From: Thermoproteota archaeon
GTDB lineage: Archaea; Thermoproteota; Nitrososphaeria; Nitrososphaerales; Nitrosopumilaceae
DNA: 64,000 nt
Direction of reading: 5' to 3'
Assembly (NCBI GenBank): GCA_003352285.1
Contig: QQVN01000003.1
Location: 310,001-374,000, forward strand
In this document: piece after piece, positions 1 through 64,000 of the stretch
Layout: each line of letters begins with the position of its first letter
Position numbering within the stretch: position 1 is the first letter of the stretch
The notes under the pieces: generated by a model
The model's database searches: none
What the model was told of the DNA's origin: nothing
What the model saw: only the letters and a program-made list of their open reading frames with translations
Translations under genes and position numbers: made by a program

Positions 1-19
1 CCAATAACGTTAATCATTT

Positions 20-916
20 ATGAATAATTTTAAATCCATACATTTGGACAAGTCCAAAGCATTTGAAGAGGCACGAAAAATAGCCTGGGGCTCAATATGG
101 GTTCTGGCGGGTATTGGCGTTGCAGAAATTCTCATTTCTACGTTTACTGGCAGTTTGACACTTTTTGCCGATGGACTTGATTCTATTGCAGATGGTCTAG
201 TCTCATTTATTGTCTGGTTTGGAATTAGAATGATTCACAGACCTCGTTCTGATAGTTTTCATTTTGGATATGCAAAAATCGAAAGTCTAGCTGCATTCAT
301 TGCTGCAATAGCTATTCTGATCTTAGGTGCATTCATTGTGTACCATGCATATGAGAGAATCATTCATCCATCTGAAACCACCAATCCAGAAATTACAATG
401 GTTACCCTTTTGGCAGCAGGAAGCATTTCTCTATATCGTGCATTTCAAGTTAGAAGAGTAGCAAAAAAATTCAATCTTGTCTCATTAACACTTGATGCAA
501 AAAATTCCATAAAAGATGGTAGCGCATCATTTGTTGGTTTTGGAAGTGTCTTACTTGGATACTTTGGAATCCAATACATGGATGCAATTGGAGGAATAAT
601 CATAGCCGGTTACATCTTTTACATGGCATATACTGCAATCAAGGAATCTTCACTTGTCTTACTTGATGCTGTCAAAGACCCTGACTTGCATGATGAAATC
701 AAAGAACACATTACAACAAGTTTCAACGTTGATGTACAAGATGTCCAAATTCGGCCACTAGGTCACGGCTCTTATGCTCAAATACATGTGATTTTAGATC
801 AAAAAATGACTTTGGATAATGTCTATGAAATTGTAGAGAAAATAAAATCATCAGTTGCAGAAAAATTCAGCATTGATGAAATAGTTATAGAGCCAACTCC
901 AAAGAGTGGCTCTTAA
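20..916 (+). CDS. Cation diffusion facilitator (CDF) metal exporter
   Basis: A 298-residue protein of usual CDF length with about six membrane segments followed by a C-terminal cytoplasmic domain from about residue 215. The second membrane helix carries the acidic metal site (FADGLDSIAD), and the loop HFGYAKIE that follows is typical of the family. The later site reads LDAKNSIKDG, acidic and polar rather than the His/Asp pair of zinc exporters, which leans towards Mn or Fe; this is inference. The family exchanges cytoplasmic divalent metal for protons. The gene is on the backbone, upstream of an antiporter, with no sign of an operon. The ATG at 20 fits the family's N-terminus, but the window begins only 19 bases before it. 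Confidence 0.9.
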   Translation: MNNFKSIHLDKSKAFEEARKIAWGSIWVLAGIGVAEILISTFTGSLTLFADGLDSIADGLVSFIVWFGIRMIHRPRSDSFHFGYAKIESLAAFIAAIAILILGAFIVYHAYERIIHPSETTNPEITMVTLLAAGSISLYRAFQVRRVAKKFNLVSLTLDAKNSIKDGSASFVGFGSVLLGYFGIQYMDAIGGIIIAGYIFYMAYTAIKESSLVLLDAVKDPDLHDEIKEHITTSFNVDVQDVQIRPLGHGSYAQIHVILDQKMTLDNVYEIVEKIKSSVAEKFSIDEIVIEPTPKSGS

Positions 917-1188
917 AATCAAAATCATTCTTGACACATTTCTAAATTATACAATACTAGTTCGACTAACTTTTATGCATAGATTGACTGAGTTTTCTCT
1001 TAACTAAACCACTGATTGAGTCAAAATTTAGCAGCAATGTTTCTGAGTCAACACCACAAATGATGTACTTTATGATGATGAATTTTGAGTTAAGATGCTT
1101 GGCATACTAAAAAAATACTGACTTTGGCAAAGAGTTTTGACTAGATATCCCAATAATCTGCTGCCAGAAAGAAGCAAAAAGAGTCATC

Positions 1189-2355
1189 TTGGAGATTGGG
1201 GCAGAATTAATAGGAGATTTAGGGTATCTGCTGATTATATCTGCCGGTGTCGGCATTGTTGCCTACCTATTAAGACAACCACTGGTATTGGGATTTTTAG
1301 TTGCAGGAATTCTGATTGGACCATTTGGCCCATTTAGCCTGATAGATGACGTTTCAATACTTCATAATTTCTCTGACATTGCAATTGTCTTGCTTTTATT
1401 TGGTGTAGGGCTAACTTTTCCGATATCCCAATTTCGATCAATTGGAAAGATTGGCAGTGTAATTGCAATAATCGAAGTAGCTGTAATGTTAGCTATTGGT
1501 TTTGGAGTGGCACAAGCATTTGGTTGGTCAATAATTGACTCTATGTTTTTAGCAGCAGCGTTATCAATTAGCTCAACTGCAATAATTGTTAAAGTCTTAG
1601 AAGAGATGGATGTTGTACAGGAACCCTCATCCCAACTCATAATCGGAATACTGATAATTGAGGATTTGATTGCAGCCGTACTCATTTCTATGCTACATTC
1701 TACCATCTTGCTAGATACTTTCAGCCTTGATAACACGCTTTGGTTGATAGCTCAAATTGGTATGTTCATTGGACTAACGGCCTTAATTGGGTGTCTTTCT
1801 ATTCCGAAATTGTTTTCTTTTCTTTCTAACTTTGAACGATACGAGTTTATGATATTAGCAGCTTTGGGATTGGCATTTGGTTTGTCATATTTGTCATATA
1901 GTTTGGGATTCTCAGCTGCTACTGGGGCATTTCTTGCTGGTGTAATATTAGCTGGCACAAGATTTTCTGATGATATTTCTACCCTCATAGCCCCAACAAG
2001 AGAAATTTTCGTTGCAATATTTTTTGTTACTATCGGTGCATTAATGGACGTACAAATAATTACACAATATTGGATTCCAATTGTGATAATCACAATAGTA
2101 ACAATAATTGGAAAAACAGTTGCAACATATGCAGGTGTAAGGCTTTTCAGACTAGGTAGTCATAATGCTCTAGGAATTGGTCTATCGATGGCACAGCTAG
2201 GGGAATTTTCATTTATTGTATTAAAAGTAGGTCAAGATATGGGTGCAATTAGTGCGTTTTTGTTCCCAATTGTAGGAACTGTTGTAATATTGACTACCTT
2301 CTTAGCACCATTTTTGATTAAGAAGGGAACAAAAATGATGGTTGATATTTTTTAA
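1189..2355 (+). CDS. CPA2-type (Kef-like) cation/proton antiporter
   Basis: A 388-residue, almost entirely hydrophobic protein with about 11-12 membrane segments. Segments such as LGFLVAGILIGPFG near the N-terminus, and SSTAIIVKVLEE and GAFLAGVILAGT further on, are characteristic of the monovalent cation:proton antiporter-2 family. There is no C-terminal RCK/TrkA nucleotide-binding domain, so it is the bare transporter core. The start is a TTG; no in-frame ATG lies close upstream, and the N-terminal helix begins directly after it. The 272 bases between it and the CDF gene hold no gene I can recognise. Transported ion (K+ or Na+) cannot be told from sequence. Confidence 0.85.
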   Translation: MEIGAELIGDLGYLLIISAGVGIVAYLLRQPLVLGFLVAGILIGPFGPFSLIDDVSILHNFSDIAIVLLLFGVGLTFPISQFRSIGKIGSVIAIIEVAVMLAIGFGVAQAFGWSIIDSMFLAAALSISSTAIIVKVLEEMDVVQEPSSQLIIGILIIEDLIAAVLISMLHSTILLDTFSLDNTLWLIAQIGMFIGLTALIGCLSIPKLFSFLSNFERYEFMILAALGLAFGLSYLSYSLGFSAATGAFLAGVILAGTRFSDDISTLIAPTREIFVAIFFVTIGALMDVQIITQYWIPIVIITIVTIIGKTVATYAGVRLFRLGSHNALGIGLSMAQLGEFSFIVLKVGQDMGAISAFLFPIVGTVVILTTFLAPFLIKKGTKMMVDIF

Positions 2356-2402
2356 ATTATTTCACAACGTCACATGGAAAACATTTTTTCAAAAAAAAAA
2401 AC

Positions 2403-3428
2403 TCACGTGAACCACTGCTCTAGTGTCTGGCTCTTCTTCTCGATTGCTTTTTTGAGTCTATTTAGTGAGGAGTTTACTCTGTCTGCTGAAAAGTCTCTTT
2501 CTTCTGAAAGATACTTTACAATTCCTTCATAATCTATCTCTCCAAAATCCACATTTGAAATCTCAGATACCTTTGGCTCCAAAAAGATCTTCCTAATCTG
2601 CTCATAGGGGACACTTTCTAATTCCTCCTGAATCTTTGGAATATCTTCCAACCTTGAATGATCCTTTATCATCTTTAGTGCAGTCTTTGGACCAATTCTT
2701 TCAAAACCGTCAGGATTAAAATCCGTTCCAATCAATATTCCAACATCTACAAGCTGTTCCTTTGTTAGTCCCAATGCTTCTAGTGTCTTTTGGGCTTCGA
2801 TGATTTCAGGCTCTATCTCCATGTATGAATTTCTATTTGGAATCTTTCTTCTTCCACTGTTTGTAAAGTTTCTAATCAGCCGTTTTGCTCCAAACAGAAT
2901 TGAATCAAAGTCTTGACTAGCTGATGCATAGGCTGCTCCAGTTTGAGTCATATGAGCTGCAGTTGCTTCCCCCTCTGATGGTGCATCAATGTATGGTATC
3001 CCAAATAATGAGAGAATTTTTTTAGAGTCTTCTACCATTCCATCCCTCATTGCCGTAGTCTGTTGTGCAAACTTTCTTGCATCTTCCATGTTTCCATCTG
3101 CAATTGCTCTTTCGTATTTTACGGTAGCATCTTTTTTGATCTGACGCCTTCTTTCAATCTCTGCTGATTTTAATGACGGAGGTTTACCATCAAAGACATA
3201 GACTGGCTTGATACCTAGTGAAAGAAAATTGATGTTTCTATAGAACAGGCCTGATATGTGGCTTGTAACTCTACCTTGAGAGTCTGATAACTGCATTCCA
3301 TCTGGACCGCGAATTATTGCAAGAAACTGGTAAATTGCATTGTATGCATCAATGGCTATTACTTTGGTTTGAAATGATTCCAGCTTTGTCTTTTCTCTAA
3401 CTACTAATTGCTTTAGATCTAATCCCAT
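2403..3428 (-). CDS. fen: Flap endonuclease FEN-1
   Basis: A 341-residue structure-specific 5' nuclease that removes flaps during Okazaki-fragment maturation and base-excision repair. The N domain has Asp27 (VIAIDAYN) and the YVFDGKPP motif. The I domain has the acidic run [10 protein letters not shown] and [10 protein letters not shown], followed by [10 protein letters not shown] of the helix-hairpin-helix region. The extreme C-terminus QTLEQWF is a PCNA-interacting (PIP) box. All expected metal-binding acids are present and the length is standard. The gene is monocistronic and convergent with the antiporter; tRNA-Ser lies 81 bases upstream on the other strand. Confidence 0.97.
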
Positions 3429-3509
3429 TTGTTATTCTGTATTAGTACCTGTTTTTTGTCTTTTCTAAATTGCAGTTATCATATTAAGGAGAAATTTCAA
3501 TAAAATTTT

Positions 3510-3591
3510 GTCAGGTTAGCCAAGTGGTAAGGCGGCCGTCTCGAAAACGGCTACGCGCAAGCGTGCAGGGGTTCGAATCCCTTACCTGGCG
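3510..3591 (+). tRNA. tRNA-Ser (anticodon CGA)
   Basis: The sequence folds as a cloverleaf. The acceptor stem GTCAGGT pairs with ACCTGGC, with G as discriminator base. The anticodon stem GCCGT/ACGGC closes the loop CTCGAAA, giving anticodon CGA. A long variable arm (around TACGCGCAAGCGTG) is diagnostic of a serine tRNA, and the T arm contains GGTTCGAATCC. CCA is not encoded. The 3' end doubles as the attachment site of the element that follows; integration leaves the tRNA intact. Confidence 0.95.
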
Positions 3592-3592
3592 C
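3576..3592 (+). repeat. attL: 3' end of tRNA-Ser, copy 1 of a 17-bp direct repeat
   Basis: The 17 bases AATCCCTTACCTGGCGC cover the 3' T arm and acceptor strand of tRNA-Ser and recur exactly at 33599-33615. The flanking bases differ on both sides. Direct repeats of a tRNA 3' end bounding an integrase gene are the classic footprint of tyrosine-recombinase integration into a tRNA gene. Confidence 0.88.
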
Positions 3593-3634
3593 TTACTTTT
3601 GAGTTTAAAACCCTGCATGCACTGATATTATCTT

Positions 3635-4894
3635 ATGAGTAATCTTGTTCAAAAAGAAAGATTTCAAATTCATAACTATGATGGGGCGATCAATTCCCTG
3701 CTATCTAGCATTGAAAAAGAACTTTCCACCAAAAACTCTGAACTTATTCTAAAGTATGACAGGGTTCTTGTTAGAGAGTCTTTGGCAAAGGCAACTAGAA
3801 GAAAACACCTTGAAATTCTTCTCAGTTTGAGCAGACTTTTGAAAAAAGATTGGCATGATGTTACAAAAGATGATGTTAACGATTTGGTTTTTCAAGTGAT
3901 GCAAAGGTATAGCCCTGAAACTGGGCAGGAAACCAACTCAACTTGGGATCATAAAAAAATTTTAAAAATATTTTTTCGATGGTTCAAACTTGGGGATCGA
4001 CAATATCGCATTGTTGGGGATCCTGAAGAGACAAAGAATGTCAGACTAAAAGAGGTAAGAAGTAAAATTGTACGGGAGGATCTCATAACACAAAATGATG
4101 TTGATAAATTACTTAGAGCCTGTAGGGGCAATCTCAGAGATAAGGCCTTAATTCATGTTCATGCAGAAGCAGGGACAAGACCTGGAGAAATTTTAAGCCT
4201 GAGAATAAAACATGTAAAATTTGATGATAAAGGAGCTGTCATTCATGTGGATGGTAAAACAGGTCCACGTCCTGTAAGATTAGTTACTTCTGTTCCTAGC
4301 TTAGCTTCATGGATTGATTCTCATCCCTTCAAAGAAATTACTGATTCTCCTCTTTGGATTAAGATTGATGTAAATCATTATGGTGAACCTATGTCTCATG
4401 CTACTGCAAACAAAGTTTTACAAACAGTGTGCAAAAGAGCAGGAATTACCAAAAAGATTAATCTGAAGTTATTTCGACATAGTGAGGCTACTGAAACTGC
4501 CAAATACATGACTGAAGCTCAAATGAGAATAAGACATGGATGGACATCTACTTCTAAAATGCCTGCTAATTACGTTCATCTTGTAAGCTCTGATGTGGAA
4601 CAGGCATACCTGAAGCATCTAGGAATGGCAGACGAGCCTGACGATAAACCAGTAACTCCTAAAATTTGTCATATCTGCAAGATGCCTAATTCTTCTGAAT
4701 CTGAAATATGTAACAAATGTGGGAAGCCGTTAGATCTTCAAAAGGCTTTGGATTTGGAAGAAAAGGCAAGTGAACAGAATTTTGTGACCAACAAACTTGC
4801 AGGAAAGATACTAATTCAAATGCTAATGACGGGAAAAATTCCAAAATTGCCAGAAAATGAAATTAAGACTTTGATTCAGAGTCTGAATCTTTAG
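3635..4894 (+). CDS. int: Tyrosine recombinase (integrase) with C-terminal zinc ribbon
   Basis: A 419-residue site-specific recombinase, inferred to catalyse integration and excision at the tRNA-Ser site 43 bp upstream. Residues about 40-130 form the SAM-like core-binding domain. The catalytic domain shows Arg182 (AGTRPGEIL), Lys208 (DGKTG), Arg281 in KLFRHS, His301 (RHGW) and the nucleophile candidate Tyr313 (ANYVHL). The usual His of the HxxR box is Lys278. After the catalytic domain, Cys345-x2-Cys348 and Cys359-x2-Cys362 form a zinc ribbon. The gene is whole, not split by integration as in SSV-type elements. Its 3' end overlaps the convergent next gene by 32 bp. Confidence 0.93.
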   Translation: MSNLVQKERFQIHNYDGAINSLLSSIEKELSTKNSELILKYDRVLVRESLAKATRRKHLEILLSLSRLLKKDWHDVTKDDVNDLVFQVMQRYSPETGQETNSTWDHKKILKIFFRWFKLGDRQYRIVGDPEETKNVRLKEVRSKIVREDLITQNDVDKLLRACRGNLRDKALIHVHAEAGTRPGEILSLRIKHVKFDDKGAVIHVDGKTGPRPVRLVTSVPSLASWIDSHPFKEITDSPLWIKIDVNHYGEPMSHATANKVLQTVCKRAGITKKINLKLFRHSEATETAKYMTEAQMRIRHGWTSTSKMPANYVHLVSSDVEQAYLKHLGMADEPDDKPVTPKICHICKMPNSSESEICNKCGKPLDLQKALDLEEKASEQNFVTNKLAGKILIQMLMTGKIPKLPENEIKTLIQSLNL

Positions 4895-5936
4895 GAATCT
4901 TTTCAATTATTCCGTATTCTAGTCCTTTCTCGATTAATTTCTTGGAAAAATGATTATCAATCTGTTCTATCACTGTAGGCTTGTGGCTGTAAACTGCAAG
5001 TAAGCTTGTAAACCCTTCCGCAAAAATAAAAAATAAAGAATCATTATCAAAAACATCTTTTATTATGATGTCAAAGAATTCCTTTCGTTTTGTTTTCCAA
5101 AACTTGTCATAATCATCCCATTTTTTCTTGTATTCATTTTTTAATTTTTCAAAATCCTCAATTTTTTCATGTTCCTTTGGAATTTCTAGTGTGCTTTCTC
5201 CCATCTGAGATGCATGAAAATCATTGAAAAGATGAAAGCCAAATCTATCATCATAGTGCAATTTCATTGCATTGAAATAGAATAAGAAAATGAGTCTGTT
5301 TACCGTTCGATCCGATATTTGTATAGAATCTTTAGAAAAAATATTCTTCCAGATTTTTTCCTTTTTTTGTAAGAAAGTTTTATGATGTATGCCTCGCTCT
5401 TCCTTCTTTGCTGGATAGTATAGATCAGAGAGTTTAATTTCTAATCCTCTATCCTCAAACAAAAATGTTGTAGTTTCTTCAATGCGTGGTCTGAATTTGT
5501 AATCTCTAGTATGTAGTCTATATTGCGTCAGTATGTCAAGCTCGTTCAAAGCTCGTTTCAGTAATCTTAGCAAAAGATAATGATATGAGCCCATGGCGGA
5601 GGAATACTTTTCCCATTGTTCCCCCAAATGAGGAATGAATTTGATGTATTTCAAAAGGACATCTGGTTTGTCATTTGATAGGGATTTAATCAATGCAAAA
5701 AACCCTATGGGTGTCAGCTCATAGTATAGGCGAGTTTGTTTCCCAGTTTTTTCTTCACGTATTATCCTGATTATTTGATGATAAAGTAAAACATCCTTAT
5801 TGATATCAAATGTTCTCCCTGGGATTTTTTGATTTCTTATATTGTAGCTTGTGACTCCTTTACCTTTAGACTCTTTATGCTGAATTTCAAAAATTGCTTT
5901 TAAAATTCTGGTTTGTACTTTGGTTAATTCTAGCAT
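4863..5936 (-). CDS. Winged-helix domain protein of unknown function
   Basis: A 357-residue protein I cannot assign to a named family. Residues 1-80 look like a winged helix (TKVQTRILKAIFEI, then IIRIIREEKTGK and YYELTPIGFFALI, a helix-turn-helix with a wing and a terminal helix). The rest is charged, mostly helical and without membrane segments. It lies in the replication/integration end of the element, convergent with int and divergent from the small zinc-ribbon genes. A role in controlling element replication or excision would fit, but that is inference from position only. Confidence 0.7.
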   Translation of the reverse strand: MLELTKVQTRILKAIFEIQHKESKGKGVTSYNIRNQKIPGRTFDINKDVLLYHQIIRIIREEKTGKQTRLYYELTPIGFFALIKSLSNDKPDVLLKYIKFIPHLGEQWEKYSSAMGSYHYLLLRLLKRALNELDILTQYRLHTRDYKFRPRIEETTTFLFEDRGLEIKLSDLYYPAKKEERGIHHKTFLQKKEKIWKNIFSKDSIQISDRTVNRLIFLFYFNAMKLHYDDRFGFHLFNDFHASQMGESTLEIPKEHEKIEDFEKLKNEYKKKWDDYDKFWKTKRKEFFDIIIKDVFDNDSLFFIFAEGFTSLLAVYSHKPTVIEQIDNHFSKKLIEKGLEYGIIEKIPKDSDSESKS

Positions 5937-5997
5937 GCTACCGTTGATGGCATAATGTTACATATTGCGTATAAAGTTAAGGCTGACCATTCATTTA

Positions 5998-6147
5998 ATG
6001 AAGAAATGTCATATTTGTAAAAAGATTCTGAAGAAACCCTTTGAAAAGCTATTCTTGCATTGTTATGAATGTGGATTAGACCGACTTGAAAAATTAACCA
6101 TGGGATTTGAACCATGTCCTACTTGTAATGACATGAAAAATCTGTGA
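5998..6147 (+). CDS. Small zinc-ribbon protein (49 aa)
   Basis: Two pairs of CxxC-type motifs in 49 residues (CHICKK near the start, then CYECG and CPTC) indicate a compact zinc-binding fold. The open frame reaches back to a TTG at 5965, but the ATG at 5998 starts directly on MKKCHICK and is preferred. It is the first gene of a short run of three (this, 6154 and the Rep gene) separated by 6 bp or overlapping. A function in DNA binding or in modulating the Rep protein is a guess from context. Confidence 0.6.
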   Translation: MKKCHICKKILKKPFEKLFLHCYECGLDRLEKLTMGFEPCPTCNDMKNL

Positions 6148-6153
6148 TAAAAT

Positions 6154-6333
6154 ATGTCATGTAAAGGAATCTGTAATACGTTTGAAGGGTATTCTGGAAA
6201 CCCAAAGTTTTGTTTAGGTTACAAATTCTGTTCCGAATGTCGATTTTCAATTATTCATGATAATCTGTTATGCCCTTGTTGTAAAACCACCCTCCGCAGA
6301 AAACCACGCCATAAGAAAAAAGTGACAGCGTAA
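6154..6333 (+). CDS. Small Cys-rich protein, CKGIC/CPCC family, copy 1 (59 aa)
   Basis: A 59-residue protein starting MSCKGICNTF. It has the pattern CKxIC, then CxxC (FCSEC), then LCPCC followed by LRRKPR. The same arrangement occurs in the proteins at 22934 and 26380, so the three are paralogues in one element. The eight Cys probably bind zinc. The basic tail (RRKPRHKKK) could contact nucleic acid. The stop codon TAATG overlaps the Rep start by one base, which suggests translational coupling. Function unknown. Confidence 0.72.
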   Translation: MSCKGICNTFEGYSGNPKFCLGYKFCSECRFSIIHDNLLCPCCKTTLRRKPRHKKKVTA

Positions 6334-7304
6334 TGCACAATCAAACCCTAACTCAATTCTTTCGTCCCGCCTCTGAGCGAACTATTTCTTGTCTGTCTTT
6401 GGTGGCCAACATCGTAGAAGAGTACAAGTTTCTTTCAAACTGGTATGAGATAACCTTTCAAGGTTGGCATCTTCCAGCAGTATCAGAACCGCATGATTGG
6501 TGTGGCATGTGGAAGACAATAGGATGCCTTAATGATTCATTACATGAAAAGCTTGGAAGAGGAAAATTCTACTATATCAAACAGTTCCAGAGATCCTGTT
6601 ACAGAGCTCGCTGTAAAACCTGTTATCTTAAATGGATAGCAAGGCAGGCAAACAATGCAACAACACGCATCAATACATATTCTCAAAAACGTAAAAACAA
6701 AACTCCAATTCATCTGATTCTTTCTGTCCCTCCTTCACAGCATGGTACACCAGTAAAGATACTGCGTCAGAGGATGAGCCATATTCTGAGACTGGGACAG
6801 ATAGAAGGAGGTGCTGTCATCTTTCATCCATTCAGGCTCAATCATTCTACAAGACAGTGGTACCCTTATCCTCATTTTCATTTGGTTGGGTTTGGTAATA
6901 AATCAGATATTAGAAATGCATTTGGCAGATACGGATGGTATGTAAAAGAAGCTGGAGAAAGATCATCCACATTCCAAACACTCTGTTATCTCTTGTCTCA
7001 CTGTGGCATCCAAAAAGGATACAAGTCTGTGACCTGGTTTGGAAACCTATCATATAGCAATCTGCAGGTAGAAAAAGAGCCCAGAATCAACAGATGTCCC
7101 ATATGTGAAGGGGAATTTGTAGAGGTTTACTATGAAAACGAGTACCATCCAGTGGTTCCACCCGATAAGCACTATGAGGGATTGGTAGAAGCTGAGGGAT
7201 GGCATCCAGTGAAAGCTATTCTAATGAAAGGGGTCTACGAATTCGAGTCTAATTATCACCCCATAACCCATCTGAATGAAATCATTAAAGGAATAACAGA
7301 ATAA
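6333..7304 (+). CDS. rep: HUH-type replication initiator (Rep)
   Basis: A 323-residue protein with the order of motifs seen in rolling-circle initiators. A beta strand at 126-132 (IHLILSV) is candidate motif 1. His181 and His183 (PYPHFHLVGFG) form the metal-binding HUH pair. A later helix carries Tyr219 in CYLLSHCG, the candidate nicking tyrosine. Zinc-like Cys clusters lie at about 89-97 (CYRARCKTC) and 255-258 (CPIC). Such proteins nick one strand at the origin and stay covalently attached; this supports a circular replicating form of the element. There is no helicase domain. No origin hairpin was identified with confidence in the AT-rich 226 bp downstream. Confidence 0.75.
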   Translation: MHNQTLTQFFRPASERTISCLSLVANIVEEYKFLSNWYEITFQGWHLPAVSEPHDWCGMWKTIGCLNDSLHEKLGRGKFYYIKQFQRSCYRARCKTCYLKWIARQANNATTRINTYSQKRKNKTPIHLILSVPPSQHGTPVKILRQRMSHILRLGQIEGGAVIFHPFRLNHSTRQWYPYPHFHLVGFGNKSDIRNAFGRYGWYVKEAGERSSTFQTLCYLLSHCGIQKGYKSVTWFGNLSYSNLQVEKEPRINRCPICEGEFVEVYYENEYHPVVPPDKHYEGLVEAEGWHPVKAILMKGVYEFESNYHPITHLNEIIKGITE

Positions 7305-7530
7305 ACAAAATTGAATGTTTTTAGATAATAAGGTATTACTCGAATAAGAGATTATGTCAGAATTAGAAAAAATTTTTGGTCTTAAATAATTTAAACATAA
7401 GAATAGAAGTTAGCAAAAAACAATAAGATAAAATTGGTTTTGTGAAGTACGATTTGCAGTGATTTAACAATCATAAATTTCCTTGGTACAAAAAAAGTCA
7501 CCAAATCCTCCTAATCCTATCAGAATTGAA

Positions 7531-8154
7531 CTAGACGGAGGACCTGAATTTTTTTAAATCATTTCTGGCATCTCTGATTATAGACCAAGATGATTGTAGA
7601 AATATCGATGCGATTATTCCAGCAGCAATAAGATCAGGCCATGATGTGTTTGTCCAAAAGACAAATCCAGCTGCAACTACCACCAAAATGTTTCCAAGTG
7701 CATCATTGCGACTAAATACCCAAACTGCACGAACATTTGCATCTCCTTTCCTATGGGGAATCAACACCACAACAGCAATGATGTTTATCAAGAGTGCAAC
7801 AATTCCGAAAACTCCCATTAAACCAGCTTCAGGTGTACTCAAAACCTGTGTACGGTATATTGTGTAAGCTAGAACAGATATTCCCATTGCAGCCAGAAAT
7901 ATTCCTTGAATGAGAGCTGAATTTGCACGCCATTTGAGACTCCATGTGATTGCAAGTAATCCAAGAAATGTGATTAATCCATCACCAAGAGAATCAAGGG
8001 AATCAGCTTTGAGTGCTTGGGAATCTACCAAGAATCCTCCAACCAACTCAATTATTCCATAACCCACGTTGAGCAATACAACTATCCATAATGCTCTGCG
8101 ATAGGAAGGCGTGATATGGGCAAGATCTTTTGGCAAGTTATCATCATCTGGCAT
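7531..8154 (-). CDS. CDF-family cation efflux protein, membrane domain only
   Basis: A 207-residue protein with about six membrane helices. LKADSLDSLGDGL in helix 2 is the CDF metal site. The equivalent site in helix 5 reads RNDALGN in place of the usual HxxxD, so metal preference may differ from zinc exporters. The C-terminal cytoplasmic domain is missing and the protein ends soon after helix 6, as in a subset of CDF proteins. It is the first cargo gene after the replication module and is divergent from the Met-rich protein gene. Likely role: export of a divalent metal. Confidence 0.85.
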   Translation of the reverse strand: MPDDDNLPKDLAHITPSYRRALWIVVLLNVGYGIIELVGGFLVDSQALKADSLDSLGDGLITFLGLLAITWSLKWRANSALIQGIFLAAMGISVLAYTIYRTQVLSTPEAGLMGVFGIVALLINIIAVVVLIPHRKGDANVRAVWVFSRNDALGNILVVVAAGFVFWTNTSWPDLIAAGIIASIFLQSSWSIIRDARNDLKKFRSSV

Positions 8155-8281
8155 TTGAATTCACTCAATCTTCACGAAATTAGTAAAATAAACCACATGA
8201 TATTGAGAACCTATTCTGAGAATTACACATGAAAATCGTATTGATGGTATATTAAGCAAAAAAGCATAATCATAACTGAAA

Positions 8282-8764
8282 TTGGTAAGCACAGCTCTCT
8301 TGATTGGAATTTCAGTTGGAGTATTTTTTGCAGGTTTAGGAATCGGATATGCTGCTTTGCAGTCATCCCAAACTACACCAATGATGATGTCGCCTCAAGC
8401 TATGCAACAAATGATGAACGATCCTAATGCAATGAACCAATGGCATCAAACCATGATGCAAAACCCTCAAGCAATGAACCAGTGGATGAGTACCATGATG
8501 AATGATCCACAAGCTATGCAGCAAATGCACAATATGATGATGAGCAATCCCCAACACATGAACCAAATGATGGGTCCAATGATGTCTACAATGATGAATG
8601 ATCCACAAATGCAGCAACAAATGATGACTAACATGATGGGACATCAAGGAATGATGAACTCCATGATGAACAATCAGGGAATGATGAGCATGATGAGAGG
8701 AAACATGACTGGAATGATGGGAAATCAAATGATGGGCGGTCCTATGATGGGAATGAATCCTTAA
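8282..8764 (+). CDS. Met-rich membrane-anchored protein, copy 1
   Basis: A 160-residue protein with one N-terminal membrane segment (about residues 5-27), then a low-complexity tail of Met, Gln, Asn and Pro with repeats such as NDPQAMQQM and MMNDP. Clusters of Met outside the membrane are typical of Cu(I)-binding envelope proteins; that function is inference. The start is TTG, about 30 bases after a TATA-like element (GGTATATTAA at 8245-8254). The first about 45 residues resemble those of the Met-rich protein at 21998-22555, so the two are paralogues. The antisense frame is an artefact of the ATG-rich repeats. Confidence 0.72.
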   Translation: MVSTALLIGISVGVFFAGLGIGYAALQSSQTTPMMMSPQAMQQMMNDPNAMNQWHQTMMQNPQAMNQWMSTMMNDPQAMQQMHNMMMSNPQHMNQMMGPMMSTMMNDPQMQQQMMTNMMGHQGMMNSMMNNQGMMSMMRGNMTGMMGNQMMGGPMMGMNP

Positions 8765-8766
8765 TC

Positions 8767-8782
8767 TTCCAACGATAAAACA
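8767..8782 (+). promoter_or_regulatory. Repeated promoter motif A, copy 1
   Basis: TTCCAACGATAAAACA matches GTACAACGATAAAACA at 14 of 16 positions. It lies upstream of the TATA-like T-rich tract (about 8800-8808) of the winged-helix regulator gene that starts at 8832, which suggests autoregulation. Other copies are at 11364, 11834, 14249 and 15987. Confidence 0.55.
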
Positions 8783-8831
8783 TTCAGTACATATCTAAGT
8801 TTTTTATTTGGATGTTAGCTCAAACTGGATA

Positions 8832-9560
8832 ATGTCTGGCAATCAAAAGTTAAAGTTTGATAAAGACGTTAAGACGATTCTCAATATCACAAAGACTCCT
8901 AAATCCATCAAGGAGATTTCCCAAGAAAGTGGAATTCCACAGGCAACAGTTTACAGAAGAATAGCATTAATGACACAAAACCAATTGCTCAAAACAGCAG
9001 GATATATTGAGGAGGGTACACGTGTTTTTACATATCAGAACATGAATCGCTATCTTTCTTCCAAAAAAACCAAACTTGAGAACATACTCGAAATTATAGA
9101 CGACTATCCCGGAATAAACTACTCAGAGCTAAAACAGAAATCAGGCCTAGTCAATGGCACTCTTTCAAACTGCATTTCAAATCTAGAAAAAAACTCTAGA
9201 ATAACTATCAAAAGATCAAACAGGAGAACATGGTTCTTTCTTCCACACATAAATCCTAACGAATTTGACTGTTTCATTTCTCTTAGAAAAGAAACATGCA
9301 AACGTATTCTCACATTCTTATTGCATCATCCAGATTCCACTTTTTCTCAAATACGCAATGAAGCAAAAAAAGCACCATCCACGGTGTCATTGACATTAAC
9401 ACAGTTGATCGAATTGGGTCTGATATCTAGAGAGTCAGGATTCAAAAGGACATACAGATTAACAAACAACGAGCAAGTCCTTTTCGCACTCAAAAAAATA
9501 AAACCCGACTTTACTTCAGAACTCAAAGACAGGTTCTCTGATACATTCTCATATCTGTAA
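8832..9560 (+). CDS. Multi-winged-helix transcriptional regulator
   Basis: A DNA-binding regulator of 242 residues with three successive winged-helix-like units: one around SIKEISQESGIPQATVYRR, one around NYSELKQKSGLVNGTLSNCI and one around TFSQIRNEAKKAPSTVSLT. No ligand domain or Cys-rich metal site is visible. The frame opens at a TTG (8808), but a T-rich TATA-like element overlaps that codon. The ATG at 8832 is therefore the preferred, probably leaderless, start. A copy of motif A lies just upstream. It is the best local candidate for the protein that reads motif A; this is inference. Its end overlaps the convergent surface-protein gene by 12 bp. Confidence 0.8.
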   Translation: MSGNQKLKFDKDVKTILNITKTPKSIKEISQESGIPQATVYRRIALMTQNQLLKTAGYIEEGTRVFTYQNMNRYLSSKKTKLENILEIIDDYPGINYSELKQKSGLVNGTLSNCISNLEKNSRITIKRSNRRTWFFLPHINPNEFDCFISLRKETCKRILTFLLHHPDSTFSQIRNEAKKAPSTVSLTLTQLIELGLISRESGFKRTYRLTNNEQVLFALKKIKPDFTSELKDRFSDTFSYL

Positions 9561-11294
9561 TCTGTTTGGTATCCCAAACGCCCTCTTCCATAAGATTATG
9601 CCCATTCCCAATGATAATGAAAATGCTACAAGGAACCCAAACGGAAACTCGGGAGTAACTGTGATTGGTAATTCTACATACTCATCACTGTTGTTGATGT
9701 TTTCAATTCGTAGTGTATTTGTGCCTAGATCTTTTTCTAGAAACCTATGGTTCTCAAAACTGCCTCCGCCTTTGGCAAAGCCGTTTACCTTCTTCAAAAC
9801 ATCTCCCTTCTGATCTAGTAACACAAAGTCATATTGGGACCCTGGTATTGGCATCTCTGTTTTTTTATCATAGATGGTAATGATAAACTCAGACTCTTCA
9901 TTGATTTCTTGTGGGAAGGGAATTAAGGTAATATCAACAAAATAACTTCCTGCTTCTTTTTCACTGCCAATGCTTTCCAATCGTATGGGAAATTCCTGTA
10001 TGGGAGTTTCTTGCGGCTCTACAACTATCATGAAATCCGTAGATCCCAAGAACGTGTCATTAATGTTTTCTATTGCTACCATGACAGGTCCAACCTGATC
10101 TTTTGAAAAAGTGATCTCCTCAAAAGAACTCTTAGGCGGTGCGTTCATCTCTGCAGTGACTCTTTTTCGGAAAATCTCCTCTCCATACTGCGTCAAAACA
10201 AAGTCATATTCTACAGGAACTTTCTTTTTGTCTATCACATACGATTCCGAAATATCGACAAAAAATTTTGTAGGCTCATTACTCTTTATGACTAGTGGTT
10301 CCCACCACAGTGAAATATCATACACGTAACTGGTAGTTTTTGACACTAGTGGCAAAACAACTTCCTCACTTGGTGAAAAGGTAAAAAACATTGAAGAGTC
10401 AGAAACCTTGGAAGCCTTATCTCTAATTGATAGAAGCTCACTCTTTGGCAGAATTGCATGCACAATTCTATCTTCTTCAGAATAGTCATCTGCAACAACC
10501 GTGTTTGAGGGTAGAGGTATTCCATTTACCATGACATCATATTTTGTAACTAAAAGCTCACCAAAGTTTTTTGGAATGTGCACCTCTTCATGAACTACTT
10601 GAACCTGCTCGATGTTTTCCTTACTCCAATCAAAAGGCATTGCAAATGAAACCTCTCTCTCTTCTGGGGAATATCTGAAATCTGAAACTTGGTCATACCA
10701 CGAGGTGATTCCTATCTGGTAATCATTATCATCTCCTCCTTTTACATCGTAATTTGTTTTGTCTGCAACGCTGATTGCTCCTCGATAAAAAATCCTCTTA
10801 TCGAGTACTTTGGAATCTTCATCTAAAGTTAGAATTTCTACGTTAAACTCGTACAAGCCACCTGATTTAAAGATCGGACCCTGCAAAACAAGTGGCTTGT
10901 CCCCATCCCTCATGTAACCTCCAAGTACTGGGGCTTCCTTGCCTGATACGGTGATATTTTCATCATCGGTGGATTTTATGGTCATGATCAGGTTTCCCAA
11001 GTCATCATGAAACATGTGTCGGAATATTCTCTTGTCGTCTTTTTTGAGCTCTACCATGTATGTGACATGCTCAATCACTGCATCAGTATCTGCATCAAAA
11101 AACCGAATCAGAATTCTTTGCTCTCCTGCATTCGGATCATAAACAGGGGGTTCAATTTCCAGATAAATGGTTGCGTTTCTATCTCCTATTGTAACTGGAG
11201 GCAACGTCTCCCCACCTATGCCATGACCAAAGGCGGGAGTCAAACTAAACAAAAGAAAAAACACAACAAAAGATGAAATAGATTTTGAGAACAC
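9549..11294 (-). CDS. Secreted surface protein with PEFG-type C-terminal sorting signal
   Basis: A 581-residue exported protein: a signal peptide (residues about 1-23, ending PAFGHG), then a long beta-rich extracellular region. The C-terminus has TPEFPFG, a hydrophobic helix and a basic tail (WKRAFG). This is the PEFG-CTERM arrangement of Thaumarchaeota, thought to be processed by an archaeosortase. Several segments resemble Ig-like or transglutaminase-associated beta domains, but I cannot name a family. The N-terminus GHGIGGETLPP contains potential metal ligands. The promoter region is shared with the divergent gene at 11429 and holds a copy of motif A. Confidence 0.75.
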   Translation of the reverse strand: MFSKSISSFVVFFLLFSLTPAFGHGIGGETLPPVTIGDRNATIYLEIEPPVYDPNAGEQRILIRFFDADTDAVIEHVTYMVELKKDDKRIFRHMFHDDLGNLIMTIKSTDDENITVSGKEAPVLGGYMRDGDKPLVLQGPIFKSGGLYEFNVEILTLDEDSKVLDKRIFYRGAISVADKTNYDVKGGDDNDYQIGITSWYDQVSDFRYSPEEREVSFAMPFDWSKENIEQVQVVHEEVHIPKNFGELLVTKYDVMVNGIPLPSNTVVADDYSEEDRIVHAILPKSELLSIRDKASKVSDSSMFFTFSPSEEVVLPLVSKTTSYVYDISLWWEPLVIKSNEPTKFFVDISESYVIDKKKVPVEYDFVLTQYGEEIFRKRVTAEMNAPPKSSFEEITFSKDQVGPVMVAIENINDTFLGSTDFMIVVEPQETPIQEFPIRLESIGSEKEAGSYFVDITLIPFPQEINEESEFIITIYDKKTEMPIPGSQYDFVLLDQKGDVLKKVNGFAKGGGSFENHRFLEKDLGTNTLRIENINNSDEYVELPITVTPEFPFGFLVAFSLSLGMGIILWKRAFGIPNRLQI

Positions 11295-11363
11295 ATCTTC
11301 TCCATTACAAAGCCATTATAAAATTGATTTAGCAAACTATTGCAGTTTTTTTTTAAAAAATTA

Positions 11364-11379
11364 GTACAACGATAAAACA
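11364..11379 (+). promoter_or_regulatory. Repeated promoter motif A, copy 2
   Basis: An exact GTACAACGATAAAACA. It lies between the divergent genes ending at 11294 (minus) and starting at 11429 (plus), just upstream of the TATA-like TTTTAATAAT at 11400-11409. A protein bound here could control both directions. Confidence 0.65.
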
Positions 11380-11428
11380 AAAACACATCCTAGAAGATCT
11401 TTTAATAATGATACAAGGTTTTACAATC

Positions 11429-11812
11429 ATGCAAAACTCTTCAATGGACATCAAAACAAAGTACAAAGTTTTGCTGTATTCGCTAGTTGCAGTGATACTT
11501 GCAACCGTACCATTTTCAATTTCTAGCTTTCAGAATGGAAATGAGTTACACATTCTAATTCACACTTGTGCAATAATTCTGTCCGTGTTCTTATCTGTAG
11601 TTGGAGTCATAACATACAGATCATTTAAAACAACACGACTGTTTTTGGTCATGTGTGCATTTGTTTCAATCTGTCTTGCAGAAATTACTGCCCTCTCCCT
11701 ACTGTTGCTCTCAACACCCCCATCTTTTACAAATTATGATTCATTAATTACACACGGACTTATTCTGCTGATGCTGTCATTTTTTGCATTTGGAATATTC
11801 AGAAAAGACTGA
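11429..11812 (+). CDS. Small multi-pass membrane protein
   Basis: A 127-residue protein with four predicted membrane helices and no soluble domain; no family recognised. The frame reaches back to an ATG at 11408, but that codon overlaps the TATA-like element. The ATG at 11429 lies at the right spacing for a leaderless message, so it is preferred. The copy of motif A upstream groups it with the cupredoxin gene that follows at 11889. Confidence 0.6.
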   Translation: MQNSSMDIKTKYKVLLYSLVAVILATVPFSISSFQNGNELHILIHTCAIILSVFLSVVGVITYRSFKTTRLFLVMCAFVSICLAEITALSLLLLSTPPSFTNYDSLITHGLILLMLSFFAFGIFRKD

Positions 11813-11833
11813 GATGCTCATGTCATAAATTTG

Positions 11834-11849
11834 GTACAACGATAAAACA
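11834..11849 (+). promoter_or_regulatory. Repeated promoter motif A, copy 3
   Basis: An exact GTACAACGATAAAACA, identical to the copy at 11364. It is followed by a TATA-like ATTAATTAATT at about 11858-11868 and by the ATG of the cupredoxin gene at 11889. The order motif, TATA, start is the same as at 11364. Confidence 0.65.
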
Positions 11850-11888
11850 AAACCATCATTAATTAATTCTGAAATCGTCATTTTCTTC

Positions 11889-12893
11889 ATGAGGCAACTT
11901 TTAGTTTTTTTAATTCTCTTTGTTGTGCTTGTTACTGTGATTGAGGCTTTAGCAAGTGCTGAAGAATATGTTGTTTCAATTCCATTTGGTGCGTTTAATC
12001 CAGAACTCAACACCCCTACAGATGTATGGTATGATCCTCCCCTTCTTTCAATTGTTGTCGGTGATTCTGTAACTTGGGTAAATGATGACAGGGAAGGTCA
12101 CACTGTTACAAGCGGAGAGGGAGCTGGAAGGTTTGAATGGATGGGAAGCAAGAAACTTGGCGAACCTGATGGCTTGTTTGACAGCGGACGGTTCATGCCA
12201 GGGGAGTCATGGACAAAGAAATTTGAAGAAGAAGGACAGTATCGTTATTATTGCATAATTCATCCCTGGATGGAAGCCCTGATTGTAGTTGCACCTTTGA
12301 TTCCTGATTATCCACACGATACTACAGGTAAGAAACTCGAAGAATTTCCCATCATACAAGTAAGCCCAGATCAGTCTGTGGAGATTAATTTTTCATGGGA
12401 TCCCAAAGTGATCAAAACCCATGAAAAGGTTAATTTCATTTACAGGTTTTATGATGCGATAAATGATCAGCCATTACGAAAGCTTCAGTATGATATCATA
12501 ATAATCCATAACGGAAAAGAACTGTACAGGGATGAGGGGGCAGTTTCTGGTGCAGGAGGAGACTTTAGGCAATGGATTTTTGAGGAGCCAGGAGAAGTCA
12601 TTGTCAAGTTTAGAAACATACAGTCATTTGGCACCGTTGGTGGCATGGAGATTTCTTTTACAGACAATCCTACAGGACGAATCTTTGATTTTACTGCAAT
12701 TGTTTACAATAACCCAGAAAAAACTGTGACAACCGAAAAAATAGTTCAACCTCGTGAGACATTTCAGTTTTATTATGAGATTGCAGTGCTGATAATAGCA
12801 ATCCCTGGAATCTTGTTGGCATCAGTTGTATTTTTGATGAAACGAAAAAAGCATATAGATCATGTTTCTGGTAGGATCTCAACTCCAGTATAG
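11889..12893 (+). CDS. Membrane-anchored cupredoxin (plastocyanin-like) protein
   Basis: A 334-residue exported blue-copper protein. A signal peptide (about 1-23) precedes a cupredoxin domain with type-1 copper ligands His71 (EGHTV) and Cys122, His125 and Met128 in YYCIIHPWM. A second beta domain of about 130 residues follows, then a C-terminal membrane helix (about 295-317) and a basic tail, so the copper site faces outside. Cupredoxins serve as electron carriers in ammonia-oxidising archaea, but this copy sits on a mobile element under motif A. It heads a run with the genes at 12903 and perhaps 13700. Confidence 0.88.
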   Translation: MRQLLVFLILFVVLVTVIEALASAEEYVVSIPFGAFNPELNTPTDVWYDPPLLSIVVGDSVTWVNDDREGHTVTSGEGAGRFEWMGSKKLGEPDGLFDSGRFMPGESWTKKFEEEGQYRYYCIIHPWMEALIVVAPLIPDYPHDTTGKKLEEFPIIQVSPDQSVEINFSWDPKVIKTHEKVNFIYRFYDAINDQPLRKLQYDIIIIHNGKELYRDEGAVSGAGGDFRQWIFEEPGEVIVKFRNIQSFGTVGGMEISFTDNPTGRIFDFTAIVYNNPEKTVTTEKIVQPRETFQFYYEIAVLIIAIPGILLASVVFLMKRKKHIDHVSGRISTPV

Positions 12894-12902
12894 GGGAAAA
12901 AC

Positions 12903-13658
12903 ATGAGCTGTGCCAAGGAAAGAAAACTCATAAAAATTGCTCTGATAGTAATGCCAGTTGGCTTGTTAATTGGAATGATCATTGATGAGATTCCACATCT
13001 GCCAGAACACGAAACGCAAAATGTAGATGATAATGTTGATGTAATTCCTCTGTATGAAGGAGTCTCTGATGATCTTGATCTAGACTCTGTTGTTGACAAG
13101 ACATCAGATGGAACTGAGCTGGAATCGGGTTTTGGCAAAATCACCATTTCTGAGAAAAACCACCCTCAGAACACAGACTCTGAATTAAAGTATTCTAACG
13201 ATGCTTTGGGATTTGAAATAACCCTGCCAAATCATCAGTGGAGCATCAACCAAGATGTTGCTGATCTTGCAAACGGAGACAAGGAATTCCTTGATTCCAA
13301 AGGATTTGTCGGTGGAATTTACGTACAAAAAGACGATGGCACAGACATGCTTGTTGCAGTAATTGATATCTCAAAACAAGATGTCATGCTCTCTGAATAT
13401 GTTGATACACAAATTGGGCAGCTAAAAGAACGATTCGAATCAACTTTGTATGTATATGAGGTATCTCCTGAAAACAATTGGGCCTTGTTTGGCATTGCAG
13501 TTGAAACACCAAACGATACATCCTATGGAGAGCAACTCTTGCAGATTCAAAATAATACATTGTACATGATACAGTATTCAGGACTTCCCCCCAATGCCTT
13601 GGATGGTAATTCTCTTGAACAAGTGAGAATGATTCTAGACTCTTTTAGAATTTTGTAA
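12903..13658 (+). CDS. Membrane-anchored PsbP-like extracellular protein
   Basis: A 251-residue protein with an N-terminal membrane segment (about residues 10-27), an acidic linker, and a domain from about 95 to 251. That domain begins YSNDALGFEITLP and ends with a helix VRMILDSFRIL. This is the pattern of the PsbP-related domain found in many secreted thaumarchaeal proteins. The role of these proteins is unknown. It starts 9 bp after the cupredoxin gene, so the two are probably co-transcribed. Confidence 0.68.
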   Translation: MSCAKERKLIKIALIVMPVGLLIGMIIDEIPHLPEHETQNVDDNVDVIPLYEGVSDDLDLDSVVDKTSDGTELESGFGKITISEKNHPQNTDSELKYSNDALGFEITLPNHQWSINQDVADLANGDKEFLDSKGFVGGIYVQKDDGTDMLVAVIDISKQDVMLSEYVDTQIGQLKERFESTLYVYEVSPENNWALFGIAVETPNDTSYGEQLLQIQNNTLYMIQYSGLPPNALDGNSLEQVRMILDSFRIL

Positions 13659-13699
13659 TTTTTAATCAAATTCTGTTTGGCGTACAAGCTATTCTTTAT

Positions 13700-14233
13700 A
13701 TGAAAAATTTTCATTATCTTGAATTATCTTGGAGAAAATATCATAAATTGAATTCAATTCATGTTGTGATTTCAATTGTTTTTCTAACTGCGTCTGCATT
13801 GATTGTATTTCCAACACTGGCAAGTGTTACTGAAGACCATGGTACCTCTAAAAGCTCATCCTTTCATGTTACTGAAAAGTCTGCAGTTGAGATGTTTATT
13901 GAGGATGCCCCCTTGAGATGCTTTACAGTAATTAATTTACCATCTCAAGAGGTACAAGAGGTGGTCATCTATGATGAAATGTCGGTTTACATTAGAGAAA
14001 ACATTGAAAGCATAGGATTGACTGAAAACGAGTTCTATTCCACACAAAAATATGACGAGTATTTTGAAAAAAAATGCTTGGTGTATGTATCCAAAGACGG
14101 TCGTGTTCCTGATCACTTTGATGCGTTGCTAAGCATGGGTTTGACACTAAGCCAATCATCGATTGATGAAATCTTGGATGCCACATATCAAACAAGAGAT
14201 ATTGGAACCTTTCTTGGAAAAATCAGTCCATAG
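13700..14233 (+). CDS. Exported protein of unknown function
   Basis: A 177-residue protein with a signal-anchor helix at about residues 20-42 (VVISIVFLTASALIVF) and a soluble remainder with two Cys (RCF and KKCLV). No family is recognised. A TATA-like CTTTATATG abuts the ATG at 13700, so the true start could lie further in; the next in-frame Met (VEMFIE) is too far inside the domain to be convincing. It sits between the cupredoxin pair and the beta-propeller gene. Confidence 0.55.
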   Translation: MKNFHYLELSWRKYHKLNSIHVVISIVFLTASALIVFPTLASVTEDHGTSKSSSFHVTEKSAVEMFIEDAPLRCFTVINLPSQEVQEVVIYDEMSVYIRENIESIGLTENEFYSTQKYDEYFEKKCLVYVSKDGRVPDHFDALLSMGLTLSQSSIDEILDATYQTRDIGTFLGKISP

Positions 14234-14248
14234 TTCTTTTCAAACTTA

Positions 14249-14264
14249 GTACAATCATCAAACA
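14249..14264 (+). promoter_or_regulatory. Repeated promoter motif A, copy 4 (degenerate)
   Basis: GTACAATCATCAAACA matches the exact copies at 13 of 16 positions. It stands upstream of the TATA-like GATATAACT (14272-14280) and the start at 14297 of the beta-propeller gene, the same order as the better copies. Confidence 0.45.
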
Positions 14265-14296
14265 ATGCTTGCAGATATAACTAAATGAATTGGTTA

Positions 14297-15838
14297 ATGG
14301 CTGTGAAGAAATACAATAAATTGTATCTTATTGGTGGCATAATTTTATTTGCCGCAGTGGCAGCAGTAATGGCACAATCGGAGCTGTCATCTGTAACTGA
14401 AGAAAATAAAGAGACAAAAGTTTCAACACATTCTGTTACTGGAACGCCTGCAGACAATTACCCTGATAAAGAAAGACCCTCACATTGTGGGACTCAGGAT
14501 TCAACCTCAAGCTCGTATGTCAAAGAGTTTGAAATTCCTACCATCTGTACACAGCCTGTGGGCATTGTAGTTGATCCCGAAGGATTAGTGTGGTTTACAG
14601 AGACAAATACTGGAAATGTGGGAATGTTTGATCCAAAAACAGAGGAAATCATAGAATATGAAAATGAACTGTGGTCTATGGGAGGTTCTATGATGTGGGG
14701 AATCGCATACACTGATGATAATGAAATCTGGTTTACAGACGAAAAGTATGACAGGCTGTGGAAATTCTCCATTGACAAAAAACAATACTCTGCGTACACG
14801 TTTACAGGTAATCATACAATGAAGTTTCCACAATTAATAGTGGAAAACGACGGTACGTTTCTGATAAATGACTTTACTGGCAACAAAATTTCAATTCTTG
14901 ATCATGATGAACTAGATTCGGGATTGGCTCTTCCCGCACAAGTCAAAACACCTGAGGGATTTTTTACAGGACCTCCAGCAATTGGCAAGGACGGTGAGAT
15001 GTGGTTCATTGCATGGAAGTATCAGGGAACAGTCTCTTTAATCAAATATGATCATACAAATGACAAGGCAACAATGTTTGATCTTACAGGTGTTGTTTTG
15101 GCACCAAACGGATTAAGCATAGATGATGCCGAATCTCTATGGATCTCAGACACTGCATCAAGTAACATAGTCAAGTTTAATCCAGATTCTAAACAAATTA
15201 TAAAGTATGTAACTAGTTTTCCAAGAGAATCTACATTTGGTAACTCGTCTGGACTAATCAAGACACCAATAACTAGACCATACTGGAATTCAATTTATGA
15301 TGAAAAATTAATTTTTAATGAACAGCAGGCAAACATGATTGGAATCCTTGATACAAAAACAGAAAAACTAGTTGAATATCTGATTCCTTCCAAAAATCCA
15401 AATTGGGCAGATTGTGAGGGCAAAACTGATTGTGGAATATCGCAAGTATTTGGATTTGCAAAAGCAGATGATCAAATCTGGTTTACCGCATGGGTTGAGA
15501 ACAATATTGGAGTAATAGACACCTCCATTCCATTACCTTTGGAAATTGAATTTGATTCCAAAGAGCTATCGATAAAACAAGGAGATATGTCTTCTGTAAT
15601 GTTGACGATTATTCCTAGTGAAAACTTTGTTGGTCCAATAGACATTCAAAGTACTACTGGAGAAAGTGATAAAATTCACATATCAATTCATAATGGACAG
15701 TCAGAGGATAATTTTACAAATATTCCTATAGAGATTTTTGTGTCTGAAGTTACGAAACCTGGAGTCTACAAAGTCCTAATTAGCGTGATTCAGCCAGATG
15801 TCACTCTTTCAGAATTTATCACAGTGCACGTGATGTAG
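14297..15838 (+). CDS. Membrane-anchored Vgb-lyase-like beta-propeller protein
   Basis: A protein of 513 residues from the ATG at 14297. An N-terminal anchor (LIGGIILFAAVAAVMA) is followed by repeated blades with motifs such as GLVWFTETNTGNVG, NEIWFTDEKYDRL and DQIWFTAWVENNIG. This is the seven-bladed fold of virginiamycin B lyase and SMP-30-like proteins. A C-terminal beta-sandwich of about 95 residues follows. Catalysis should not be assumed, since this propeller is widely used as a binding scaffold. The alternative ATG at 14285 lies too close to the TATA-like element. Motif A copy 4 precedes it. Confidence 0.75.
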   Translation: MAVKKYNKLYLIGGIILFAAVAAVMAQSELSSVTEENKETKVSTHSVTGTPADNYPDKERPSHCGTQDSTSSSYVKEFEIPTICTQPVGIVVDPEGLVWFTETNTGNVGMFDPKTEEIIEYENELWSMGGSMMWGIAYTDDNEIWFTDEKYDRLWKFSIDKKQYSAYTFTGNHTMKFPQLIVENDGTFLINDFTGNKISILDHDELDSGLALPAQVKTPEGFFTGPPAIGKDGEMWFIAWKYQGTVSLIKYDHTNDKATMFDLTGVVLAPNGLSIDDAESLWISDTASSNIVKFNPDSKQIIKYVTSFPRESTFGNSSGLIKTPITRPYWNSIYDEKLIFNEQQANMIGILDTKTEKLVEYLIPSKNPNWADCEGKTDCGISQVFGFAKADDQIWFTAWVENNIGVIDTSIPLPLEIEFDSKELSIKQGDMSSVMLTIIPSENFVGPIDIQSTTGESDKIHISIHNGQSEDNFTNIPIEIFVSEVTKPGVYKVLISVIQPDVTLSEFITVHVM

Positions 15839-15943
15839 CACTATCGTTATTGTTAATGATTTGAGATTTGTATCATTGACAGTATCATTAAGTAATTCAT
15901 CTTTCTCCTCAACTATCATTCCACAAATTGAATCTTCTACCAT
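15809..15943 (-). pseudogene. Possible remnant of a YHS-domain gene
   Basis: This 44-codon frame begins MVEDSICGMIVEEKDE, which resembles the DPVCGM opening of YHS domains and the intact YHS gene at 24210. The second half of the domain (aromatics and the CxxxC pair) is not recognisable. The frame overlaps the end of the beta-propeller gene. It lies in the 305-bp gap at 15839-16143, which otherwise holds only motif A copy 5 and the promoter of phnD. It could be a chance match. Confidence 0.25.
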
Positions 15944-15986
15944 TGACTTTGTCTTCTCTTGAAATGTTTAATGCTACAGAAAATTG

Positions 15987-16002
15987 GTACAATGATAAAA
16001 CA
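15987..16002 (+). promoter_or_regulatory. Repeated promoter motif A, copy 5
   Basis: GTACAATGATAAAACA matches the exact copies at 15 of 16 positions. It is 142 bp before the preferred start of phnD (16144), further than in the other cases, with several AT-rich TATA-like tracts between. It may serve an upstream promoter of the phn operon. Confidence 0.5.
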
Positions 16003-16143
16003 AAATGTTTCATCGTCATGTTCAATCGTAAATGTTTTGTAAATTAGAATTTTATATTAAATAGATTCTACATGTTATATACTTTCATTTTATGTTTATA
16101 GAATTTGAAATTTCTTAATATAGGCCTTAATTTTTGTTATCGT

Positions 16144-17118
16144 ATGAATTCCCAGCAATCAAAAATAGTTTTGATATCTGGAATAATTATTGCTGCAGTT
16201 GTTGGACTAGGAGTTGGTCTCACAGTGGGTGGATTTGACAATGCAGACAAAGAAACCATAACAATACAATCCAAATCCTCAGAGCTCAAAAAAATTACAA
16301 TAGCTGTAATGCCTAATGAAGATCCAAAAAAGTTTGAAATGCAAGGCAAGGCATTAGAAGAATACTTTACAAAAAAGTTGGGAATTGAGACTGAATTTTT
16401 CTATCCAATTGATGCAACAACTACTGTTGAATCACTTGTAACAGGCTCTACTCAAATTGCCTTTATGAGTGCACGACCTGCACAACTAGCACATGAACGA
16501 AGTGATGGAAATGCTTTATTGTTTATGGCAGAAGTGCGTCCCTTTACGAGTGAAGGTGGAGAAAAATTGGATACATTTTATCATAGTGAATTTTGGGTAA
16601 GAAAGGATAGTGGTATTAACACACTTGAAGATGCCAAAGGAAAGAACGTGGCATTTTCTGGTCCTACTTCTACAAGCGGTTATCTTTTCCCATTGGCAAA
16701 ACTTGTTGATAAAAGCCTGATCAAAGCTGGAGATGACCCTAAAACATACTTTAGTAACGTTTTGTTTAGTGGCGGATACCAACAGTCACTTAATGCATTG
16801 ATTGCAGGTCAAGTTGACATTGCTGCTGGAGGTGACCATGCCAAATTCAGATATCTCACACCAGAAGAGCAGAATCAAATCAAGGTCATTGAAAAACAAG
16901 GTCCAGTCCCTACACACGGAATCATCTATCGAACTGATCTTATAACACCAAGCTTACTTGCAAATTTTGAAAAAGCAGTACTTGACATGAAGTCAGAGCG
17001 TCCTGATTTACTTGAATCTGCGTTATTTGGGGCAACAGACTTTGTACCTGTAAACCATTATGCCCATCTAGCTGAACTTGGTAATGCTATTGCGAAAACC
17101 AAAATTCCACATATTTAG
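16144..17118 (+). CDS. phnD: Phosphonate/phosphate-type ABC transporter, substrate-binding protein (PhnD family)
   Basis: A 324-residue exported binding protein. A signal-anchor (VLISGIIIAAVVGLGVGLTV) is followed by a type-II periplasmic-binding fold with the PhnD signatures ITIAVMPNEDP, GSTQIAFMSARPAQLA, GPTSTSGYLFP and AAGGDHAKF. The frame opens at a TTG (16105). The ATG at 16144, about 26 bp after the TATA-like TTAATATAGG, gives a standard signal peptide and is preferred. It is the first gene of phnDCE. PhnD-type systems take up phosphonates, phosphite or phosphate; with no C-P lyase gene here, the ligand cannot be told. Confidence 0.9.
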   Translation: MNSQQSKIVLISGIIIAAVVGLGVGLTVGGFDNADKETITIQSKSSELKKITIAVMPNEDPKKFEMQGKALEEYFTKKLGIETEFFYPIDATTTVESLVTGSTQIAFMSARPAQLAHERSDGNALLFMAEVRPFTSEGGEKLDTFYHSEFWVRKDSGINTLEDAKGKNVAFSGPTSTSGYLFPLAKLVDKSLIKAGDDPKTYFSNVLFSGGYQQSLNALIAGQVDIAAGGDHAKFRYLTPEEQNQIKVIEKQGPVPTHGIIYRTDLITPSLLANFEKAVLDMKSERPDLLESALFGATDFVPVNHYAHLAELGNAIAKTKIPHI

Positions 17119-17149
17119 CAAATCAAATTAAAGGCACTATCAAACACTG

Positions 17150-17956
17150 ATGATGCAAGTAATGTCAATTCCTAAGATTTCAACAAAGACAATCATTCAA
17201 ATGAACAATGTCTGGGCATCATACGACGGTGCAAATTTTTCCTTAAGAGAAATTACACTGTCTATTGATCGTGGCGTGAATTATGCAATTGTGGGACAAT
17301 CTGGTTCTGGCAAGTCTACTTTACTCAAATTGATTAATGGAATGATGAATCCTAGTAGAGGAAGAGTTAGTGTTGATTATCAAGTCCCAAACCTGTCTGA
17401 TAAAAACTTTAAAAAAATAATGTCAAAGATTGGATACATACCGCAAACATTGGGCTTGATAAAAAATCTTACCGTATTAGAAAATACTTTGTTGGGTTCA
17501 CTACCTAGAGTAGATAAAATAAAATCACTCTTCAATCTTTTCCCTGAAAACGAAATTAATGAAGCTAATAAAATTCTAAAAATGGTTGGTTTGGAAAACA
17601 AGTTGGAACGAAAAGCGTATCAATTAAGCGGGGGCGAAAAAAGAAGAGTTGCAATCGCTAGGGCATTAATGCAAAAACCAGACATACTACTTGCAGATGA
17701 AATCGTATCTGAATTAGATCATGTTACTGCACATGAAATAATGGATTTGATCACTGAAGCACAAAAGCAAATTAATTTGACTGCAGTGATGGTTCATCAC
17801 GATATGAATCTTGCATTAGAATACGCAAATAGAGTTGCTGTAATAAAAGAGGGAGAAAAAATTCTTGAAATTGGTGTTGAAGGAGATAGTATTGTTGACT
17901 TTCAAACTGGAAACATGACACAACGAGATATTTTGGAGCTATATGATGACGCCTAG
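17150..17956 (+). CDS. phnC: Phosphonate-type ABC transporter ATPase (PhnC family)
   Basis: A 268-residue ABC ATPase with Walker A GQSGSGKST, Q-loop (GYIPQTLGLI), signature LSGGEKRRVAIARAL and Walker B ILLADEIVSELD with a following HHD (VMVHHDMN). All catalytic motifs are intact. It powers import with the permease encoded next, whose start overlaps its end by 14 bp, so the two are translationally coupled. The gap from phnD is only 31 bp. The order phnD-phnC-phnE is common for this family. Confidence 0.92.
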   Translation: MMQVMSIPKISTKTIIQMNNVWASYDGANFSLREITLSIDRGVNYAIVGQSGSGKSTLLKLINGMMNPSRGRVSVDYQVPNLSDKNFKKIMSKIGYIPQTLGLIKNLTVLENTLLGSLPRVDKIKSLFNLFPENEINEANKILKMVGLENKLERKAYQLSGGEKRRVAIARALMQKPDILLADEIVSELDHVTAHEIMDLITEAQKQINLTAVMVHHDMNLALEYANRVAVIKEGEKILEIGVEGDSIVDFQTGNMTQRDILELYDDA

Positions 17957-18737
17957 AAATAACTTAATCTTTGGAATAATAGTTGCATTAATCATTGCAG
18001 CATCAATTAACATCGATGCAAATCCTGTAAATTTTGTAAATGGCTTTCCGAAAATACTAAAAATTGCTGAAGAGATGACTATGGTTGAGCCACAACTATT
18101 CCAAGTGGCATTTGTAGCAATGTTTGAAACTATTCAGATGGCTTTTATTGGAACAATGATTGGCGTTGCAATCGCTTTACCATTAAGCATACTTGCAGCT
18201 AGAAATCTTCACAGTAAATGGGTGTATGCTCCAATCCGAGCATTATTGGCAATGATACGAACATTTCCATCCATATTGTGGGCCATTTTATTTGTCATCA
18301 TAGTAGGACTCGGCCCCTTTGCGGGAGTTTTAGCTATTATTATGTATACCATAGGCTTTGTAGCAAAGCTTCAATATGAAACCATTGAGGCAATTGATTC
18401 TGATCCCATGGATGCTATAAGCTCCATTGGGGTTTCAAAATTGCAACTAATTAGATTCGTTGTAATTCCAGAATCTGCATCGCATCTTTTAGGCCAGATG
18501 CTCTACATGTTTGACTATAATGTACGGCAAACTAGTATACTGGGTCTTGTTGGTGCTGGTGGAATTGGGTACTACATAATTAATTATATTCAATTCTTTG
18601 AATACGGAAAAGCCGCCGTTTTCATGTCTGTGGTACTCATTGTTGTTTTGGTAATAGATTGGGTCAGCGTTAGAATTAGAGACAAGTACATTATCAAATC
18701 TCAACGGGGTTTGGAAATTAAATTAAAACAAAAATAA
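17943..18737 (+). CDS. phnE: Phosphonate-type ABC transporter permease (PhnE family)
   Basis: A 264-residue membrane protein with about six helices, containing the binding-protein-dependent transport signature around AIDSDPMDAISSIGVSKLQ (the EAA loop that docks on the ATPase). GLVGAGGIGYYI near the C-terminus is typical of PhnE. It overlaps phnC by 14 bp and ends the operon. The motif A copy and the position inside the element show that this transporter is cargo, not backbone. Confidence 0.92.
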   Translation: MMTPRNNLIFGIIVALIIAASINIDANPVNFVNGFPKILKIAEEMTMVEPQLFQVAFVAMFETIQMAFIGTMIGVAIALPLSILAARNLHSKWVYAPIRALLAMIRTFPSILWAILFVIIVGLGPFAGVLAIIMYTIGFVAKLQYETIEAIDSDPMDAISSIGVSKLQLIRFVVIPESASHLLGQMLYMFDYNVRQTSILGLVGAGGIGYYIINYIQFFEYGKAAVFMSVVLIVVLVIDWVSVRIRDKYIIKSQRGLEIKLKQK

Positions 18738-18803
18738 TTTAAGACAAACTAGAATCTTTCTTGGAGCTTTTTCTACTAATGAATACCGATAATCCTATCC
18801 AAT

Positions 18804-19136
18804 TCATCTAGGAAAGTAAAACATCACAGCTATACCAACTAAAACAACTATCGAGCCAATTATCTCAAACCTGTCTGGTTTCTTTTTGTCAACCCAGTAT
18901 CCCCAAATAATTGATGCAACAACAAAGATTCCTCCATAGGTAGCATAGACCTTGCCAAAATCTGCAGGCTGAAAAGTCATGCTAATTCCATAGGAAAACA
19001 AAACCAAACCACCAATCAAACCAAATATCTTTCCTTTATGATCTCGTAGCCATTTCCATACAAGATAACCTCCACCAATTTCTAACAAGGCTGCAAAAAA
19101 GAACAACCCAAGAGTTGATGCAACTACTTCGACCAA
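18804..19136 (-). CDS. YnfA-family (UPF0060) small membrane protein, copy 2
   Basis: A 110-residue protein with four membrane helices and the family hallmarks [36 protein letters not shown] and PDRFEIIGS. YnfA proteins are related in fold to small multidrug-resistance exporters. Its start lies 13 bp inside the end of its neighbour, which encodes a second YnfA, so the two are co-translated and probably form a heterodimer, as paired SMR proteins do; that is inference. Confidence 0.88.
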
Positions 19137-19489
19137 ACCTTCTCTCCTTTTCTTGGGTAGTAGAAAATAATCAAGACTCCAATAACTGCAATGACTGTAC
19201 CAATGATGTCATAGCTGTCAGGTTGTACACCATCTATCAACCAGCCCCAAAATACCGACATTACAATAAAGACTCCACCATAAGCTGCATAGACTCTGTG
19301 AAAGTGAGTCTTTTGAAACGTAGGAACTATCCCATAGAGAAACAACACAAAACCACCAACTGCACCAAGTACAAAGCTAAAATCCTCACGCAGCCAAAGC
19401 CAAACTAGGTAACCGCCACCAATCTCGCAAAGACCAGCTAGAAAGAACAACAGAACTGAAGTAAAAATATTCTTAGATTGTTTACCCAT
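19124..19489 (-). CDS. YnfA-family (UPF0060) small membrane protein, copy 1
   Basis: A 121-residue four-helix membrane protein with the same hallmarks ([45 protein letters not shown]). It is clearly paralogous to the following gene but diverged from it. The promoter has a TATA-like stretch overlapping an imperfect dyad GTAATTT/AAATTAC at 19490-19511 that straddles the expected start of transcription. The substrate is unknown; export of a toxic cation or amphiphile is the family-based guess. Confidence 0.88.
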
Positions 19490-19605
19490 GTAATTTCACT
19501 TATAAAATTACAAATTCTTTTTTTGAATTAAACTTACTCAGTACAAATAATAACAATGAAAACAATCCTGACAGCATAGAACACACATCTGACCAAAATC
19601 CAAAC

Positions 19606-20364
19606 ATGATAGACATACTTCTGAGTAGAAAAGAGGTAGACAAAACAGTAGATTCTAACACACTGATAAAAAATGTACAAAACAGAGTCAATGATTCCTT
19701 GGAGAAAGGATATCAGTACACAAGAGTAGTTGATTCTTCAGAAAAATTCCTACGGGAAAGAGTGTTTCAGCAAGTAAAAGCGGCTGTATTATACGTGGAT
19801 CTGGTGGGTTCTACAAAAATCAGTATGCAATTGCCCCCAAACAAACTTTCAACTCTGATAAGCTCATTTTCTCAGGAGATGGCTTATGTCATAAACGCTC
19901 ACAACGGATATGTTCTAAAATTTGTCGGCGATGCAGTGATAGGCTATTTTGTCGAAGATGAGACTAGCTCGTTTAAGACTGTAGATAATGCTGTAGGCTG
20001 TGCAGAATCCATGCTAAAGGTTGTAAGGCGTGGAATAAACCCAATATTGACTGAAAAGGCGGACCTTCAAGAAATTAGCGTAAAGATTGGAATTGATTTT
20101 GGGACAAATGTCGTGGTTAGATATGGTGCAGATGAACAAAGAGCATACGTTGATTTGTTGGGACCAACAATGAATGTTGCATCAAAGATTCAAAACTTGG
20201 CACAATCAAATCAAATTCTTGTAGGCCAAGACATACATGAGCTACTACATCCAAGTATACAGAAATTTTTTATCGATATCACCGATGAATCATCTGGGAA
20301 ATGGCAACATCGGGCAAAAAATTCAGATAACATTTATCGTGTATATCGATACAAATATGATTAG
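19606..20364 (+). CDS. Class III adenylate/guanylate cyclase catalytic-domain protein
   Basis: A soluble 252-residue protein with one cyclase domain from about residue 60. The two metal-binding Asp are present (LYVDLVGST and KFVGDAVIGYF). The Asp that favours ATP and the transition-state Asn are present in YVDLLGPTMNVASK. The usual Arg of the xNxxxR motif is replaced by Lys, so activity may be altered. There is no membrane segment, HAMP or other sensor domain; the N-terminal 55 residues could be a dimerisation helix. It is divergent from the YnfA pair. Its product, if any, would be cAMP. Confidence 0.82.
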   Translation: MIDILLSRKEVDKTVDSNTLIKNVQNRVNDSLEKGYQYTRVVDSSEKFLRERVFQQVKAAVLYVDLVGSTKISMQLPPNKLSTLISSFSQEMAYVINAHNGYVLKFVGDAVIGYFVEDETSSFKTVDNAVGCAESMLKVVRRGINPILTEKADLQEISVKIGIDFGTNVVVRYGADEQRAYVDLLGPTMNVASKIQNLAQSNQILVGQDIHELLHPSIQKFFIDITDESSGKWQHRAKNSDNIYRVYRYKYD

Positions 20365-20406
20365 ACATTCTTTCCAAGTAATTCATACTAAGCTAAATAA
20401 AAAAAA

Positions 20407-20829
20407 TTAATGAAGAACTTTTGGCAGTTTTCTAATCTTTGAGACAACAGAGAGTTTGCCTGAGCCAGTAACTATCACAAAAAGAACCATTGCTAAAAGA
20501 GCAAGATCATAATCCCATCCTCCTTGTGCAATGAAGAATCCATTATTCCATCTAATGTGAAAGATTGCATCTAGAAGTATTACACTAAATATTGCTCCAG
20601 TAATTCTGGTCATGAAACCTGCAATTAGGAATATTCCTCCAATGGTTTCAGCCAAGGCTATTGGTATCTGTAATTCTGGCGGCAATCCGAATCCGATTAG
20701 ATGTTCTCTCCATATTGGATCAAATTTCTGAAGCCCATAAACTACAAAGATTACTCCTACTGAAGATCTGATCCCCCAATAGGTTATCTCGTGAAGTTTG
20801 TTTGTTTTTGAAGTTTGTATAACTTGCAT
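20407..20829 (-). CDS. DoxX-family membrane protein
   Basis: A 140-residue protein with four membrane helices. It has the DoxX hallmarks LGLQKFDPIWREHLIGFGLP-like spacing (YGLQKFDP, then GLPPELQIPIALAETIGG) and the closing RWNNGFF...GGWDYDLALLAM. DoxX proteins include the small subunit of thiosulfate:quinone oxidoreductase and partners in membrane redox stress responses. An exact copy of the palindrome TTTACAATTGTAAA is 46 bp upstream of its ATG, which places it in the putative TRASH regulon. It follows the Kelch gene on the same strand. Confidence 0.85.
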   Translation of the reverse strand: MQVIQTSKTNKLHEITYWGIRSSVGVIFVVYGLQKFDPIWREHLIGFGLPPELQIPIALAETIGGIFLIAGFMTRITGAIFSVILLDAIFHIRWNNGFFIAQGGWDYDLALLAMVLFVIVTGSGKLSVVSKIRKLPKVLH

Positions 20830-20874
20830 TTTTCTTCATTTGGTATTGAAATGATACATAGTAAAGGAGTAGAC

Positions 20875-20888
20875 TTTACAATTGTAAA
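20875..20888. promoter_or_regulatory. Palindromic operator B, copy 1 (exact)
   Basis: TTTACAATTGTAAA, a perfect 14-bp palindrome, 46 bp upstream of the DoxX gene (minus strand, start 20829). Six related copies follow at 22876, 23173, 25052, 25900, 28350 and 30961, all in promoter regions. Confidence 0.75.
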
Positions 20889-20927
20889 ATCACTAGGAAT
20901 CAAAACTGAAACTTTACACTACACACT

Positions 20928-21950
20928 TTATTGTGGAATTCTTGCAATCTTGGTTTTTGAAATCATAATGACAGATACCATGCCAATTACAAGTATCACT
21001 GATACCAAAAGGCCAAACTCGGGAACTACAGTATTGTGATATTTTTCAACAATCGTACTAGAGCTAAAACCAGGAATTACTCCTCCACCAAAAAGATAGA
21101 TGTTTTGTCCAACGGTAGTAGTTGTTAACCCATGACGAGCAATAGGCATTGCCTGTTGAACAAACCATCCTTCATCAGGAATGTATGCCTCATTTTCTTC
21201 AAATGTGTATAGAGGTCCTTCACCTCCAACAACAAAGATTGCACCACTAAGAACCGATGCAGACAGACCGCTCCTTGCAGTTGGTAACGGCGGCAAGACA
21301 CTCCAAGAATCCGTTTTGTAATCATATACTTCATTTGAATCACTGTTTGACTGCAATGCTCTTCCTCCAACTGCGTATAGTTTACCATCAAGAACCGCTG
21401 TCGCAAGATGTTCTCTTGCAGTTGGCATTGATGATTTCGTTTCCCATGAGTTGGTCAATGGATCATACATCTCGTTTTCTGCACGGGTAAACTTGTTGAA
21501 TCCTCCAACTGCAAAGAGTTTTCCATCAACAAATTTAGCACTCAATGCACCCCTTGCAGTAGGCATCTCAGCACCAAAACTCCAAGAATCTTTCTTTGAA
21601 TCATAAATTAACAGGGAAACATTTGGAATCCATCCCTCAAGATATCCTCCTACAACATACACTTTATCCTCATGAGAAGCAACTCCTGCATGATGTAGCT
21701 CCAACGGCATAGGTTTTGCGGAACCCCATGATTCCTTTGTCGTATCAAACACAAACGCTGTCCTTGTTGGATTGTCAGCATTATCGAGTCCTCCGATTAC
21801 AAAAATTTTATCACCTATTGCGGCAGAGCCCGCCTCGGATCTTCTCTCAGGCAATTCTGGAAGAGTATTCCACCCCTGAGAATCCTGCTCAGCAAAAACT
21901 GATGGAAAAGCAAAAATCAGAAGAATTGAAAAAATAAAAATCTCTTTCAT
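20928..21950 (-). CDS. Secreted Kelch-repeat beta-propeller with PEFG-type anchor
   Basis: A 340-residue exported protein: a signal peptide (residues 1-20, ending SVFAEQ), then six or so Kelch repeats. These have the alternating motifs DKIFVIGGLDN, DKVYVVGGY, GKLFAVGGF, GKLYAVGGR and GAIFVVGGE. The C-terminus VVPEFGLLVSVI followed by a hydrophobic helix and KTK is a PEFG-type sorting signal, so it is probably anchored on the cell surface. Kelch propellers bind partners; no catalytic function can be stated. It precedes the DoxX gene on the same strand, separated by the operator B copy. Confidence 0.83.
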   Translation of the reverse strand: MKEIFIFSILLIFAFPSVFAEQDSQGWNTLPELPERRSEAGSAAIGDKIFVIGGLDNADNPTRTAFVFDTTKESWGSAKPMPLELHHAGVASHEDKVYVVGGYLEGWIPNVSLLIYDSKKDSWSFGAEMPTARGALSAKFVDGKLFAVGGFNKFTRAENEMYDPLTNSWETKSSMPTAREHLATAVLDGKLYAVGGRALQSNSDSNEVYDYKTDSWSVLPPLPTARSGLSASVLSGAIFVVGGEGPLYTFEENEAYIPDEGWFVQQAMPIARHGLTTTTVGQNIYLFGGGVIPGFSSSTIVEKYHNTVVPEFGLLVSVILVIGMVSVIMISKTKIARIPQ

Positions 21951-21997
21951 GGTTTAACTAGCAGAAAGTAACTAAAAACATCTTTGTGAATGATTTA

Positions 21998-22555
21998 CTA
22001 TTTCATCATGTGATTCTCGTGATTCATGGGCATCATATCCTGCATCTGCTCCATGTGTCTTTGCATCATTTGAACCATTTGTGAGTTAAATTCTTCATCT
22101 GAAATTTCTGATGAGAGAAGAGACTGCATCTCATTTACGTGCTCATTCATGTACTGGATCATCTTCTGTCGTGTTTCTGGATTCTCCATTATCTGCATCA
22201 TCATTTCCTGACCTTTCATGCTAGAACCCATGGCTTTTGACATGTCCTTCATTGCTTCTGGATTCTCAGCCATATGAGCCACCATCTGCAATCTGATCTT
22301 TGGATCATTTAACATAACTCCCATCATCTCCATCATGAAATCATGATCGTCACTCATTACCTCAGACATCATCTGTGCATGCTGGGCATCTGCCATCCAT
22401 CCCTTCATGGCTTCGGTATTCATCATGTTTCCATGTTGGGGATTATCCATCATGATATTTCCCTGATTAGAGCCTTGTAAGGCAGTAAAACCAACTCCTA
22501 TTCCTACAAAGAAAACAGCAGCTGTAATTATTATCCAAACGTTTTGTTTTGGCAT
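21998..22555 (-). CDS. Met/His-rich membrane-anchored protein, copy 2
   Basis: A 185-residue protein with an N-terminal anchor (WIIITAAVFFVGIGVGFTAL) and a helical outer part rich in Met, Gln, Asp and His (for example NPQHGNMM and HMEQMQDMM). The N-terminal third resembles the Met-rich protein at 8282 (VFFxGxGxGxxALQ followed by a Met-rich PQ segment), but this copy is less repetitive. Methionine and histidine clusters suggest binding of Cu(I) or another soft metal outside the cell. No operator B copy lies directly upstream (none in the 78 bp to the next gene). Confidence 0.7.
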   Translation of the reverse strand: MPKQNVWIIITAAVFFVGIGVGFTALQGSNQGNIMMDNPQHGNMMNTEAMKGWMADAQHAQMMSEVMSDDHDFMMEMMGVMLNDPKIRLQMVAHMAENPEAMKDMSKAMGSSMKGQEMMMQIMENPETRQKMIQYMNEHVNEMQSLLSSEISDEEFNSQMVQMMQRHMEQMQDMMPMNHENHMMK

Positions 22556-22633
22556 ATTTGCAGATAATTTGAGTTGCTCTATTTAGAGATATCTTGAAAT
22601 GTAATCTACAAAATATTTTTCTGAATTTTTTCT

Positions 22634-22837
22634 TTACGTTGTTAATTCAGGCTTTATCGTCCATGCAATACCAAGTACAACAAAAGGAATAGACATGAGA
22701 CCAACAATTCCCAAAATTGTGTAAAACGATGATTCAGAAACGGAAGAATTGTTTATCAGCCAAGGTAGTGGCAACGATATTACAAACCAGATGACTGCAA
22801 GTAATATGTACAGTTTAATCTTTTTAGATTTGTACAA
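22634..22837 (-). CDS. Two-helix small membrane protein
   Basis: A 67-residue protein with two membrane helices (about 8-28 and 40-60) joined by a short polar loop. No family recognised. It is divergent from the small zinc-ribbon gene at 22934, and the shared promoter region holds an operator B copy at 22876-22889, which suggests co-regulation. Confidence 0.55.
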   Translation of the reverse strand: MYKSKKIKLYILLAVIWFVISLPLPWLINNSSVSESSFYTILGIVGLMSIPFVVLGIAWTIKPELTT

Positions 22838-22875
22838 TGAAAAATTTTCTTTGATGTTGTATTAATTCTGATACC

Positions 22876-22889
22876 TTTCCAATTGTAAA
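22876..22889. promoter_or_regulatory. Palindromic operator B, copy 2
   Basis: TTTCCAATTGTAAA (13 of 14 positions) between the divergent genes starting at 22837 (minus) and 22934 (plus). The plus-strand TATA-like GTTAAGTAT follows at about 22898-22906 and the start codon lies about 28 bp further, a leaderless layout. Confidence 0.65.
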
Positions 22890-22933
22890 GTTCTATTGTT
22901 AAGTATCTGTAAGCAACGCATTAACCCAGAATC

Positions 22934-23152
22934 ATGAATTCATGCAAAGGCATTTGTCAGAAATTCAAAGCAAAGACGTATCGAGGAAAAAGCAGATATG
23001 AAGACGGACAAAGGCGTTGCCAGACATGCACAATCTTTTTGAAATGGAGTAAGAACAGATGTCCTTGCTGTAACAGTCTATTGCGGATTACTCCTAGGGC
23101 AAACAACTCACGAAAAACTCTCCGTAAAAAAAGAAACTTTGTTTGGATTTGA
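22934..23152 (+). CDS. Small Cys-rich protein, CKGIC/CPCC family, copy 2 (72 aa)
   Basis: A 72-residue protein with the family pattern: SCKGICQKF, a basic RGKSRYEDGQRRC segment, CQTC, then RCPCCNSLLR and a basic tail with TPRANNSRKTLRKKR. The same order occurs in the proteins at 6154 and 26380. The Cys are expected to bind zinc or another metal. The basic character suggests nucleic-acid contact. It is controlled by operator B copy 2 and followed by the CcdA operon with its own operator copy. Confidence 0.72.
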   Translation: MNSCKGICQKFKAKTYRGKSRYEDGQRRCQTCTIFLKWSKNRCPCCNSLLRITPRANNSRKTLRKKRNFVWI

Positions 23153-23172
23153 GCATAAAGACAACCGTGCAT

Positions 23173-23186
23173 TTTACATTTGTAAA
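23173..23186. promoter_or_regulatory. Palindromic operator B, copy 3
   Basis: TTTACATTTGTAAA (13 of 14) upstream of the CcdA-like gene (start 23224). The TATA-like GTTAAGTAT at about 23195-23203 follows at the same distance as in copy 2, so the two promoters look duplicated. Confidence 0.68.
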
Positions 23187-23223
23187 GTTTATTCGTTAAG
23201 TATCCCTGCATGTATTCTAAATC

Positions 23224-24213
23224 ATGTCAGAATATCAGACCATTACAAAAAAGTCTATGGTAATTGTAATGTTTGCATTATTTTCACTCATCTTTGTTGG
23301 TGCAATATTTTCTGCCACAAGTAACATAGCAGTTGAAGGTGGAGAACATGTATCATATCTGTCATGGATTGTTATTGCATATGCTGCTGGGCTTTCTATG
23401 ATTATACTACCGTGCACTTTGCCTCTTGTATTCATAATAGTACCAATGAGCATGGGACAGGGATACAGAAAAGGACTGTCAATGGCATTACTATTTGGAG
23501 CAGGCCTTACGATAACCATTACTGCTTATGGGATAGGAGTGGCATACTTTGGTCAGACAGCCTCCTTGGATCAGATCTCAACAATTATGTTCTTAATTGC
23601 TGGTGTGGCGGCGTTCGTATTTGGACTCTCACAGCTAAAACTTGTCTCAATTCGGCTTCCCTCGTACTCAGGAACCCCCAAATTCATTCAAAAAAGAGGC
23701 GATTTTTCAAAATCATTCTTCATGGGTATACTGTTAGGAAATGCAGGAGTTGGTTGCCCCAATCCATTATTCTATTGGCTTTTGATATACATTGCAGGAA
23801 CTGGGAGCTTGGAAATTGGAGCTTCACTAGGAGTAGTGCACGGAGTCGGCAGGGCAATTCCATTAATACTAATGTCCGTTCTTGCTGTGCTGGGAATTAA
23901 CGCAACAAAGAGTCTTACTGTTAAGAGAGCTTCAATTGAGAAAGCAACTGGATGGATGCTATTAGTTATTGGTTCTTTTTTGATAATCAATGGACTTCCA
24001 GAAGGTCATGAATGGTATGAAGAAACATTTGTTCATCAAGGGTGGAACAAATTAATTGACATGACGCCAGTATCATCAGAGTACATGATGGATGAACATG
24101 AACATGGTCATGAGGAATCACTTAATCTAAACTTCGAATTAATTCTGTTATTGTTACTAGGTTCACCAATTGTAGCATACTTTATTTCTAAGAAAAGGAA
24201 GGTTACAACATGA
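23224..24213 (+). CDS. CcdA/DsbD-like thiol-redox membrane protein
   Basis: A 329-residue membrane protein with eight or so helices. One Cys lies in each half of the core (ILPCTLPLVF and GVGCPNPLFYW), as in the CcdA/DsbD transmembrane domain that carries electrons from cytoplasmic thioredoxin to the outside. A His/Glu-rich outer loop (DEHEHGHEES, about residues 288-297) precedes the last helix and may bind metal. The stop TGA overlaps the ATG of the YHS gene (ATGA), and a thioredoxin-like gene follows, so this is a coherent redox operon under operator B copy 3. Confidence 0.85.
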   Translation: MSEYQTITKKSMVIVMFALFSLIFVGAIFSATSNIAVEGGEHVSYLSWIVIAYAAGLSMIILPCTLPLVFIIVPMSMGQGYRKGLSMALLFGAGLTITITAYGIGVAYFGQTASLDQISTIMFLIAGVAAFVFGLSQLKLVSIRLPSYSGTPKFIQKRGDFSKSFFMGILLGNAGVGCPNPLFYWLLIYIAGTGSLEIGASLGVVHGVGRAIPLILMSVLAVLGINATKSLTVKRASIEKATGWMLLVIGSFLIINGLPEGHEWYEETFVHQGWNKLIDMTPVSSEYMMDEHEHGHEESLNLNFELILLLLLGSPIVAYFISKKRKVTT

Positions 24214-24353
24214 AAGATCCTGTTTGTGGAATGGACGTCAATGATAAAGGTGAGACAATAACACATGGAGGAAAAGAATTCAGGTTCTGCTGTGCTAGCT
24301 GTAGGTGGGCATTTGAGAAAAATCCTGAACAATTTCTGAATAATGACTCTTAA
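24210..24353 (+). CDS. YHS-domain mini-protein (47 aa)
   Basis: A 47-residue protein that is essentially one YHS domain: KDPVCGMDV at the start, then GKEFRFCCASCRWAFEKNP. Cys6 plus the CCxxC cluster (27, 28, 31) form the presumed metal site; YHS domains are common in copper and heavy-metal handling proteins. It overlaps the CcdA-like gene by 4 bp and the thioredoxin-like gene by 11 bp, so all three are translationally coupled. Confidence 0.82.
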   Translation: MKDPVCGMDVNDKGETITHGGKEFRFCCASCRWAFEKNPEQFLNNDS

Positions 24354-24573
24354 GATTGAAGTTTTAACCACGCCTGATTGTTCAAGCTGTTCAAGGCTTG
24401 AAGAGATGTTAGACAAGATGGGAGTAAGCTACGACATAATTGATGTAACTCAGAAGCCAGAATATCTTGAGAAATATCCTATCTATACAGCACCTGGCTT
24501 GGTGGTAAATGATAAGCTAGTATATACAGGAATACCAAAAAAAGAAGAGTTAGAATCATTAATTAAAAAATAA
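24343..24573 (+). CDS. Thioredoxin/glutaredoxin-like small protein
   Basis: A 76-residue thioredoxin-fold protein with the redox pair CSSC (residues 13-16) in TTPDCSSCSRL and the cis-proline region YTAPGLVVND. This is the short form used as a cytoplasmic electron donor or as a metal-carrying disulfide reductase. With the CcdA-like and YHS genes upstream it forms a complete path from cytosolic reductant to the outside. It is convergent with the regulator gene, 8 bp away. Confidence 0.85.
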   Translation: MTLKIEVLTTPDCSSCSRLEEMLDKMGVSYDIIDVTQKPEYLEKYPIYTAPGLVVNDKLVYTGIPKKEELESLIKK

Positions 24574-24581
24574 TTTCTGAC

Positions 24582-25019
24582 TTAGGGTGATTTTTTTATG
24601 AGTGCTTCTATTCTTCCACGATATTTTTCTTTGTAGAGTGATTTACAGGAACTACAACAAAAGAATCTCTCAATGTTTGCAAATTTTAAAACAGTTGGTT
24701 TTTTTCCAACTGGTCCCTCACATAAATCACAAACCATCTTTACTGACATCTTTTTTGAGAAATCAACATTAGGAACATCTGTTTCTGTGTGAACTCGCTC
24801 AAGTTTTGTTAGCTGTTTTTTCTGAAGTTTACTTGCATCAATTAGAGGTACAACGGATTTTATCAGGCCGACATTTACCAATCTCTGATATCGAAACTTT
24901 ACGGTGGGAGTGCTAATTTTTAACTCTCTTGAGATCTGTCTAAATGACTTTCTACCATCTTCCATTAGGGACTTGATTATTGCAACGTCTGTCTCATCTA
25001 GTTCGTGAGTCATATTCAT
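24582..25019 (-). CDS. Lrp/AsnC-type regulator with C-terminal TRASH metal-sensing domain
   Basis: A DNA-binding protein of about 145 residues. The N-terminal helix-turn-helix is Lrp-like (DETDVAIIKSLMEDGR, then RQISRELKISTPTVKFRYQRL). The C-terminus is a TRASH domain (VCDLCEGP and later FFCCSSCKSLY), the Cys-rich metal-binding module found in archaeal copper regulators. The open frame begins at a GTG (25046), but the TATA-like AATAAATATC overlaps those first codons. The ATG at 25019, or the one at 25013, is thus the likely leaderless start. Operator B copy 4 lies 33 bp upstream, which suggests autoregulation. The metal (copper or another soft metal) is inferred from family. Confidence 0.85.
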   Translation of the reverse strand: MNMTHELDETDVAIIKSLMEDGRKSFRQISRELKISTPTVKFRYQRLVNVGLIKSVVPLIDASKLQKKQLTKLERVHTETDVPNVDFSKKMSVKMVCDLCEGPVGKKPTVLKFANIERFFCCSSCKSLYKEKYRGRIEALIKKSP

Positions 25020-25051
25020 GATTAGCTTGCCTAGATATTTATTCACTAAAC

Positions 25052-25065
25052 TTTACATTTGTAAA
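25052..25065. promoter_or_regulatory. Palindromic operator B, copy 4 (regulator's own promoter)
   Basis: TTTACATTTGTAAA (13 of 14) directly upstream of the TATA-like element of the TRASH regulator (minus strand). DsbA ends at 25088 on the same strand, so this site serves the regulator alone. Confidence 0.72.
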
Positions 25066-25087
25066 GTTAGGCTCTTCTAGCCTTGGC

Positions 25088-25861
25088 CTAGTTTGAAAGC
25101 TTTTCATTTAAAATCTCTTGGAATACAGAATATGGCTGGGCACCAATAATCCTTGTAAATCCCGTTTTTTCATTTCCCACAAAGAATCCAGGGGTACCTG
25201 TGACTCCGTATTGTCTTCCATCCTCAAGATCTGCGTTAATCTCTGCAAGATATTTCCCACTCTCAAAACAGTCGTTAAACTCTTGCATATCTAGATCAAG
25301 ACTCGAGGCATATTGCTTGAATGTGTTGACTGCCACAGGGATCTCAAGATCTTGCCAATTCTTCTGATTCACAAACAGCAGATCATGATATTCCCAGAAT
25401 TTTCCTTGATCATCTGCACATTCAGAGGCCAATGCTGCAGGAACTGCATTGGGATGAATTCCCTGAATTGGAAAATCCCTGTACACAAAATTCACCTTTC
25501 CTGTTGACAAATAGTTTTGTTCAAGCAATGGTAATGTCGTTCTATGAAACCTTTCACAGAAAGGACATTGAAAGTCTGAGAACTCCACGATTGTAATTTC
25601 AGCATCTGGATTTCCCTTGATGGGATCATCATCTAGTGAAATAAACAGAGTGGTAGAACCTGTCTGGGGTTGTGTTGGCTGAGTACGGGTTGGACCTATA
25701 ACATCCTCTGCATTTTGAATTATTATCGGCTGTGGTGGATTGAATTCAGAAGCAAAAACATATCCTCCTAGGAATGCGGCAATTACAGCAGCTGATACTA
25801 ACGAAATTAGCAGTTTGTTGTTGGAACTCTTTGCAACTTTACCTTGTTCTGACTCACTCAT
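25088..25861 (-). CDS. Membrane-anchored DsbA-like thiol oxidoreductase
   Basis: A 257-residue protein. A membrane anchor (about residues 15-38) is followed by a Pro/Gln/Thr-rich linker and a DsbA-type thioredoxin fold from about 80. It has the active site EFSDFQCPFCERFH and the later cis-Pro segment VTGTPGFFVG. It is expected to form or reshuffle disulfides outside the cell, and the CcdA-like protein encoded nearby could keep it reduced. Its promoter is shared with the divergent gene at 25954 and carries operator B copy 5. Confidence 0.9.
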   Translation of the reverse strand: MSESEQGKVAKSSNNKLLISLVSAAVIAAFLGGYVFASEFNPPQPIIIQNAEDVIGPTRTQPTQPQTGSTTLFISLDDDPIKGNPDAEITIVEFSDFQCPFCERFHRTTLPLLEQNYLSTGKVNFVYRDFPIQGIHPNAVPAALASECADDQGKFWEYHDLLFVNQKNWQDLEIPVAVNTFKQYASSLDLDMQEFNDCFESGKYLAEINADLEDGRQYGVTGTPGFFVGNEKTGFTRIIGAQPYSVFQEILNEKLSN

Positions 25862-25899
25862 TGCAACTAATTAAAACCGATTGTATATAACAACAGAAC

Positions 25900-25913
25900 C
25901 TTACAATTGTAAA
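25900..25913. promoter_or_regulatory. Palindromic operator B, copy 5
   Basis: CTTACAATTGTAAA (13 of 14) between the divergent DsbA-like gene (start 25861) and the gene at 25954. TATA-like tracts flank it on both sides (TGTATATAAC at 25882-25891 for the minus direction and TGTTATTTAT at 25921-25930 for the plus). Confidence 0.7.
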
Positions 25914-25953
25914 ATGGTATTGTTATTTATCTCAAAATCACACGTATCATATC

Positions 25954-26376
25954 TTGGTATTAAAAAACAAGATAGGGATTTTTACTGGAATAGCACTTAT
26001 TGGAATCCTTGTCGCCTTGTCTATGTCATCTAATGAATTGGTAGACCTTGAAGCTCTTTCAACACCAGTGGGATTTGATAATATTCGAGTTACAAGTATT
26101 ACTGAAAACAGTGTAGAAGTTGTAGGTACAACCAAAGTCAAGGTAAACTGCGAGGTGGAATATGGAATAAACGAGACATATTCCAGCACAGCTACTGATA
26201 GTGGCATGATGGATATGGGACACACTGAGCATAAGGTAACTCTACTTGGTCTAGAACCAAGTACAAAATACGACTATAGATTCAAAGCATCATTCCAAGG
26301 TGATGACTATTATTCCAAGAAAAAGTCATTTTTGACATCACCATTGCCTGCAGCACAAAGTTCTATGGATAGATAG
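25954..26376 (+). CDS. Membrane-anchored protein with fibronectin-III-like domain
   Basis: A 140-residue protein with an N-terminal anchor (GIFTGIALIGILVALSM). One beta-sandwich domain follows with the fibronectin-III or phosphatase-N-domain pattern (IRVTSITENSVEVVG, then HKVTLLGLEPSTKYDYRF). A short DSGMMDMGHTEH segment could bind metal. The start is a TTG with no ATG nearby; it lies about 28 bp after the TATA-like element, so a leaderless TTG start is likely. The next gene begins 3 bp after its stop. Confidence 0.62.
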   Translation: MVLKNKIGIFTGIALIGILVALSMSSNELVDLEALSTPVGFDNIRVTSITENSVEVVGTTKVKVNCEVEYGINETYSSTATDSGMMDMGHTEHKVTLLGLEPSTKYDYRFKASFQGDDYYSKKKSFLTSPLPAAQSSMDR

Positions 26377-26379
26377 CCC

Positions 26380-26637
26380 ATGTTTCATTGCAAGGATATA
26401 TGTAAAAAATTTAGAGTTAGGAAACCCATTGGAGGGGAAGGACGCTACGGCTCAGGCCAAAAGTGGTGTAGTATATGCCATCGATTCATGTATCATGATA
26501 AGATACGTTGTCCCTGTTGTAGCTGCAAGTTACGAAATAGCCCACGTTCTACAAAACTAAGAGAGTCATTAAGAATTACCAAAAAAAGAACCAAGGTAAA
26601 AGACCTTCCAGAAATAAAAAACTGGAAAATAGTATAA
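26380..26637 (+). CDS. Small Cys-rich protein, CKGIC/CPCC family, copy 3 (85 aa)
   Basis: An 85-residue protein with the pattern HCKDICKKF, GRYGSGQKWC, CSIC, then RCPCCSCKLRNSPR and a basic tail. It matches the proteins at 6154 and 22934 in the order and spacing of most Cys, and has extra Cys in the last cluster. The gene begins 3 bp after the previous stop, so it belongs to the operator B copy 5 transcript. Zinc or soft-metal binding is expected; function unknown. Confidence 0.72.
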   Translation: MFHCKDICKKFRVRKPIGGEGRYGSGQKWCSICHRFMYHDKIRCPCCSCKLRNSPRSTKLRESLRITKKRTKVKDLPEIKNWKIV

Positions 26638-26651
26638 TTATTACTGAGAGG

Positions 26652-27617
26652 ATGCATAACATGAAAAAGAAATCACTAAACAAAAAAAATAACACCAAGA
26701 CATTTTTGCTTAGTGTGATTTTTGTCGTACTTGTAGTTGCTTCTATAACCGCAGTTTTAGGGCTTGTTATTGTTGAACAATCAAAATCTACTGATTCCAG
26801 TACCGTTAATGATGAAAAGACCGTCAACTGGCGTCATGTGCACGGTATAGGATTGGATCCTGTTGATCCTGATATCTTGTACATTGCAGCTCATGGGGAT
26901 TTCTACCAAAGCCTGAATGGTAATCTTCCCGTAAAAGTAGATGAGAAAAGATCTGACTACATGGCATTTAATGCTCCACCTTCTCCAGGCATTCCGCTTT
27001 ATGCAAGTGGACATCCTTCAACTGGTGGGAATACTGGATTGATCAAAAGCAACAACGGAGGAAAGACTTGGGAATTTGTATCAAACGTAATTGAACCTCC
27101 TGCAGATTTTCATGCAATGGCAATTAGTAAACAAGATCCTAATGTCCTGATTGGCTTTGACAGTGGTGCACGAGGTTTGTTTAAGACAACTGATGCAGGT
27201 ATCACTTGGAACAGCTTAGAGTATCCAGAATACATCTCAGCACTTGCAATCTCGCCTAATGATTCTGATTCGATATTTGCTGGAACAGGAAATGGAATCT
27301 ACAAATCTTCTGATGGCGGATCGACATGGAAGCATCTGAACTATAAAGGAATCACAGTTTATGCCATTGTTTTTGATGATGAAGGACATCTCTTTGCTTC
27401 AGTAGATATGTACGGTTTGGTGCATTCTGATGATCAGGGAGAAGTTTGGAATGACATGCAAGATATCAATCTCACAGTCACAAGCATGGCTGCAGACTCG
27501 CAAAAGAAGATGCTCTATGTTGGTGGCTATTCGCCTGAAGGATTCCAGGAGGTTTTCAAGATTCCTTACGATGTTAGCTTTTATGAGATAATCGGGACAA
27601 ACAAAGGACTAAAATAA
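26652..27617 (+). CDS. Membrane-anchored BNR/Asp-box beta-propeller protein
   Basis: A 321-residue protein with an N-terminal anchor (about residues 18-42) and an outer propeller with Asp-box repeats (SNNGGKTWEF, TTDAGITWNS, SSDGGSTWKH and SDDQGEVWND). It resembles the sialidase-like or sortilin-like 'glycosylhydrolase' proteins found beside metal-resistance genes. No catalytic acids can be assigned, so a binding role is as likely. The ATG at 26661 is an alternative start; both follow a TATA-like TATAATTATT. It starts 14 bp after the small Cys-rich gene. Confidence 0.72.
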   Translation: MHNMKKKSLNKKNNTKTFLLSVIFVVLVVASITAVLGLVIVEQSKSTDSSTVNDEKTVNWRHVHGIGLDPVDPDILYIAAHGDFYQSLNGNLPVKVDEKRSDYMAFNAPPSPGIPLYASGHPSTGGNTGLIKSNNGGKTWEFVSNVIEPPADFHAMAISKQDPNVLIGFDSGARGLFKTTDAGITWNSLEYPEYISALAISPNDSDSIFAGTGNGIYKSSDGGSTWKHLNYKGITVYAIVFDDEGHLFASVDMYGLVHSDDQGEVWNDMQDINLTVTSMAADSQKKMLYVGGYSPEGFQEVFKIPYDVSFYEIIGTNKGLK

Positions 27618-27672
27618 TAACCATAAAATGAACGGAACTATTTTTCACATTCTGTAATGATGGGCCGATGCA

Positions 27673-28311
27673 TCATGATTCTAGAATGCATACAGTATTA
27701 TCATTTCCAGTAATCCTGAATGTCTCTAATTCTGCTTGCTTTCCTTCACCCGTGTATACATCAATATGCTCTCCTATGATTGACGGTCCTTCATCTTCAG
27801 CATTAAAGACCTGTTTGTTCCATGGATGAGGTAGGCTTGGAATTGTTACCTTGTTACCATATTGAATCAGAGATTTGTCAACAGCAATGGTGCTGATCTT
27901 TAATTCATGCCCGTTTCCATCTAGTGGTATATCACTAAGATGATATGACTCATCATACCATCCTAGATATTCTCCTGATTGAGTTCTTCCCCAACCCTCT
28001 ATTCTTACTGCATCAACAAAATCTTTCTTGAAAGTATGTTCTTTGTCATCGATGATCACCTTTAGAATATCTCCAGAATGATCATCTTCTACTGGAGTAA
28101 AATATCCAGTAATGTACCATTCATCACTGCATTTAGAATAATCCACTGATTCATCATTTAGCTTAATTAGCTGTTCTTCAGAGTCTATCACTTTTGGAAT
28201 CTCTCTTGTTGATATATCGTTACTAGTTGAAGACAATTCAAAATAATATACTGCTGTAGCTATTAACAAAACAGAACCAATAATCAGACTTGTCCTTACT
28301 TTTGAAATCAA
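27673..28311 (-). CDS. Membrane-anchored protein with 3D (Asp-Asp-Asp) domain
   Basis: A 212-residue protein with an N-terminal anchor (about 7-25). The C-terminal domain has the order of motifs of the 3D domain of lytic transglycosylase-like proteins: WYITGYFTP, STIAVDKSLIQYGNKVTIP, NAEDEGPSIIGEHIDVY. The three Asp in AVD, AED and HID are in the expected places. Archaea lack murein, so the substrate must be something else or the domain is non-catalytic. It is divergent from the ferric-reductase-like gene, with an exact operator B between them. Confidence 0.6.
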   Translation of the reverse strand: MISKVRTSLIIGSVLLIATAVYYFELSSTSNDISTREIPKVIDSEEQLIKLNDESVDYSKCSDEWYITGYFTPVEDDHSGDILKVIIDDKEHTFKKDFVDAVRIEGWGRTQSGEYLGWYDESYHLSDIPLDGNGHELKISTIAVDKSLIQYGNKVTIPSLPHPWNKQVFNAEDEGPSIIGEHIDVYTGEGKQAELETFRITGNDNTVCILES

Positions 28312-28349
28312 TAGTATCTCTGATTTTTTGACGTTAATAACAACAGTAT

Positions 28350-28363
28350 TTTACAATTGTAAA
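28350..28363. promoter_or_regulatory. Palindromic operator B, copy 6 (exact)
   Basis: TTTACAATTGTAAA, identical to copy 1, between the divergent genes starting at 28311 (minus) and 28438 (plus). An AT-rich TATA-like stretch (TAATTATTAATTAT) follows on the plus side. Confidence 0.75.
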
Positions 28364-28437
28364 CTGTAATTATTAATTATGATGTGTGTCAACCATGATT
28401 AAACTTAAAAAATTTAGAAAATTTGAGAGACTGAAAA

Positions 28438-29136
28438 ATGAAGAAAATCCGTATTAAAAATAATTCACTCACAAGGCATTTGCTTGTTGGCTCTATTGCA
28501 TTTGCTTTGGCATTTGTTTTCTGGTTGGCACACTATGAGTGGGATGATGAGATGAGATTATGGAGGGCATTTGGAGATTCAGGATACACTATGCTCTTTA
28601 TGACACTAATCATTGGACCTGCAACCAAATTATGGCCACGTTTTTCCTCCTTGCTTACTTTTCGAAGAGAAGTTGCAATTTGGTTTGCAGTAATGGCAGT
28701 AACTCACGGAATCTTGATTGCACATGGGTGGGCAAACTGGAACGTGGAAAGGTTCTTTGGCTATGAATTCATTCCGCAGTTGGATAGAATTGTCAGAATG
28801 GAACCAGGATTTGGTCTGGCAAATACGATTGGGTTTGTTGCGTTCTTGTGGATTGCAATTCTTGCACTTACCTCCTCAGACAGAGCAATGAGATGGCTTG
28901 GAGCATCCTCTTGGAAATGGGTACATACTGGCTCTAACATTGTTTTTTATTTAGTTGCCATACACACGTCATACTTTCTTTTCATACACTATACAGAATC
29001 ATTTCACAAAACGGTCCCTCCTCAAAGCATCTTTGTAATCCCATTTGTAGTGATGAGCATCACAGTTCTTGTTTTACAAATATCGTCATACATTAAGGTG
29101 GTCAGATCAAACAATAGACGACTATTGCAAAAATAG
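28438..29136 (+). CDS. Ferric-reductase-like (MsrQ/YedZ-type) haem membrane protein
   Basis: A 232-residue protein with six membrane helices matching the ferric reductase-like transmembrane domain. Paired helix His are visible in VTHGILIAHGW and in KWVHTGSNIVF with AIHTSYFLFIHY, the expected b-haem ligands. MsrQ-type members pass electrons to a periplasmic methionine sulfoxide reductase, and other members reduce iron or copper. No MsrP gene is in the window, so the partner is open. Operator B copy 6 lies 75 bp upstream of the ATG. Confidence 0.82.
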   Translation: MKKIRIKNNSLTRHLLVGSIAFALAFVFWLAHYEWDDEMRLWRAFGDSGYTMLFMTLIIGPATKLWPRFSSLLTFRREVAIWFAVMAVTHGILIAHGWANWNVERFFGYEFIPQLDRIVRMEPGFGLANTIGFVAFLWIAILALTSSDRAMRWLGASSWKWVHTGSNIVFYLVAIHTSYFLFIHYTESFHKTVPPQSIFVIPFVVMSITVLVLQISSYIKVVRSNNRRLLQK

Positions 29137-29201
29137 CGTGAGATTTCCATTAAAATCCTCTAGAGACTCAAATTTACTTTGAGCTGGCTGTGGGAAAAGA
29201 A

Positions 29202-30887
29202 TTATGTGGATAACGTTGCCTCTTCTTTCTTTTTCCAAAGAACTACCATGTACAATGCCCATAGAATCCATATGATGGCCATCAGAGAGTGAAGTATTGC
29301 TTCATTAGATTCTACAGGTTTCTGATTTTCCTGAAATGTCAGATCTTCCACCTGATACGGTTGATGTGTTAAAGGATCTAACAAATTTTCAACTGATGAG
29401 AACTTGTCTGTTAAGAAAAGTGCATTTGAGGTTTCAATTTTTGAACTGATAAAACGATTTTCTTTTTCCAGATCATCAACAAGATAAGTTATGGAGTTTT
29501 GTCTGGCAGTCTGCAATAATGATTCTCGGTCTAACCTTACATCTGTTTTTATTGCAACAAGAACTATGTTTTGCACATTATTCTGACCGTCCTCAGTTAA
29601 GAAAACATACTGTGAGGGAAAGCTTTCCCCCATAGTCTTGTAGATGCTTTTGAATAATTTAGAATGATCCCCGTGTAAAGATCCTATTACGTTGGAGATG
29701 ACTATGCCATCTGGATTAAGCTTGGAATCTAAAACTTGGAAGAATTCGTCAGTAATCAGATGATATGGAATATGGCTTGGAGCATATGCATCTAAAATTA
29801 TCAAATCATACGAATTATTTGTTGAAGTCAGAAATGATCTTGCATCTTCATTGAATATTCGTAGCCTTGGATTGTCTGTTAATTCAAAGTATTTGTAAGC
29901 AACATCAATCACCTCAGGATCAATCTCAACAACATCCACCCTAACCTCTGGATACACCAAAAGGAAGTTCTTTGGACCTGAGAATCCACCACCGCCTACA
30001 AACAGGACATTCTGAATGTTAGGATTTACCAAGCTCCCAACATGAAAGAAATCAGTATAATCTATGACTAGAGCAAGTGGATCATTTTCATTCATTGCAC
30101 TATGTTCAACACCATCCAAGAACAAAGAACGAATGGTACCATAGTCTATTACATCCAGATGGCTGTACGGAGTTTCTGTTTCATAGATGGGCTGTTTCTT
30201 GTGGAGAACCACACTGGTGCTAAATGAGGACCACGGCAAAAGCAAAATGATGATTATTCCAATCGTAATCATCTTTGGAATCTTCTTTAATCCAATCAAG
30301 GAAAGAATGATCAAAGCGACTCCTAATGCAAAAATTATCTGTGACACTTCAAAACTTGGCAAAATGAAAAACACTGTGGAAAATGTTCCGACTATGCTTC
30401 CAAGAGTCGCCATGGCGTAAAGGCTTCCTGAAATATTTCCTAAATTGTGTAATGCTTTGGCTCCAAGCTTGATCATATACGGAGATACAAAACCTAACAA
30501 TGAAGATGGAAAAATCAGGAGAAGAAACGTGGCTACAAATGCAGTGTACTGTGTTCCTGGCAGTACAGTAATGGCAAACTCAACTATGGATGGACTCAGA
30601 AATGGAATTATCGTGATGAATAATCCACTTGCAAATACTATGGAGCATATTTTTTCTAATGTTGGATTCCTGTCTGCAATTTTTCCTCCAATAAAATAGC
30701 CAAGACTTAGGCCTGTTAATATGACGCCAATCAAGCTTCCCCATGTGTATGTCGAACTTCCAAAAACGGGAGTAAGAATTCTGCTTGAAACTATTTCTAG
30801 TGCCATAACGATTGCACCAGAACCAAATGATAGTATTCCAAGTTTCCAAGCATTATTCTTCAACGATGACGCTTTCAAAGATGACAT
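29202..30887 (-). CDS. Multi-pass membrane protein with spermidine-synthase-like domain
   Basis: A 561-residue protein. The N-terminal half (about residues 15-230) has seven or eight membrane helices. The second half is an aminopropyltransferase-like Rossmann domain with the nucleotide motif VLFVGGGGFSGPKN, the acidic VDVVEIDPEVIDVA, EDARSFL and DLIILDAYAPSHIP. A last helix follows at about 530-550. The family is known as membrane-bound spermidine-synthase-like proteins, whose substrates are mostly unknown. It is divergent from the secreted-protein gene at 31076, with operator B copy 7 between. Confidence 0.83.
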   Translation of the reverse strand: MSSLKASSLKNNAWKLGILSFGSGAIVMALEIVSSRILTPVFGSSTYTWGSLIGVILTGLSLGYFIGGKIADRNPTLEKICSIVFASGLFITIIPFLSPSIVEFAITVLPGTQYTAFVATFLLLIFPSSLLGFVSPYMIKLGAKALHNLGNISGSLYAMATLGSIVGTFSTVFFILPSFEVSQIIFALGVALIILSLIGLKKIPKMITIGIIIILLLPWSSFSTSVVLHKKQPIYETETPYSHLDVIDYGTIRSLFLDGVEHSAMNENDPLALVIDYTDFFHVGSLVNPNIQNVLFVGGGGFSGPKNFLLVYPEVRVDVVEIDPEVIDVAYKYFELTDNPRLRIFNEDARSFLTSTNNSYDLIILDAYAPSHIPYHLITDEFFQVLDSKLNPDGIVISNVIGSLHGDHSKLFKSIYKTMGESFPSQYVFLTEDGQNNVQNIVLVAIKTDVRLDRESLLQTARQNSITYLVDDLEKENRFISSKIETSNALFLTDKFSSVENLLDPLTHQPYQVEDLTFQENQKPVESNEAILHSLMAIIWILWALYMVVLWKKKEEATLST

Positions 30888-30960
30888 TAAACTAGGAAAA
30901 ACAAATGCATATTAAAAATGACTTGTGAGTTGTTCTAAATTTTATGAAACAACAAAGAAC

Positions 30961-30974
30961 TTTACAATTGTAAT
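30961..30974. promoter_or_regulatory. Palindromic operator B, copy 7
   Basis: TTTACAATTGTAAT (13 of 14) between the aminopropyltransferase-like gene (start 30887, minus) and the secreted-protein gene (start 31076, plus). It is 74 bp from the former start. Confidence 0.68.
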
Positions 30975-31032
30975 GTATTGTTCTTATCTATGTTAAGACT
31001 GAAAAAAAGATTTGATAGTTATAATTCACCTT

Positions 31033-31063
31033 GAAAGTGAACAATAAATGGGGTTTTCAAAAA
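31033..31063 (+). repeat. 31-bp direct repeat at a gene start, copy 1
   Basis: A 31-bp stretch starting GAAAGTGAACAATAAATG is identical to 32048-32078. The preceding 30 bp, with the A-rich and TATA-like parts, are also similar but diverged. In this copy the ATG at 31048 opens only a 12-codon frame that ends inside the start of the secreted-protein gene. Confidence 0.85.
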
Positions 31064-31075
31064 TTATTGCTTGTC

Positions 31076-31978
31076 ATGCAGATTAGGAAATACTTTGTAT
31101 TCTCGATATTGATTGCAATGGCTATATTCTTGAATAATCAGGTCTTCGCTGAGGAGTTATCTGTTATTGATGAATGCATAAACAACAAGCTAACTTTAAC
31201 AATACTTTCATCTGGAAATCCTGTTGAAAATGCCTCTGTCTACATCTATCAGGATTCCTCTATGAAAAAATTTCATGACAAGCTAATTACTAATGCTCAA
31301 GGCCAGATTGAATTCCAATTTTCTGAGAAGACTGTTTATGCCAAAATCACCAAGGACAAACATGATGACTTGATTCAATCCCTTTCTTGTATTGAATCGT
31401 TTAGACCTCAATCAGTCTCAATATTTGGCGTTGTAGACAGCTCAGTTGGAATAATAGATGATCCTGTTAAACAATTAACAATTGTTGATCTAGGAACATT
31501 TTATGGACTAGCTGGAAATGGAACAATTCCAGATACGGTAAAAATTCTTAGAGACAATCATGTATGGAAAACAATAACAAAAGGAACTGGAATATCTCCG
31601 TCTACATCTCATAGTGAGTGGCAAATCCCTCAAACTGTATTTTATAATGAGCTTCCAGGAAAATATAGGATAATTCTGATTACAAATGGTACAGAAACAC
31701 TAGTCTATGAATTTGAGGTACGACAGATTACTGAATACAACAAGAGCAATTTTGAAGGTAACACTACAAAAAATATTTCTGAAAATGCCTCCAAGGAATT
31801 ATCGAAATATAATGTCACTCCATTAAAACAAATGAAAAATGGCGTATCTCCTAATGATATAATATGTAACAGCAATCTGCAATTAATGTTTAAAATCACT
31901 AATGATTCTCCTGCATGCGTAAAGCCATCAACTGTTGAAAAATTAATCGAACGAGGCTGGTTCTTTCATGGTAATTAG
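31076..31978 (+). CDS. Secreted protein with thaumarchaeal C-terminal Cys domain
   Basis: From the ATG at 31076 this is a 300-residue exported protein with a signal peptide MQIRKYFVFSILIAMAIFLN and cleavage near VFAEE. An N-terminal beta domain resembles carboxypeptidase-regulatory folds. The C-terminus (GVSPNDIICNSNLQLM, then PACVKPSTVEKLIERGW) is a two-Cys domain seen on many secreted thaumarchaeal proteins. A TTG at 31031 opens the frame earlier, but it lies in the duplicated leader and would add residues before the signal peptide. Operator B copy 7 lies upstream. Confidence 0.72.
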   Translation: MQIRKYFVFSILIAMAIFLNNQVFAEELSVIDECINNKLTLTILSSGNPVENASVYIYQDSSMKKFHDKLITNAQGQIEFQFSEKTVYAKITKDKHDDLIQSLSCIESFRPQSVSIFGVVDSSVGIIDDPVKQLTIVDLGTFYGLAGNGTIPDTVKILRDNHVWKTITKGTGISPSTSHSEWQIPQTVFYNELPGKYRIILITNGTETLVYEFEVRQITEYNKSNFEGNTTKNISENASKELSKYNVTPLKQMKNGVSPNDIICNSNLQLMFKITNDSPACVKPSTVEKLIERGWFFHGN

Positions 31979-32047
31979 GCATGAAACAATCTAAATTTAT
32001 TCAAACCCAGAAAATGGAAAAAAGATTCTATATCTTTAGCCTATCTA

Positions 32048-32078
32048 GAAAGTGAACAATAAATGGGGTTTTCAAAAA
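32048..32078 (+). repeat. 31-bp direct repeat at a gene start, copy 2
   Basis: Identical to 31033-31063. Here the ATG at 32063 inside the repeat starts the 36-residue Cys-rich protein, so this is probably the original copy and the one at 31033 a duplicated promoter and leader. Confidence 0.85.
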
Positions 32079-32173
32079 AACAATTTTGTGGTTTCTGTCC
32101 TGATGACCGATGTTTGCTTGACTGCAAAGTGTGTAACCCAAAATATGGAAAGGGATGTAGTTGTGAGTCTTAG
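32063..32173 (+). CDS. Cys-rich micro-protein, metallothionein-like (36 aa)
   Basis: A 36-residue protein with seven Cys (MGFSKKQFCGFC, then RCLLDCKVCNP and GCSCES). This Cys density and the absence of a hydrophobic core fit a metal-binding mini-protein of metallothionein type or a small zinc knuckle. No known family is claimed. The stop TAG overlaps the GTG start of the next membrane-protein gene by one base, which supports translation of both. It is short, but the coupling and the strong Cys pattern argue for a real gene. Confidence 0.65.
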   Translation: MGFSKKQFCGFCPDDRCLLDCKVCNPKYGKGCSCES

Positions 32174-32679
32174 TGGTGAAAGCTTTGCATAAGGAGGCAC
32201 TCAAATTAGTATACTCTGGAACTACCTATTGGATAATCTCTGGGATCATCTTTGTATGCCTCCTACTGTTTCTTTTATCTGCACGAGAATTTCTCTTCTT
32301 TGAACCATTTTGGGCATTCCATATTCCATCAGACTGGATTCCACAGTTTGTTTTAATTCTAGTTGTAGCTGGACTAATATCTCTAGTTTCGAGCTTGGCA
32401 GTATATCAAATTAGGATGCTAAAAGCAAATTCCAAAAAGACAGGTACTGGTGTTATTGGTTCTTTGATTGGTATAGGTGCAGGTGTTTGTACAAGTTGTG
32501 GGCCTATAGGGTTTTCAATAATTACAACATTTGGAGTGGCAGCAGCCTCAACCTTGTCTTTTCTTTATGAATATGAAATACCAATTAGATTGGTAGCTAT
32601 TGCTATCTTGATTGCAACTTATTTTATGATGATCAGAGGAATTTCTAAAGAATGTAAAGTTAGAATAGATGAAAAATAA
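32173..32679 (+). CDS. Membrane protein with CTSCGP motif
   Basis: A 168-residue protein with four or so membrane helices. A glycine-rich helix carries GVCTSCGPIGFS at about residues 98-109; a Cys pair inside a membrane helix suggests metal passage or redox function. No named family recognised. The GTG start overlaps the stop of the Cys-rich micro-protein, so the two are coupled and may work together, for example as a metal carrier and a membrane acceptor; this is inference. Confidence 0.6.
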   Translation: MVKALHKEALKLVYSGTTYWIISGIIFVCLLLFLLSAREFLFFEPFWAFHIPSDWIPQFVLILVVAGLISLVSSLAVYQIRMLKANSKKTGTGVIGSLIGIGAGVCTSCGPIGFSIITTFGVAAASTLSFLYEYEIPIRLVAIAILIATYFMMIRGISKECKVRIDEK

Positions 32680-32817
32680 AACCTGACACTTTTCACACCT
32701 GTTTAGTACCAAAATAATCACAATACATAGTCTTATCATCTTCTAATCTAAAATTTTTATAATTGCTCAGCAGATAATCACCGATACATCATAGAAGAAA
32801 TCATTGAACAGATTGGA

Positions 32818-33540
32818 ATGCTTACCCCTGCACTAGTTATGGGATTGGGTCTAGCAGTTGGGATTCAACATGCCTTTGAGCCTGATCATGTTGCTGCAGT
32901 AAGCACGCAGATTTCAAAATCAAAGTTTGCTAAAAAATCCACTAGACAGTTAATCAAGGAATCATTAACAAGATCATCACTACTTGGCATTTTGTGGGGC
33001 GCAGGGCATACAACCACACTGGTCCTGATTGGTTTCTTGGTTTATGCCCTTGCAGTAACAATTCAATCTCAGATTTTTTCTGGATTGGAATTTGTAGTGG
33101 GATTGATGCTTGTATTTTTGGGAGCCAATACAATTCTTAACAAAAAGATAAGATTCAGACACAAACATCCCCATCAACACAAAGACGGAACAATACACTT
33201 TGATGAGCACGAACATGACGATTCAAACCACAAACACAACCACAGATCATACCTGATTGGCTTGATTCACGGATTGGCAGGAAGCGGAAGCCTTGTAGTC
33301 TTGACTGCAAGCACTTTGGATAATGTTGGTATGGTCTTAGGATTTATTGTGATTTTTGGAATCGGTTCTATGGTAGGAATGGCATTGGTAGGAAGCCTAA
33401 TGGGTGTTCCATTGGCATTTGGAAACCGAATTGCACTAGTTCAAAAAATATTTCGTTATGTTGCAGGATCATTCAGTCTTGTATTGGGATTCCATATCAT
33501 GTATCAAATTGGCGTAGTCGAGCACCTGTTTGGAATCTAA
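32818..33540 (+). CDS. NicO/UreH-type nickel/cobalt transporter
   Basis: A 240-residue membrane protein with about six helices. The first helix has the nickel-permease hallmark HAFEPDHVAAV, and the third has GILWGAGHTTTL. A cytoplasmic or outer loop (about residues 117-143) is rich in His (HKHPHQHK and HEHDDSNHKHNH), the expected metal-collecting stretch. The last core helices contain GLIHGLAGSGSL. Relatives either import nickel for urease or hydrogenase or export excess Ni/Co, as RcnA does. It is the last gene before attR and has no operator B copy. Confidence 0.88.
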   Translation: MLTPALVMGLGLAVGIQHAFEPDHVAAVSTQISKSKFAKKSTRQLIKESLTRSSLLGILWGAGHTTTLVLIGFLVYALAVTIQSQIFSGLEFVVGLMLVFLGANTILNKKIRFRHKHPHQHKDGTIHFDEHEHDDSNHKHNHRSYLIGLIHGLAGSGSLVVLTASTLDNVGMVLGFIVIFGIGSMVGMALVGSLMGVPLAFGNRIALVQKIFRYVAGSFSLVLGFHIMYQIGVVEHLFGI

Positions 33541-33598
33541 AGTGATTTTTTACGCCTAGAATATATCGATTGATTGCTGGGGTTAAACTGATTTAGCT

Positions 33599-33615
33599 AA
33601 TCCCTTACCTGGCGC
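33599..33615 (+). repeat. attR: copy 2 of the 17-bp tRNA-Ser repeat
   Basis: AATCCCTTACCTGGCGC, identical to the tRNA 3' end at 3576-3592. Only these 17 bases are tRNA-like; the upstream flank has no stem or anticodon, so it is an attachment scar and not a second tRNA. The backbone resumes after it. Confidence 0.88.
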
Positions 33616-33707
33616 ATTTTACACATCTCTAATTAGTAAATCAACAAAAACTGTTTGCAAAAACTGATCACTCAACAATTGAAATCAAGAAATTCATACA
33701 CTCATAC

Positions 33708-34823
33708 ATGGCAAAATTCATTGCAAGAGAGAAAAAAATGGATGATGATCCATTCTCGGCAACGGAGCGAACTCTCAAATTTAGCAGAGAGCCAAATAAT
33801 GTGTATTCAACTGAGTTTGATGGATTAGATGAGGAAAATGAAAAATTAGATTCCAAAGGCTCTTCATCTGATGATTTAGATACAAAGCCTGAGATTCCAG
33901 ATAAACAGGATTTTGCCAAAACAAAAGATTATTCTCTAAACTCCTTTACAAATCCAATAAAGCATAGGAAAAAAATCAATTCTATTAAAAGAAATATTGA
34001 AAAAGAAAAATCTGAATGCAGAGACATACATTCTAAAATCAATATCCAAACAAAAAGAGTAGAAGAAGCAAGACGAAGCTTACACGAATCACAAAAAAAA
34101 TTACAGAGTATCATAGAAGAGCAATCACAAGATTATGAAATAGTTGAGCGGTTTTCACACTTGGGGGAGATCTCAGCTAAGATGGCACATGACATTAGAA
34201 ATCCACTGACTGTTCTCAAAGCACATGTTGATTTGATGCGATTACGATATTCAAAAAATGAAGATTTGATCATGCTAAAATCCCTTGAGAGTATGGAAAA
34301 AGCTGTTCAAAGCATTGTTGGCCAAGTAAATGATGTTCTGGGATTTCTAAAGGATAATCCTCCCGAAATTTCAAAGCACGATGTACTTGAATTAATTAAA
34401 AAAGCAATTGCAGATTTAGTAATTCAACCAACTGTAACAATTGAATTGCCAAAGAATTCATGCACGGTACTATGTGATGAAACAAAAACCATCTCAATCT
34501 TTTCTAATATTGTCCTAAATGCTATCCAAGCTATTGGAGAAGAAGGCGAAATCAAAATTTTTGTTACAGAAGTTGATAAACAGTGCTTTGTTGATATTCA
34601 GGACTCTGGCCCTGGCATACCTGAATCTGATCTGGAAAATATCTTTGAGGCCTTATACACTACAAAAGAAAACGGGACTGGACTTGGACTATCAAGATGC
34701 AAACAGGTTCTAAATAATCAAGGCGGCTCTATATCTGTAAAAAATAACCCTACTACCTTTTCAATTGGTTTTAAAATAGCATATTTTAATAAAAATAAAA
34801 TTACTTCAAATTCACAGAACTAA
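33708..34823 (+). CDS. Soluble sensor histidine kinase with coiled coil
   Basis: A 371-residue cytoplasmic kinase. An acidic, disordered N-terminus (1-80) precedes a coiled coil (about 85-145). Next come the HisKA dimerisation helix with His161 (KMAHDIRNPL) and the ATPase domain with N box (NIVLNAIQAI), G1 (DIQDSGPGIP) and G2 (GTGLGL). There is no PAS, GAF or membrane sensor, so input must come through the N-terminus or a partner. The gene is the first backbone gene after attR. No receiver gene is adjacent; the nearest is at 44503. Confidence 0.9.
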   Translation: MAKFIAREKKMDDDPFSATERTLKFSREPNNVYSTEFDGLDEENEKLDSKGSSSDDLDTKPEIPDKQDFAKTKDYSLNSFTNPIKHRKKINSIKRNIEKEKSECRDIHSKINIQTKRVEEARRSLHESQKKLQSIIEEQSQDYEIVERFSHLGEISAKMAHDIRNPLTVLKAHVDLMRLRYSKNEDLIMLKSLESMEKAVQSIVGQVNDVLGFLKDNPPEISKHDVLELIKKAIADLVIQPTVTIELPKNSCTVLCDETKTISIFSNIVLNAIQAIGEEGEIKIFVTEVDKQCFVDIQDSGPGIPESDLENIFEALYTTKENGTGLGLSRCKQVLNNQGGSISVKNNPTTFSIGFKIAYFNKNKITSNSQN

Positions 34824-34877
34824 ATCGTGCCTTGATTAATGATCACAATCTGCCTTAGTTCATTCTAATAATTTAAA

Positions 34878-35072
34878 TCAGATTCTTTCCGTACAAACTT
34901 TTTTGTGCTTTCTTAGATCATCTTCTGAATGAAATTCCTCACCACATGCTCTACATTTTTCCTTCTTCTTATTGTGGGCAATTTCATCGTGCTTGTCTAA
35001 TCTTTTTTGATACTTGAAGCGTGAACCGCATTTTTTGCATTTGAACTTGCGTACGCTATCCTCTGATGCCAT
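34878..35072 (-). CDS. Two-finger C2H2 zinc protein
   Basis: A 64-residue protein with two zinc fingers: CKKCGSRFKYQKRLDKHDEIAH (C2H2 with the usual spacing) and CRACGEEFHSEDDLRKHKKVC (C2HC). Small C2H2 proteins are common in archaea and usually bind DNA, RNA or proteins. Monocistronic and convergent with the histidine kinase. Confidence 0.82.
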   Translation of the reverse strand: MASEDSVRKFKCKKCGSRFKYQKRLDKHDEIAHNKKKEKCRACGEEFHSEDDLRKHKKVCTERI

Positions 35073-35307
35073 GCTTTGTAAAGTACAATCAAGTACTAAA
35101 ACTAATCATAAATTTGAAGATAAAAAGTCATTTTTTGGTTTCAAAAGATGTTAATTTTTTTTTCATTATGACTATTTTTCATGGTGTCAAAAACATTTTT
35201 CAAGAATTTCTTTTCTAGTGTTATAGTGCTCAAAATTGTTGGCACTAGTGAAAAAATCCCCTGTTGGTTATATTGAGTGAACGCGTAAGTATAGTGAGGA
35301 GAAAAAA

Positions 35308-35628
35308 ATGCAAGAATCAATACAAAAAGAAAAGAAAGCACCAGCAATTCCAGTGATTGCATTGATTGCAGCTGGATTAACAGTGGTACTTGTTCTTACA
35401 CTAACACCTTGGAACATAATTCCAACACAAGTTACAGAAGACGTGACAGTTCTAGCAGTAACAGAATATGGCTGTGTTGGCGAATCTGTTTTGGGCATTA
35501 GTGTAGTTGTTTCAGAATGTAGCGCCCAAGTTGGTGACGTAGTATCAGCCACGTTTAATGTTCCTGCAATGGAGATTAACGGATACTATGACAGCGTAAA
35601 AGCTAAATTAGCAATGGTTGAGCCTTAA
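35308..35628 (+). CDS. Single-helix membrane-anchored protein of unknown function
   Basis: A 106-residue protein with one membrane helix (about 14-33) and a small outer beta domain with two Cys (EYGCVGES and VSECSAQ) that could form a disulfide. No family recognised. The sequence GAGGAG just before the ATG gives a ribosome-binding site. The 235 bp upstream hold no recognisable gene. Confidence 0.6.
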   Translation: MQESIQKEKKAPAIPVIALIAAGLTVVLVLTLTPWNIIPTQVTEDVTVLAVTEYGCVGESVLGISVVVSECSAQVGDVVSATFNVPAMEINGYYDSVKAKLAMVEP

Positions 35629-35697
35629 ACTCAGCCATCTATTTTTATTTGTGAATTGCGATAAGAGATTTAATAGTTTCAATACTCCAATTATATC

Positions 35698-35838
35698 ATG
35701 GAAGAAAAAAAGAAAAAATTTAGCAACACTCAGGATGACTATGATAAGGCCATTGCATCTGAAGACCCAACAAAAGATTCTGTCGCTGATCTTGAAAAAT
35801 TAGCAAAAGAGGCAATGAAGAAATTCAAATCCCTTTAG
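35698..35838 (+). CDS. Small charged helical protein (46 aa)
   Basis: A 46-residue Lys/Glu/Asp-rich protein beginning MEEKKKKFSNTQDDYDKAI and ending in a Lys-rich helix. No family recognised. A TATA-like TTATATC lies just upstream of the ATG. Supported by codon use like its neighbours and the lack of any overlap; it could still be non-coding. Confidence 0.45.
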   Translation: MEEKKKKFSNTQDDYDKAIASEDPTKDSVADLEKLAKEAMKKFKSL

Positions 35839-35848
35839 AACCTTTTAA

Positions 35849-36805
35849 TCACATCAAGAGCAAAACCGAAGTGTATATTAGATAACCTACAAGCAACGCG
35901 ATTCCTTCTAATTTACTAATCTTAAAGCCAGTTCTCATTATGGGTAAAAGAACTAGAGCAAAAATTATCATAATGTAATAATCACTCCACATTGAATCAC
36001 TGACAGTAATTCCTGCAATTGATGCAGAGATTCCAATTATTGCCAATATGTTAAAGATATTACTTCCAACTATGTTGCCTACACTCAAGTCTGCATGACC
36101 TTTTCTTGCGGCAACAACTGATGTGATTAATTCTGGTAGTGAGGTACCAACTGCAACTAAAGTAAGACCAATAACTCTTTCAGAGATGCCGATATTTTGT
36201 GCGATTAATACTGCATTATCTACTGTCATAAAGGAACCAATTGTGAGAAGAACTAGGCCAATCCCAATTAAGATTATAGAGCGATATGTGGTTGTCTTTA
36301 CACTAACTATTCCATCTGTTGATTCTACAATCTGTTCCTCTTTTTTTGCACTCTTGTAACTAAAAACAGTAAACACTACAACTCCAATTGCCAATAAAAT
36401 TCCTTCAATCATTGAGATCTGTGCATCAAGTGACACAGCTAACAATAGAACTGAAACTCCAATCATAATGGGAACTTCTTTGCGTATAGTCTGTCTTGCA
36501 ACTGCAATTGGTGTGATGATTGCAGAGATTCCAAGTATTAGTCCAATGTTTGCGATATTACTTCCAACAACGTTTCCAAGTGCCACATCTGAAACTCCAT
36601 TTATTGCTGATGAGACACTAACTGATAATTCTGGAGTAGATGTTCCAAAGGCAACAATGGTTAAACCAATTACTAGCTGACTAATCTTGAATTTCTGTGC
36701 AATGGATACTGAGCCTTTGACCAGCCATTCTGCTCCAAAGTAAAGCATTGCAAGTCCAACTGCAACAAACAATCCATTGATGAGTAATTCCATGACTTTG
36801 TCCAA
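35849..36805 (-). CDS. CaCA-family Na+/Ca2+ exchanger (YrbG-like)
   Basis: A 318-residue membrane protein with ten or so helices in two inverted repeats. Each half has the alpha-repeat of the family (VAFGTSTPELSVS with GNVVGSNIANIG in the first, VAVGTSLPELITS with GNIVGSNIFNIL in the second). The ion-binding Glu of both repeats are present. Members export Ca2+ or other cations against Na+ or H+. Monocistronic. Confidence 0.93.
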   Translation of the reverse strand: MDKVMELLINGLFVAVGLAMLYFGAEWLVKGSVSIAQKFKISQLVIGLTIVAFGTSTPELSVSVSSAINGVSDVALGNVVGSNIANIGLILGISAIITPIAVARQTIRKEVPIMIGVSVLLLAVSLDAQISMIEGILLAIGVVVFTVFSYKSAKKEEQIVESTDGIVSVKTTTYRSIILIGIGLVLLTIGSFMTVDNAVLIAQNIGISERVIGLTLVAVGTSLPELITSVVAARKGHADLSVGNIVGSNIFNILAIIGISASIAGITVSDSMWSDYYIMIIFALVLLPIMRTGFKISKLEGIALLVGYLIYTSVLLLM

Positions 36806-36918
36806 TCTTAACTCGTCTATATAGGAATTTCATTTGCAAAACAAATTTTCTTAAAAACCGGTGTAGCAATTACTGCACAACATCGTTTTGATTACCTAAA
36901 GCAAAGAGACTCTTTTTC

Positions 36919-37152
36919 ATGGATAGCAAAAAAAGAACATTACTCAAGACTGCAATTTATCGTGGCTCTACAACTGGAATGCTCTTTATTCTAAGTTGGC
37001 TATTTACAAATGACATCTATGAGACATCAATAATTACATTAGTCTTCAATATTCTTGCAACTGGAATATACTATTTCCATGAACGGTTTTGGTCAAAAAC
37101 GAATTGGGGTACTATACCACAGTCTACAAACAAGGCTAATGCTGTAGCATAA
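36919..37152 (+). CDS. DUF2061-family small membrane protein
   Basis: A 77-residue protein with two membrane helices. The pattern KTAIYRGSTTGMLFILSW, then ETSIITLVFNILATGIYYFHERFW, is that of the DUF2061 family. Function unknown. It is divergent from the exchanger. Confidence 0.78.
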   Translation: MDSKKRTLLKTAIYRGSTTGMLFILSWLFTNDIYETSIITLVFNILATGIYYFHERFWSKTNWGTIPQSTNKANAVA

Positions 37153-37216
37153 AGTTCGATATGGAGAAATCGATGATCTAATTTATTTACCTATATTTCC
37201 ATCGATTCTACAGACA

Positions 37217-39334
37217 ATGAACAGCGAATCTAGATATGCGTTGCTTTCAGTTTTGATTGCTTTTTCATTATTAATTGGATATTCAGAGTTTTCATACGCC
37301 CAACAAATTGAACGAATTGAAGTGGTAGAAAACAAGATGGTTACCCTACTTGGAGAGGGTTTCGATGAGGACGCAGAAGACCTGACCTTCAAATGGGAAC
37401 AGATTGGCGGGGAGACTGTAAATCTTTCATCATATACCAGTGCCAATCCAATGTTTATGGCACCTGATGTAAAAAACGGACAAATCAAAGTTTTAACATT
37501 TCAACTAACTGTCACTGATACTCAAAACGCCAAAAGTACTGCAACCGTTGAAGTCGTTGTCAATCCAGTTAATCATGCTCCTATAGTTGATGCTGGACGT
37601 GATCAACTAATCTCTGATACAGTAACTGTTGTAACATTCGTAAGCAGTGTGATTGACCCTGATGGTGATGATTTAAAATACAAATGGGAACAAATTTCTG
37701 GTGATCCAATCACTCTACGCACTACAAATGAAAGATTTCTTACCTTAACTCCAAATGATCTTAAATCAAAAATCACAGTACCTGTAACATTTCGATTAAC
37801 AGTTACCGATGGTTATGGAGGAGAAGGAAGTGATATCGTCTATCTTCGTCCATATGAAGGAATACTACGAAATGACAAAATTCAGATTGATGCAGGACCA
37901 CTACAAACTGTAACTTCTGGTGAAACTGTCACTTTACAAGGTTCTGGAACTACTGCAAACAATGCTCCTATTAGCTACACTTGGGTACAATTAACTGGCC
38001 CTGGAGTTAGACTTAGCTCAATTGGCGAAGCAAATGTTGATTTTATTGCTCCTCACCTTTCTGATAATAGAGAAAGATTACTGGTTTTCCAACTGACTGG
38101 ACATTCCCCATCAAATGGATGGGCATCTGATTTAGCAATGGTAAAAGTTCTTCCAAAGAATGCATCACCAATTGCTGATGCAGGCGATGATATCTCTGTT
38201 AGACAACGAAGTCTAGTTGAATTATCTGGAACTGGAATGGATCCTGATAATGATAGAATAAAGTTCTCATGGACACAAAAGTCAGGACTGAAGATGGAGT
38301 ATTATGAACGCTCTCCTCAAATTATTTACTTTTTCACACCACTAATTGATACAAAATCAGTTGATGCCGTATTTGAATTCAAAGTCACTGATCAGTTTGG
38401 AAACACTGGAACAGATGATGTTGTGGTAACCATTACTCGTGCAAACAATCCTCCCTATGTTGATGCAGGTTCTGACCGTAAAGTCACTGGTGAGACAAGT
38501 GTATCAATTAATGGATATGCATTTGATACAGATAATGATCCAATAACTGTAACTTGGACCCAAGTTGGTGGTGAAGCAGTAAAAATTACCTCTGATGGAA
38601 CCAAACTAAGCTTCATGGCACCTAAAGTGGCATCAAATGAATCAAAAAGATTGGTATTCCAACTCTCTGCAGTTGACTCAGAAGGTGCAAGAACCGCTGA
38701 TCAAATGATTGTATATGTATCGCCTGAAAACAGTGCACCGGTAGTCAGAGTTGGTGCAGATGTATCTGCTGATGAAAATTCTCCTGTTACCCTTACGTGT
38801 ACTGCAACTGACATCGATGGTGATGATTTGCAAATAAACTGGTCTTCTAATGGAAATGTGGCTTTGGGTGATACTAGCAAACGTGTAATTTCATTTAATG
38901 CACCAAACGTTGTAGTGGATACAAAAATTACTTTGACATGTAGTGCATCTGATGGAAGACTATCTGGTTCTGACTCTCTAGTTCTATCTGTAGTTAATCT
39001 AATGAACAATAACATTGTTGCAGATGCTGGTCCTGATAGAATAGTAAATGAAAAAGTAAAGGTTGTTCTTGATGGCAGTAATAGCCATGACCCAGAGGGT
39101 GAGACCTTGACATATGCATGGAAACAACTCTCTGGTGAGGAAGTAAAATTGACCTCTCCATCCTCTGCAAAAGCATCCTTTGCAAGCCCAACTGTGGCAA
39201 ATGGCCAAACAAAGACACTGGTCTTTGAGCTTCGAGTCTTTGATGAATTTGGAAGAAAAGCAAGTGATACTGTTACTATAACAGTTGATCCAATAAACTC
39301 TCCACCAGAAGCAAAAGCAAGTGCTATACAATAA
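37217..39334 (+). CDS. Secreted protein of seven PKD/cadherin-like repeats
   Basis: A 705-residue exported protein: a signal peptide (residues 1-28, ending SYAQQ), then about seven beta-sandwich repeats of 90-100 residues. The repeats share the skeleton VDAGxD, SGxxxDPDxD, xWxQxSG and FxLxVxD. This is the PKD-type repeat of archaeal surface and adhesion proteins; the Asp-rich turns may bind Ca2+. There is no C-terminal membrane helix or PEFG motif, and the protein ends soon after the start of an eighth repeat (SPPEAKASAIQ), so it may be secreted or its original C-terminus lost. Confidence 0.85.
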   Translation: MNSESRYALLSVLIAFSLLIGYSEFSYAQQIERIEVVENKMVTLLGEGFDEDAEDLTFKWEQIGGETVNLSSYTSANPMFMAPDVKNGQIKVLTFQLTVTDTQNAKSTATVEVVVNPVNHAPIVDAGRDQLISDTVTVVTFVSSVIDPDGDDLKYKWEQISGDPITLRTTNERFLTLTPNDLKSKITVPVTFRLTVTDGYGGEGSDIVYLRPYEGILRNDKIQIDAGPLQTVTSGETVTLQGSGTTANNAPISYTWVQLTGPGVRLSSIGEANVDFIAPHLSDNRERLLVFQLTGHSPSNGWASDLAMVKVLPKNASPIADAGDDISVRQRSLVELSGTGMDPDNDRIKFSWTQKSGLKMEYYERSPQIIYFFTPLIDTKSVDAVFEFKVTDQFGNTGTDDVVVTITRANNPPYVDAGSDRKVTGETSVSINGYAFDTDNDPITVTWTQVGGEAVKITSDGTKLSFMAPKVASNESKRLVFQLSAVDSEGARTADQMIVYVSPENSAPVVRVGADVSADENSPVTLTCTATDIDGDDLQINWSSNGNVALGDTSKRVISFNAPNVVVDTKITLTCSASDGRLSGSDSLVLSVVNLMNNNIVADAGPDRIVNEKVKVVLDGSNSHDPEGETLTYAWKQLSGEEVKLTSPSSAKASFASPTVANGQTKTLVFELRVFDEFGRKASDTVTITVDPINSPPEAKASAIQ

Positions 39335-39362
39335 TTTTATTTTAGAATCTCTTCTTTGTTTG

Positions 39363-39809
39363 CTAGTTAGGGTCTATTGTATCTAGTATATCGTTTTTCC
39401 AAATAATATGTGATTTGTAGAGCTTTGGGTTATAATTTGGATTATCCACTATGCAATTCATACTTTTCAGATTCTCTTTAATTCCAGATTTGTCTATGTT
39501 TACTTCTTCACCTATCAAGAACATGTATGCTTGCCACTCATGACATTCCTTGACACTTTTTTTCATTGTTGCATATGCCAGGTGTAATGTTGAAAGGTAC
39601 AATTTTTCATCTTCAGATAAATCATTTCCTGCATCATACTCTTTTTTTAATCGCTCAAAATAGATCATACCATTTTGTGTTAAAACAAAATCAAATAACT
39701 CTGAGTACTTTTCAATAGGGACAGGATAATACGGATTACTTTGAATCTTCATCATAAAATCAATGTGATTTTTCATGATATCAGTTGGAATAATACTATA
39801 GAAATTCAC
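39363..39809 (-). CDS. Hypothetical soluble protein
   Basis: A 148-residue, mostly helical protein with no membrane segment and no recognised motif. A stretch around SEDEKLYLSTLHLAYATMKKSVKE looks like a helical bundle. Start is a GTG at 39809, 17 bp after the expected transcription start; the ATG at 39776 (MKNHIDFMM) is an alternative. It precedes the metal regulator gene but is on its own transcript. Confidence 0.55.
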   Translation of the reverse strand: MNFYSIIPTDIMKNHIDFMMKIQSNPYYPVPIEKYSELFDFVLTQNGMIYFERLKKEYDAGNDLSEDEKLYLSTLHLAYATMKKSVKECHEWQAYMFLIGEEVNIDKSGIKENLKSMNCIVDNPNYNPKLYKSHIIWKNDILDTIDPN

Positions 39810-39855
39810 CCTAGTCTAAAATTATACACCATGTGATATTCTACAAGTAATGAAT

Positions 39856-40239
39856 TTAGAGTGTAACTAGTTTTACAGTGTCCATCTTTTTGTTTGTCTG
39901 AAAGTTTCGTGTAATCACGCTTACACGTTTTGCATCTCCATCAATTACAAAAAGCTCCATACATCGTTCTCCTTCTATCTTACTGTGCAGATGAGTAGTG
40001 ATGAGATCCTCAAAATCGTGAGTTATTCCAGAAACGACATGATCAAACTCATCATTGTGAACTACAAGTAAGATGGCATGAACATTTCCTGTCATCTGTG
40101 ACTTTTGTTTTTCCTCAACTACGAAACTTCGAATTCCTGCCCTTATTGCTTCAGACCTTCCAGTAAATCCCATTGACTTTTGAAGAGAATCCAATTCATT
40201 GAGAATATCCTCATTGAGTGAAATGGAGACAATGGGCAT
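39856..40239 (-). CDS. nikR: NikR-like metal-responsive ribbon-helix-helix regulator
   Basis: A 127-residue regulator: an RHH DNA-binding domain (VSISLNEDILNELDSLQ, GRSEAIRAGIRSFV) joined to an ACT-like metal-binding domain. Candidate nickel ligands are His74 (THDFED), His83 and His85 (THLHS) and Cys93 (ERCMELFVIDG), the order seen in NikR, although His74 to His83 is two residues shorter than in the archaeal example I recall. The frame reaches back to a TTG at 40320, but the ATG at 40239 (MPIVSISL) is the family start. It is divergent from the metal ABC transporter and probably controls it; the metal could be Ni or Zn. Confidence 0.83.
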   Translation of the reverse strand: MPIVSISLNEDILNELDSLQKSMGFTGRSEAIRAGIRSFVVEEKQKSQMTGNVHAILLVVHNDEFDHVVSGITHDFEDLITTHLHSKIEGERCMELFVIDGDAKRVSVITRNFQTNKKMDTVKLVTL

Positions 40240-40280
40240 GAGTAAATTGTTATTAATTTTCTTATAAAGATAACCATTAA

Positions 40281-40313
40281 AATTATTAACTTTTCTTAAC
40301 TTTATTAATAATT
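40281..40313. promoter_or_regulatory. Candidate NikR-type operator in the nikR/znuA promoter region
   Basis: AATTATTAA at 40281-40289 and its reverse complement TTAATAATT at 40305-40313 form an inverted repeat with a 15-bp spacer. NikR binds two half-sites on an inverted repeat with a spacer of about this size. The site lies between the two divergent genes and just upstream of the znuA-like start (40330). The AT-rich setting makes a chance dyad possible. Confidence 0.5.
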
Positions 40314-40329
40314 GCCTCATAGTTTGCGT

Positions 40330-41235
40330 ATGACCAATCAGTCGATTCTGGCAATAGCAGTAATCCTAGTTGTAATGCCTACTCTGTCAGTTGGGTTATG
40401 GCTTTCTGATTCATCATCTCAGATACAAGAAAATACAAATTCTGAACTTGTGATTTTAACATCATTTTATCCGATATACGAATTTACAAAGCAAGTAGGT
40501 GGTGATAACATCAATGTATCATTACTTGTACCAAAAGGTGTTGAACCACATGATTGGGAGCCAACAATAAAGGATGTTCAAAAAATTGAGAGTGCAAGTG
40601 CAGTAATAATTAATGGCGCAGGTTTTGAGAACTGGATTGATAATATTTCAGAGATTAATTCCAAAGTGAAAATAATAGACACTAGTCATGGAATAGAGTT
40701 AATTCAATCACGTGATGATGAGTCATCAATTGATCCTCACTTTTGGCTCAATCCTGTAATGGCACAAATTCAAGTTCAAAACATTGCCGATGCCTTATCT
40801 GAAATCGATTCACAAAACGAATCTGCATATCGAGAAAATTCAAATCAATTCAAAGAAGAACTGTCTCTACTTGATCAAAGAATTTCAAATGAACTTTCTA
40901 ATTGTAAAAGAGACTTTCTTGCATTCCATAATGCCTTTTCATATTTTGCCAATCAATATGGTTTAACCCAACATACCGTTGTTGATACCAGTGGACCTCA
41001 TTCAGAGCCAAATCCCAAGACCCTTGAAAACATTGTAAAATTAGCAAACAAATTTGAAATCACGATAATATTTTCTGAAGAGGGCGTTGATGAACGTACA
41101 TCACAAGTTTTAGCAAAAGAGATTGGAATAAACGTCTTGACATTATCGCCAATTGAAATTGCAGATGATGAGTCCTATATTAAAAAAATGCAAGACAATC
41201 TTGAGAATCTAAAGGTGGCATTATGTCAAAACTAG
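40330..41235 (+). CDS. znuA: Metal ABC transporter substrate-binding protein (ZnuA family)
   Basis: A 301-residue exported binding protein. A signal peptide is followed by the ZnuA/TroA fold with the metal ligands His (GVEPHDWEP), His (DPHFWLNP), His (FLAFHNAFSYF) and an acidic residue (FSEEGVDE). The His/His/His/Asp-type site favours zinc, though Mn and Ni relatives exist. The upstream TTG at 40312 lies inside the presumed operator, so the ATG at 40330 is preferred. It overlaps the ATPase gene by 13 bp and heads the operon. Confidence 0.9.
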   Translation: MTNQSILAIAVILVVMPTLSVGLWLSDSSSQIQENTNSELVILTSFYPIYEFTKQVGGDNINVSLLVPKGVEPHDWEPTIKDVQKIESASAVIINGAGFENWIDNISEINSKVKIIDTSHGIELIQSRDDESSIDPHFWLNPVMAQIQVQNIADALSEIDSQNESAYRENSNQFKEELSLLDQRISNELSNCKRDFLAFHNAFSYFANQYGLTQHTVVDTSGPHSEPNPKTLENIVKLANKFEITIIFSEEGVDERTSQVLAKEIGINVLTLSPIEIADDESYIKKMQDNLENLKVALCQN

Positions 41236-41948
41236 TAGAGATTCAAGACCTTGCAGTTAGATATGGTGATGTTAAGGCATTAGATGGAATAAGCTTCTCT
41301 GTAAATGAAAAAGACTTTCTTGGAATCATTGGTCCTAATGGAGCTGGAAAATCAACATTATTCTCTTGTATGCTGGGATTGCTGACAAAATATGATGGCT
41401 ACATCAAGTTTTTTGGAAAGGACATTAGAAAATCTCGTGATTACCTATATGATATTGGATATGTGCCTCAAAAGCCAGTTTTTGAGGCTAATTTCCCAGC
41501 AACTGTGCGTGAAGTCATTCAGATGGGAATGCGTCGTGGCATTGATGAATCAAGGGTTGAGACAGTACTTCAAGACGTCTGGATTCATGAGCTTGCAAAT
41601 AGAAGAATTGGAGAATTGTCTGGAGGCCAGCAACAACGCGTCTTTATTGCAAAGGCACTTGTGAATAATCCTAGAGTCCTAATCTTGGATGAGCCTGTCA
41701 CTGGAATTGATCAACAAAGTACTGAGATGTTTTATTCCATACTAAAGGAGCTAAACAAAACTCAAAACATTACCATAATCTGGTCTTCACACGATATGGA
41801 TGCAGTAAATAATTTAGCAAACAAAGTTGCGTGCCTTAATCGAACTTTATTCTTTCACGGGATATCAAGTGACTTTTTTACCAATAAAGAACTTGTTAAG
41901 CAGTATTCAGAAGCATCAATGCAGGAGCACATGCATCACCACGAGTAA
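41223..41948 (+). CDS. znuC: Metal ABC transporter ATPase (ZnuC family)
   Basis: A 241-residue ABC ATPase with Walker A GPNGAGKST, Q-loop GYVPQKPVF, signature LSGGQQQRVFIAKAL, Walker B VLILDEPVTGID and switch His (SSHDMD). The C-terminus ends HMHHHE, a possible metal-binding tail. It overlaps the binding-protein gene by 13 bp and lies 2 bp before the permease gene. Confidence 0.93.
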   Translation: MSKLVEIQDLAVRYGDVKALDGISFSVNEKDFLGIIGPNGAGKSTLFSCMLGLLTKYDGYIKFFGKDIRKSRDYLYDIGYVPQKPVFEANFPATVREVIQMGMRRGIDESRVETVLQDVWIHELANRRIGELSGGQQQRVFIAKALVNNPRVLILDEPVTGIDQQSTEMFYSILKELNKTQNITIIWSSHDMDAVNNLANKVACLNRTLFFHGISSDFFTNKELVKQYSEASMQEHMHHHE

Positions 41949-41950
41949 TC

Positions 41951-42766
41951 ATGTCCCTTGAAATTCTATCTTACGGGTTTATGCAGAGAGCTCTAATCTC
42001 TGGTATTGCAATTGCAATTTTATGCTCTGTGATTGGTTTGTTTCTTGTTCTTAGGAGATACTCATTGTTTGGTGATGCAGTTGCACACTCATCCTTTGGT
42101 GGAATTGCTGCAGGTTTGCTTGTGGGAATATATCCACTTTGGACTGCATATGCTGTCTCCTTAATCAGTGCAGTAATCATTACACGAATCAAACAAAGTT
42201 TTAGAATTTCTGGGGATGCATCAGTGGCAGTTCTTCTGTCTTCAGGAATTGCAGCAGGTCTTGTACTGATTAGTCTTTCCGGTGGATTTACAATTGACAT
42301 ACTTAGCTTTCTTTTTGGAAGCATTCTTTTAGTTAGTACAAACGATACAATTCTCATTCTTGGATTAACTGGGGCAATTCTGATTATTGTATTGTTGTTG
42401 TATCGTCAGTTAATTTATTCTACATTTAATGAAGAGCAAGCCAAAGTTAGCGGCATTCATGTTGAACGATTAAACTATCTGATAGTCTTTATTGCAGGAA
42501 TTACCGTTGTTACATCAATACAGCTAGTTGGAATACTCTTGATTTCTGCTCTATTTGTTATTCCTAATGTGACTGCAATTATGTATGGAAAAGGATTCAA
42601 GAAGACCATTCTAATATCGATTGGATTTGCAATCTTTTCTGTAGTTGGAGGAATTTTACTATCATATGCCTTTAGTATCACTCCATCAGGAACTATTGTG
42701 CTCCTATCTATTGGAATATTTGCAGTAACTATGGGTCTAAAATCTCTAGGTTTGCTTCGACATTAG
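41951..42766 (+). CDS. znuB: Metal ABC transporter permease (ZnuB family)
   Basis: A 271-residue membrane protein with eight or so helices. It has the ABC-3 family segments FLVLRRYSLFGDAVAHSSFGG near the N-terminus and VGILLISALFVIPNVTA in the later part. It completes the binding protein-ATPase-permease set. The Nramp-related gene 36 bp further on may share the transcript. Confidence 0.92.
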   Translation: MSLEILSYGFMQRALISGIAIAILCSVIGLFLVLRRYSLFGDAVAHSSFGGIAAGLLVGIYPLWTAYAVSLISAVIITRIKQSFRISGDASVAVLLSSGIAAGLVLISLSGGFTIDILSFLFGSILLVSTNDTILILGLTGAILIIVLLLYRQLIYSTFNEEQAKVSGIHVERLNYLIVFIAGITVVTSIQLVGILLISALFVIPNVTAIMYGKGFKKTILISIGFAIFSVVGGILLSYAFSITPSGTIVLLSIGIFAVTMGLKSLGLLRH

Positions 42767-42802
42767 CCTGATATACTTTCATTCTTAAACCCTGAAATGT
42801 AA

Positions 42803-44050
42803 TTGAAGGAAAAATATAGTCGTCTCTTAAAGACACTCGGACCGGGAATTCTGTTTGCAAGTACAGCAATTGGAGTGTCTCATCTAATACAATCTACTAG
42901 AGCGGGAGCAGAGTATGGATTTCTATTATTGGGAATTGTATTGATAGCAAATTTGCTAAAGTATCCTTTCTTTGAGTATGGCTCCCGTTATGCAAATGTC
43001 ACTGGAACCAGTATAATAGATGGATATCAAAGATTAGAGCGCAAAGCCTTGTTGCTTTATTTTTTTATAACAATAGGCTCTATGTTTTTTGTAACAGCTG
43101 CAGTAGGTTTTGTCACTGCAGGGTTTTTGGAAAATTTATTTCAAATAGAATTTCTTGGGGTATATCCGATAATAATTTTATTTGCTGTGTGTGTGACAAT
43201 TCTAAGCGTTGGTAAATATCGAACATTAGATAGTTTGATCAAGATTATTGGTTCTGTATTGGTTGTATCCACTGTTATTGCATTTGCACTAGTTCTGATA
43301 AACGGGCCAATAAAACCTGAGGAGGAATTTATCGCAAAGGAAATTTGGTCACAGTCTGGAATATTTTTCTTAATTGCATTGATGGGATGGATGCCAACTG
43401 CCATTGATCTTTCCAGTTGGAATAGCTTGTGGACATTGGAGAGAATTAAACAGACTAATTTTAAGCCAACACTAAAAGAGACATTACTCGAATTTCGAAT
43501 TGGCTATATCATTACAGCAGTACTGGCAGTATTTTTTGTAACTTTGGGTGCTTTCATATTTTATGGAACAACTGAAGATTTACCAAATGATAACTCAATG
43601 TTTGCTCATAAAGTTGTAACCTTATACACTACAACAATTGGGGAATGGAGCTATATCATTATTGCAGCTTCTGCATTTAGCGTAATGTTTGGTACTATAA
43701 TTGCGGTTTTAGATGGTTATTCTCGCTCTCTTCACAGAACAGTCACACTACTTTGGAATCCTTCAGGCACTAGTTTCCAAAGGTACTATGTATTCTTCAT
43801 TCTAATCTTGAGCATTGGTTCTCTAATTGTTGTGTTCCAATTCCAAGATAATTTGAAACTACTCGTTGATTTTGCAACTACATTATCATTTTTGATTGCA
43901 CCTGTAATTGCAATCTTTAACTTTAAACTAGTTACTGGAAAGTATCTCACAAAGGATTCTCAGCCTCCACTCTGGTTAAAAATTCTAAGTTATGCTGGAA
44001 TAGTTTTTCTTATTGGGTTTGCAGCCTTTTTTGTCATAACTCGTTTTTAG
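42803..44050 (+). CDS. Nramp-related metal transporter with divergent metal-site motif
   Basis: A 415-residue membrane protein with 11 helices that follows the Nramp fold. The first helix begins LGPGILFASTAIG, like Nramp proteins, but the hallmark DPGN is replaced by the IGVSHLI segment. The helix-6 MPH is present as GWMPTAIDLS. The proteins with this variant are a separate Nramp-related branch whose metal (possibly Mg or Mn) is not settled. It starts with TTG, 36 bp after the ABC permease gene, so it may be under the same metal control. Confidence 0.78.
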   Translation: MKEKYSRLLKTLGPGILFASTAIGVSHLIQSTRAGAEYGFLLLGIVLIANLLKYPFFEYGSRYANVTGTSIIDGYQRLERKALLLYFFITIGSMFFVTAAVGFVTAGFLENLFQIEFLGVYPIIILFAVCVTILSVGKYRTLDSLIKIIGSVLVVSTVIAFALVLINGPIKPEEEFIAKEIWSQSGIFFLIALMGWMPTAIDLSSWNSLWTLERIKQTNFKPTLKETLLEFRIGYIITAVLAVFFVTLGAFIFYGTTEDLPNDNSMFAHKVVTLYTTTIGEWSYIIIAASAFSVMFGTIIAVLDGYSRSLHRTVTLLWNPSGTSFQRYYVFFILILSIGSLIVVFQFQDNLKLLVDFATTLSFLIAPVIAIFNFKLVTGKYLTKDSQPPLWLKILSYAGIVFLIGFAAFFVITRF

Positions 44051-44394
44051 TTGGGTTTTTCTGAATCATCTTTCCCAGTTTGTTTGTCATGGCCTGGACC
44101 TACCATGTCTTCTGGTTTTACATCTTGATCCCATCGTCCTTTGACACCCTTTATCAAAAACACAACTCCAACAGCTAAAGTTGCAACTACTCCTCCAAGA
44201 AAGATTCCTTTATCCTGAGTCTTTAGTCCACAATCCACTTGGACAGGTGGTTTATCTTCAAAATATTCAAAACATTCTCCAAACTCTTCAGCTTCAATTG
44301 ATACAAAGAAGAATTGGTTTCCAAAGATGCTAAGTATCATAAATCCCGCAAAGATGAATCCGACTCCAATTAAAGTAAATCTTGTATCGCTCAC
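44047..44394 (-). CDS. Two-helix small membrane protein
   Basis: A 115-residue protein with membrane helices at about 8-30 and 67-86, a two-Cys outer loop (FGECFEYF...VDCGLK) and an acidic polar tail (DVKPEDMVGPGHDKQ). The outer Cys may form a disulfide. No family recognised. It overlaps the end of the Nramp-related gene by 4 bp on the other strand. Confidence 0.6.
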   Translation of the reverse strand: MSDTRFTLIGVGFIFAGFMILSIFGNQFFFVSIEAEEFGECFEYFEDKPPVQVDCGLKTQDKGIFLGGVVATLAVGVVFLIKGVKGRWDQDVKPEDMVGPGHDKQTGKDDSEKPN

Positions 44395-44502
44395 AGGTTA
44401 AATCCTTCATAATCATATTTACAGTTTGAGTGTGTAATTGTGTTGTTCACACTAGACATACTGATACTAATAGACTCAAAATTTGGCCAAAAATTGAGTA
44501 AT

Positions 44503-44910
44503 ATGGGATTAAGAATTCTAGTTGCAGAAGATAACAAATTTACTGCAATGCAGTATCAAAAGATACTTGAAAACAATGGACACACTGTAATAATTACTAG
44601 TGATGGAAATGAATGTGTAAAAAAATATGCTGATGCATTGTCTAGTTCTGAATTTGATTCTATAGATTCACACCCATTTGACCTTGTATTGTTAGATCAT
44701 AATATGCCAAAAAAAAGTGGTACAAAGGCAGCCAAAGAAATTCTTTCAAAGAAACCAAATCAAAAAATATTATTTGCATCAGGCTATCTTAGAAGCCTAA
44801 TTGAGGATCAAACTGGAGAAAAATTACTAGGAAAATTAGACATTATTGAAAAGCCATTCTCATTAAACATGCTATTGCGAAAGATAGACAGCATGTCTAG
44901 AAAAAAATAG
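44503..44910 (+). CDS. Single-domain response regulator (receiver)
   Basis: A 135-residue receiver of CheY type. The acidic pocket is ILVAEDNKF, the phosphoacceptor is the Asp in DLVLLDHNMPKKSG, the switch position is FASGY and the conserved Lys is in IIEKPFS. There is no output domain. The frame opens at a TTG (44440), but the ATG at 44503 starts on the first strand and is preferred. The nearest kinases are at 33708 and 57548. Confidence 0.88.
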   Translation: MGLRILVAEDNKFTAMQYQKILENNGHTVIITSDGNECVKKYADALSSSEFDSIDSHPFDLVLLDHNMPKKSGTKAAKEILSKKPNQKILFASGYLRSLIEDQTGEKLLGKLDIIEKPFSLNMLLRKIDSMSRKK

Positions 44911-45348
44911 CTACTCCAAAGAAATCTTTAAATTTTTTAATGAATTTTGGTAAAAACAACTTAGGAATTTTACAAAATCTGAAAATTCTTTTCTTGTCAT
45001 CTTTTCACTGTTAAAATACGATTGCCACGTTATTTTTTGGGAATTTTTCCCACTTTCCATTGATATTGTAGCATGATAAGCACGAAGTGGCAATCCACTT
45101 ACTGCAATGTATGAAAAATACTCGTTATTTTTCCAGCCGACTATGTGCTCCTCTACGATATCTCCATTATCAAAGAAAATTTTTCTAATGGAACCAACAT
45201 CTCTTTTTTTCTTTGACAAGTAAGTTGTACGTTTTTGTCCTTCAAGCCAATCCAGTCCAACGATATTTGAAATTTTTTTCCAAACTTTTTGTTTTGATGC
45301 CTTGATTGTAACTGTTTTTTTGACTGTTCCTGTGTGGTATTTTTTCAT
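44911..45348 (-). CDS. SRPBCC (START-like) domain protein
   Basis: A 145-residue protein with the polyketide cyclase/SRPBCC pattern: an opening strand and helix (VKKTVTIKASKQKVWKKIS), a middle GDIVEEHIVGW segment and a long C-terminal helix. Such proteins bind hydrophobic ligands in a deep cavity. The gene is directly convergent with the receiver gene (1-bp gap). Confidence 0.75.
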   Translation of the reverse strand: MKKYHTGTVKKTVTIKASKQKVWKKISNIVGLDWLEGQKRTTYLSKKKRDVGSIRKIFFDNGDIVEEHIVGWKNNEYFSYIAVSGLPLRAYHATISMESGKNSQKITWQSYFNSEKMTRKEFSDFVKFLSCFYQNSLKNLKISLE

Positions 45349-45427
45349 GATTTACCGATTCACTAGATGACCATTTAAATTTTCAAACACTCTAACACAT
45401 TTATCGGACTTATGAATAATAACAAAA

Positions 45428-46708
45428 ATGGTCTTTGGTTGGGGAAAAAAGAAGAGTGAAAATCAAGTTAAAGTTGAACCAAAACAACAACAAATTATCA
45501 TAGAACAGATTCCAAGTATAGTCGATGATATCAAAGAAATTCGAAGAAAGACTCTGATTGCTGAAATAAACAACTTTGGTGCAAAAATTAATCCTAATTT
45601 GGAGGAATTAATCAAAATTGCAAAAGAATTGGAAAAAGATGACTTGAATGTCGATGATATTGATAAGCATCTCAAGGTTCTAGTGGTAAGAGGAAAAAAA
45701 CTAGTAATCTCCACAATTAAAAACGAAGCCAATAAAAAATTCTCAAAAATTGACTCTTATGATGATGCTGTGGCTCTTGGTAATGATGTATCACATGCAT
45801 TAAAAAAAATGGGTGATGTTTTAGGTAGGCAATCCCGTGTCATACACATATTTGCAAAAAAATATGCTGACAAACTCAAAAACATTTTATCAGTTCTAAA
45901 TTCTGACAACTCTGAGATACAAACAATACTACAAAATTTTACCCAAATAGATTCCAGCAGAAACGACATCTTAGATTACATCAAACAATTAGATGAAGAA
46001 AAGTCTTTAATCGAAGAAAAGAAACATCGTATTTCTGAACTCTCTGAAACCCTACTTCAAACCAAAAAATCACATGAAGAAGTGGACAATAACATAAAAC
46101 AACTCAGATCTAGTTCGGAATACAAAAAATATCTAGATATTAATGCAAAAATTGACGAATTTAAAATCACAAAGCATGATATAAAAAATGAAATTGACTT
46201 ACAATTCACAAAGATTTCTAGGCCTTTGGGAAAGTATCAGTATGTATCTTCATTGGATAAGGATAAGCGTAACCTCTTGGAGAAGTTACTTCATGACCCA
46301 TTTGATGTACTCACATCTGAAAACAAGTCTGCCTTAATTGAGATTATTCAGTCTGTAAGAAAGGCAGTCGTTTCTGAATCTATATCTGTTAAGGATGTAC
46401 AAAAATCACTTACCTATCTTGATGAGACAACAGAAATGCTTGATGGATACATCAAGCAGATCTTTGAATACAATGCAAAATTAAATGATTTGGAATCTAC
46501 ACTTGATGTTTTTGATTCAAAAAAACTAAAGGATCAAGAACATGCCTTGCAAAAACATGTTGAGAATATAGAAGATCTAGAATCAAGAATTAGCTCCTTG
46601 GAATCTGAAGTTAAGGAACTAAATGACTCTAGACCTAGAATTATTTCTCAAATACAGCAGAGATTAGATGGAATCTCTGCCATACGTTATTCTATTACCT
46701 CAGAGTAG
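45428..46708 (+). CDS. Long coiled-coil protein
   Basis: A 426-residue soluble protein that is almost wholly coiled coil: predicted heptads at about 70-130, 165-260 and 350-415, no membrane helix and no recognised enzyme motif. A basic N-terminus (GWGKKKSENQ) precedes it. It could be a scaffold or a cell-division or chromosome-associated factor, but no function can be stated. The JAMM gene follows 9 bp later, so the two are probably co-transcribed. Confidence 0.65.
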   Translation: MVFGWGKKKSENQVKVEPKQQQIIIEQIPSIVDDIKEIRRKTLIAEINNFGAKINPNLEELIKIAKELEKDDLNVDDIDKHLKVLVVRGKKLVISTIKNEANKKFSKIDSYDDAVALGNDVSHALKKMGDVLGRQSRVIHIFAKKYADKLKNILSVLNSDNSEIQTILQNFTQIDSSRNDILDYIKQLDEEKSLIEEKKHRISELSETLLQTKKSHEEVDNNIKQLRSSSEYKKYLDINAKIDEFKITKHDIKNEIDLQFTKISRPLGKYQYVSSLDKDKRNLLEKLLHDPFDVLTSENKSALIEIIQSVRKAVVSESISVKDVQKSLTYLDETTEMLDGYIKQIFEYNAKLNDLESTLDVFDSKKLKDQEHALQKHVENIEDLESRISSLESEVKELNDSRPRIISQIQQRLDGISAIRYSITSE

Positions 46709-46717
46709 TATCCAAAC

Positions 46718-47116
46718 ATGATTTTTAAAAAATCAAATTTTGAGCGACGTGTTTCTCTAAAAGCCGATGTACGCGATGGAATTCTTTCTTATTGTAAAAT
46801 GAAGCATCCAAATGAAGGAATTTTAATTCTTAAAGGAAAATCTAAAAATGGAAACATAATGATTGATGGTTTGGTTATTCCTCCTTTTTCACACGGGGGT
46901 CCGACATTTGCTGGATTTCCACATTCATTCTTGCCTTTTGATACTAGCTATGTTGGAACTGTACATTCGCACCCAACTGGTCCTGCAGAACCATCAGTAA
47001 CTGATTTACATAATTTCTTTGGATTAGTATCTATGATTGTAAAATCCCCCTATGAGGATGATGATATTTTGGCATGGGATAGTAAAGGAAACTCAATTCC
47101 GATATCCATAGTCTAA
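46718..47116 (+). CDS. JAMM/MPN-domain metalloprotease (deubiquitinase-like)
   Basis: A 132-residue protein that is one JAB1/MPN domain. The catalytic signature is present: Glu33 (HPNEGILIL), then His83-x-His85-Pro with Ser93 and Asp96 (TVHSHPTGPAEPSVTD). This zinc hydrolase family cleaves isopeptide bonds to ubiquitin-like proteins, or other amides. No ubiquitin-like gene is in this window. The neighbours are a coiled-coil protein upstream and a zinc ribbon downstream. Confidence 0.87.
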   Translation: MIFKKSNFERRVSLKADVRDGILSYCKMKHPNEGILILKGKSKNGNIMIDGLVIPPFSHGGPTFAGFPHSFLPFDTSYVGTVHSHPTGPAEPSVTDLHNFFGLVSMIVKSPYEDDDILAWDSKGNSIPISIV

Positions 47117-47170
47117 GTAGACAAAAAACTGACAAAACCTTATATGGTATTTTAAAGAAATTACAATGAT

Positions 47171-47488
47171 TTGTTCAATTATAAGACATATTTGATTTTC
47201 CTGTTTGCATCTCTAGCAGTAAGCATAGGTTTACAATTACTTCTTCCTCCGCCATACGGCTTGGTTGCTGCAATTGCAATCTTTATTGCATTTCCATTAA
47301 TGCTTAGACGTCGATACATGAGCCGATTTAGAGGCTATGGTGGTTCTGGAACTGGTGCTGGAGGATTCTTTGGCATGAATTCTAATGCTGGTTCTGCTGT
47401 AAAGTACGTCTGTCTTGTTTGTAACAATCGTTACAAGGGTGGAGAATGCCCACGTTGTGGCTCCAAGATGAAGCGTGCAGATTTCTAA
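47171..47488 (+). CDS. Membrane protein with C-terminal zinc ribbon
   Basis: A 105-residue protein with two N-terminal helices (about 5-42), a Gly-rich linker, and a zinc ribbon (VCLVCNNRYKGGECPRCGS). It starts with TTG after a TATA-like TTATATGG at 47140-47147. The previous and following genes are on the same strand with small gaps. Function unknown. Confidence 0.68.
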   Translation: MFNYKTYLIFLFASLAVSIGLQLLLPPPYGLVAAIAIFIAFPLMLRRRYMSRFRGYGGSGTGAGGFFGMNSNAGSAVKYVCLVCNNRYKGGECPRCGSKMKRADF

Positions 47489-47497
47489 ATTACAAAG

Positions 47498-47815
47498 ATG
47501 ACCTTAGAAGAACTACGCAAGAAAGCAATTTATCAAAATTCAATTGATACTTGGATTGTTGCTTGTGAGGAAAAAGACTTAGATTGGTATGAGACTGAAA
47601 ATTATAAAAAATTCATTGACTATCTTACAAAGAACAAACTAAACATGAAAAAATTTCCCTTATGCATTAAAGAATCTGGTGGAATGCATGAGAGAGGAAA
47701 AGACAAGACAAAATTTGCAGAAATTTTATCTGAATCAGAAGATCCTAATGCTGCAGCATACACTCTTAAATTAAATGATGCAACACTAGACATCATAAGA
47801 AAATTTTCTCTCTAG
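47498..47815 (+). CDS. Hypothetical small soluble protein
   Basis: A 105-residue acidic, helical protein with two Cys (IVACEEKDL and PLCIKESGG), no membrane segment and no recognised motif. It begins 9 bp after the zinc-ribbon gene, so it closes the four-gene run that starts at 45428. Confidence 0.6.
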   Translation: MTLEELRKKAIYQNSIDTWIVACEEKDLDWYETENYKKFIDYLTKNKLNMKKFPLCIKESGGMHERGKDKTKFAEILSESEDPNAAAYTLKLNDATLDIIRKFSL

Positions 47816-47817
47816 TT

Positions 47818-49188
47818 TTACTGTTTTTTTAATTTTGGATTAACTATTGCATCTAATGCATTTCCTATGAATACAAATGCAAGACCTGTAATTGCAATCA
47901 TTATCCCCGGTGGCATTATCCACCACCAAAGTCCTCTTGCAGCAGCACCAAATGTGTTTGCGTCATGAAGAATCTGACCCCATGTTGGAAAACTAGGGTC
48001 TCCCAACCCCAAAAAACTCAGACCTGCTTCAGTAGTTATCGCAGCTGGAACAGAAATTGCAATGCTTGCAAAGGCGTATGGTAGCAACTGGGGTAAGATG
48101 TGTTTTAGAATGATCTTTGAGTTTTTTTGACCCATCATCTTTGCTGCTTCGACATATCCTTTTGTCTTAATTTGTAGTGCCATACTTCTTGAAACTTTGG
48201 CGACTCCTACCCATCCAAAGATCATCAAAAAGCCAATCATCAAAAATATGCTGTTGCTAATCGTTACTGCCAGTATGATTAGGAATGGAAGAGCAGGCAG
48301 TGCATATATGATATCATTAAATCTCATCATTGATTCATCAACAAACTTTCCTTTGTAGCCTGCATAGATTCCATATAGTAATCCCATGATGACAGAGCCT
48401 ATTGCAACTACAATTCCAATAAACAATGCAAGGGGAGTTCCCCAAAGTAGGCCTATTGCCAGGTCACGTCTTAGCTCATCAGTGCCCATAATTCCAAATG
48501 CCTTTCCTCCTATGATCAAACTAGAACTTTGAATTTTGCTTTCAGAATTGACAGAAAACATCTTTACCACAAATACGTAATCTCCCTTTAGAATTTCATG
48601 ATTCATCTGATTTGAAAATACAATATCTTCAGCAGACAATTTTGTAGAGTCAAAATTGAATTTATGTGATTGCAATAGCAAATTCTTCTTTACTACCTCA
48701 TCCGTTGAAAAAATTCTTTCATTATGTATGACAGATGATTCTGCATTTGGGAGTGATGTTGAAATTAAATCTAAACTAAGGCCGTCTGGTCTCACTACTA
48801 TGATATCAATTAATGGAGAACCAACATAATCTGCTGTAAACTCGTAGATGAAATCATTTGGATAATCATCAAATGAATAATTAAATTTGAACTGTTCTGT
48901 GTAAACGTACAGGTCTCCAGCAATTTGATTCTCTGATGATGTCTCTTGTAAAATTCTATGTTCTGGAATCTTTTCAGCTTGAAAACTATTCACCCATGCT
49001 GGAACTGATGTTTTAGGATAAGTGAGCCAACTGCTAGGATTATTCCATTCTTTAAAAGTATCAAGTGGAATTGCAATTATTGCAATTACTGAAATCAAAA
49101 CAAGAATTGCTAATATTCCAATTCCAGATATGCCCAATTTACTATGTAGTAATTCATGTCGTATCTCATTGGTAGTTACATTACTCAT
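47818..49188 (-). CDS. dppC: Oligopeptide-type ABC permease (DppC family)
   Basis: A 456-residue permease: one N-terminal helix (about 18-38), a large outer domain of about 180 residues, then five helices with the binding-protein-dependent transport domain. The EAA loop is in YVEAAKMMGQKNSKIILKHIL and the last part contains LSFLGLGDPSFPTWGQIL, typical of DppC/OppC. The big outer insert is unusual for this family. The start overlaps the end of the DppB gene by 4 bp. No ATPase or binding protein lies in the window. Confidence 0.88.
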   Translation of the reverse strand: MSNVTTNEIRHELLHSKLGISGIGILAILVLISVIAIIAIPLDTFKEWNNPSSWLTYPKTSVPAWVNSFQAEKIPEHRILQETSSENQIAGDLYVYTEQFKFNYSFDDYPNDFIYEFTADYVGSPLIDIIVVRPDGLSLDLISTSLPNAESSVIHNERIFSTDEVVKKNLLLQSHKFNFDSTKLSAEDIVFSNQMNHEILKGDYVFVVKMFSVNSESKIQSSSLIIGGKAFGIMGTDELRRDLAIGLLWGTPLALFIGIVVAIGSVIMGLLYGIYAGYKGKFVDESMMRFNDIIYALPALPFLIILAVTISNSIFLMIGFLMIFGWVGVAKVSRSMALQIKTKGYVEAAKMMGQKNSKIILKHILPQLLPYAFASIAISVPAAITTEAGLSFLGLGDPSFPTWGQILHDANTFGAAARGLWWWIMPPGIMIAITGLAFVFIGNALDAIVNPKLKKQ

Positions 49189-50237
49189 GACGTTCTCACT
49201 CTTGGATCAAAATAACCGTACAGCACATCTGCAACAAATATGCTAATCAAAAAAAAGACAGTCAGAACATATGTTGCACCAATAATTACTGGTAGGTCCA
49301 TTACTGTAATTGCCTCAAAGTACAATCTTCCCATTCCAGGCCAATCAAACACAGCTTCTGTGATGATTGCTCCGCCTAAAGAACCTGAAAGACTTAGTGC
49401 AAGAATGGTAACTATTGGAGGTGCTGCGTTTTTTAATGCATGTCGATATATGATCTTTTTTTGATTAATGCCCATAGTTTTTTTTGCTGAGATGAAATCC
49501 TCCTGCATAATTCCTACCATAAAGTTTCTAACAAGATATGCCCAAGACCCAAACCCAATTAGTACGATAGTGATTAATGGTAAAGCCATGTGGTATAGCA
49601 AAGCTGCAAAATAACCTGGGTCTGTAGGTGATATTGACGGCGTTGCCCTTGCCGGGAAGATCTGATACACAAATGCAAACAAAAAGATCATCATCATTCC
49701 TATCCACCAAACAGGAAAACTTGAACTAATAATGGCAAAACTTGATGTTAATCTGTCCATCTTTGAGCCAACTTTACTACTTGATACTGCCCCGAGAAAA
49801 ATCCCAATAACTGAAATAATTATTGTTGCTGTGGTAAACAACAGAATTGTCCGTGGAAGTTTTTCTAATATGATCTCCTTGACATCTGATGAACCTGAAT
49901 CACTTGTTAGAAATGTAGCATGACCAAAATCTAATGTTAAGATCTTAAACATTGTCAGGCCAATTCTTTGTGGAGCATACCACGGCTCGTCTAATCCTAA
50001 AGTTTTGACTCTCTGTTTGATTTGGTCTTGAACAAAACTTTCAAACTCTTCTGCATTTGAAAAACTCTTTACGATTTCTGGATTCTCAGTAATCTCTGCT
50101 CTTACTTGAAACACTACTCCTTGAGTCAAAATGGTGTCCATGTTAGAGCCAACTAACGCTACTGTTAGCAGCAGCGTTGCCATAAGGACCCCAAACATGG
50201 TGATTAGCCGTGTTGAGACGTATCGCTTTATTCCCAC
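49185..50237 (-). CDS. dppB: Oligopeptide-type ABC permease (DppB family)
   Basis: A 350-residue permease with six helices. It has an N-terminal RYVSTRLITMFGVL segment and a long outer loop (about 40-120). The EAA loop is in DFISAKKTMGINQKKIIYRHAL, and the terminal AVFDWPGMGRLYFEAI is typical of DppB/OppB. It forms the heteromeric channel with the DppC gene that follows. Confidence 0.9.
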   Translation of the reverse strand: MGIKRYVSTRLITMFGVLMATLLLTVALVGSNMDTILTQGVVFQVRAEITENPEIVKSFSNAEEFESFVQDQIKQRVKTLGLDEPWYAPQRIGLTMFKILTLDFGHATFLTSDSGSSDVKEIILEKLPRTILLFTTATIIISVIGIFLGAVSSSKVGSKMDRLTSSFAIISSSFPVWWIGMMMIFLFAFVYQIFPARATPSISPTDPGYFAALLYHMALPLITIVLIGFGSWAYLVRNFMVGIMQEDFISAKKTMGINQKKIIYRHALKNAAPPIVTILALSLSGSLGGAIITEAVFDWPGMGRLYFEAITVMDLPVIIGATYVLTVFFLISIFVADVLYGYFDPRVRTS

Positions 50238-50304
50238 AAAAATCGGATAGAAACTTGACTTATATTATTACAGGTAAATTTTGTTAATTATACAAATGAT
50301 TTTT

Positions 50305-50673
50305 CTAATTCGTTACTAGAATTTTTTTAGATTTTTGAAATTGGATCTGACTAAGAAGCCTAACCATGGCAAATGGCTTTTCAATGATCTCTTGTGTTGC
50401 TCTGGATATGCCAGGAGCATCCATATTCATGTATGGTGATAAAAATAAAATTTTTTGTTCTGGATTTTTTTCCAGAATTTGATCCTCCAATCTTTTATTC
50501 TCTACAAAGATTGACTTTTCTAGTATGACACAATCAAAGTTCCCTGCTTCAAATGCCTTCATACATTCTGTTTCATCGGGTACGATAGATGACTGATACT
50601 GTTTTTGCTCAAAGAACTTTTGGTACATTTTTGCCACTCTTTCATTTGGTTCTAGAACAAGAAACTTCATCAT
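50305..50673 (-). CDS. Degenerate receiver-domain protein
   Basis: A 122-residue protein with the CheY-type fold but an altered active site. The first acidic pocket reads FLVLEPNER, the phosphoacceptor Asp is replaced by Glu in DCVILEKSIF, and the Lys in IIEKPFAM is kept. A Glu here often mimics the phosphorylated state, so it may be constitutively active or a non-phosphorylated adaptor. The frame starts at 50694; the double Met at 50673/50670 fits the first strand better. It abuts the PIN gene. Confidence 0.72.
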   Translation of the reverse strand: MMKFLVLEPNERVAKMYQKFFEQKQYQSSIVPDETECMKAFEAGNFDCVILEKSIFVENKRLEDQILEKNPEQKILFLSPYMNMDAPGISRATQEIIEKPFAMVRLLSQIQFQKSKKILVTN

Positions 50674-50684
50674 CCTTCTCCTAA

Positions 50685-51113
50685 TTACCACCATCTGATG
50701 AAATTTCTTGGCAAAAATGCTTGAATTCCTTCCTGTTTTGCAGTATCTAACAAACCTTTGTCTAAACTTACTAGAGCAGAGCCTGTGACTTTGGCAGTTG
50801 CCAAAATCAGATTATCTGGATATGCACATGTAGTGTATTTTCCAGAAATTTTTTCTGATTCTGTTTTTATCTCCTCTGTCTGATCCATTGTGATTGGATG
50901 TCTGTGATACTCGTAAACTTTGTCTAAAACTTGAATTGGAGTTGTCCCAGTGATTTTATTTATCTCTCCTAATACTGATTCTGGAATCACCATTCGTGAT
51001 TTGTGTTTCTTGATTCTTTTTGCAATTGGTTTTAGTGAACGTCCTTCTTGAAACTCTTTAAGAATTACATCTGAATCAATCACTACTGGTTGTCCGAAAT
51101 TTGCTTGTGACAT
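50685..51113 (-). CDS. PIN-domain ribonuclease-like protein
   Basis: A 142-residue protein with the PIN fold: the first acidic residue in VVIDSDVILKEF, Glu in IPESVLGEINKI, and the later Asp in YPDNLILATAK and LVSLDKGLLDTA. All expected metal-binding acids are present. Archaeal single-domain PIN proteins are often RNases, some as toxins, but no antitoxin gene is beside it. It ends 12 bp into the coding space of the receiver's upstream frame. Confidence 0.82.
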   Translation of the reverse strand: MSQANFGQPVVIDSDVILKEFQEGRSLKPIAKRIKKHKSRMVIPESVLGEINKITGTTPIQVLDKVYEYHRHPITMDQTEEIKTESEKISGKYTTCAYPDNLILATAKVTGSALVSLDKGLLDTAKQEGIQAFLPRNFIRWW

Positions 51114-51213
51114 GAGAGTGAGACAATTTTATCTATAAAAGCGGTTTTGAAGACTTTGTATCATGTTACAATTTGTCACAATTCGTTAAATACGCTAAGT
51201 TAAGGGGGTTTAT

Positions 51214-52056
51214 GTGGCAAGTGGAGAGGCCAACTTAACGTTATCTGAAAGATTAGAATCTGCAATCACTAAACTTGGTTTTTGGTATAGAATTACAATT
51301 ATCTTTGTAATTGTTGGATTAGTATCGCTTTCTGGAATCATTTCGGCATCTCAAATTTACTTTCATCAGGAAATAGGCCAGCACGGCCACATTGAAGAAA
51401 TCTACCTTGCAGATGAGGATGTGACTCTTCTTGCGTTTATACCATATTCTGAAGAGATCTTTCCAGCAGATGGCATAGTTACTCTGTATATGACCCAAAT
51501 TTGGCTTATGGTTGGCAACGGTATTGTAATTGGTCTTTTGTCATTTCTTTTTCTCTGGGTTACATACCGAGGACATTCTCATAGAAAAGAATTTGAATCA
51601 ATAGAGAGACAATTTATCAGGCAATCATATCTTGTAAATTTTGAGACGTCAATTCCTGAAGGAGAAACAAGAGTTGAAAAAATTCTAAATCAATCCTCAC
51701 TAGTATTTCCTGCACTAAAAGAGCTCCAAAGAGGAGAATATGCAAATTCAATGCGTGTTCGTAAAGATGTATCAGTTGGTTCTGAACAAGTGGATGCAGT
51801 TGTTTCTACAAAGAAAGGTGATTTTATCGTAAAGTTTTACGATAAACAAGTCACTTTTGATGATTTGAGTTCATTATGTTCTGCATTGGCAAAGGGACGT
51901 TCTAGAGTTTTTCGTGTACTGTGTATCGCAAAAGATTTTGATGATGATTTACAGTCAAACAAATTAGTTGACCTGATGGATTCTATTCCCAAATACTTTA
52001 AGCTTGATCTCATCTTTGAAGAAGAACAAGGCTACTCTATGCTTTGGATCGACTAG
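51214..52056 (+). CDS. Two-helix membrane protein with cytoplasmic domain
   Basis: A 280-residue protein: membrane helices at about 26-48 and 92-115 enclose an outer loop with two or three His. A cytoplasmic domain of about 160 residues follows, with strands such as KKGDFIVKFYDKQVTF. That part resembles a restriction-endonuclease-like fold, but active-site residues are not clear. Starts with GTG. No family name is claimed. Confidence 0.6.
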   Translation: MASGEANLTLSERLESAITKLGFWYRITIIFVIVGLVSLSGIISASQIYFHQEIGQHGHIEEIYLADEDVTLLAFIPYSEEIFPADGIVTLYMTQIWLMVGNGIVIGLLSFLFLWVTYRGHSHRKEFESIERQFIRQSYLVNFETSIPEGETRVEKILNQSSLVFPALKELQRGEYANSMRVRKDVSVGSEQVDAVVSTKKGDFIVKFYDKQVTFDDLSSLCSALAKGRSRVFRVLCIAKDFDDDLQSNKLVDLMDSIPKYFKLDLIFEEEQGYSMLWID

Positions 52057-52059
52057 GTT

Positions 52060-52338
52060 CTAAACTCCCTTTGGATCCCGTAATCCTAAAACAAATCTGA
52101 TATCTGGATCAAAGTCTATGCATTTTCTAAATGATGATTTTCCTTTGTCAGTAATTCTGTATTCAAATTTTGCTTTTGGATTTTCACTATCTCTGACTTC
52201 TACAAATCCTTTGGCGATAAATGAGTCGATGATTTTTTTTAATCTGTCTCTGTTTAGGTCTGAACCTGGTGTTCCCGTTGTAATCTGTCTTAGATTCAAC
52301 CAGGTTCCTATTTTATTCATGTATCCTAAGATACTCAA
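52060..52338 (-). CDS. Winged-helix protein
   Basis: A 92-residue winged-helix protein (ITTGTPGSDLNRDRLKKIIDSFIAKGFVEV, then FEYRITDKGKSSFRKC), close to archaeal small transcription regulators. The start is a TTG with GGGAG 8 bases before it; the frame stays open further upstream without an ATG, so the N-terminus could be longer. The ATG at 52320 is inside the first helix. Confidence 0.6.
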   Translation of the reverse strand: MSILGYMNKIGTWLNLRQITTGTPGSDLNRDRLKKIIDSFIAKGFVEVRDSENPKAKFEYRITDKGKSSFRKCIDFDPDIRFVLGLRDPKGV

Positions 52339-52537
52339 ATTTGTATCTCCCGGTGTTTGGTTAAACCTACGTTCTACTACCAGTATTCTCCCCTCTCCGA
52401 TTATCTTGGATTTTAAATAACTATTTTAGAATGTCTCTGATCTTGGATCAGTTTTTTTTATTTAGAAAAACTAGAAAAATAATTTTTTCCATAATTACCA
52501 TAACAATAATTACTAAATGCGTTATTAGTATCACAAA

Positions 52538-52783
52538 ATGAGTGCAAATACTATACGAAAAGCAAAGAAATTGGTTGAAAGTGGAGGCGTTGTAAAAATA
52601 GATGATGATCTCTATCAGATAAAGTCCTCAAGCGATCCAGACAAATCATATGTTGTTACATCTGATTCTTGTGAATGTCCTGGTTTCAAAAATTTTTACA
52701 AATTTCACCATGGAAAAGGAATCAAGGCAAACTGCTCTCATCTTGAAGCTGTACGAATATTTCTAAAAGAAAACAGCGAGTAA
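52538..52783 (+). CDS. SWIM-type zinc-finger protein
   Basis: An 81-residue protein: an N-terminal helix and beta hairpin, then the SWIM motif CxCxnCxH (SCECPGFKNF, later NCSHLEAVRIF). SWIM fingers bind DNA or proteins. Free-standing SWIM proteins are common in Thaumarchaeota. The promoter is AT-rich with TATA-like TTACTAAAT about 30 bp upstream. Confidence 0.83.
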   Translation: MSANTIRKAKKLVESGGVVKIDDDLYQIKSSSDPDKSYVVTSDSCECPGFKNFYKFHHGKGIKANCSHLEAVRIFLKENSE

Positions 52784-52785
52784 TT

Positions 52786-53118
52786 TTAGATTTTTTTGGG
52801 ATCAACCTTGCCAATGTGAGCCTTGTTTTTAGTAATGATTATGGGCCTTTGAATCAATCCTGGGTATTTTATCATAAATTTTATGATTTGAGATTCAGAG
52901 TAGCTTTTCTGCTCAAAATTTAGCTCTTTGAACATCTTGTCTCTCTTTCTAATTATTTCTGAGGGTTTCTTTCCAGCTAGCTTTAGGATTTTTTTTAGTT
53001 CTGATTCTGAAAGTGGCTCTTTGAAAAAGTCTCGTTTTTGTAGGTCAACTTTCATTCTATCAAGCTGAGATATGGTCTTTTTGCAAGTAATGCAGGAACC
53101 TTTGTGAAGAATCTTCAT
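52786..53118 (-). CDS. ArsC/Spx-family thioredoxin-fold protein
   Basis: A 110-residue protein of the arsenate-reductase-like family: redox pair in GSCITCKKTISQL, RDFFKEPLSESELKKIL, the conserved Arg in LIQRPIII and an ending like that of ArsC. The CxxC form suggests a thiol-disulfide role. Whether it reduces arsenate cannot be told; no arsenic genes are nearby. Confidence 0.82.
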   Translation of the reverse strand: MKILHKGSCITCKKTISQLDRMKVDLQKRDFFKEPLSESELKKILKLAGKKPSEIIRKRDKMFKELNFEQKSYSESQIIKFMIKYPGLIQRPIIITKNKAHIGKVDPKKI

Positions 53119-53156
53119 TATTGATTTGTTTTAAGACCAGTAAAAAAACATTTGAA

Positions 53157-54143
53157 CTATGCTTTGATTGCACCAGTGTTAATCAAATATTCTATACCGG
53201 AGATAAATTCAATGTCTGAGATTTTATCATCAGACCAAAGGCATGTGTTATTTTTCACCCAATTTGGAATATCTCTTTTTTCAGAATAGATTTTTACTTT
53301 GGAATCAACATTAATGATTTCATTTTTGATCATGTACTGTAATGCGTTTAAGAATTCTGCATCTTTGATATCACTTGAACACCATAGGTTGCTTACATTT
53401 TTTATCCATGAAGGAACATCTGATTGAGCTAACAGAGATTCATTTGAGAACTCAAAATTAGCTTTTGCAATTTTACTTGGTAATGCATAGACTAGATTTA
53501 CTTTGTAATTTCCAGGTGCAACAAGCATGTTGGTATCAATAGTTTCGGAATAGCTTGATTTATCATCAAACTTTCCATAAATGATGTCTATGAGTTTATT
53601 TTGTTCATCATAAATTTGCATTTGATACTCTGAGCCCCAAAAATCAGCGTGTACAGTACCTGTCACTGTTACTGATTCTCCTTTACTGACTAGATTCTTG
53701 TTTAATGTAATTGGATTTTGTGTTTCAGGCTGTGCAACTATAGTATCACTTACAAACAGTTTGCCTGTCATCCAGGGATGAATTTCACACAGATAGTAGT
53801 ATGCCTCATTTTTTACTTCTTTTAATGGAATGATAGATTCCATCTTTGGTTTGATTACTCCTGCATCAAAAAAATATCCATAGTAATCAGGAAAGTCTGG
53901 CAATCCGCTGGTTATGTGATGATTGACTGAGTCATTGTTTCTAATTTTGATTGTGTCTCCTTTTGCAAATGCAACTTTGTCTGGCAGAAACGCCATCTCC
54001 AACATGCCTTCTGATGCTCCATTTTGAATCTCAATTGTCCATTCTTCTGCAAAAATTTCTGGAAAAACAAACAATGAAAGGGCCATGATACTAACTAGAA
54101 AAAATCCTAGCAATCCATGAAATATTGGTGGAAATAGTAACAT
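53157..54143 (-). CDS. Secreted cupredoxin with C-terminal tandem repeats
   Basis: A 328-residue exported protein: signal peptide (about 1-32, ending IFAEEW), cupredoxin domain with His (NHHITSG), Cys/His/Met in YYLCEIHPWM, then a beta domain (about 145-235). Two copies of a 40-residue motif follow (VPSWIKNVSNLWCSSDIKD... and IPNWVKNNTCLWSDDKISD...), each with paired Trp and a Cys. Such repeats are common on thaumarchaeal secreted proteins. It is a backbone relative of the cupredoxin at 11889. Confidence 0.85.
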   Translation of the reverse strand: MLLFPPIFHGLLGFFLVSIMALSLFVFPEIFAEEWTIEIQNGASEGMLEMAFLPDKVAFAKGDTIKIRNNDSVNHHITSGLPDFPDYYGYFFDAGVIKPKMESIIPLKEVKNEAYYYLCEIHPWMTGKLFVSDTIVAQPETQNPITLNKNLVSKGESVTVTGTVHADFWGSEYQMQIYDEQNKLIDIIYGKFDDKSSYSETIDTNMLVAPGNYKVNLVYALPSKIAKANFEFSNESLLAQSDVPSWIKNVSNLWCSSDIKDAEFLNALQYMIKNEIINVDSKVKIYSEKRDIPNWVKNNTCLWSDDKISDIEFISGIEYLINTGAIKA

Positions 54144-54229
54144 TGCCCCACTTTAGATGCTAATATGAGTTCATTTTGATTTGTCTGTGCGTTTTGAACA
54201 GACATGGAAAAGAAAAAAAGAATCTGCTG

Positions 54230-54397
54230 CTACGCACAACAGATGGCTTTTTTGAAGTCCTCTACGTTTCTTTCAAAATTACACTCTTTACAAACATGCC
54301 AGCTTCTGTTTTTGAGAATTTTTAATGCTGGATTATATGCAACTGAGTACATCTTTCCACCACAAGAGGGACATGGAATTGGTATGTCTACTTTCAT
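54230..54397 (-). CDS. Small zinc-ribbon protein (55 aa)
   Basis: A 55-residue protein with two CxxC pairs (PCPSCGGKMY and HVCKECNFER) forming a zinc ribbon, and a final CC. The start MKVDIPIPCPSC is clean. On the plus strand a longer frame overlaps, but it has no motif and this strand explains the Cys pattern. Function unknown. Confidence 0.72.
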   Translation of the reverse strand: MKVDIPIPCPSCGGKMYSVAYNPALKILKNRSWHVCKECNFERNVEDFKKAICCA

Positions 54398-54471
54398 AAT
54401 TCCATTTTGTAAATTTTGAATATAAGACGCGCGTAGGACTGATAAATTATACTTGAAGTATTACTGTGATC

Positions 54472-54696
54472 TTAGTTATTGTTTAACATTGTATAATCAA
54501 GATAACAAGATTCACAGAGAGTCATGTTTGGAGCTTCAAAGAAATGATCATTTGGTGGATCTGGTGATGGATTTCCACATGAATTACAAACTGAGATCGT
54601 TTTGAAATGAATAAGTGACTTTGATGGTTTTACATAATCAATTAGATCTGTATTATGACTAGACCAGTTTGATTCTGATTCAAACATGTATTGCAA
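54472..54696 (-). CDS. Small zinc-finger-like protein (74 aa)
   Basis: A 74-residue protein with a CxxC pair (VCNSCGNP) and a second near the C-terminus (LCESCYLDY), enough for one zinc site. The N-terminus (MQYMFESESNW) lacks motifs. One of several small zinc proteins in this stretch. Function unknown. Confidence 0.6.
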   Translation of the reverse strand: MQYMFESESNWSSHNTDLIDYVKPSKSLIHFKTISVCNSCGNPSPDPPNDHFFEAPNMTLCESCYLDYTMLNNN

Positions 54697-54752
54697 TATT
54701 CTAATCTAAAATTTAACGAATCTGTATAATTGGTGAGAAATCTATAAGTAGC

Positions 54753-55226
54753 TTAGATCTGTCTGAACACAACACTTACTGAATCATTTGATTCTGTTGA
54801 ATGATACGAAACATCAGCAAAGTTTGCCTTTAAGGAGGAAGTTATTAGATCTTTAAAGAACTGAGTCCCAATGTTGCCTAAACTGTGCTCAATTTTAAAG
54901 ACGTTCTTTCCTGCTCTGTCATAGAACTCAAATGTTCCTGCATTTTGGTCCTTGACAAAATTTTGAATCTTGATGCCTAATGCCTCTATGGAATAGTTTT
55001 TTTCATCTTTTATAGAAAGAGTACCCATTACATTTTCTACAATTCTGTGAATACTGTCTTTGACTGCTATGGATAGCAAGACTTCGAGGCTTTCACACTC
55101 TAGATTTTCTTCTAATTTTGCAGTAATTTTTGGTAATTCATCTATGGTTAGCTTGTCTGTCTCAAGTGAGCTTAGTGACTCAAAATCAACGTCTTGATTA
55201 TTTTGAGATGAATGCTTTAAACTCAT
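54753..55226 (-). CDS. Hypothetical soluble protein
   Basis: A 157-residue acidic protein with an Asp/Ser-rich N-terminus and a folded C-terminal half (helices LEVLLSIAVKDSIHRIVENV; strands GTFEFYDRAGKNVFKI and SVSVVFRQI). It might belong to a roadblock-like or arrestin-like fold, but no family can be assigned. Confidence 0.55.
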   Translation of the reverse strand: MSLKHSSQNNQDVDFESLSSLETDKLTIDELPKITAKLEENLECESLEVLLSIAVKDSIHRIVENVMGTLSIKDEKNYSIEALGIKIQNFVKDQNAGTFEFYDRAGKNVFKIEHSLGNIGTQFFKDLITSSLKANFADVSYHSTESNDSVSVVFRQI

Positions 55227-55291
55227 TAGGCACAGCTTTGAAAAATTTAGAGCCTATTATCCTGTGTATGTGTCTTGAGCACAAACAATTT

Positions 55292-55909
55292 TTATGAATT
55301 TACAGGCAGAGGGGCTGTTTTCTTAAACGTCTTTCTGTAGAACCATACTAGGCCTATTCCTTCTAACTGCTCCACAAATACTACAAAGATAAAATGACCT
55401 AACCATCCATTTGTGGACTCATCCATTATTGCAAATGCAATACTCATGGCATAGTCAATATTGTATATCCAGGAAAATTCAGGTGCAGCAGTTCTTATTG
55501 GTCCATTTAATTGCTCAATTGGAATATCTGAGATAGTTAGATTGGTACCTTTTTCTAAAATTACAATATAGAATATCTCTTTGTCTGATTCATAAAATGT
55601 ATTTCCTCTGTCAATCAAATATAGGCTAGTACCAAAGTAGGTTGCAAAGATTATCAAAAATACAAAGAGATACTTGCCAGTCTTTCCTGAAAGGGTCTTT
55701 CTCATCTGTTTTTCAAAAATTCTGCCAAACCATCCAAGCTGTTTTTTCTTAATCATTATGACAAAGAATAATCCAAATGCAGTTCCTAGTCCTAGACTTC
55801 CAAGCCAGTGTTCTGATACATATGATGCAAAGAGTACCCTAACTGGTAGAAAGATTCCGGTAGTGATAGCTAGTATCGCTAACTTTTCTTTAAGATCACA
55901 CTTGTCCAT
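55292..55909 (-). CDS. Four-helix membrane protein
   Basis: A 205-residue protein with four membrane helices, an outer loop of about 55 residues between helices 3 and 4, and a basic C-terminus. No family recognised. Monocistronic on the minus strand. Confidence 0.6.
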   Translation of the reverse strand: MDKCDLKEKLAILAITTGIFLPVRVLFASYVSEHWLGSLGLGTAFGLFFVIMIKKKQLGWFGRIFEKQMRKTLSGKTGKYLFVFLIIFATYFGTSLYLIDRGNTFYESDKEIFYIVILEKGTNLTISDIPIEQLNGPIRTAAPEFSWIYNIDYAMSIAFAIMDESTNGWLGHFIFVVFVEQLEGIGLVWFYRKTFKKTAPLPVNS

Positions 55910-55969
55910 TTTATGCCCATGCCCATTTTTTGTTCACTTAGGTGAGGTTTAACATTTTACAAATTCTCC

Positions 55970-56218
55970 CTATGCAGGATTGAATTTGTTTTTCAGCTCC
56001 TTTAGGTACCTTACACTAACTCTGTATGCCCTAATTGCTGAATAGATCTCAAAGAGTTCTTTGTAGGTGGGGTCTATCTTCTTTAATTCGTCCCGCTTTA
56101 TGCCAAAGTCCTCTATGGTCTCCCAAATGTTTTCAATAGGTACTCCCTGCTCATCGATTAGTATCGATGATAGGTTTTTGAGTATCCCTCTGCCCAAGCT
56201 AACCCTCGTTTCAAACAT
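55970..56218 (-). CDS. Hypothetical helical protein (82 aa)
   Basis: An 82-residue soluble protein with three helices (GRGILKNLSSILIDEQG, ENIWETIEDFGIKRDELKK, YKELFEIYSAIRAYRVSVRY). No motif or family recognised. It lies between the membrane protein and a secreted-protein gene on the same strand. Confidence 0.52.
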   Translation of the reverse strand: MFETRVSLGRGILKNLSSILIDEQGVPIENIWETIEDFGIKRDELKKIDPTYKELFEIYSAIRAYRVSVRYLKELKNKFNPA

Positions 56219-56298
56219 TAATTGGGCATGAACGGGCTTTTGATATATCGAGGTCGGAAATTGATCGTATCATATAGTTCCATTTTGGAATAAAATAT

Positions 56299-57390
56299 CT
56301 AATTTTGAGAGGAATTTGTGACTGGAATTATCTGCGTTCCATTAATTATGAACTCAATTAGTGTCCCATTGATGTTTAGGTATATTGTGGTCTGACTAGA
56401 CCCTACCTTAATTGAAGTGCCATTTACAATCAAATCGACACTTGATTTTTGAGTATTTGAAAGTGTAGAGTTTGTCGTGATTTCCACTGGAATGATAATC
56501 TCTTCTGTTTGCGGTACAGTTGCATTCACTTGTTTCTTCTCTACAGTTAATCCTTCCATGACATCACGTGGAACTATAGCTTTTGCTAAGTATGCTTCAC
56601 GTGCCTCCTTCATGGTTCCTCCCTTTTGTAGTACTTCATTCATTGCCTTTTGTGCCTCACTGAAAACATTTAGAGTATAGTTTAACTGATTTTTGATAAT
56701 TCCTTTTACTGAGGGGTCTAGATTATCCACAAAGACATCTTTTTTCCATCCCGAGTATGTACCTGCACCTGGATTCTTTTCATCAATTATTTTTTGACTA
56801 ATCTCAGTTGATACCTTACGATGCTGCTCTAAGATGTAATCTTGTTCTACAATCTTCTTTTGTATTGATTCCTGTAATACTAGCTTTCTTTGTAACTCTT
56901 GATAATAGTTGAATAGCGTGATGCCAATAGAATCATTTTCAAAGTCACTTGCCTTTGCATTCAAGTATTTGATTGCTTCTGGCGTTTGAAGCAGTTTTGA
57001 TGTCTGCGATGAAACCTGCAGCTCACCCTTTACTTGAAACTGTGTGCTTGCTAATCCAATTTTTTCATCCTGTGATGTTCCCATGATGTTAATGATGTGT
57101 GTTCCTGGTAAGAGGTCTAACCCAGTAAACTCGTGAGAAAAGAATCCCTCTTCATCAGTTGTTACCACTACTGATTGTACATCTAATCTTATTTTTACAT
57201 CGACATTAGAGACTGGTTTTCCAGCATGATTAATCACTTGACCTGTAACTATTGGATTCTCTCCCTTGAATAATGGTTCATTTTCTACACTTGCAGAAAT
57301 TAGCAAATCCCATAATGTTGATTCAGAGGATGCAATTCCAGGTATGACAAATAATGATATAATTCCAAAAAATACCACAAGTGACTTCAT
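56299..57390 (-). CDS. Secreted protein with carboxypeptidase-regulatory-like domain
   Basis: A 363-residue exported protein: signal peptide (about 1-23, ending IASSES), then a beta domain that fits the carboxypeptidase-regulatory-like fold (VTGQVINHAGKPVSNVDVKI). A long helical part (about 130-270) and a terminal Asn/Ser/Thr-rich segment with a short beta hairpin follow. There are many potential N-glycosylation sites near the C-terminus. Function unknown, probably a surface protein. Confidence 0.68.
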   Translation of the reverse strand: MKSLVVFFGIISLFVIPGIASSESTLWDLLISASVENEPLFKGENPIVTGQVINHAGKPVSNVDVKIRLDVQSVVVTTDEEGFFSHEFTGLDLLPGTHIINIMGTSQDEKIGLASTQFQVKGELQVSSQTSKLLQTPEAIKYLNAKASDFENDSIGITLFNYYQELQRKLVLQESIQKKIVEQDYILEQHRKVSTEISQKIIDEKNPGAGTYSGWKKDVFVDNLDPSVKGIIKNQLNYTLNVFSEAQKAMNEVLQKGGTMKEAREAYLAKAIVPRDVMEGLTVEKKQVNATVPQTEEIIIPVEITTNSTLSNTQKSSVDLIVNGTSIKVGSSQTTIYLNINGTLIEFIINGTQIIPVTNSSQN

Positions 57391-57547
57391 GAGACTCGCT
57401 CAGAAATTTTCCTGTTAAGATCCGATATCTACTATTTTTTACGTGATGTGTAACATTTTGATGTAGTCTGAGGCTAGGTTCAGTGTGTGTTCAATAGCAA
57501 CATACACAGTGTAATAGGATTTTGAGCCAAAAAACTGTAGAAAGTCA

Positions 57548-58621
57548 TTGCAAGCATCAGAAGAGTCCAACTTTAAGCTATTGGATGAAATCTCCAAAAT
57601 GACCGTTAGGGCACAAAAAGATTTGGAGCTAGCAAAACAAGAGCTAGATGAAAAGCAGATTTTACTAGAAGACTTGGCACACACATCTAGTCAAAAGATT
57701 ATGGAAGCTGCAAAGACAAACCGTGACCTCAAATCAAAGGTTGACTTTCTCCAAGAACTATCTCATAATTTAGATGATGAAAATAAACGTCTTCAACAAA
57801 CAAACGCCGAATTACAATCAGAAAAAGCAAGATACAACAAACTAAATGAAAAACTGAAACGTGATCTTGAGAGTCTTATCGTTCGAGAAAAGGAGCTCGA
57901 AATTCAGCAAAAGAGACTTTCATTTACTGTTGAACAAAAATCAAAAGAGCTTGCAAAGGCATCAAAAATGGCAACCGTTGGTACACTGGCATCAAGACTG
58001 GCCCATGATCTTAGAAATCCATTATCTGTCATCAAGGGTACCGTTGAAATACTAAAAATTCAACACACGGATCTTGACAAGTCTATTCAAGAAAAACTTC
58101 GAAGAATAGAATCTGCAACTAAAAAAATCTCTTATCAAATCGAAGATGTACTTGATTTTGTCAGACAATCAGAATTACATCTAAAGCGTGTTCCATTATC
58201 TGAAATCATGGATTCATCAATATCTAACATCATGGTACCACAATCTGTCAAGATTGTTCGTGATTATCGAAATGTCGTAGTAAACTGTGATTCCAAAAAG
58301 TTAGAGGCTGTATTTACCAACTTGATTACAAATGGTATACAGGCAATGAATGAATCTGGTGAAATTTTGATTAAAATTTTAGATGATGGGGAAAATGCAA
58401 TGATAAAATTCACTGACTCTGGAAATGGATTGACAAAAGCAACAATGGAGAAGATGTTTGAACCACTATACACAACAAAAGAGACAGGAACAGGTCTTGG
58501 ATTATCTATTTGTAAAAACATTGTAGAGCAACACGGTGGAACAATTGATGTTACCTTATCGCCAACTACATTTACACTGCGAATTCCAAAAAGCATTCGT
58601 GGTTTTTATAAAGCAAATTAA
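57548..58621 (+). CDS. Soluble sensor histidine kinase with long coiled coil
   Basis: A 357-residue kinase: a coiled coil from about 15 to 140, then HisKA with His153 (RLAHDLRNPLSVIKG). The ATPase domain has N box (NLITNGIQAM), G1 (FTDSGNGLTK) and G2 (GTGLGL). It resembles the kinase at 33708 in layout but has no acidic leader. Starts with TTG at 57548; the ATG at 57599 (MTVRAQK) is a plausible alternative. No sensor domain, so the signal probably comes through the coiled coil or a partner. Confidence 0.88.
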   Translation: MQASEESNFKLLDEISKMTVRAQKDLELAKQELDEKQILLEDLAHTSSQKIMEAAKTNRDLKSKVDFLQELSHNLDDENKRLQQTNAELQSEKARYNKLNEKLKRDLESLIVREKELEIQQKRLSFTVEQKSKELAKASKMATVGTLASRLAHDLRNPLSVIKGTVEILKIQHTDLDKSIQEKLRRIESATKKISYQIEDVLDFVRQSELHLKRVPLSEIMDSSISNIMVPQSVKIVRDYRNVVVNCDSKKLEAVFTNLITNGIQAMNESGEILIKILDDGENAMIKFTDSGNGLTKATMEKMFEPLYTTKETGTGLGLSICKNIVEQHGGTIDVTLSPTTFTLRIPKSIRGFYKAN

Positions 58622-58675
58622 ATGAGATCTTTTCAGTAGAAATCTCTTTAGTTTGGTCAATTATTCTGATGATTT

Positions 58676-59335
58676 ATGGATTTAGAAAAGTTTCGTGATG
58701 ATGTTTATGAGATTACAGAAAAGCTATCCTTACACCTCAATGATGAGCAGAAACCTAGACTAAATTTTGTTCGGCAAAGATTAATTGAAATGTACCAAAA
58801 AAATTTGGTAAAGATTAACCATTCTGTTTTAGAGTTAATCTGTGCTTCAAATTTAATCTCTCATGACTATTCGGTTGATGTAGAGAAGCAAGTTTCTGAT
58901 GTGCTAGTATGTGATATATTTGCCAAAAAAGGAGATGGCACAACAATTATTGAAATAGAGACTGGGTTTACACCACCTGAGCATGCACTAGATACTGTGG
59001 ATTACTATGCTGCAAGAATAATGAGTAAAATTGCAAGATACAGCAAGTACTGCTCTAAATTTTCACTAGCAACGCCTGTGATTGGAATCTTACCTTTGGC
59101 AAAACTATTCCTAGTTGCTCCTCAATTTAGAACGCAAGATGAAATCAACAAAGTAAAATCACTATGCGATCAATTTTACAAAAACCCACCAATAGAGTAC
59201 TCTGATATCCAAAATGCTAGGCTACACTCTATCTATTTGATTCACATTGACAAGGGATTTGCAAAGGAATTGGATCCAGCTAGATACATGGAGATGACAC
59301 AAGAACTACTTGGCAAAAGCGAGACTACCTACTGA
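58676..59335 (+). CDS. Hypothetical protein with PD-(D/E)xK-like core
   Basis: A 219-residue soluble protein. After a helical N-terminus (1-70), a strand-turn-strand with Asp (VSDVLVCDIFAKKGDG) and an ExE (TTIIEIETGF) looks like the core of restriction-endonuclease-like folds. The usual Lys of the motif is replaced by Glu/Thr, so it may be inactive or the resemblance accidental. The kinase gene upstream ends 54 bp earlier. Confidence 0.55.
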   Translation: MDLEKFRDDVYEITEKLSLHLNDEQKPRLNFVRQRLIEMYQKNLVKINHSVLELICASNLISHDYSVDVEKQVSDVLVCDIFAKKGDGTTIIEIETGFTPPEHALDTVDYYAARIMSKIARYSKYCSKFSLATPVIGILPLAKLFLVAPQFRTQDEINKVKSLCDQFYKNPPIEYSDIQNARLHSIYLIHIDKGFAKELDPARYMEMTQELLGKSETTY

Positions 59336-59389
59336 CTCTTAAATTCATTATCGGAAAAGCTTTTCAAATAATCTCTAGTAACTCTAGGT

Positions 59390-59527
59390 ATGATCTGTGG
59401 AGCGTGTGAAAATAGAAAGCACTATGACTGCATTGACTGTATGAATGACCATAAGACGTACCTGTGCAACTGTGATTGTCATGATGAAAACACCCCGCCT
59501 CACAGCGAGCAAGCTCACAATGAGTGA
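59390..59527 (+). CDS. Cys/His-rich micro-protein (45 aa)
   Basis: A 45-residue protein with seven Cys (MICGACENRKHYDCIDC, then LCNCDCHDE) and His residues; a probable zinc-binding or other metal-binding mini-protein. Its stop TGA overlaps the GTG start of the next gene by 4 bp, which supports translation of both. A TATA-like stretch (TTTTCAAATAA) lies 25-30 bp upstream. Confidence 0.6.
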   Translation: MICGACENRKHYDCIDCMNDHKTYLCNCDCHDENTPPHSEQAHNE

Positions 59528-60120
59528 AAACCGATGTTCGTCCAAATGAACATCAAAAGCTAATTCTTCTAAAATTACCATATTTTGATATGTTTGCCAA
59601 CCCATTGGAGATTATCGTACTGTCTTCAATCATGCATGATATGGCGCCATATTTTTTTCGATGTGATTCAGAATGTGATATGACAAATGTTTTTGCAGCA
59701 AGCATAGTGCTACTCTTTACGTTTACTATATTTGCAATACAAATACACCTTGCCAAAGAACATGAGACCCTGCGTACATTTACAGTTAGAAGTAAACTAC
59801 GAAACGATACCTACTATCTTTTGTATCAGATGAGAATGCTACAGCCAATTGCATATGAAAAAAGAATAATCACAGAGCAGGAAAAAAATCAAATCACAAG
59901 TATAGTAAAAACCATCAAACAAATTGAAGACAACCTAAATGAGCTAAAAGACAAACTAGGACCAGAAGAAAAAAAGAAGATTACTCAAACTATTGATTCA
60001 GTAAAACAACGACTTCGTTATGGAATTAATGACCTAAAGCGTCACCCTCAACGATTTGATTATATGGACTTCTCTGAATCAATTAAAGACATTTCAAATA
60101 CATTGCCAATAATCTCCTAG
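59524..60120 (+). CDS. Membrane-anchored helical protein
   Basis: A 198-residue protein with one membrane helix (about 59-78, FAASIVLLFTFTIFAIQIHL) and a long cytoplasmic helical region. No family recognised. It is translationally coupled to the Cys-rich micro-protein, so the two may work together. The 3' end overlaps the transporter gene by 4 bp on the other strand. Confidence 0.6.
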   Translation: MKTDVRPNEHQKLILLKLPYFDMFANPLEIIVLSSIMHDMAPYFFRCDSECDMTNVFAASIVLLFTFTIFAIQIHLAKEHETLRTFTVRSKLRNDTYYLLYQMRMLQPIAYEKRIITEQEKNQITSIVKTIKQIEDNLNELKDKLGPEEKKKITQTIDSVKQRLRYGINDLKRHPQRFDYMDFSESIKDISNTLPIIS

Positions 60121-61025
60121 TCTGTAGTGTGAATGTTCTCTTTTCGTAAAAGCATTATTCCAAAAACCATTATTCCCATGGCAATAATCTGATGGTATTG
60201 TATCTGCTCTTGTAAGAAAATAAATGCATACACTACACCAAAGATTGATGATGTTGAAAAGATTAGAATTGTTTTGACTGCTCCAATATTTTTTATTGCA
60301 TAATAAAATAGAAACATTGGCGCGGCAAATCCAATTATTCCTAACAGAATTAAATTAATCCAGCTCTCTTCGCTAACTGAAATTGGAATTCCAAGTAGGA
60401 AAACAATTCCCAATAATGCAATGCCACCAAGTAAGGACTTTAGATGAACTATGCGTGATACATCTATTGTTTTAGTTAGAATTTTACTCAAGTTATTATC
60501 TAGTGCCCAGCAAAACATTGTCAAAATTATAAAGAGATTTCCAACATTTGCAAAATCTAAAACATTTGATGAGAAATCTGTATTTATTGTAACCAGAACC
60601 ACCCCTGTAAAAACAAGACCTATTGAAAAGTATCCTGTCCGTCGTATCTTTTCTTTAAAGAACAGTATTGCTAGAATCACTGTAAATACAATTTCAGAAT
60701 TTGATAATATTGTGGCATCTGATGCACTAGTTGATTGTAATCCAAAAAAGTAGAAACTAGGGGCCAGTACTGCACCCAGTAAGGCAACTAATCCTAAAAT
60801 TCCAAACTCTTGACGATCTAGTTTGATCCTTTTTCTTCCAGCTATTGGAGTAAATGCAGCAGCTGCTATCAATGAGACAATTCCTGCTAAAAGTAATGGC
60901 TCTACATTTGACACTGTTGGTTTTGCTAAAGTTGAGATCGAGCCAAATAATGCTGCAGAGACAAATGCAGAGATGTACCCTAAATTGTTGGTATTCTTCC
61001 CTGATAGCAGATCTCCGGTCTTCAT
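60117..61025 (-). CDS. EamA-family (DMT) transporter
   Basis: A 302-residue membrane protein with ten helices in two EamA repeats (ISAFVSAALFGSISTLAKP in the first, FIILTMFCWALDNNLSKI in the second). Members export or import small metabolites. The frame opens at an upstream codon (61058), but the TATA-like TTTTATAATAC lies there; the ATG at 61025 fits a leaderless message and starts close to the first helix. Confidence 0.88.
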   Translation of the reverse strand: MKTGDLLSGKNTNNLGYISAFVSAALFGSISTLAKPTVSNVEPLLLAGIVSLIAAAAFTPIAGRKRIKLDRQEFGILGLVALLGAVLAPSFYFFGLQSTSASDATILSNSEIVFTVILAILFFKEKIRRTGYFSIGLVFTGVVLVTINTDFSSNVLDFANVGNLFIILTMFCWALDNNLSKILTKTIDVSRIVHLKSLLGGIALLGIVFLLGIPISVSEESWINLILLGIIGFAAPMFLFYYAIKNIGAVKTILIFSTSSIFGVVYAFIFLQEQIQYHQIIAMGIMVFGIMLLRKENIHTTD

Positions 61026-61134
61026 AAGGCCTGTGATCTGAATTGTATTATAAAACAAGCATGTTTGAGCACAAAAAGAAAATCAAGATTCATAAGTAAA
61101 GAAAACTATCCTTCCAAAAATTACGGAGATACTG

Positions 61135-62844
61135 ATGAAAAATTTTGGAACATTAGAGTACGTTTTAGATCGATACTCGCAAGCTTGGAGCTGGAAAGTT
61201 ACTGGCTCTAGAGCAGTAAACATGATCTCTCGGTTGATTCCAGAATCGTGGTATGGTGATGGGCCAAATGAGGCAATCATTCCAGACAGCACTGAAAATA
61301 TACAACAGATAAAATGGATTTTAGATCGTTATCCACTAGAGGTCTTATCAAAATCTGCATGGAATAGAAAGATTGTAAAATCATATCCTACACGTGAAAA
61401 AATTGAAAAAACTGAAAAGCTAAACCGTGTAAAACCTAGTGACCTCTTCAAAGGCTCATTGCTAAATTTCCAAAAAGAGGGATTAGACTTTCTCATAAAA
61501 TCTAGTGGAAATGCACTACTTGCTGATGAGATGGGATTGGGCAAAACCGTTCAGACATTGGCATATCTTGCATCTGAGACACAAGCATTTCCAGCATTAA
61601 TTGTCGCACCACTTGTAACACTAAACAACTGGCAACGTGAGATTGGAAAATTCCTTAAACGAAAAAGCAGAAACGGAAGAATACTTGATGATCAAATTCC
61701 AACTTCAACAATTATTAGAAAAGGAAAGAGAGAGGAACTTGGAGAATATGACTTTTACATCATTAATTACGAATTATTAGACAAACGTTTTCCTGATTTA
61801 GCAAAGACAAAAATTAAATCAATTGTTTGTGATGAGGTACAAAACCTTCGCTCAAAAACTACCAAAAAATACTCTGCTGTAAAAAAACTTGCTGCACTTC
61901 CCACAATTCAGCATAGAATTGGATTATCCGGTACTCCAATTTACAATCGTGGTTCTGAAATATGGCCTATTGTTGATATTCTAAGACCTGGAATGCTTGG
62001 AAGCTTTAAAGAATTCTGTGGATATTTTTGCTTCATTAATGAGAAGGGAAAAGCTATAGTTTTAGAAAACAAGCGTGAATCCCTTCGAAAAGAATTACAA
62101 AAGCATGTAATGCTTCGACGAAAAAAAACTGATGTCTTAAAGGAGCTAAAAGACAAGGTACGATACAAGGAAGTTATTGATGCTGATACTGATTACTATT
62201 TCAATGAATTAAATAAAATCTGGAAGAAGCTTGAAGAAGAGCAAAAGGATGCCTCCTCTGAATTTGATAAATCAGCATCATATCAGCGTGCAATTCAAAG
62301 TGAAAGGCAAGTAGCAGGAGCTGCAAAACTACCTCATGTGATCAACTTTGTAAAAAATATCATGGAAATTGAGGAAAGCGTAGTTGTCTTTTGCCATCAC
62401 AAGGCGATTCATCAACTATTGCACAAGAGTCTTGCTGAATTCTCTCCGGTATCTGTAATTGGTGGCCAGACTGATAAAACAAGACAAGAGCAAATTGATC
62501 TCTTCCAGGAAGGAAAATCAAAACTAATGATTGCTGGTCTGCGTGCTGGCAATGTGGGAATTAATCTTACAAGAGCAAGATACGTAATCTTTGCTGAGCT
62601 TGACTGGAGTCCTGCAATTCACAGGCAAGCAGAAGACCGTCTACATAGAATTGGTCAGAAAAATACCGTATTTGCATACTATTTGATTGGAAATGGTACC
62701 CTTGATGATCATGTGGCAAACGTTCTAGTCGATAAGAGCTATGAGATTGATGCTATAATGGATGAAAAGGCAGAATCATATGAGAACAAAGAAAAGGCCC
62801 AACTAATCCTGGCACAAATTCAAGACAGACTACGTACTAAATAA
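61135..62844 (+). CDS. SNF2-family ATPase
   Basis: A 569-residue helicase-like ATPase. A short N-terminal domain (1-105) precedes motif I LLADEMGLGKTVQTL, motif Ia (LIVAPLVTLNNW), a DExx variant VCDEVQNLRSK, motif III (RIGLSGTPIYN) and the C-terminal lobe with GGQTDKTRQEQIDLFQ and GNVGINLTRA. Motif VI is RQAEDRLHRIGQ. All SNF2 motifs are present. It could remodel DNA-protein complexes. Start is ATG at 61135. Confidence 0.93.
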   Translation: MKNFGTLEYVLDRYSQAWSWKVTGSRAVNMISRLIPESWYGDGPNEAIIPDSTENIQQIKWILDRYPLEVLSKSAWNRKIVKSYPTREKIEKTEKLNRVKPSDLFKGSLLNFQKEGLDFLIKSSGNALLADEMGLGKTVQTLAYLASETQAFPALIVAPLVTLNNWQREIGKFLKRKSRNGRILDDQIPTSTIIRKGKREELGEYDFYIINYELLDKRFPDLAKTKIKSIVCDEVQNLRSKTTKKYSAVKKLAALPTIQHRIGLSGTPIYNRGSEIWPIVDILRPGMLGSFKEFCGYFCFINEKGKAIVLENKRESLRKELQKHVMLRRKKTDVLKELKDKVRYKEVIDADTDYYFNELNKIWKKLEEEQKDASSEFDKSASYQRAIQSERQVAGAAKLPHVINFVKNIMEIEESVVVFCHHKAIHQLLHKSLAEFSPVSVIGGQTDKTRQEQIDLFQEGKSKLMIAGLRAGNVGINLTRARYVIFAELDWSPAIHRQAEDRLHRIGQKNTVFAYYLIGNGTLDDHVANVLVDKSYEIDAIMDEKAESYENKEKAQLILAQIQDRLRTK

Positions 62845-62845
62845 T

Positions 62846-63427
62846 TTATTTTGATTGTTCCTTAATCAGTGTAATTTTATCTAGGATAGAATTTTTTTGC
62901 TCATCAGTAATTTGTAATTTCTTTATCTGTAAAATTAACTCGTCAATTAATTCATCATTGTTTTTACTATGTGTGATTTTGTGAGGTTTTTCAATCTCTG
63001 CAATTCCTGCATCTAAAATTTCATACATCTTTTCTAAACCCGAATCAGTTCGTAAAGGAGACATCATGACTAGCTGTTCTTTTCGTAACCTTTCAATCTC
63101 TTCAAAAACTATCTTCTCATCTTCATTTAGATATGTGGCTATCTTTTCTAATGGAAATGCTTTGATGTCTAAAATTCTTAGAATCTTTAAGCGCAATGGT
63201 ACTTGATGATCCCAAAAAATATTCTTTGCAGTATCTGTAATAGTAAACGTTCCATCACTGTTCATTAAAATCAGATTTCTTTCCTTAAGCGATGCTAGTG
63301 CATCCAATGTTCTTCCGACTCCTAGTCTTTTTAGCTCTGACTCTTCAATGTCTTTTTCATTAAACGTTCCATTCTTCTTGATTCCTAAATACAAAAATTC
63401 TAAATCCAATGTTCCAAGATTTGACAT
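62846..63427 (-). CDS. Winged-helix protein of unknown role
   Basis: A 193-residue protein with two winged-helix-like units (NEKDIEESELKRLGVGRTLDALASL and FPLEKIATYLNEDEKIVFEEI) and a C-terminal coiled coil (about 155-190). No metal or ligand motif. It lies convergent with the SNF2 gene (1-bp gap) and divergent from the superoxide dismutase gene 72 bp away. Confidence 0.65.
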   Translation of the reverse strand: MSNLGTLDLEFLYLGIKKNGTFNEKDIEESELKRLGVGRTLDALASLKERNLILMNSDGTFTITDTAKNIFWDHQVPLRLKILRILDIKAFPLEKIATYLNEDEKIVFEEIERLRKEQLVMMSPLRTDSGLEKMYEILDAGIAEIEKPHKITHSKNNDELIDELILQIKKLQITDEQKNSILDKITLIKEQSK

Positions 63428-63499
63428 ATGAAAAATCCCTCAGCGCCGCATAAATGTGATGTCCCAAAAATATAATTAAAAACTCAGTTTGGGCTAGTC

Positions 63500-64000
63500 A
63501 TGGTACGATACGAACTTCCTCCGCTCGGATATGGGTATGATGAGCTAGAACCATACATTGATGCAAAAACAATGGAGATTCATCATACAAAGCATCACAA
63601 GGCATATGCTGATGGCCTAAACTCTGTACTTGATAGTATTGCCGGACAATTTCACCCTACATACATCTCTGCGATTTTATCTGACTTGAATTTGGTACCG
63701 GAATCTGCTCGAAGTAAAGTGAATTTCTTTGGCGGGGGATATGAGAATCATAGATTATTTTGGGAGATGATGAGCCCCAATGGCGGAGGTTCCCCTGGTG
63801 GAAAAATTGGAGATGCCATTGATGTCTATTTTGGAAGCTTTGAGAAATTCAAAGAGGAATTTTCTGCAAAGACTGCTTTAATCCAAGGAAGTGGATGGGG
63901 ATGGCTTGTCTATGATGATAACTTTAAGCGATTAGAGTATCTTAGCACTCAAGACCAAACTAGTCCTTGGACAAGAAATAGAAGGCCAATTTTAGGTCTA
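63500..64000 (+). CDS. sod: Fe/Mn superoxide dismutase, 3' end cut by window
   Basis: The first 167 codons of an Fe/Mn superoxide dismutase, still open at the window end. MVRYELPPLGYGYDELEP opens the protein. The first metal His is in the EIHHTKHHKAYADG stretch and the second in GYENHRLFWEMMSP. The GSGWGWLVYD motif of the second domain is present. The remaining Asp and His ligands lie beyond 64000. Its TATA-like ATATAATTAAA lies at 63470-63480, giving a leaderless start. Fe or Mn cannot be decided from this part. Confidence 0.93.
   Translation, partial: MVRYELPPLGYGYDELEPYIDAKTMEIHHTKHHKAYADGLNSVLDSIAGQFHPTYISAILSDLNLVPESARSKVNFFGGGYENHRLFWEMMSPNGGGSPGGKIGDAIDVYFGSFEKFKEEFSAKTALIQGSGWGWLVYDDNFKRLEYLSTQDQTSPWTRNRRPILGL

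Follow-up and report, generated by a model that had tools for sequence, protein, structure and literature searches.

The closest described counterpart of the locus reported here is CopR of P. furiosus, an octameric TRASH-Lrp copper regulator that recognizes the motif TTNNCAWWWTGNNAA and responds to Cu and Ag (PMC7830388). In vitro, it activates copA and represses its own gene, and its palindrome adjoins the BRE at most of the regulated P. furiosus promoters (PMC7830388). For Nitrososphaera viennensis, the regulation of the cop genes has been called an open question (PMC7785015). A functional parallel on the target side is the bacterial Scs system (ScsB-ScsC-ScsD), in which DsbD-like and DsbA-like proteins bind Cu(I) and confer tolerance (PMC8900818).

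The window, by which we mean the whole 64,000-nt stretch analyzed (G000:C3:310001-374000), comes from a 1.69-Mb genome that is 99.6% complete. The archaeon's same-family relatives include Nitrosarchaeum, Nitrosotenuis and Nitrosotalea, which are ammonia-oxidizing archaea. A preliminary description had reported seven palindrome copies at one mismatch or fewer, all intergenic and in promoter positions, four of them between divergent genes. All seven copies of the 14-base palindrome, which often appears in the longer form ACTTTACAWWTGTAAAGT, were recovered with zero or one mismatch, within 10 kb and each upstream of at least one gene. The predicted operators, for which no strand is assigned, are as follows.

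20875..20888, TTTACAATTGTAAA, 45 nt before the DoxX gene (-)
22876..22889, TTTCCAATTGTAAA, between the divergent 67-aa gene (-) and zinc-ribbon-like 72-aa gene (+)
23173..23186, TTTACATTTGTAAA, 37 nt before the CcdA-YHS-thioredoxin genes (+)
25052..25065, TTTACATTTGTAAA, 38 nt before the regulator ATG at 25013 (-)
25900..25913, CTTACAATTGTAAA, between the divergent DsbA gene (-) and 140-aa gene (+)
28350..28363, TTTACAATTGTAAA, between the divergent 3D-domain gene (-) and ferric-reductase/MsrQ-like gene (+)
30961..30974, TTTACAATTGTAAT, between the divergent MFS-spermidine-synthase-like gene (-) and 315-aa secreted-type gene (+)

The genes served by these sites, together with their neighbors in the cluster, are listed below.

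20407..20829, minus strand, DoxX-family membrane protein with a weak HvfX-family match
20928..21950, minus strand, Kelch-repeat protein, by gene order probably in one operon with 22634-22837
21998..22555, minus strand, Met-rich 185-aa protein, with its own operator in relatives (8 loci)
22634..22837, minus strand, 67-aa membrane protein, operator 38 nt upstream and likewise in 5 loci
22934..23152, plus strand, Cys-rich (zinc-ribbon-like) 72-aa protein
23224..24213, plus strand, CcdA/DsbD-type membrane protein (PF02683), made up of a single transmembrane domain
24210..24353, plus strand, 47-aa YHS-domain protein (PF04945), overlapping the end of CcdA
24343..24573, plus strand, 76-aa thioredoxin/glutaredoxin-like protein (PF13192)
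24582..25046, minus strand, TRASH-Lrp regulator (RAM-less CopR-type), an AsnC-type HTH and a C-terminal TRASH domain (CxxC...CCxxC) joined by a flexible linker
25088..25861, minus strand, DsbA-like exported thiol oxidoreductase (PF13462, PF01323)
25954..26376, plus strand, 140-aa protein with a weak match to the purple-acid-phosphatase N-terminal domain
26380..26637, plus strand, second Cys-rich small protein
26652..27617, plus strand, BNR/sortilin-type propeller protein, with its own operator in 5 other loci
27673..28311, minus strand, 3D-domain exported protein (PF06725)
28438..29136, plus strand, ferric-reductase-like (MsrQ-like) membrane protein (PF01794, weak NF003831), operator kept in 7 loci
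29202..30887, minus strand, fused MFS/spermidine-synthase-like protein (NF037959), operator kept in 6 loci
31031..31978, plus strand, 315-aa exported-type protein, operator kept in 5 loci

The window regulon consists of thiol-redox and metal-binding functions (CcdA-YHS-thioredoxin, DsbA, DoxX, MsrQ-like, Met-rich and Cys-rich proteins), and the window holds no copper genes beyond this oxidoreductase set. A P-type ATPase (PF00122) was not detected in the window genome by a search that was positive in 14 of 14 control genomes. A nickel-transporter-like gene (NicO) lies near the cluster.

That the palindromes are a repeat family or an accident of base composition with no regulatory role has a vanishingly small chance of being right. 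Base composition had been taken to predict about 0.1 copies per 64 kb, and 100 dinucleotide-preserving shuffles gave a still lower mean of 0.03 for the window with a maximum of 1, against the seven seen; an origin by chance or composition was rejected on this count. Chance copies do arise in coding sequence, as in the eIF2-gamma gene, but all seven copies considered here are intergenic and keep a fixed spacing to the TATA box and start codon, and the palindrome is retained before the same gene families in distant genera. Many copies over the backbone had been named as what would speak against a regulon, and the motif search was extended to the rest of the genome. It gave a total of nine copies at one mismatch or fewer. 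The two outside the cluster are both coding (C5:598772 in the eIF2-gamma gene and C2:231778 in a 370-aa ORF), which leaves every intergenic copy of the genome, seven in all, in this cluster; no further intergenic copy was found in the 1.69 Mb at this threshold, and genome-wide dispersal was rejected. The coding palindrome in eIF2-gamma recurs in many relatives.

The TRASH-domain Lrp-type gene had been proposed as the natural binder of these sites, with coordinates 24582-25019. The gene itself was confirmed, and its start was revised: Met12 of the longest ORF is invariant and corresponds to an ATG at 25013, not 25019. The N-terminal AsnC-type HTH is matched by PF13404 at 47.5 bits (Pfam cut-off 27), and the TRASH profiles PF24273 and PF08394 score 25.3 and 23.2 bits in the window protein, just under the cut-off of 27, and reach or exceed it in some orthologs. 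Five cysteines are invariant across 15 aligned orthologs. The RAM domain (AsnC_trans_reg, PF01037) is absent from the window regulator and the four orthologs scanned, and present in the three RAM-type relatives scanned. In the structure model, the linker between HTH and TRASH is of low confidence and modeled as disordered; a Foldseek search with this model matched nothing but Lrp-HTH proteins, at low full-length TM-scores and with no E-value below 0.001.

In order to follow the regulator beyond the window, a homology scan was performed with one genome per species. It retrieved 79 loci, nearly all labeled as ammonia-oxidizing archaea, with three in bins labeled as bacteria. In 53 of 77 loci, the 160 nt upstream of the regulator hold a palindrome with no more than one mismatch, a perfect one in 30 of them; 0.05 such loci are expected from shuffled upstream regions. 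The remaining loci include 21 with no site at two mismatches or fewer directly upstream, and over half of these have one in another part of the locus at one mismatch or fewer. Because the loci were retrieved by regulator homology, this neighborhood evidence is anchored on the regulator. Co-occurrence was additionally scored by exact-pattern counts in 200 family genomes. Exact TTTACAWWTGTAAA averages 3.63 copies per genome with the regulator (n=70) versus 0.78 without it (n=130; p=1.5e-17), roughly a five-fold difference, and the reversed-pattern control gives 0.26 and 0.25, respectively. Where genomes were scored as regulator-less, about half of the sites sampled fall in eIF2-gamma coding sequence, and four such genomes (G092, G205, G077 and G201) do contain pieces of the regulator, several at contig ends. 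The palindrome therefore tracks the TRASH-Lrp gene across ammonia-oxidizing archaea, both upstream of it and by enrichment.

The regulators of more distant families in the order are longer and contain RAM. Directly upstream of several of these RAM-containing TRASH-Lrp genes (L062, L067, L069, L061 and L070) lies the palindrome or a close variant of it. In the tree, every RAM-less form falls on one branch (support 98, from few columns). With the RAM-less forms on one branch and the palindrome or a close variant before several RAM-type genes, the sequences are consistent with a single loss of RAM and an older operator.

The geometry of the promoters was derived from 273 site-gene pairs of recurrent target families. 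Conservation resumes at positions 10-18 past the palindrome in a TATA-like TTAAATAT box, which places the palindrome 9 bp before the TATA box (+10 to +17), and the distance to the start codon peaks at 37-38 nt. An A/T octamer occupies the TATA place in 10 of the 11 target promoters of the window. From this spacing, the palindrome abuts the BRE, a position that fits activation; blocking of TFB is also possible.

To survey the targets, the genes behind 301 sites were clustered. The operator-bearing families are led by the regulator itself (67 loci), a P-type ATPase (43), CcdA (23) and DsbA (15), followed by plastocyanin-like cupredoxins, multicopper oxidase, HtrA-like protease, YtkA-like, DoxX, MsrQ/ferric-reductase-like, spermidine-synthase-like, Met-rich and Cys-rich proteins, and the same families are preceded by the palindrome in distant genera. 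The ATPases score above cut-off for the copper subfamily (TIGR01511) and have the CPC motif in 42 of 42 full-length sequences. About a dozen sites were counted in a related genome (G069) and in a single-cell genome (L094), where they precede genes largely shared with the window set. In Nitrosotalea or Nitrosocosmicus strains that can be cultured, the regulator gene adjoins copA (loci L127, L152 and L166). The idea that CopA and CcdA strictly alternate next to the regulator was rejected: they occur at 38 and 21 loci, respectively, with none holding both, but genome G206 has both in one cluster, and the alternation is only a tendency.

Because relatives have a copper-type P-type ATPase, cupredoxins and multicopper oxidase among their targets, the sensed metal is most likely copper, the simplest theme to unite the target list. 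Another metal (Hg, Ag, Zn or Ni), or thiol or oxidative stress in the envelope, would leave the regulon as drawn and change only its signal. Thiol-disulfide enzymes (CcdA, DsbA, thioredoxin) make up many of the targets, TRASH domains are used for several metals, and a NicO gene comes after the CcdA genes in G032 and G015 besides lying near the window cluster. We nevertheless regard such a signal as rather unlikely, given the same operator before those copper genes in relatives and that P. furiosus CopR responds best to Cu and Ag.

A further explanation accepts the regulon and assigns its sites to another protein encoded elsewhere, such as a CopY/BlaI-type repressor, with the TRASH gene a mere target. 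The core TACAnnTGTA, which we take to be the CopY cop box, lies within six of the seven copies, and the window genome has a marginal PF03965 match (E=5.1e-5) in an 88-aa frame. The TRASH regulator was also not found in G003, G024, G035 and G064, where a site precedes or lies near regulon-type genes (CcdA, DsbA, Met-rich or BNR); three of these genomes (G003, G035 and G064) are 95-99% complete in 80-120 contigs, and G024 is 88% complete. PF03965, however, does not track the sites: no match is present in G015, G018 and G022, which hold both sites and the TRASH regulator, and G005 and G011 are matched yet lack exact sites. The CopY/BlaI family is accordingly not supported as the binder. With site number following the TRASH regulator over the 200 genomes and a half-site equal to that of P. 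furiosus CopR, a different binder is quite improbable. The TRASH-Lrp protein is strongly supported as the candidate by co-occurrence, the upstream footprint and the CopR half-site.

On the basis of the sequence evidence, the seven palindromes are very probably the operators of one regulon run by the TRASH-Lrp regulator at 24582-25046. The regulator would be a RAM-less relative of archaeal CopR/CopT whose AsnC-type HTH binds TTTACAWWTGTAAA next to the BRE/TATA box of each target promoter, and whose TRASH cysteines respond to a soft metal, with Cu(I) the likeliest, and alter promoter output. It is predicted to control its own gene through the site at 25052 and to run an envelope copper-stress program of CcdA-YHS-thioredoxin, DsbA, DoxX, MsrQ-like, Met-rich and Cys-rich proteins. 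As for the direction of regulation, activation under copper stress is somewhat favored, and derepression is a credible alternative. More tentatively, with chances somewhat short of even, RAM may have been lost once in ammonia-oxidizing archaea, leaving sensing and any dimerization to the HTH and TRASH alone, and in lineages lacking a copper ATPase the regulator-run, Scs-like program of thiol redox and metal sequestration may be the main copper defense. Ammonia-oxidizing archaea rely strongly on copper enzymes and are the dominant nitrifiers in many places; a precise operator, a probable regulator and a target list conserved over many genera are now at hand for them. The RAM-less protein also poses the question of how an Lrp-type regulator functions when the domain that usually serves oligomerization and ligand binding is gone.

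A literature search of partial coverage found no published description of this operator or regulon and no usable literature on TRASH regulators in ammonia-oxidizing archaea. As in CopT of Sulfolobus solfataricus and N. viennensis, a TRASH gene lies near copA in ammonia-oxidizing archaea (PMC7785015), but that report describes no operator, and its copper-limitation motifs of N. viennensis were rejected as the same element, their sequences being different. The palindrome shares the core TACAnnTGTA with the CopY/BlaI cop box, whereas TRASH-Lrp is an unrelated protein family. The window targets resemble bacterial Scs in function, since a DsbD-type membrane reductase and DsbA/thioredoxin-like proteins are tied to copper tolerance there; unlike Scs, the archaeal set has a much shorter CcdA-type protein, separate genes and an extra YHS protein. 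The RAM domain, a trait of canonical Lrp/AsnC (feast/famine) proteins, is missing from the window regulator, which also sets it apart from P. furiosus CopR. With CopR it shares the AsnC-type HTH and C-terminal TRASH domain, several target promoters, the TTnnCA half-site and a palindrome directly upstream of BRE/TATA, but the half-sites are separated by 2 bp here and by 3 bp in CopR. The CopR/CopT-type link to copA, often divergent, is found in relatives (43 loci), many of which share a site between the regulator and divergent copA, and is missing from the window genome, where no P-type ATPase is detectable and the regulon is an envelope thiol-redox set. Judged from these likenesses, the predicted operator and regulon are a variant on the CopR theme, with a RAM-less regulator, a 2-bp spacer and window targets that resemble Scs.

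The following genes flank the predicted regulon in the window:
18804-19489, minus strand: two small membrane proteins of the YnfA/UPF0060 type, adjacent and overlapping, the first assigned by a Pfam match and the second by likeness by eye
19606-20364: adenylate/guanylate cyclase catalytic-domain protein, adjoining the regulon
32173-33540: a membrane protein of 168 aa together with a NicO-like gene, close to the regulon

The consensus operator is absent for the 168-aa membrane protein and the NicO-like gene. In two relatives (G032 and G015), the CcdA-thioredoxin genes are followed by NicO. A palindrome identical to the predicted operator also lies within the eIF2-gamma coding sequence of the window's own genome (G000:C5:598772, equivalent to L009:1501). 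This coding copy is found at that place in many relatives as well, and it makes genome-wide palindrome counts too high.

Among the relatives, one locus (L080, genome G034) carried a pair of regulator paralogs separated by about 6 kb, both preceded or accompanied by an operator of their own, and a third paralog was located elsewhere in that genome. In another (G201:C5:177581-177690), a TRASH-domain remnant of about 26 residues adjoining an intact operator is possibly a decayed regulator. The archaeal regulator was also present on contigs L098, L108 and L133, whose bins carry the names Amylibacter, Phycisphaerae and Saprospiraceae; these loci cluster with Nitrosopumilus-type sequences and probably represent binning contamination.

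Finally, whereas a PF00122 search detected no P-type ATPase in the whole window genome (G000), the family was found in 35 of the 61 genomes searched.
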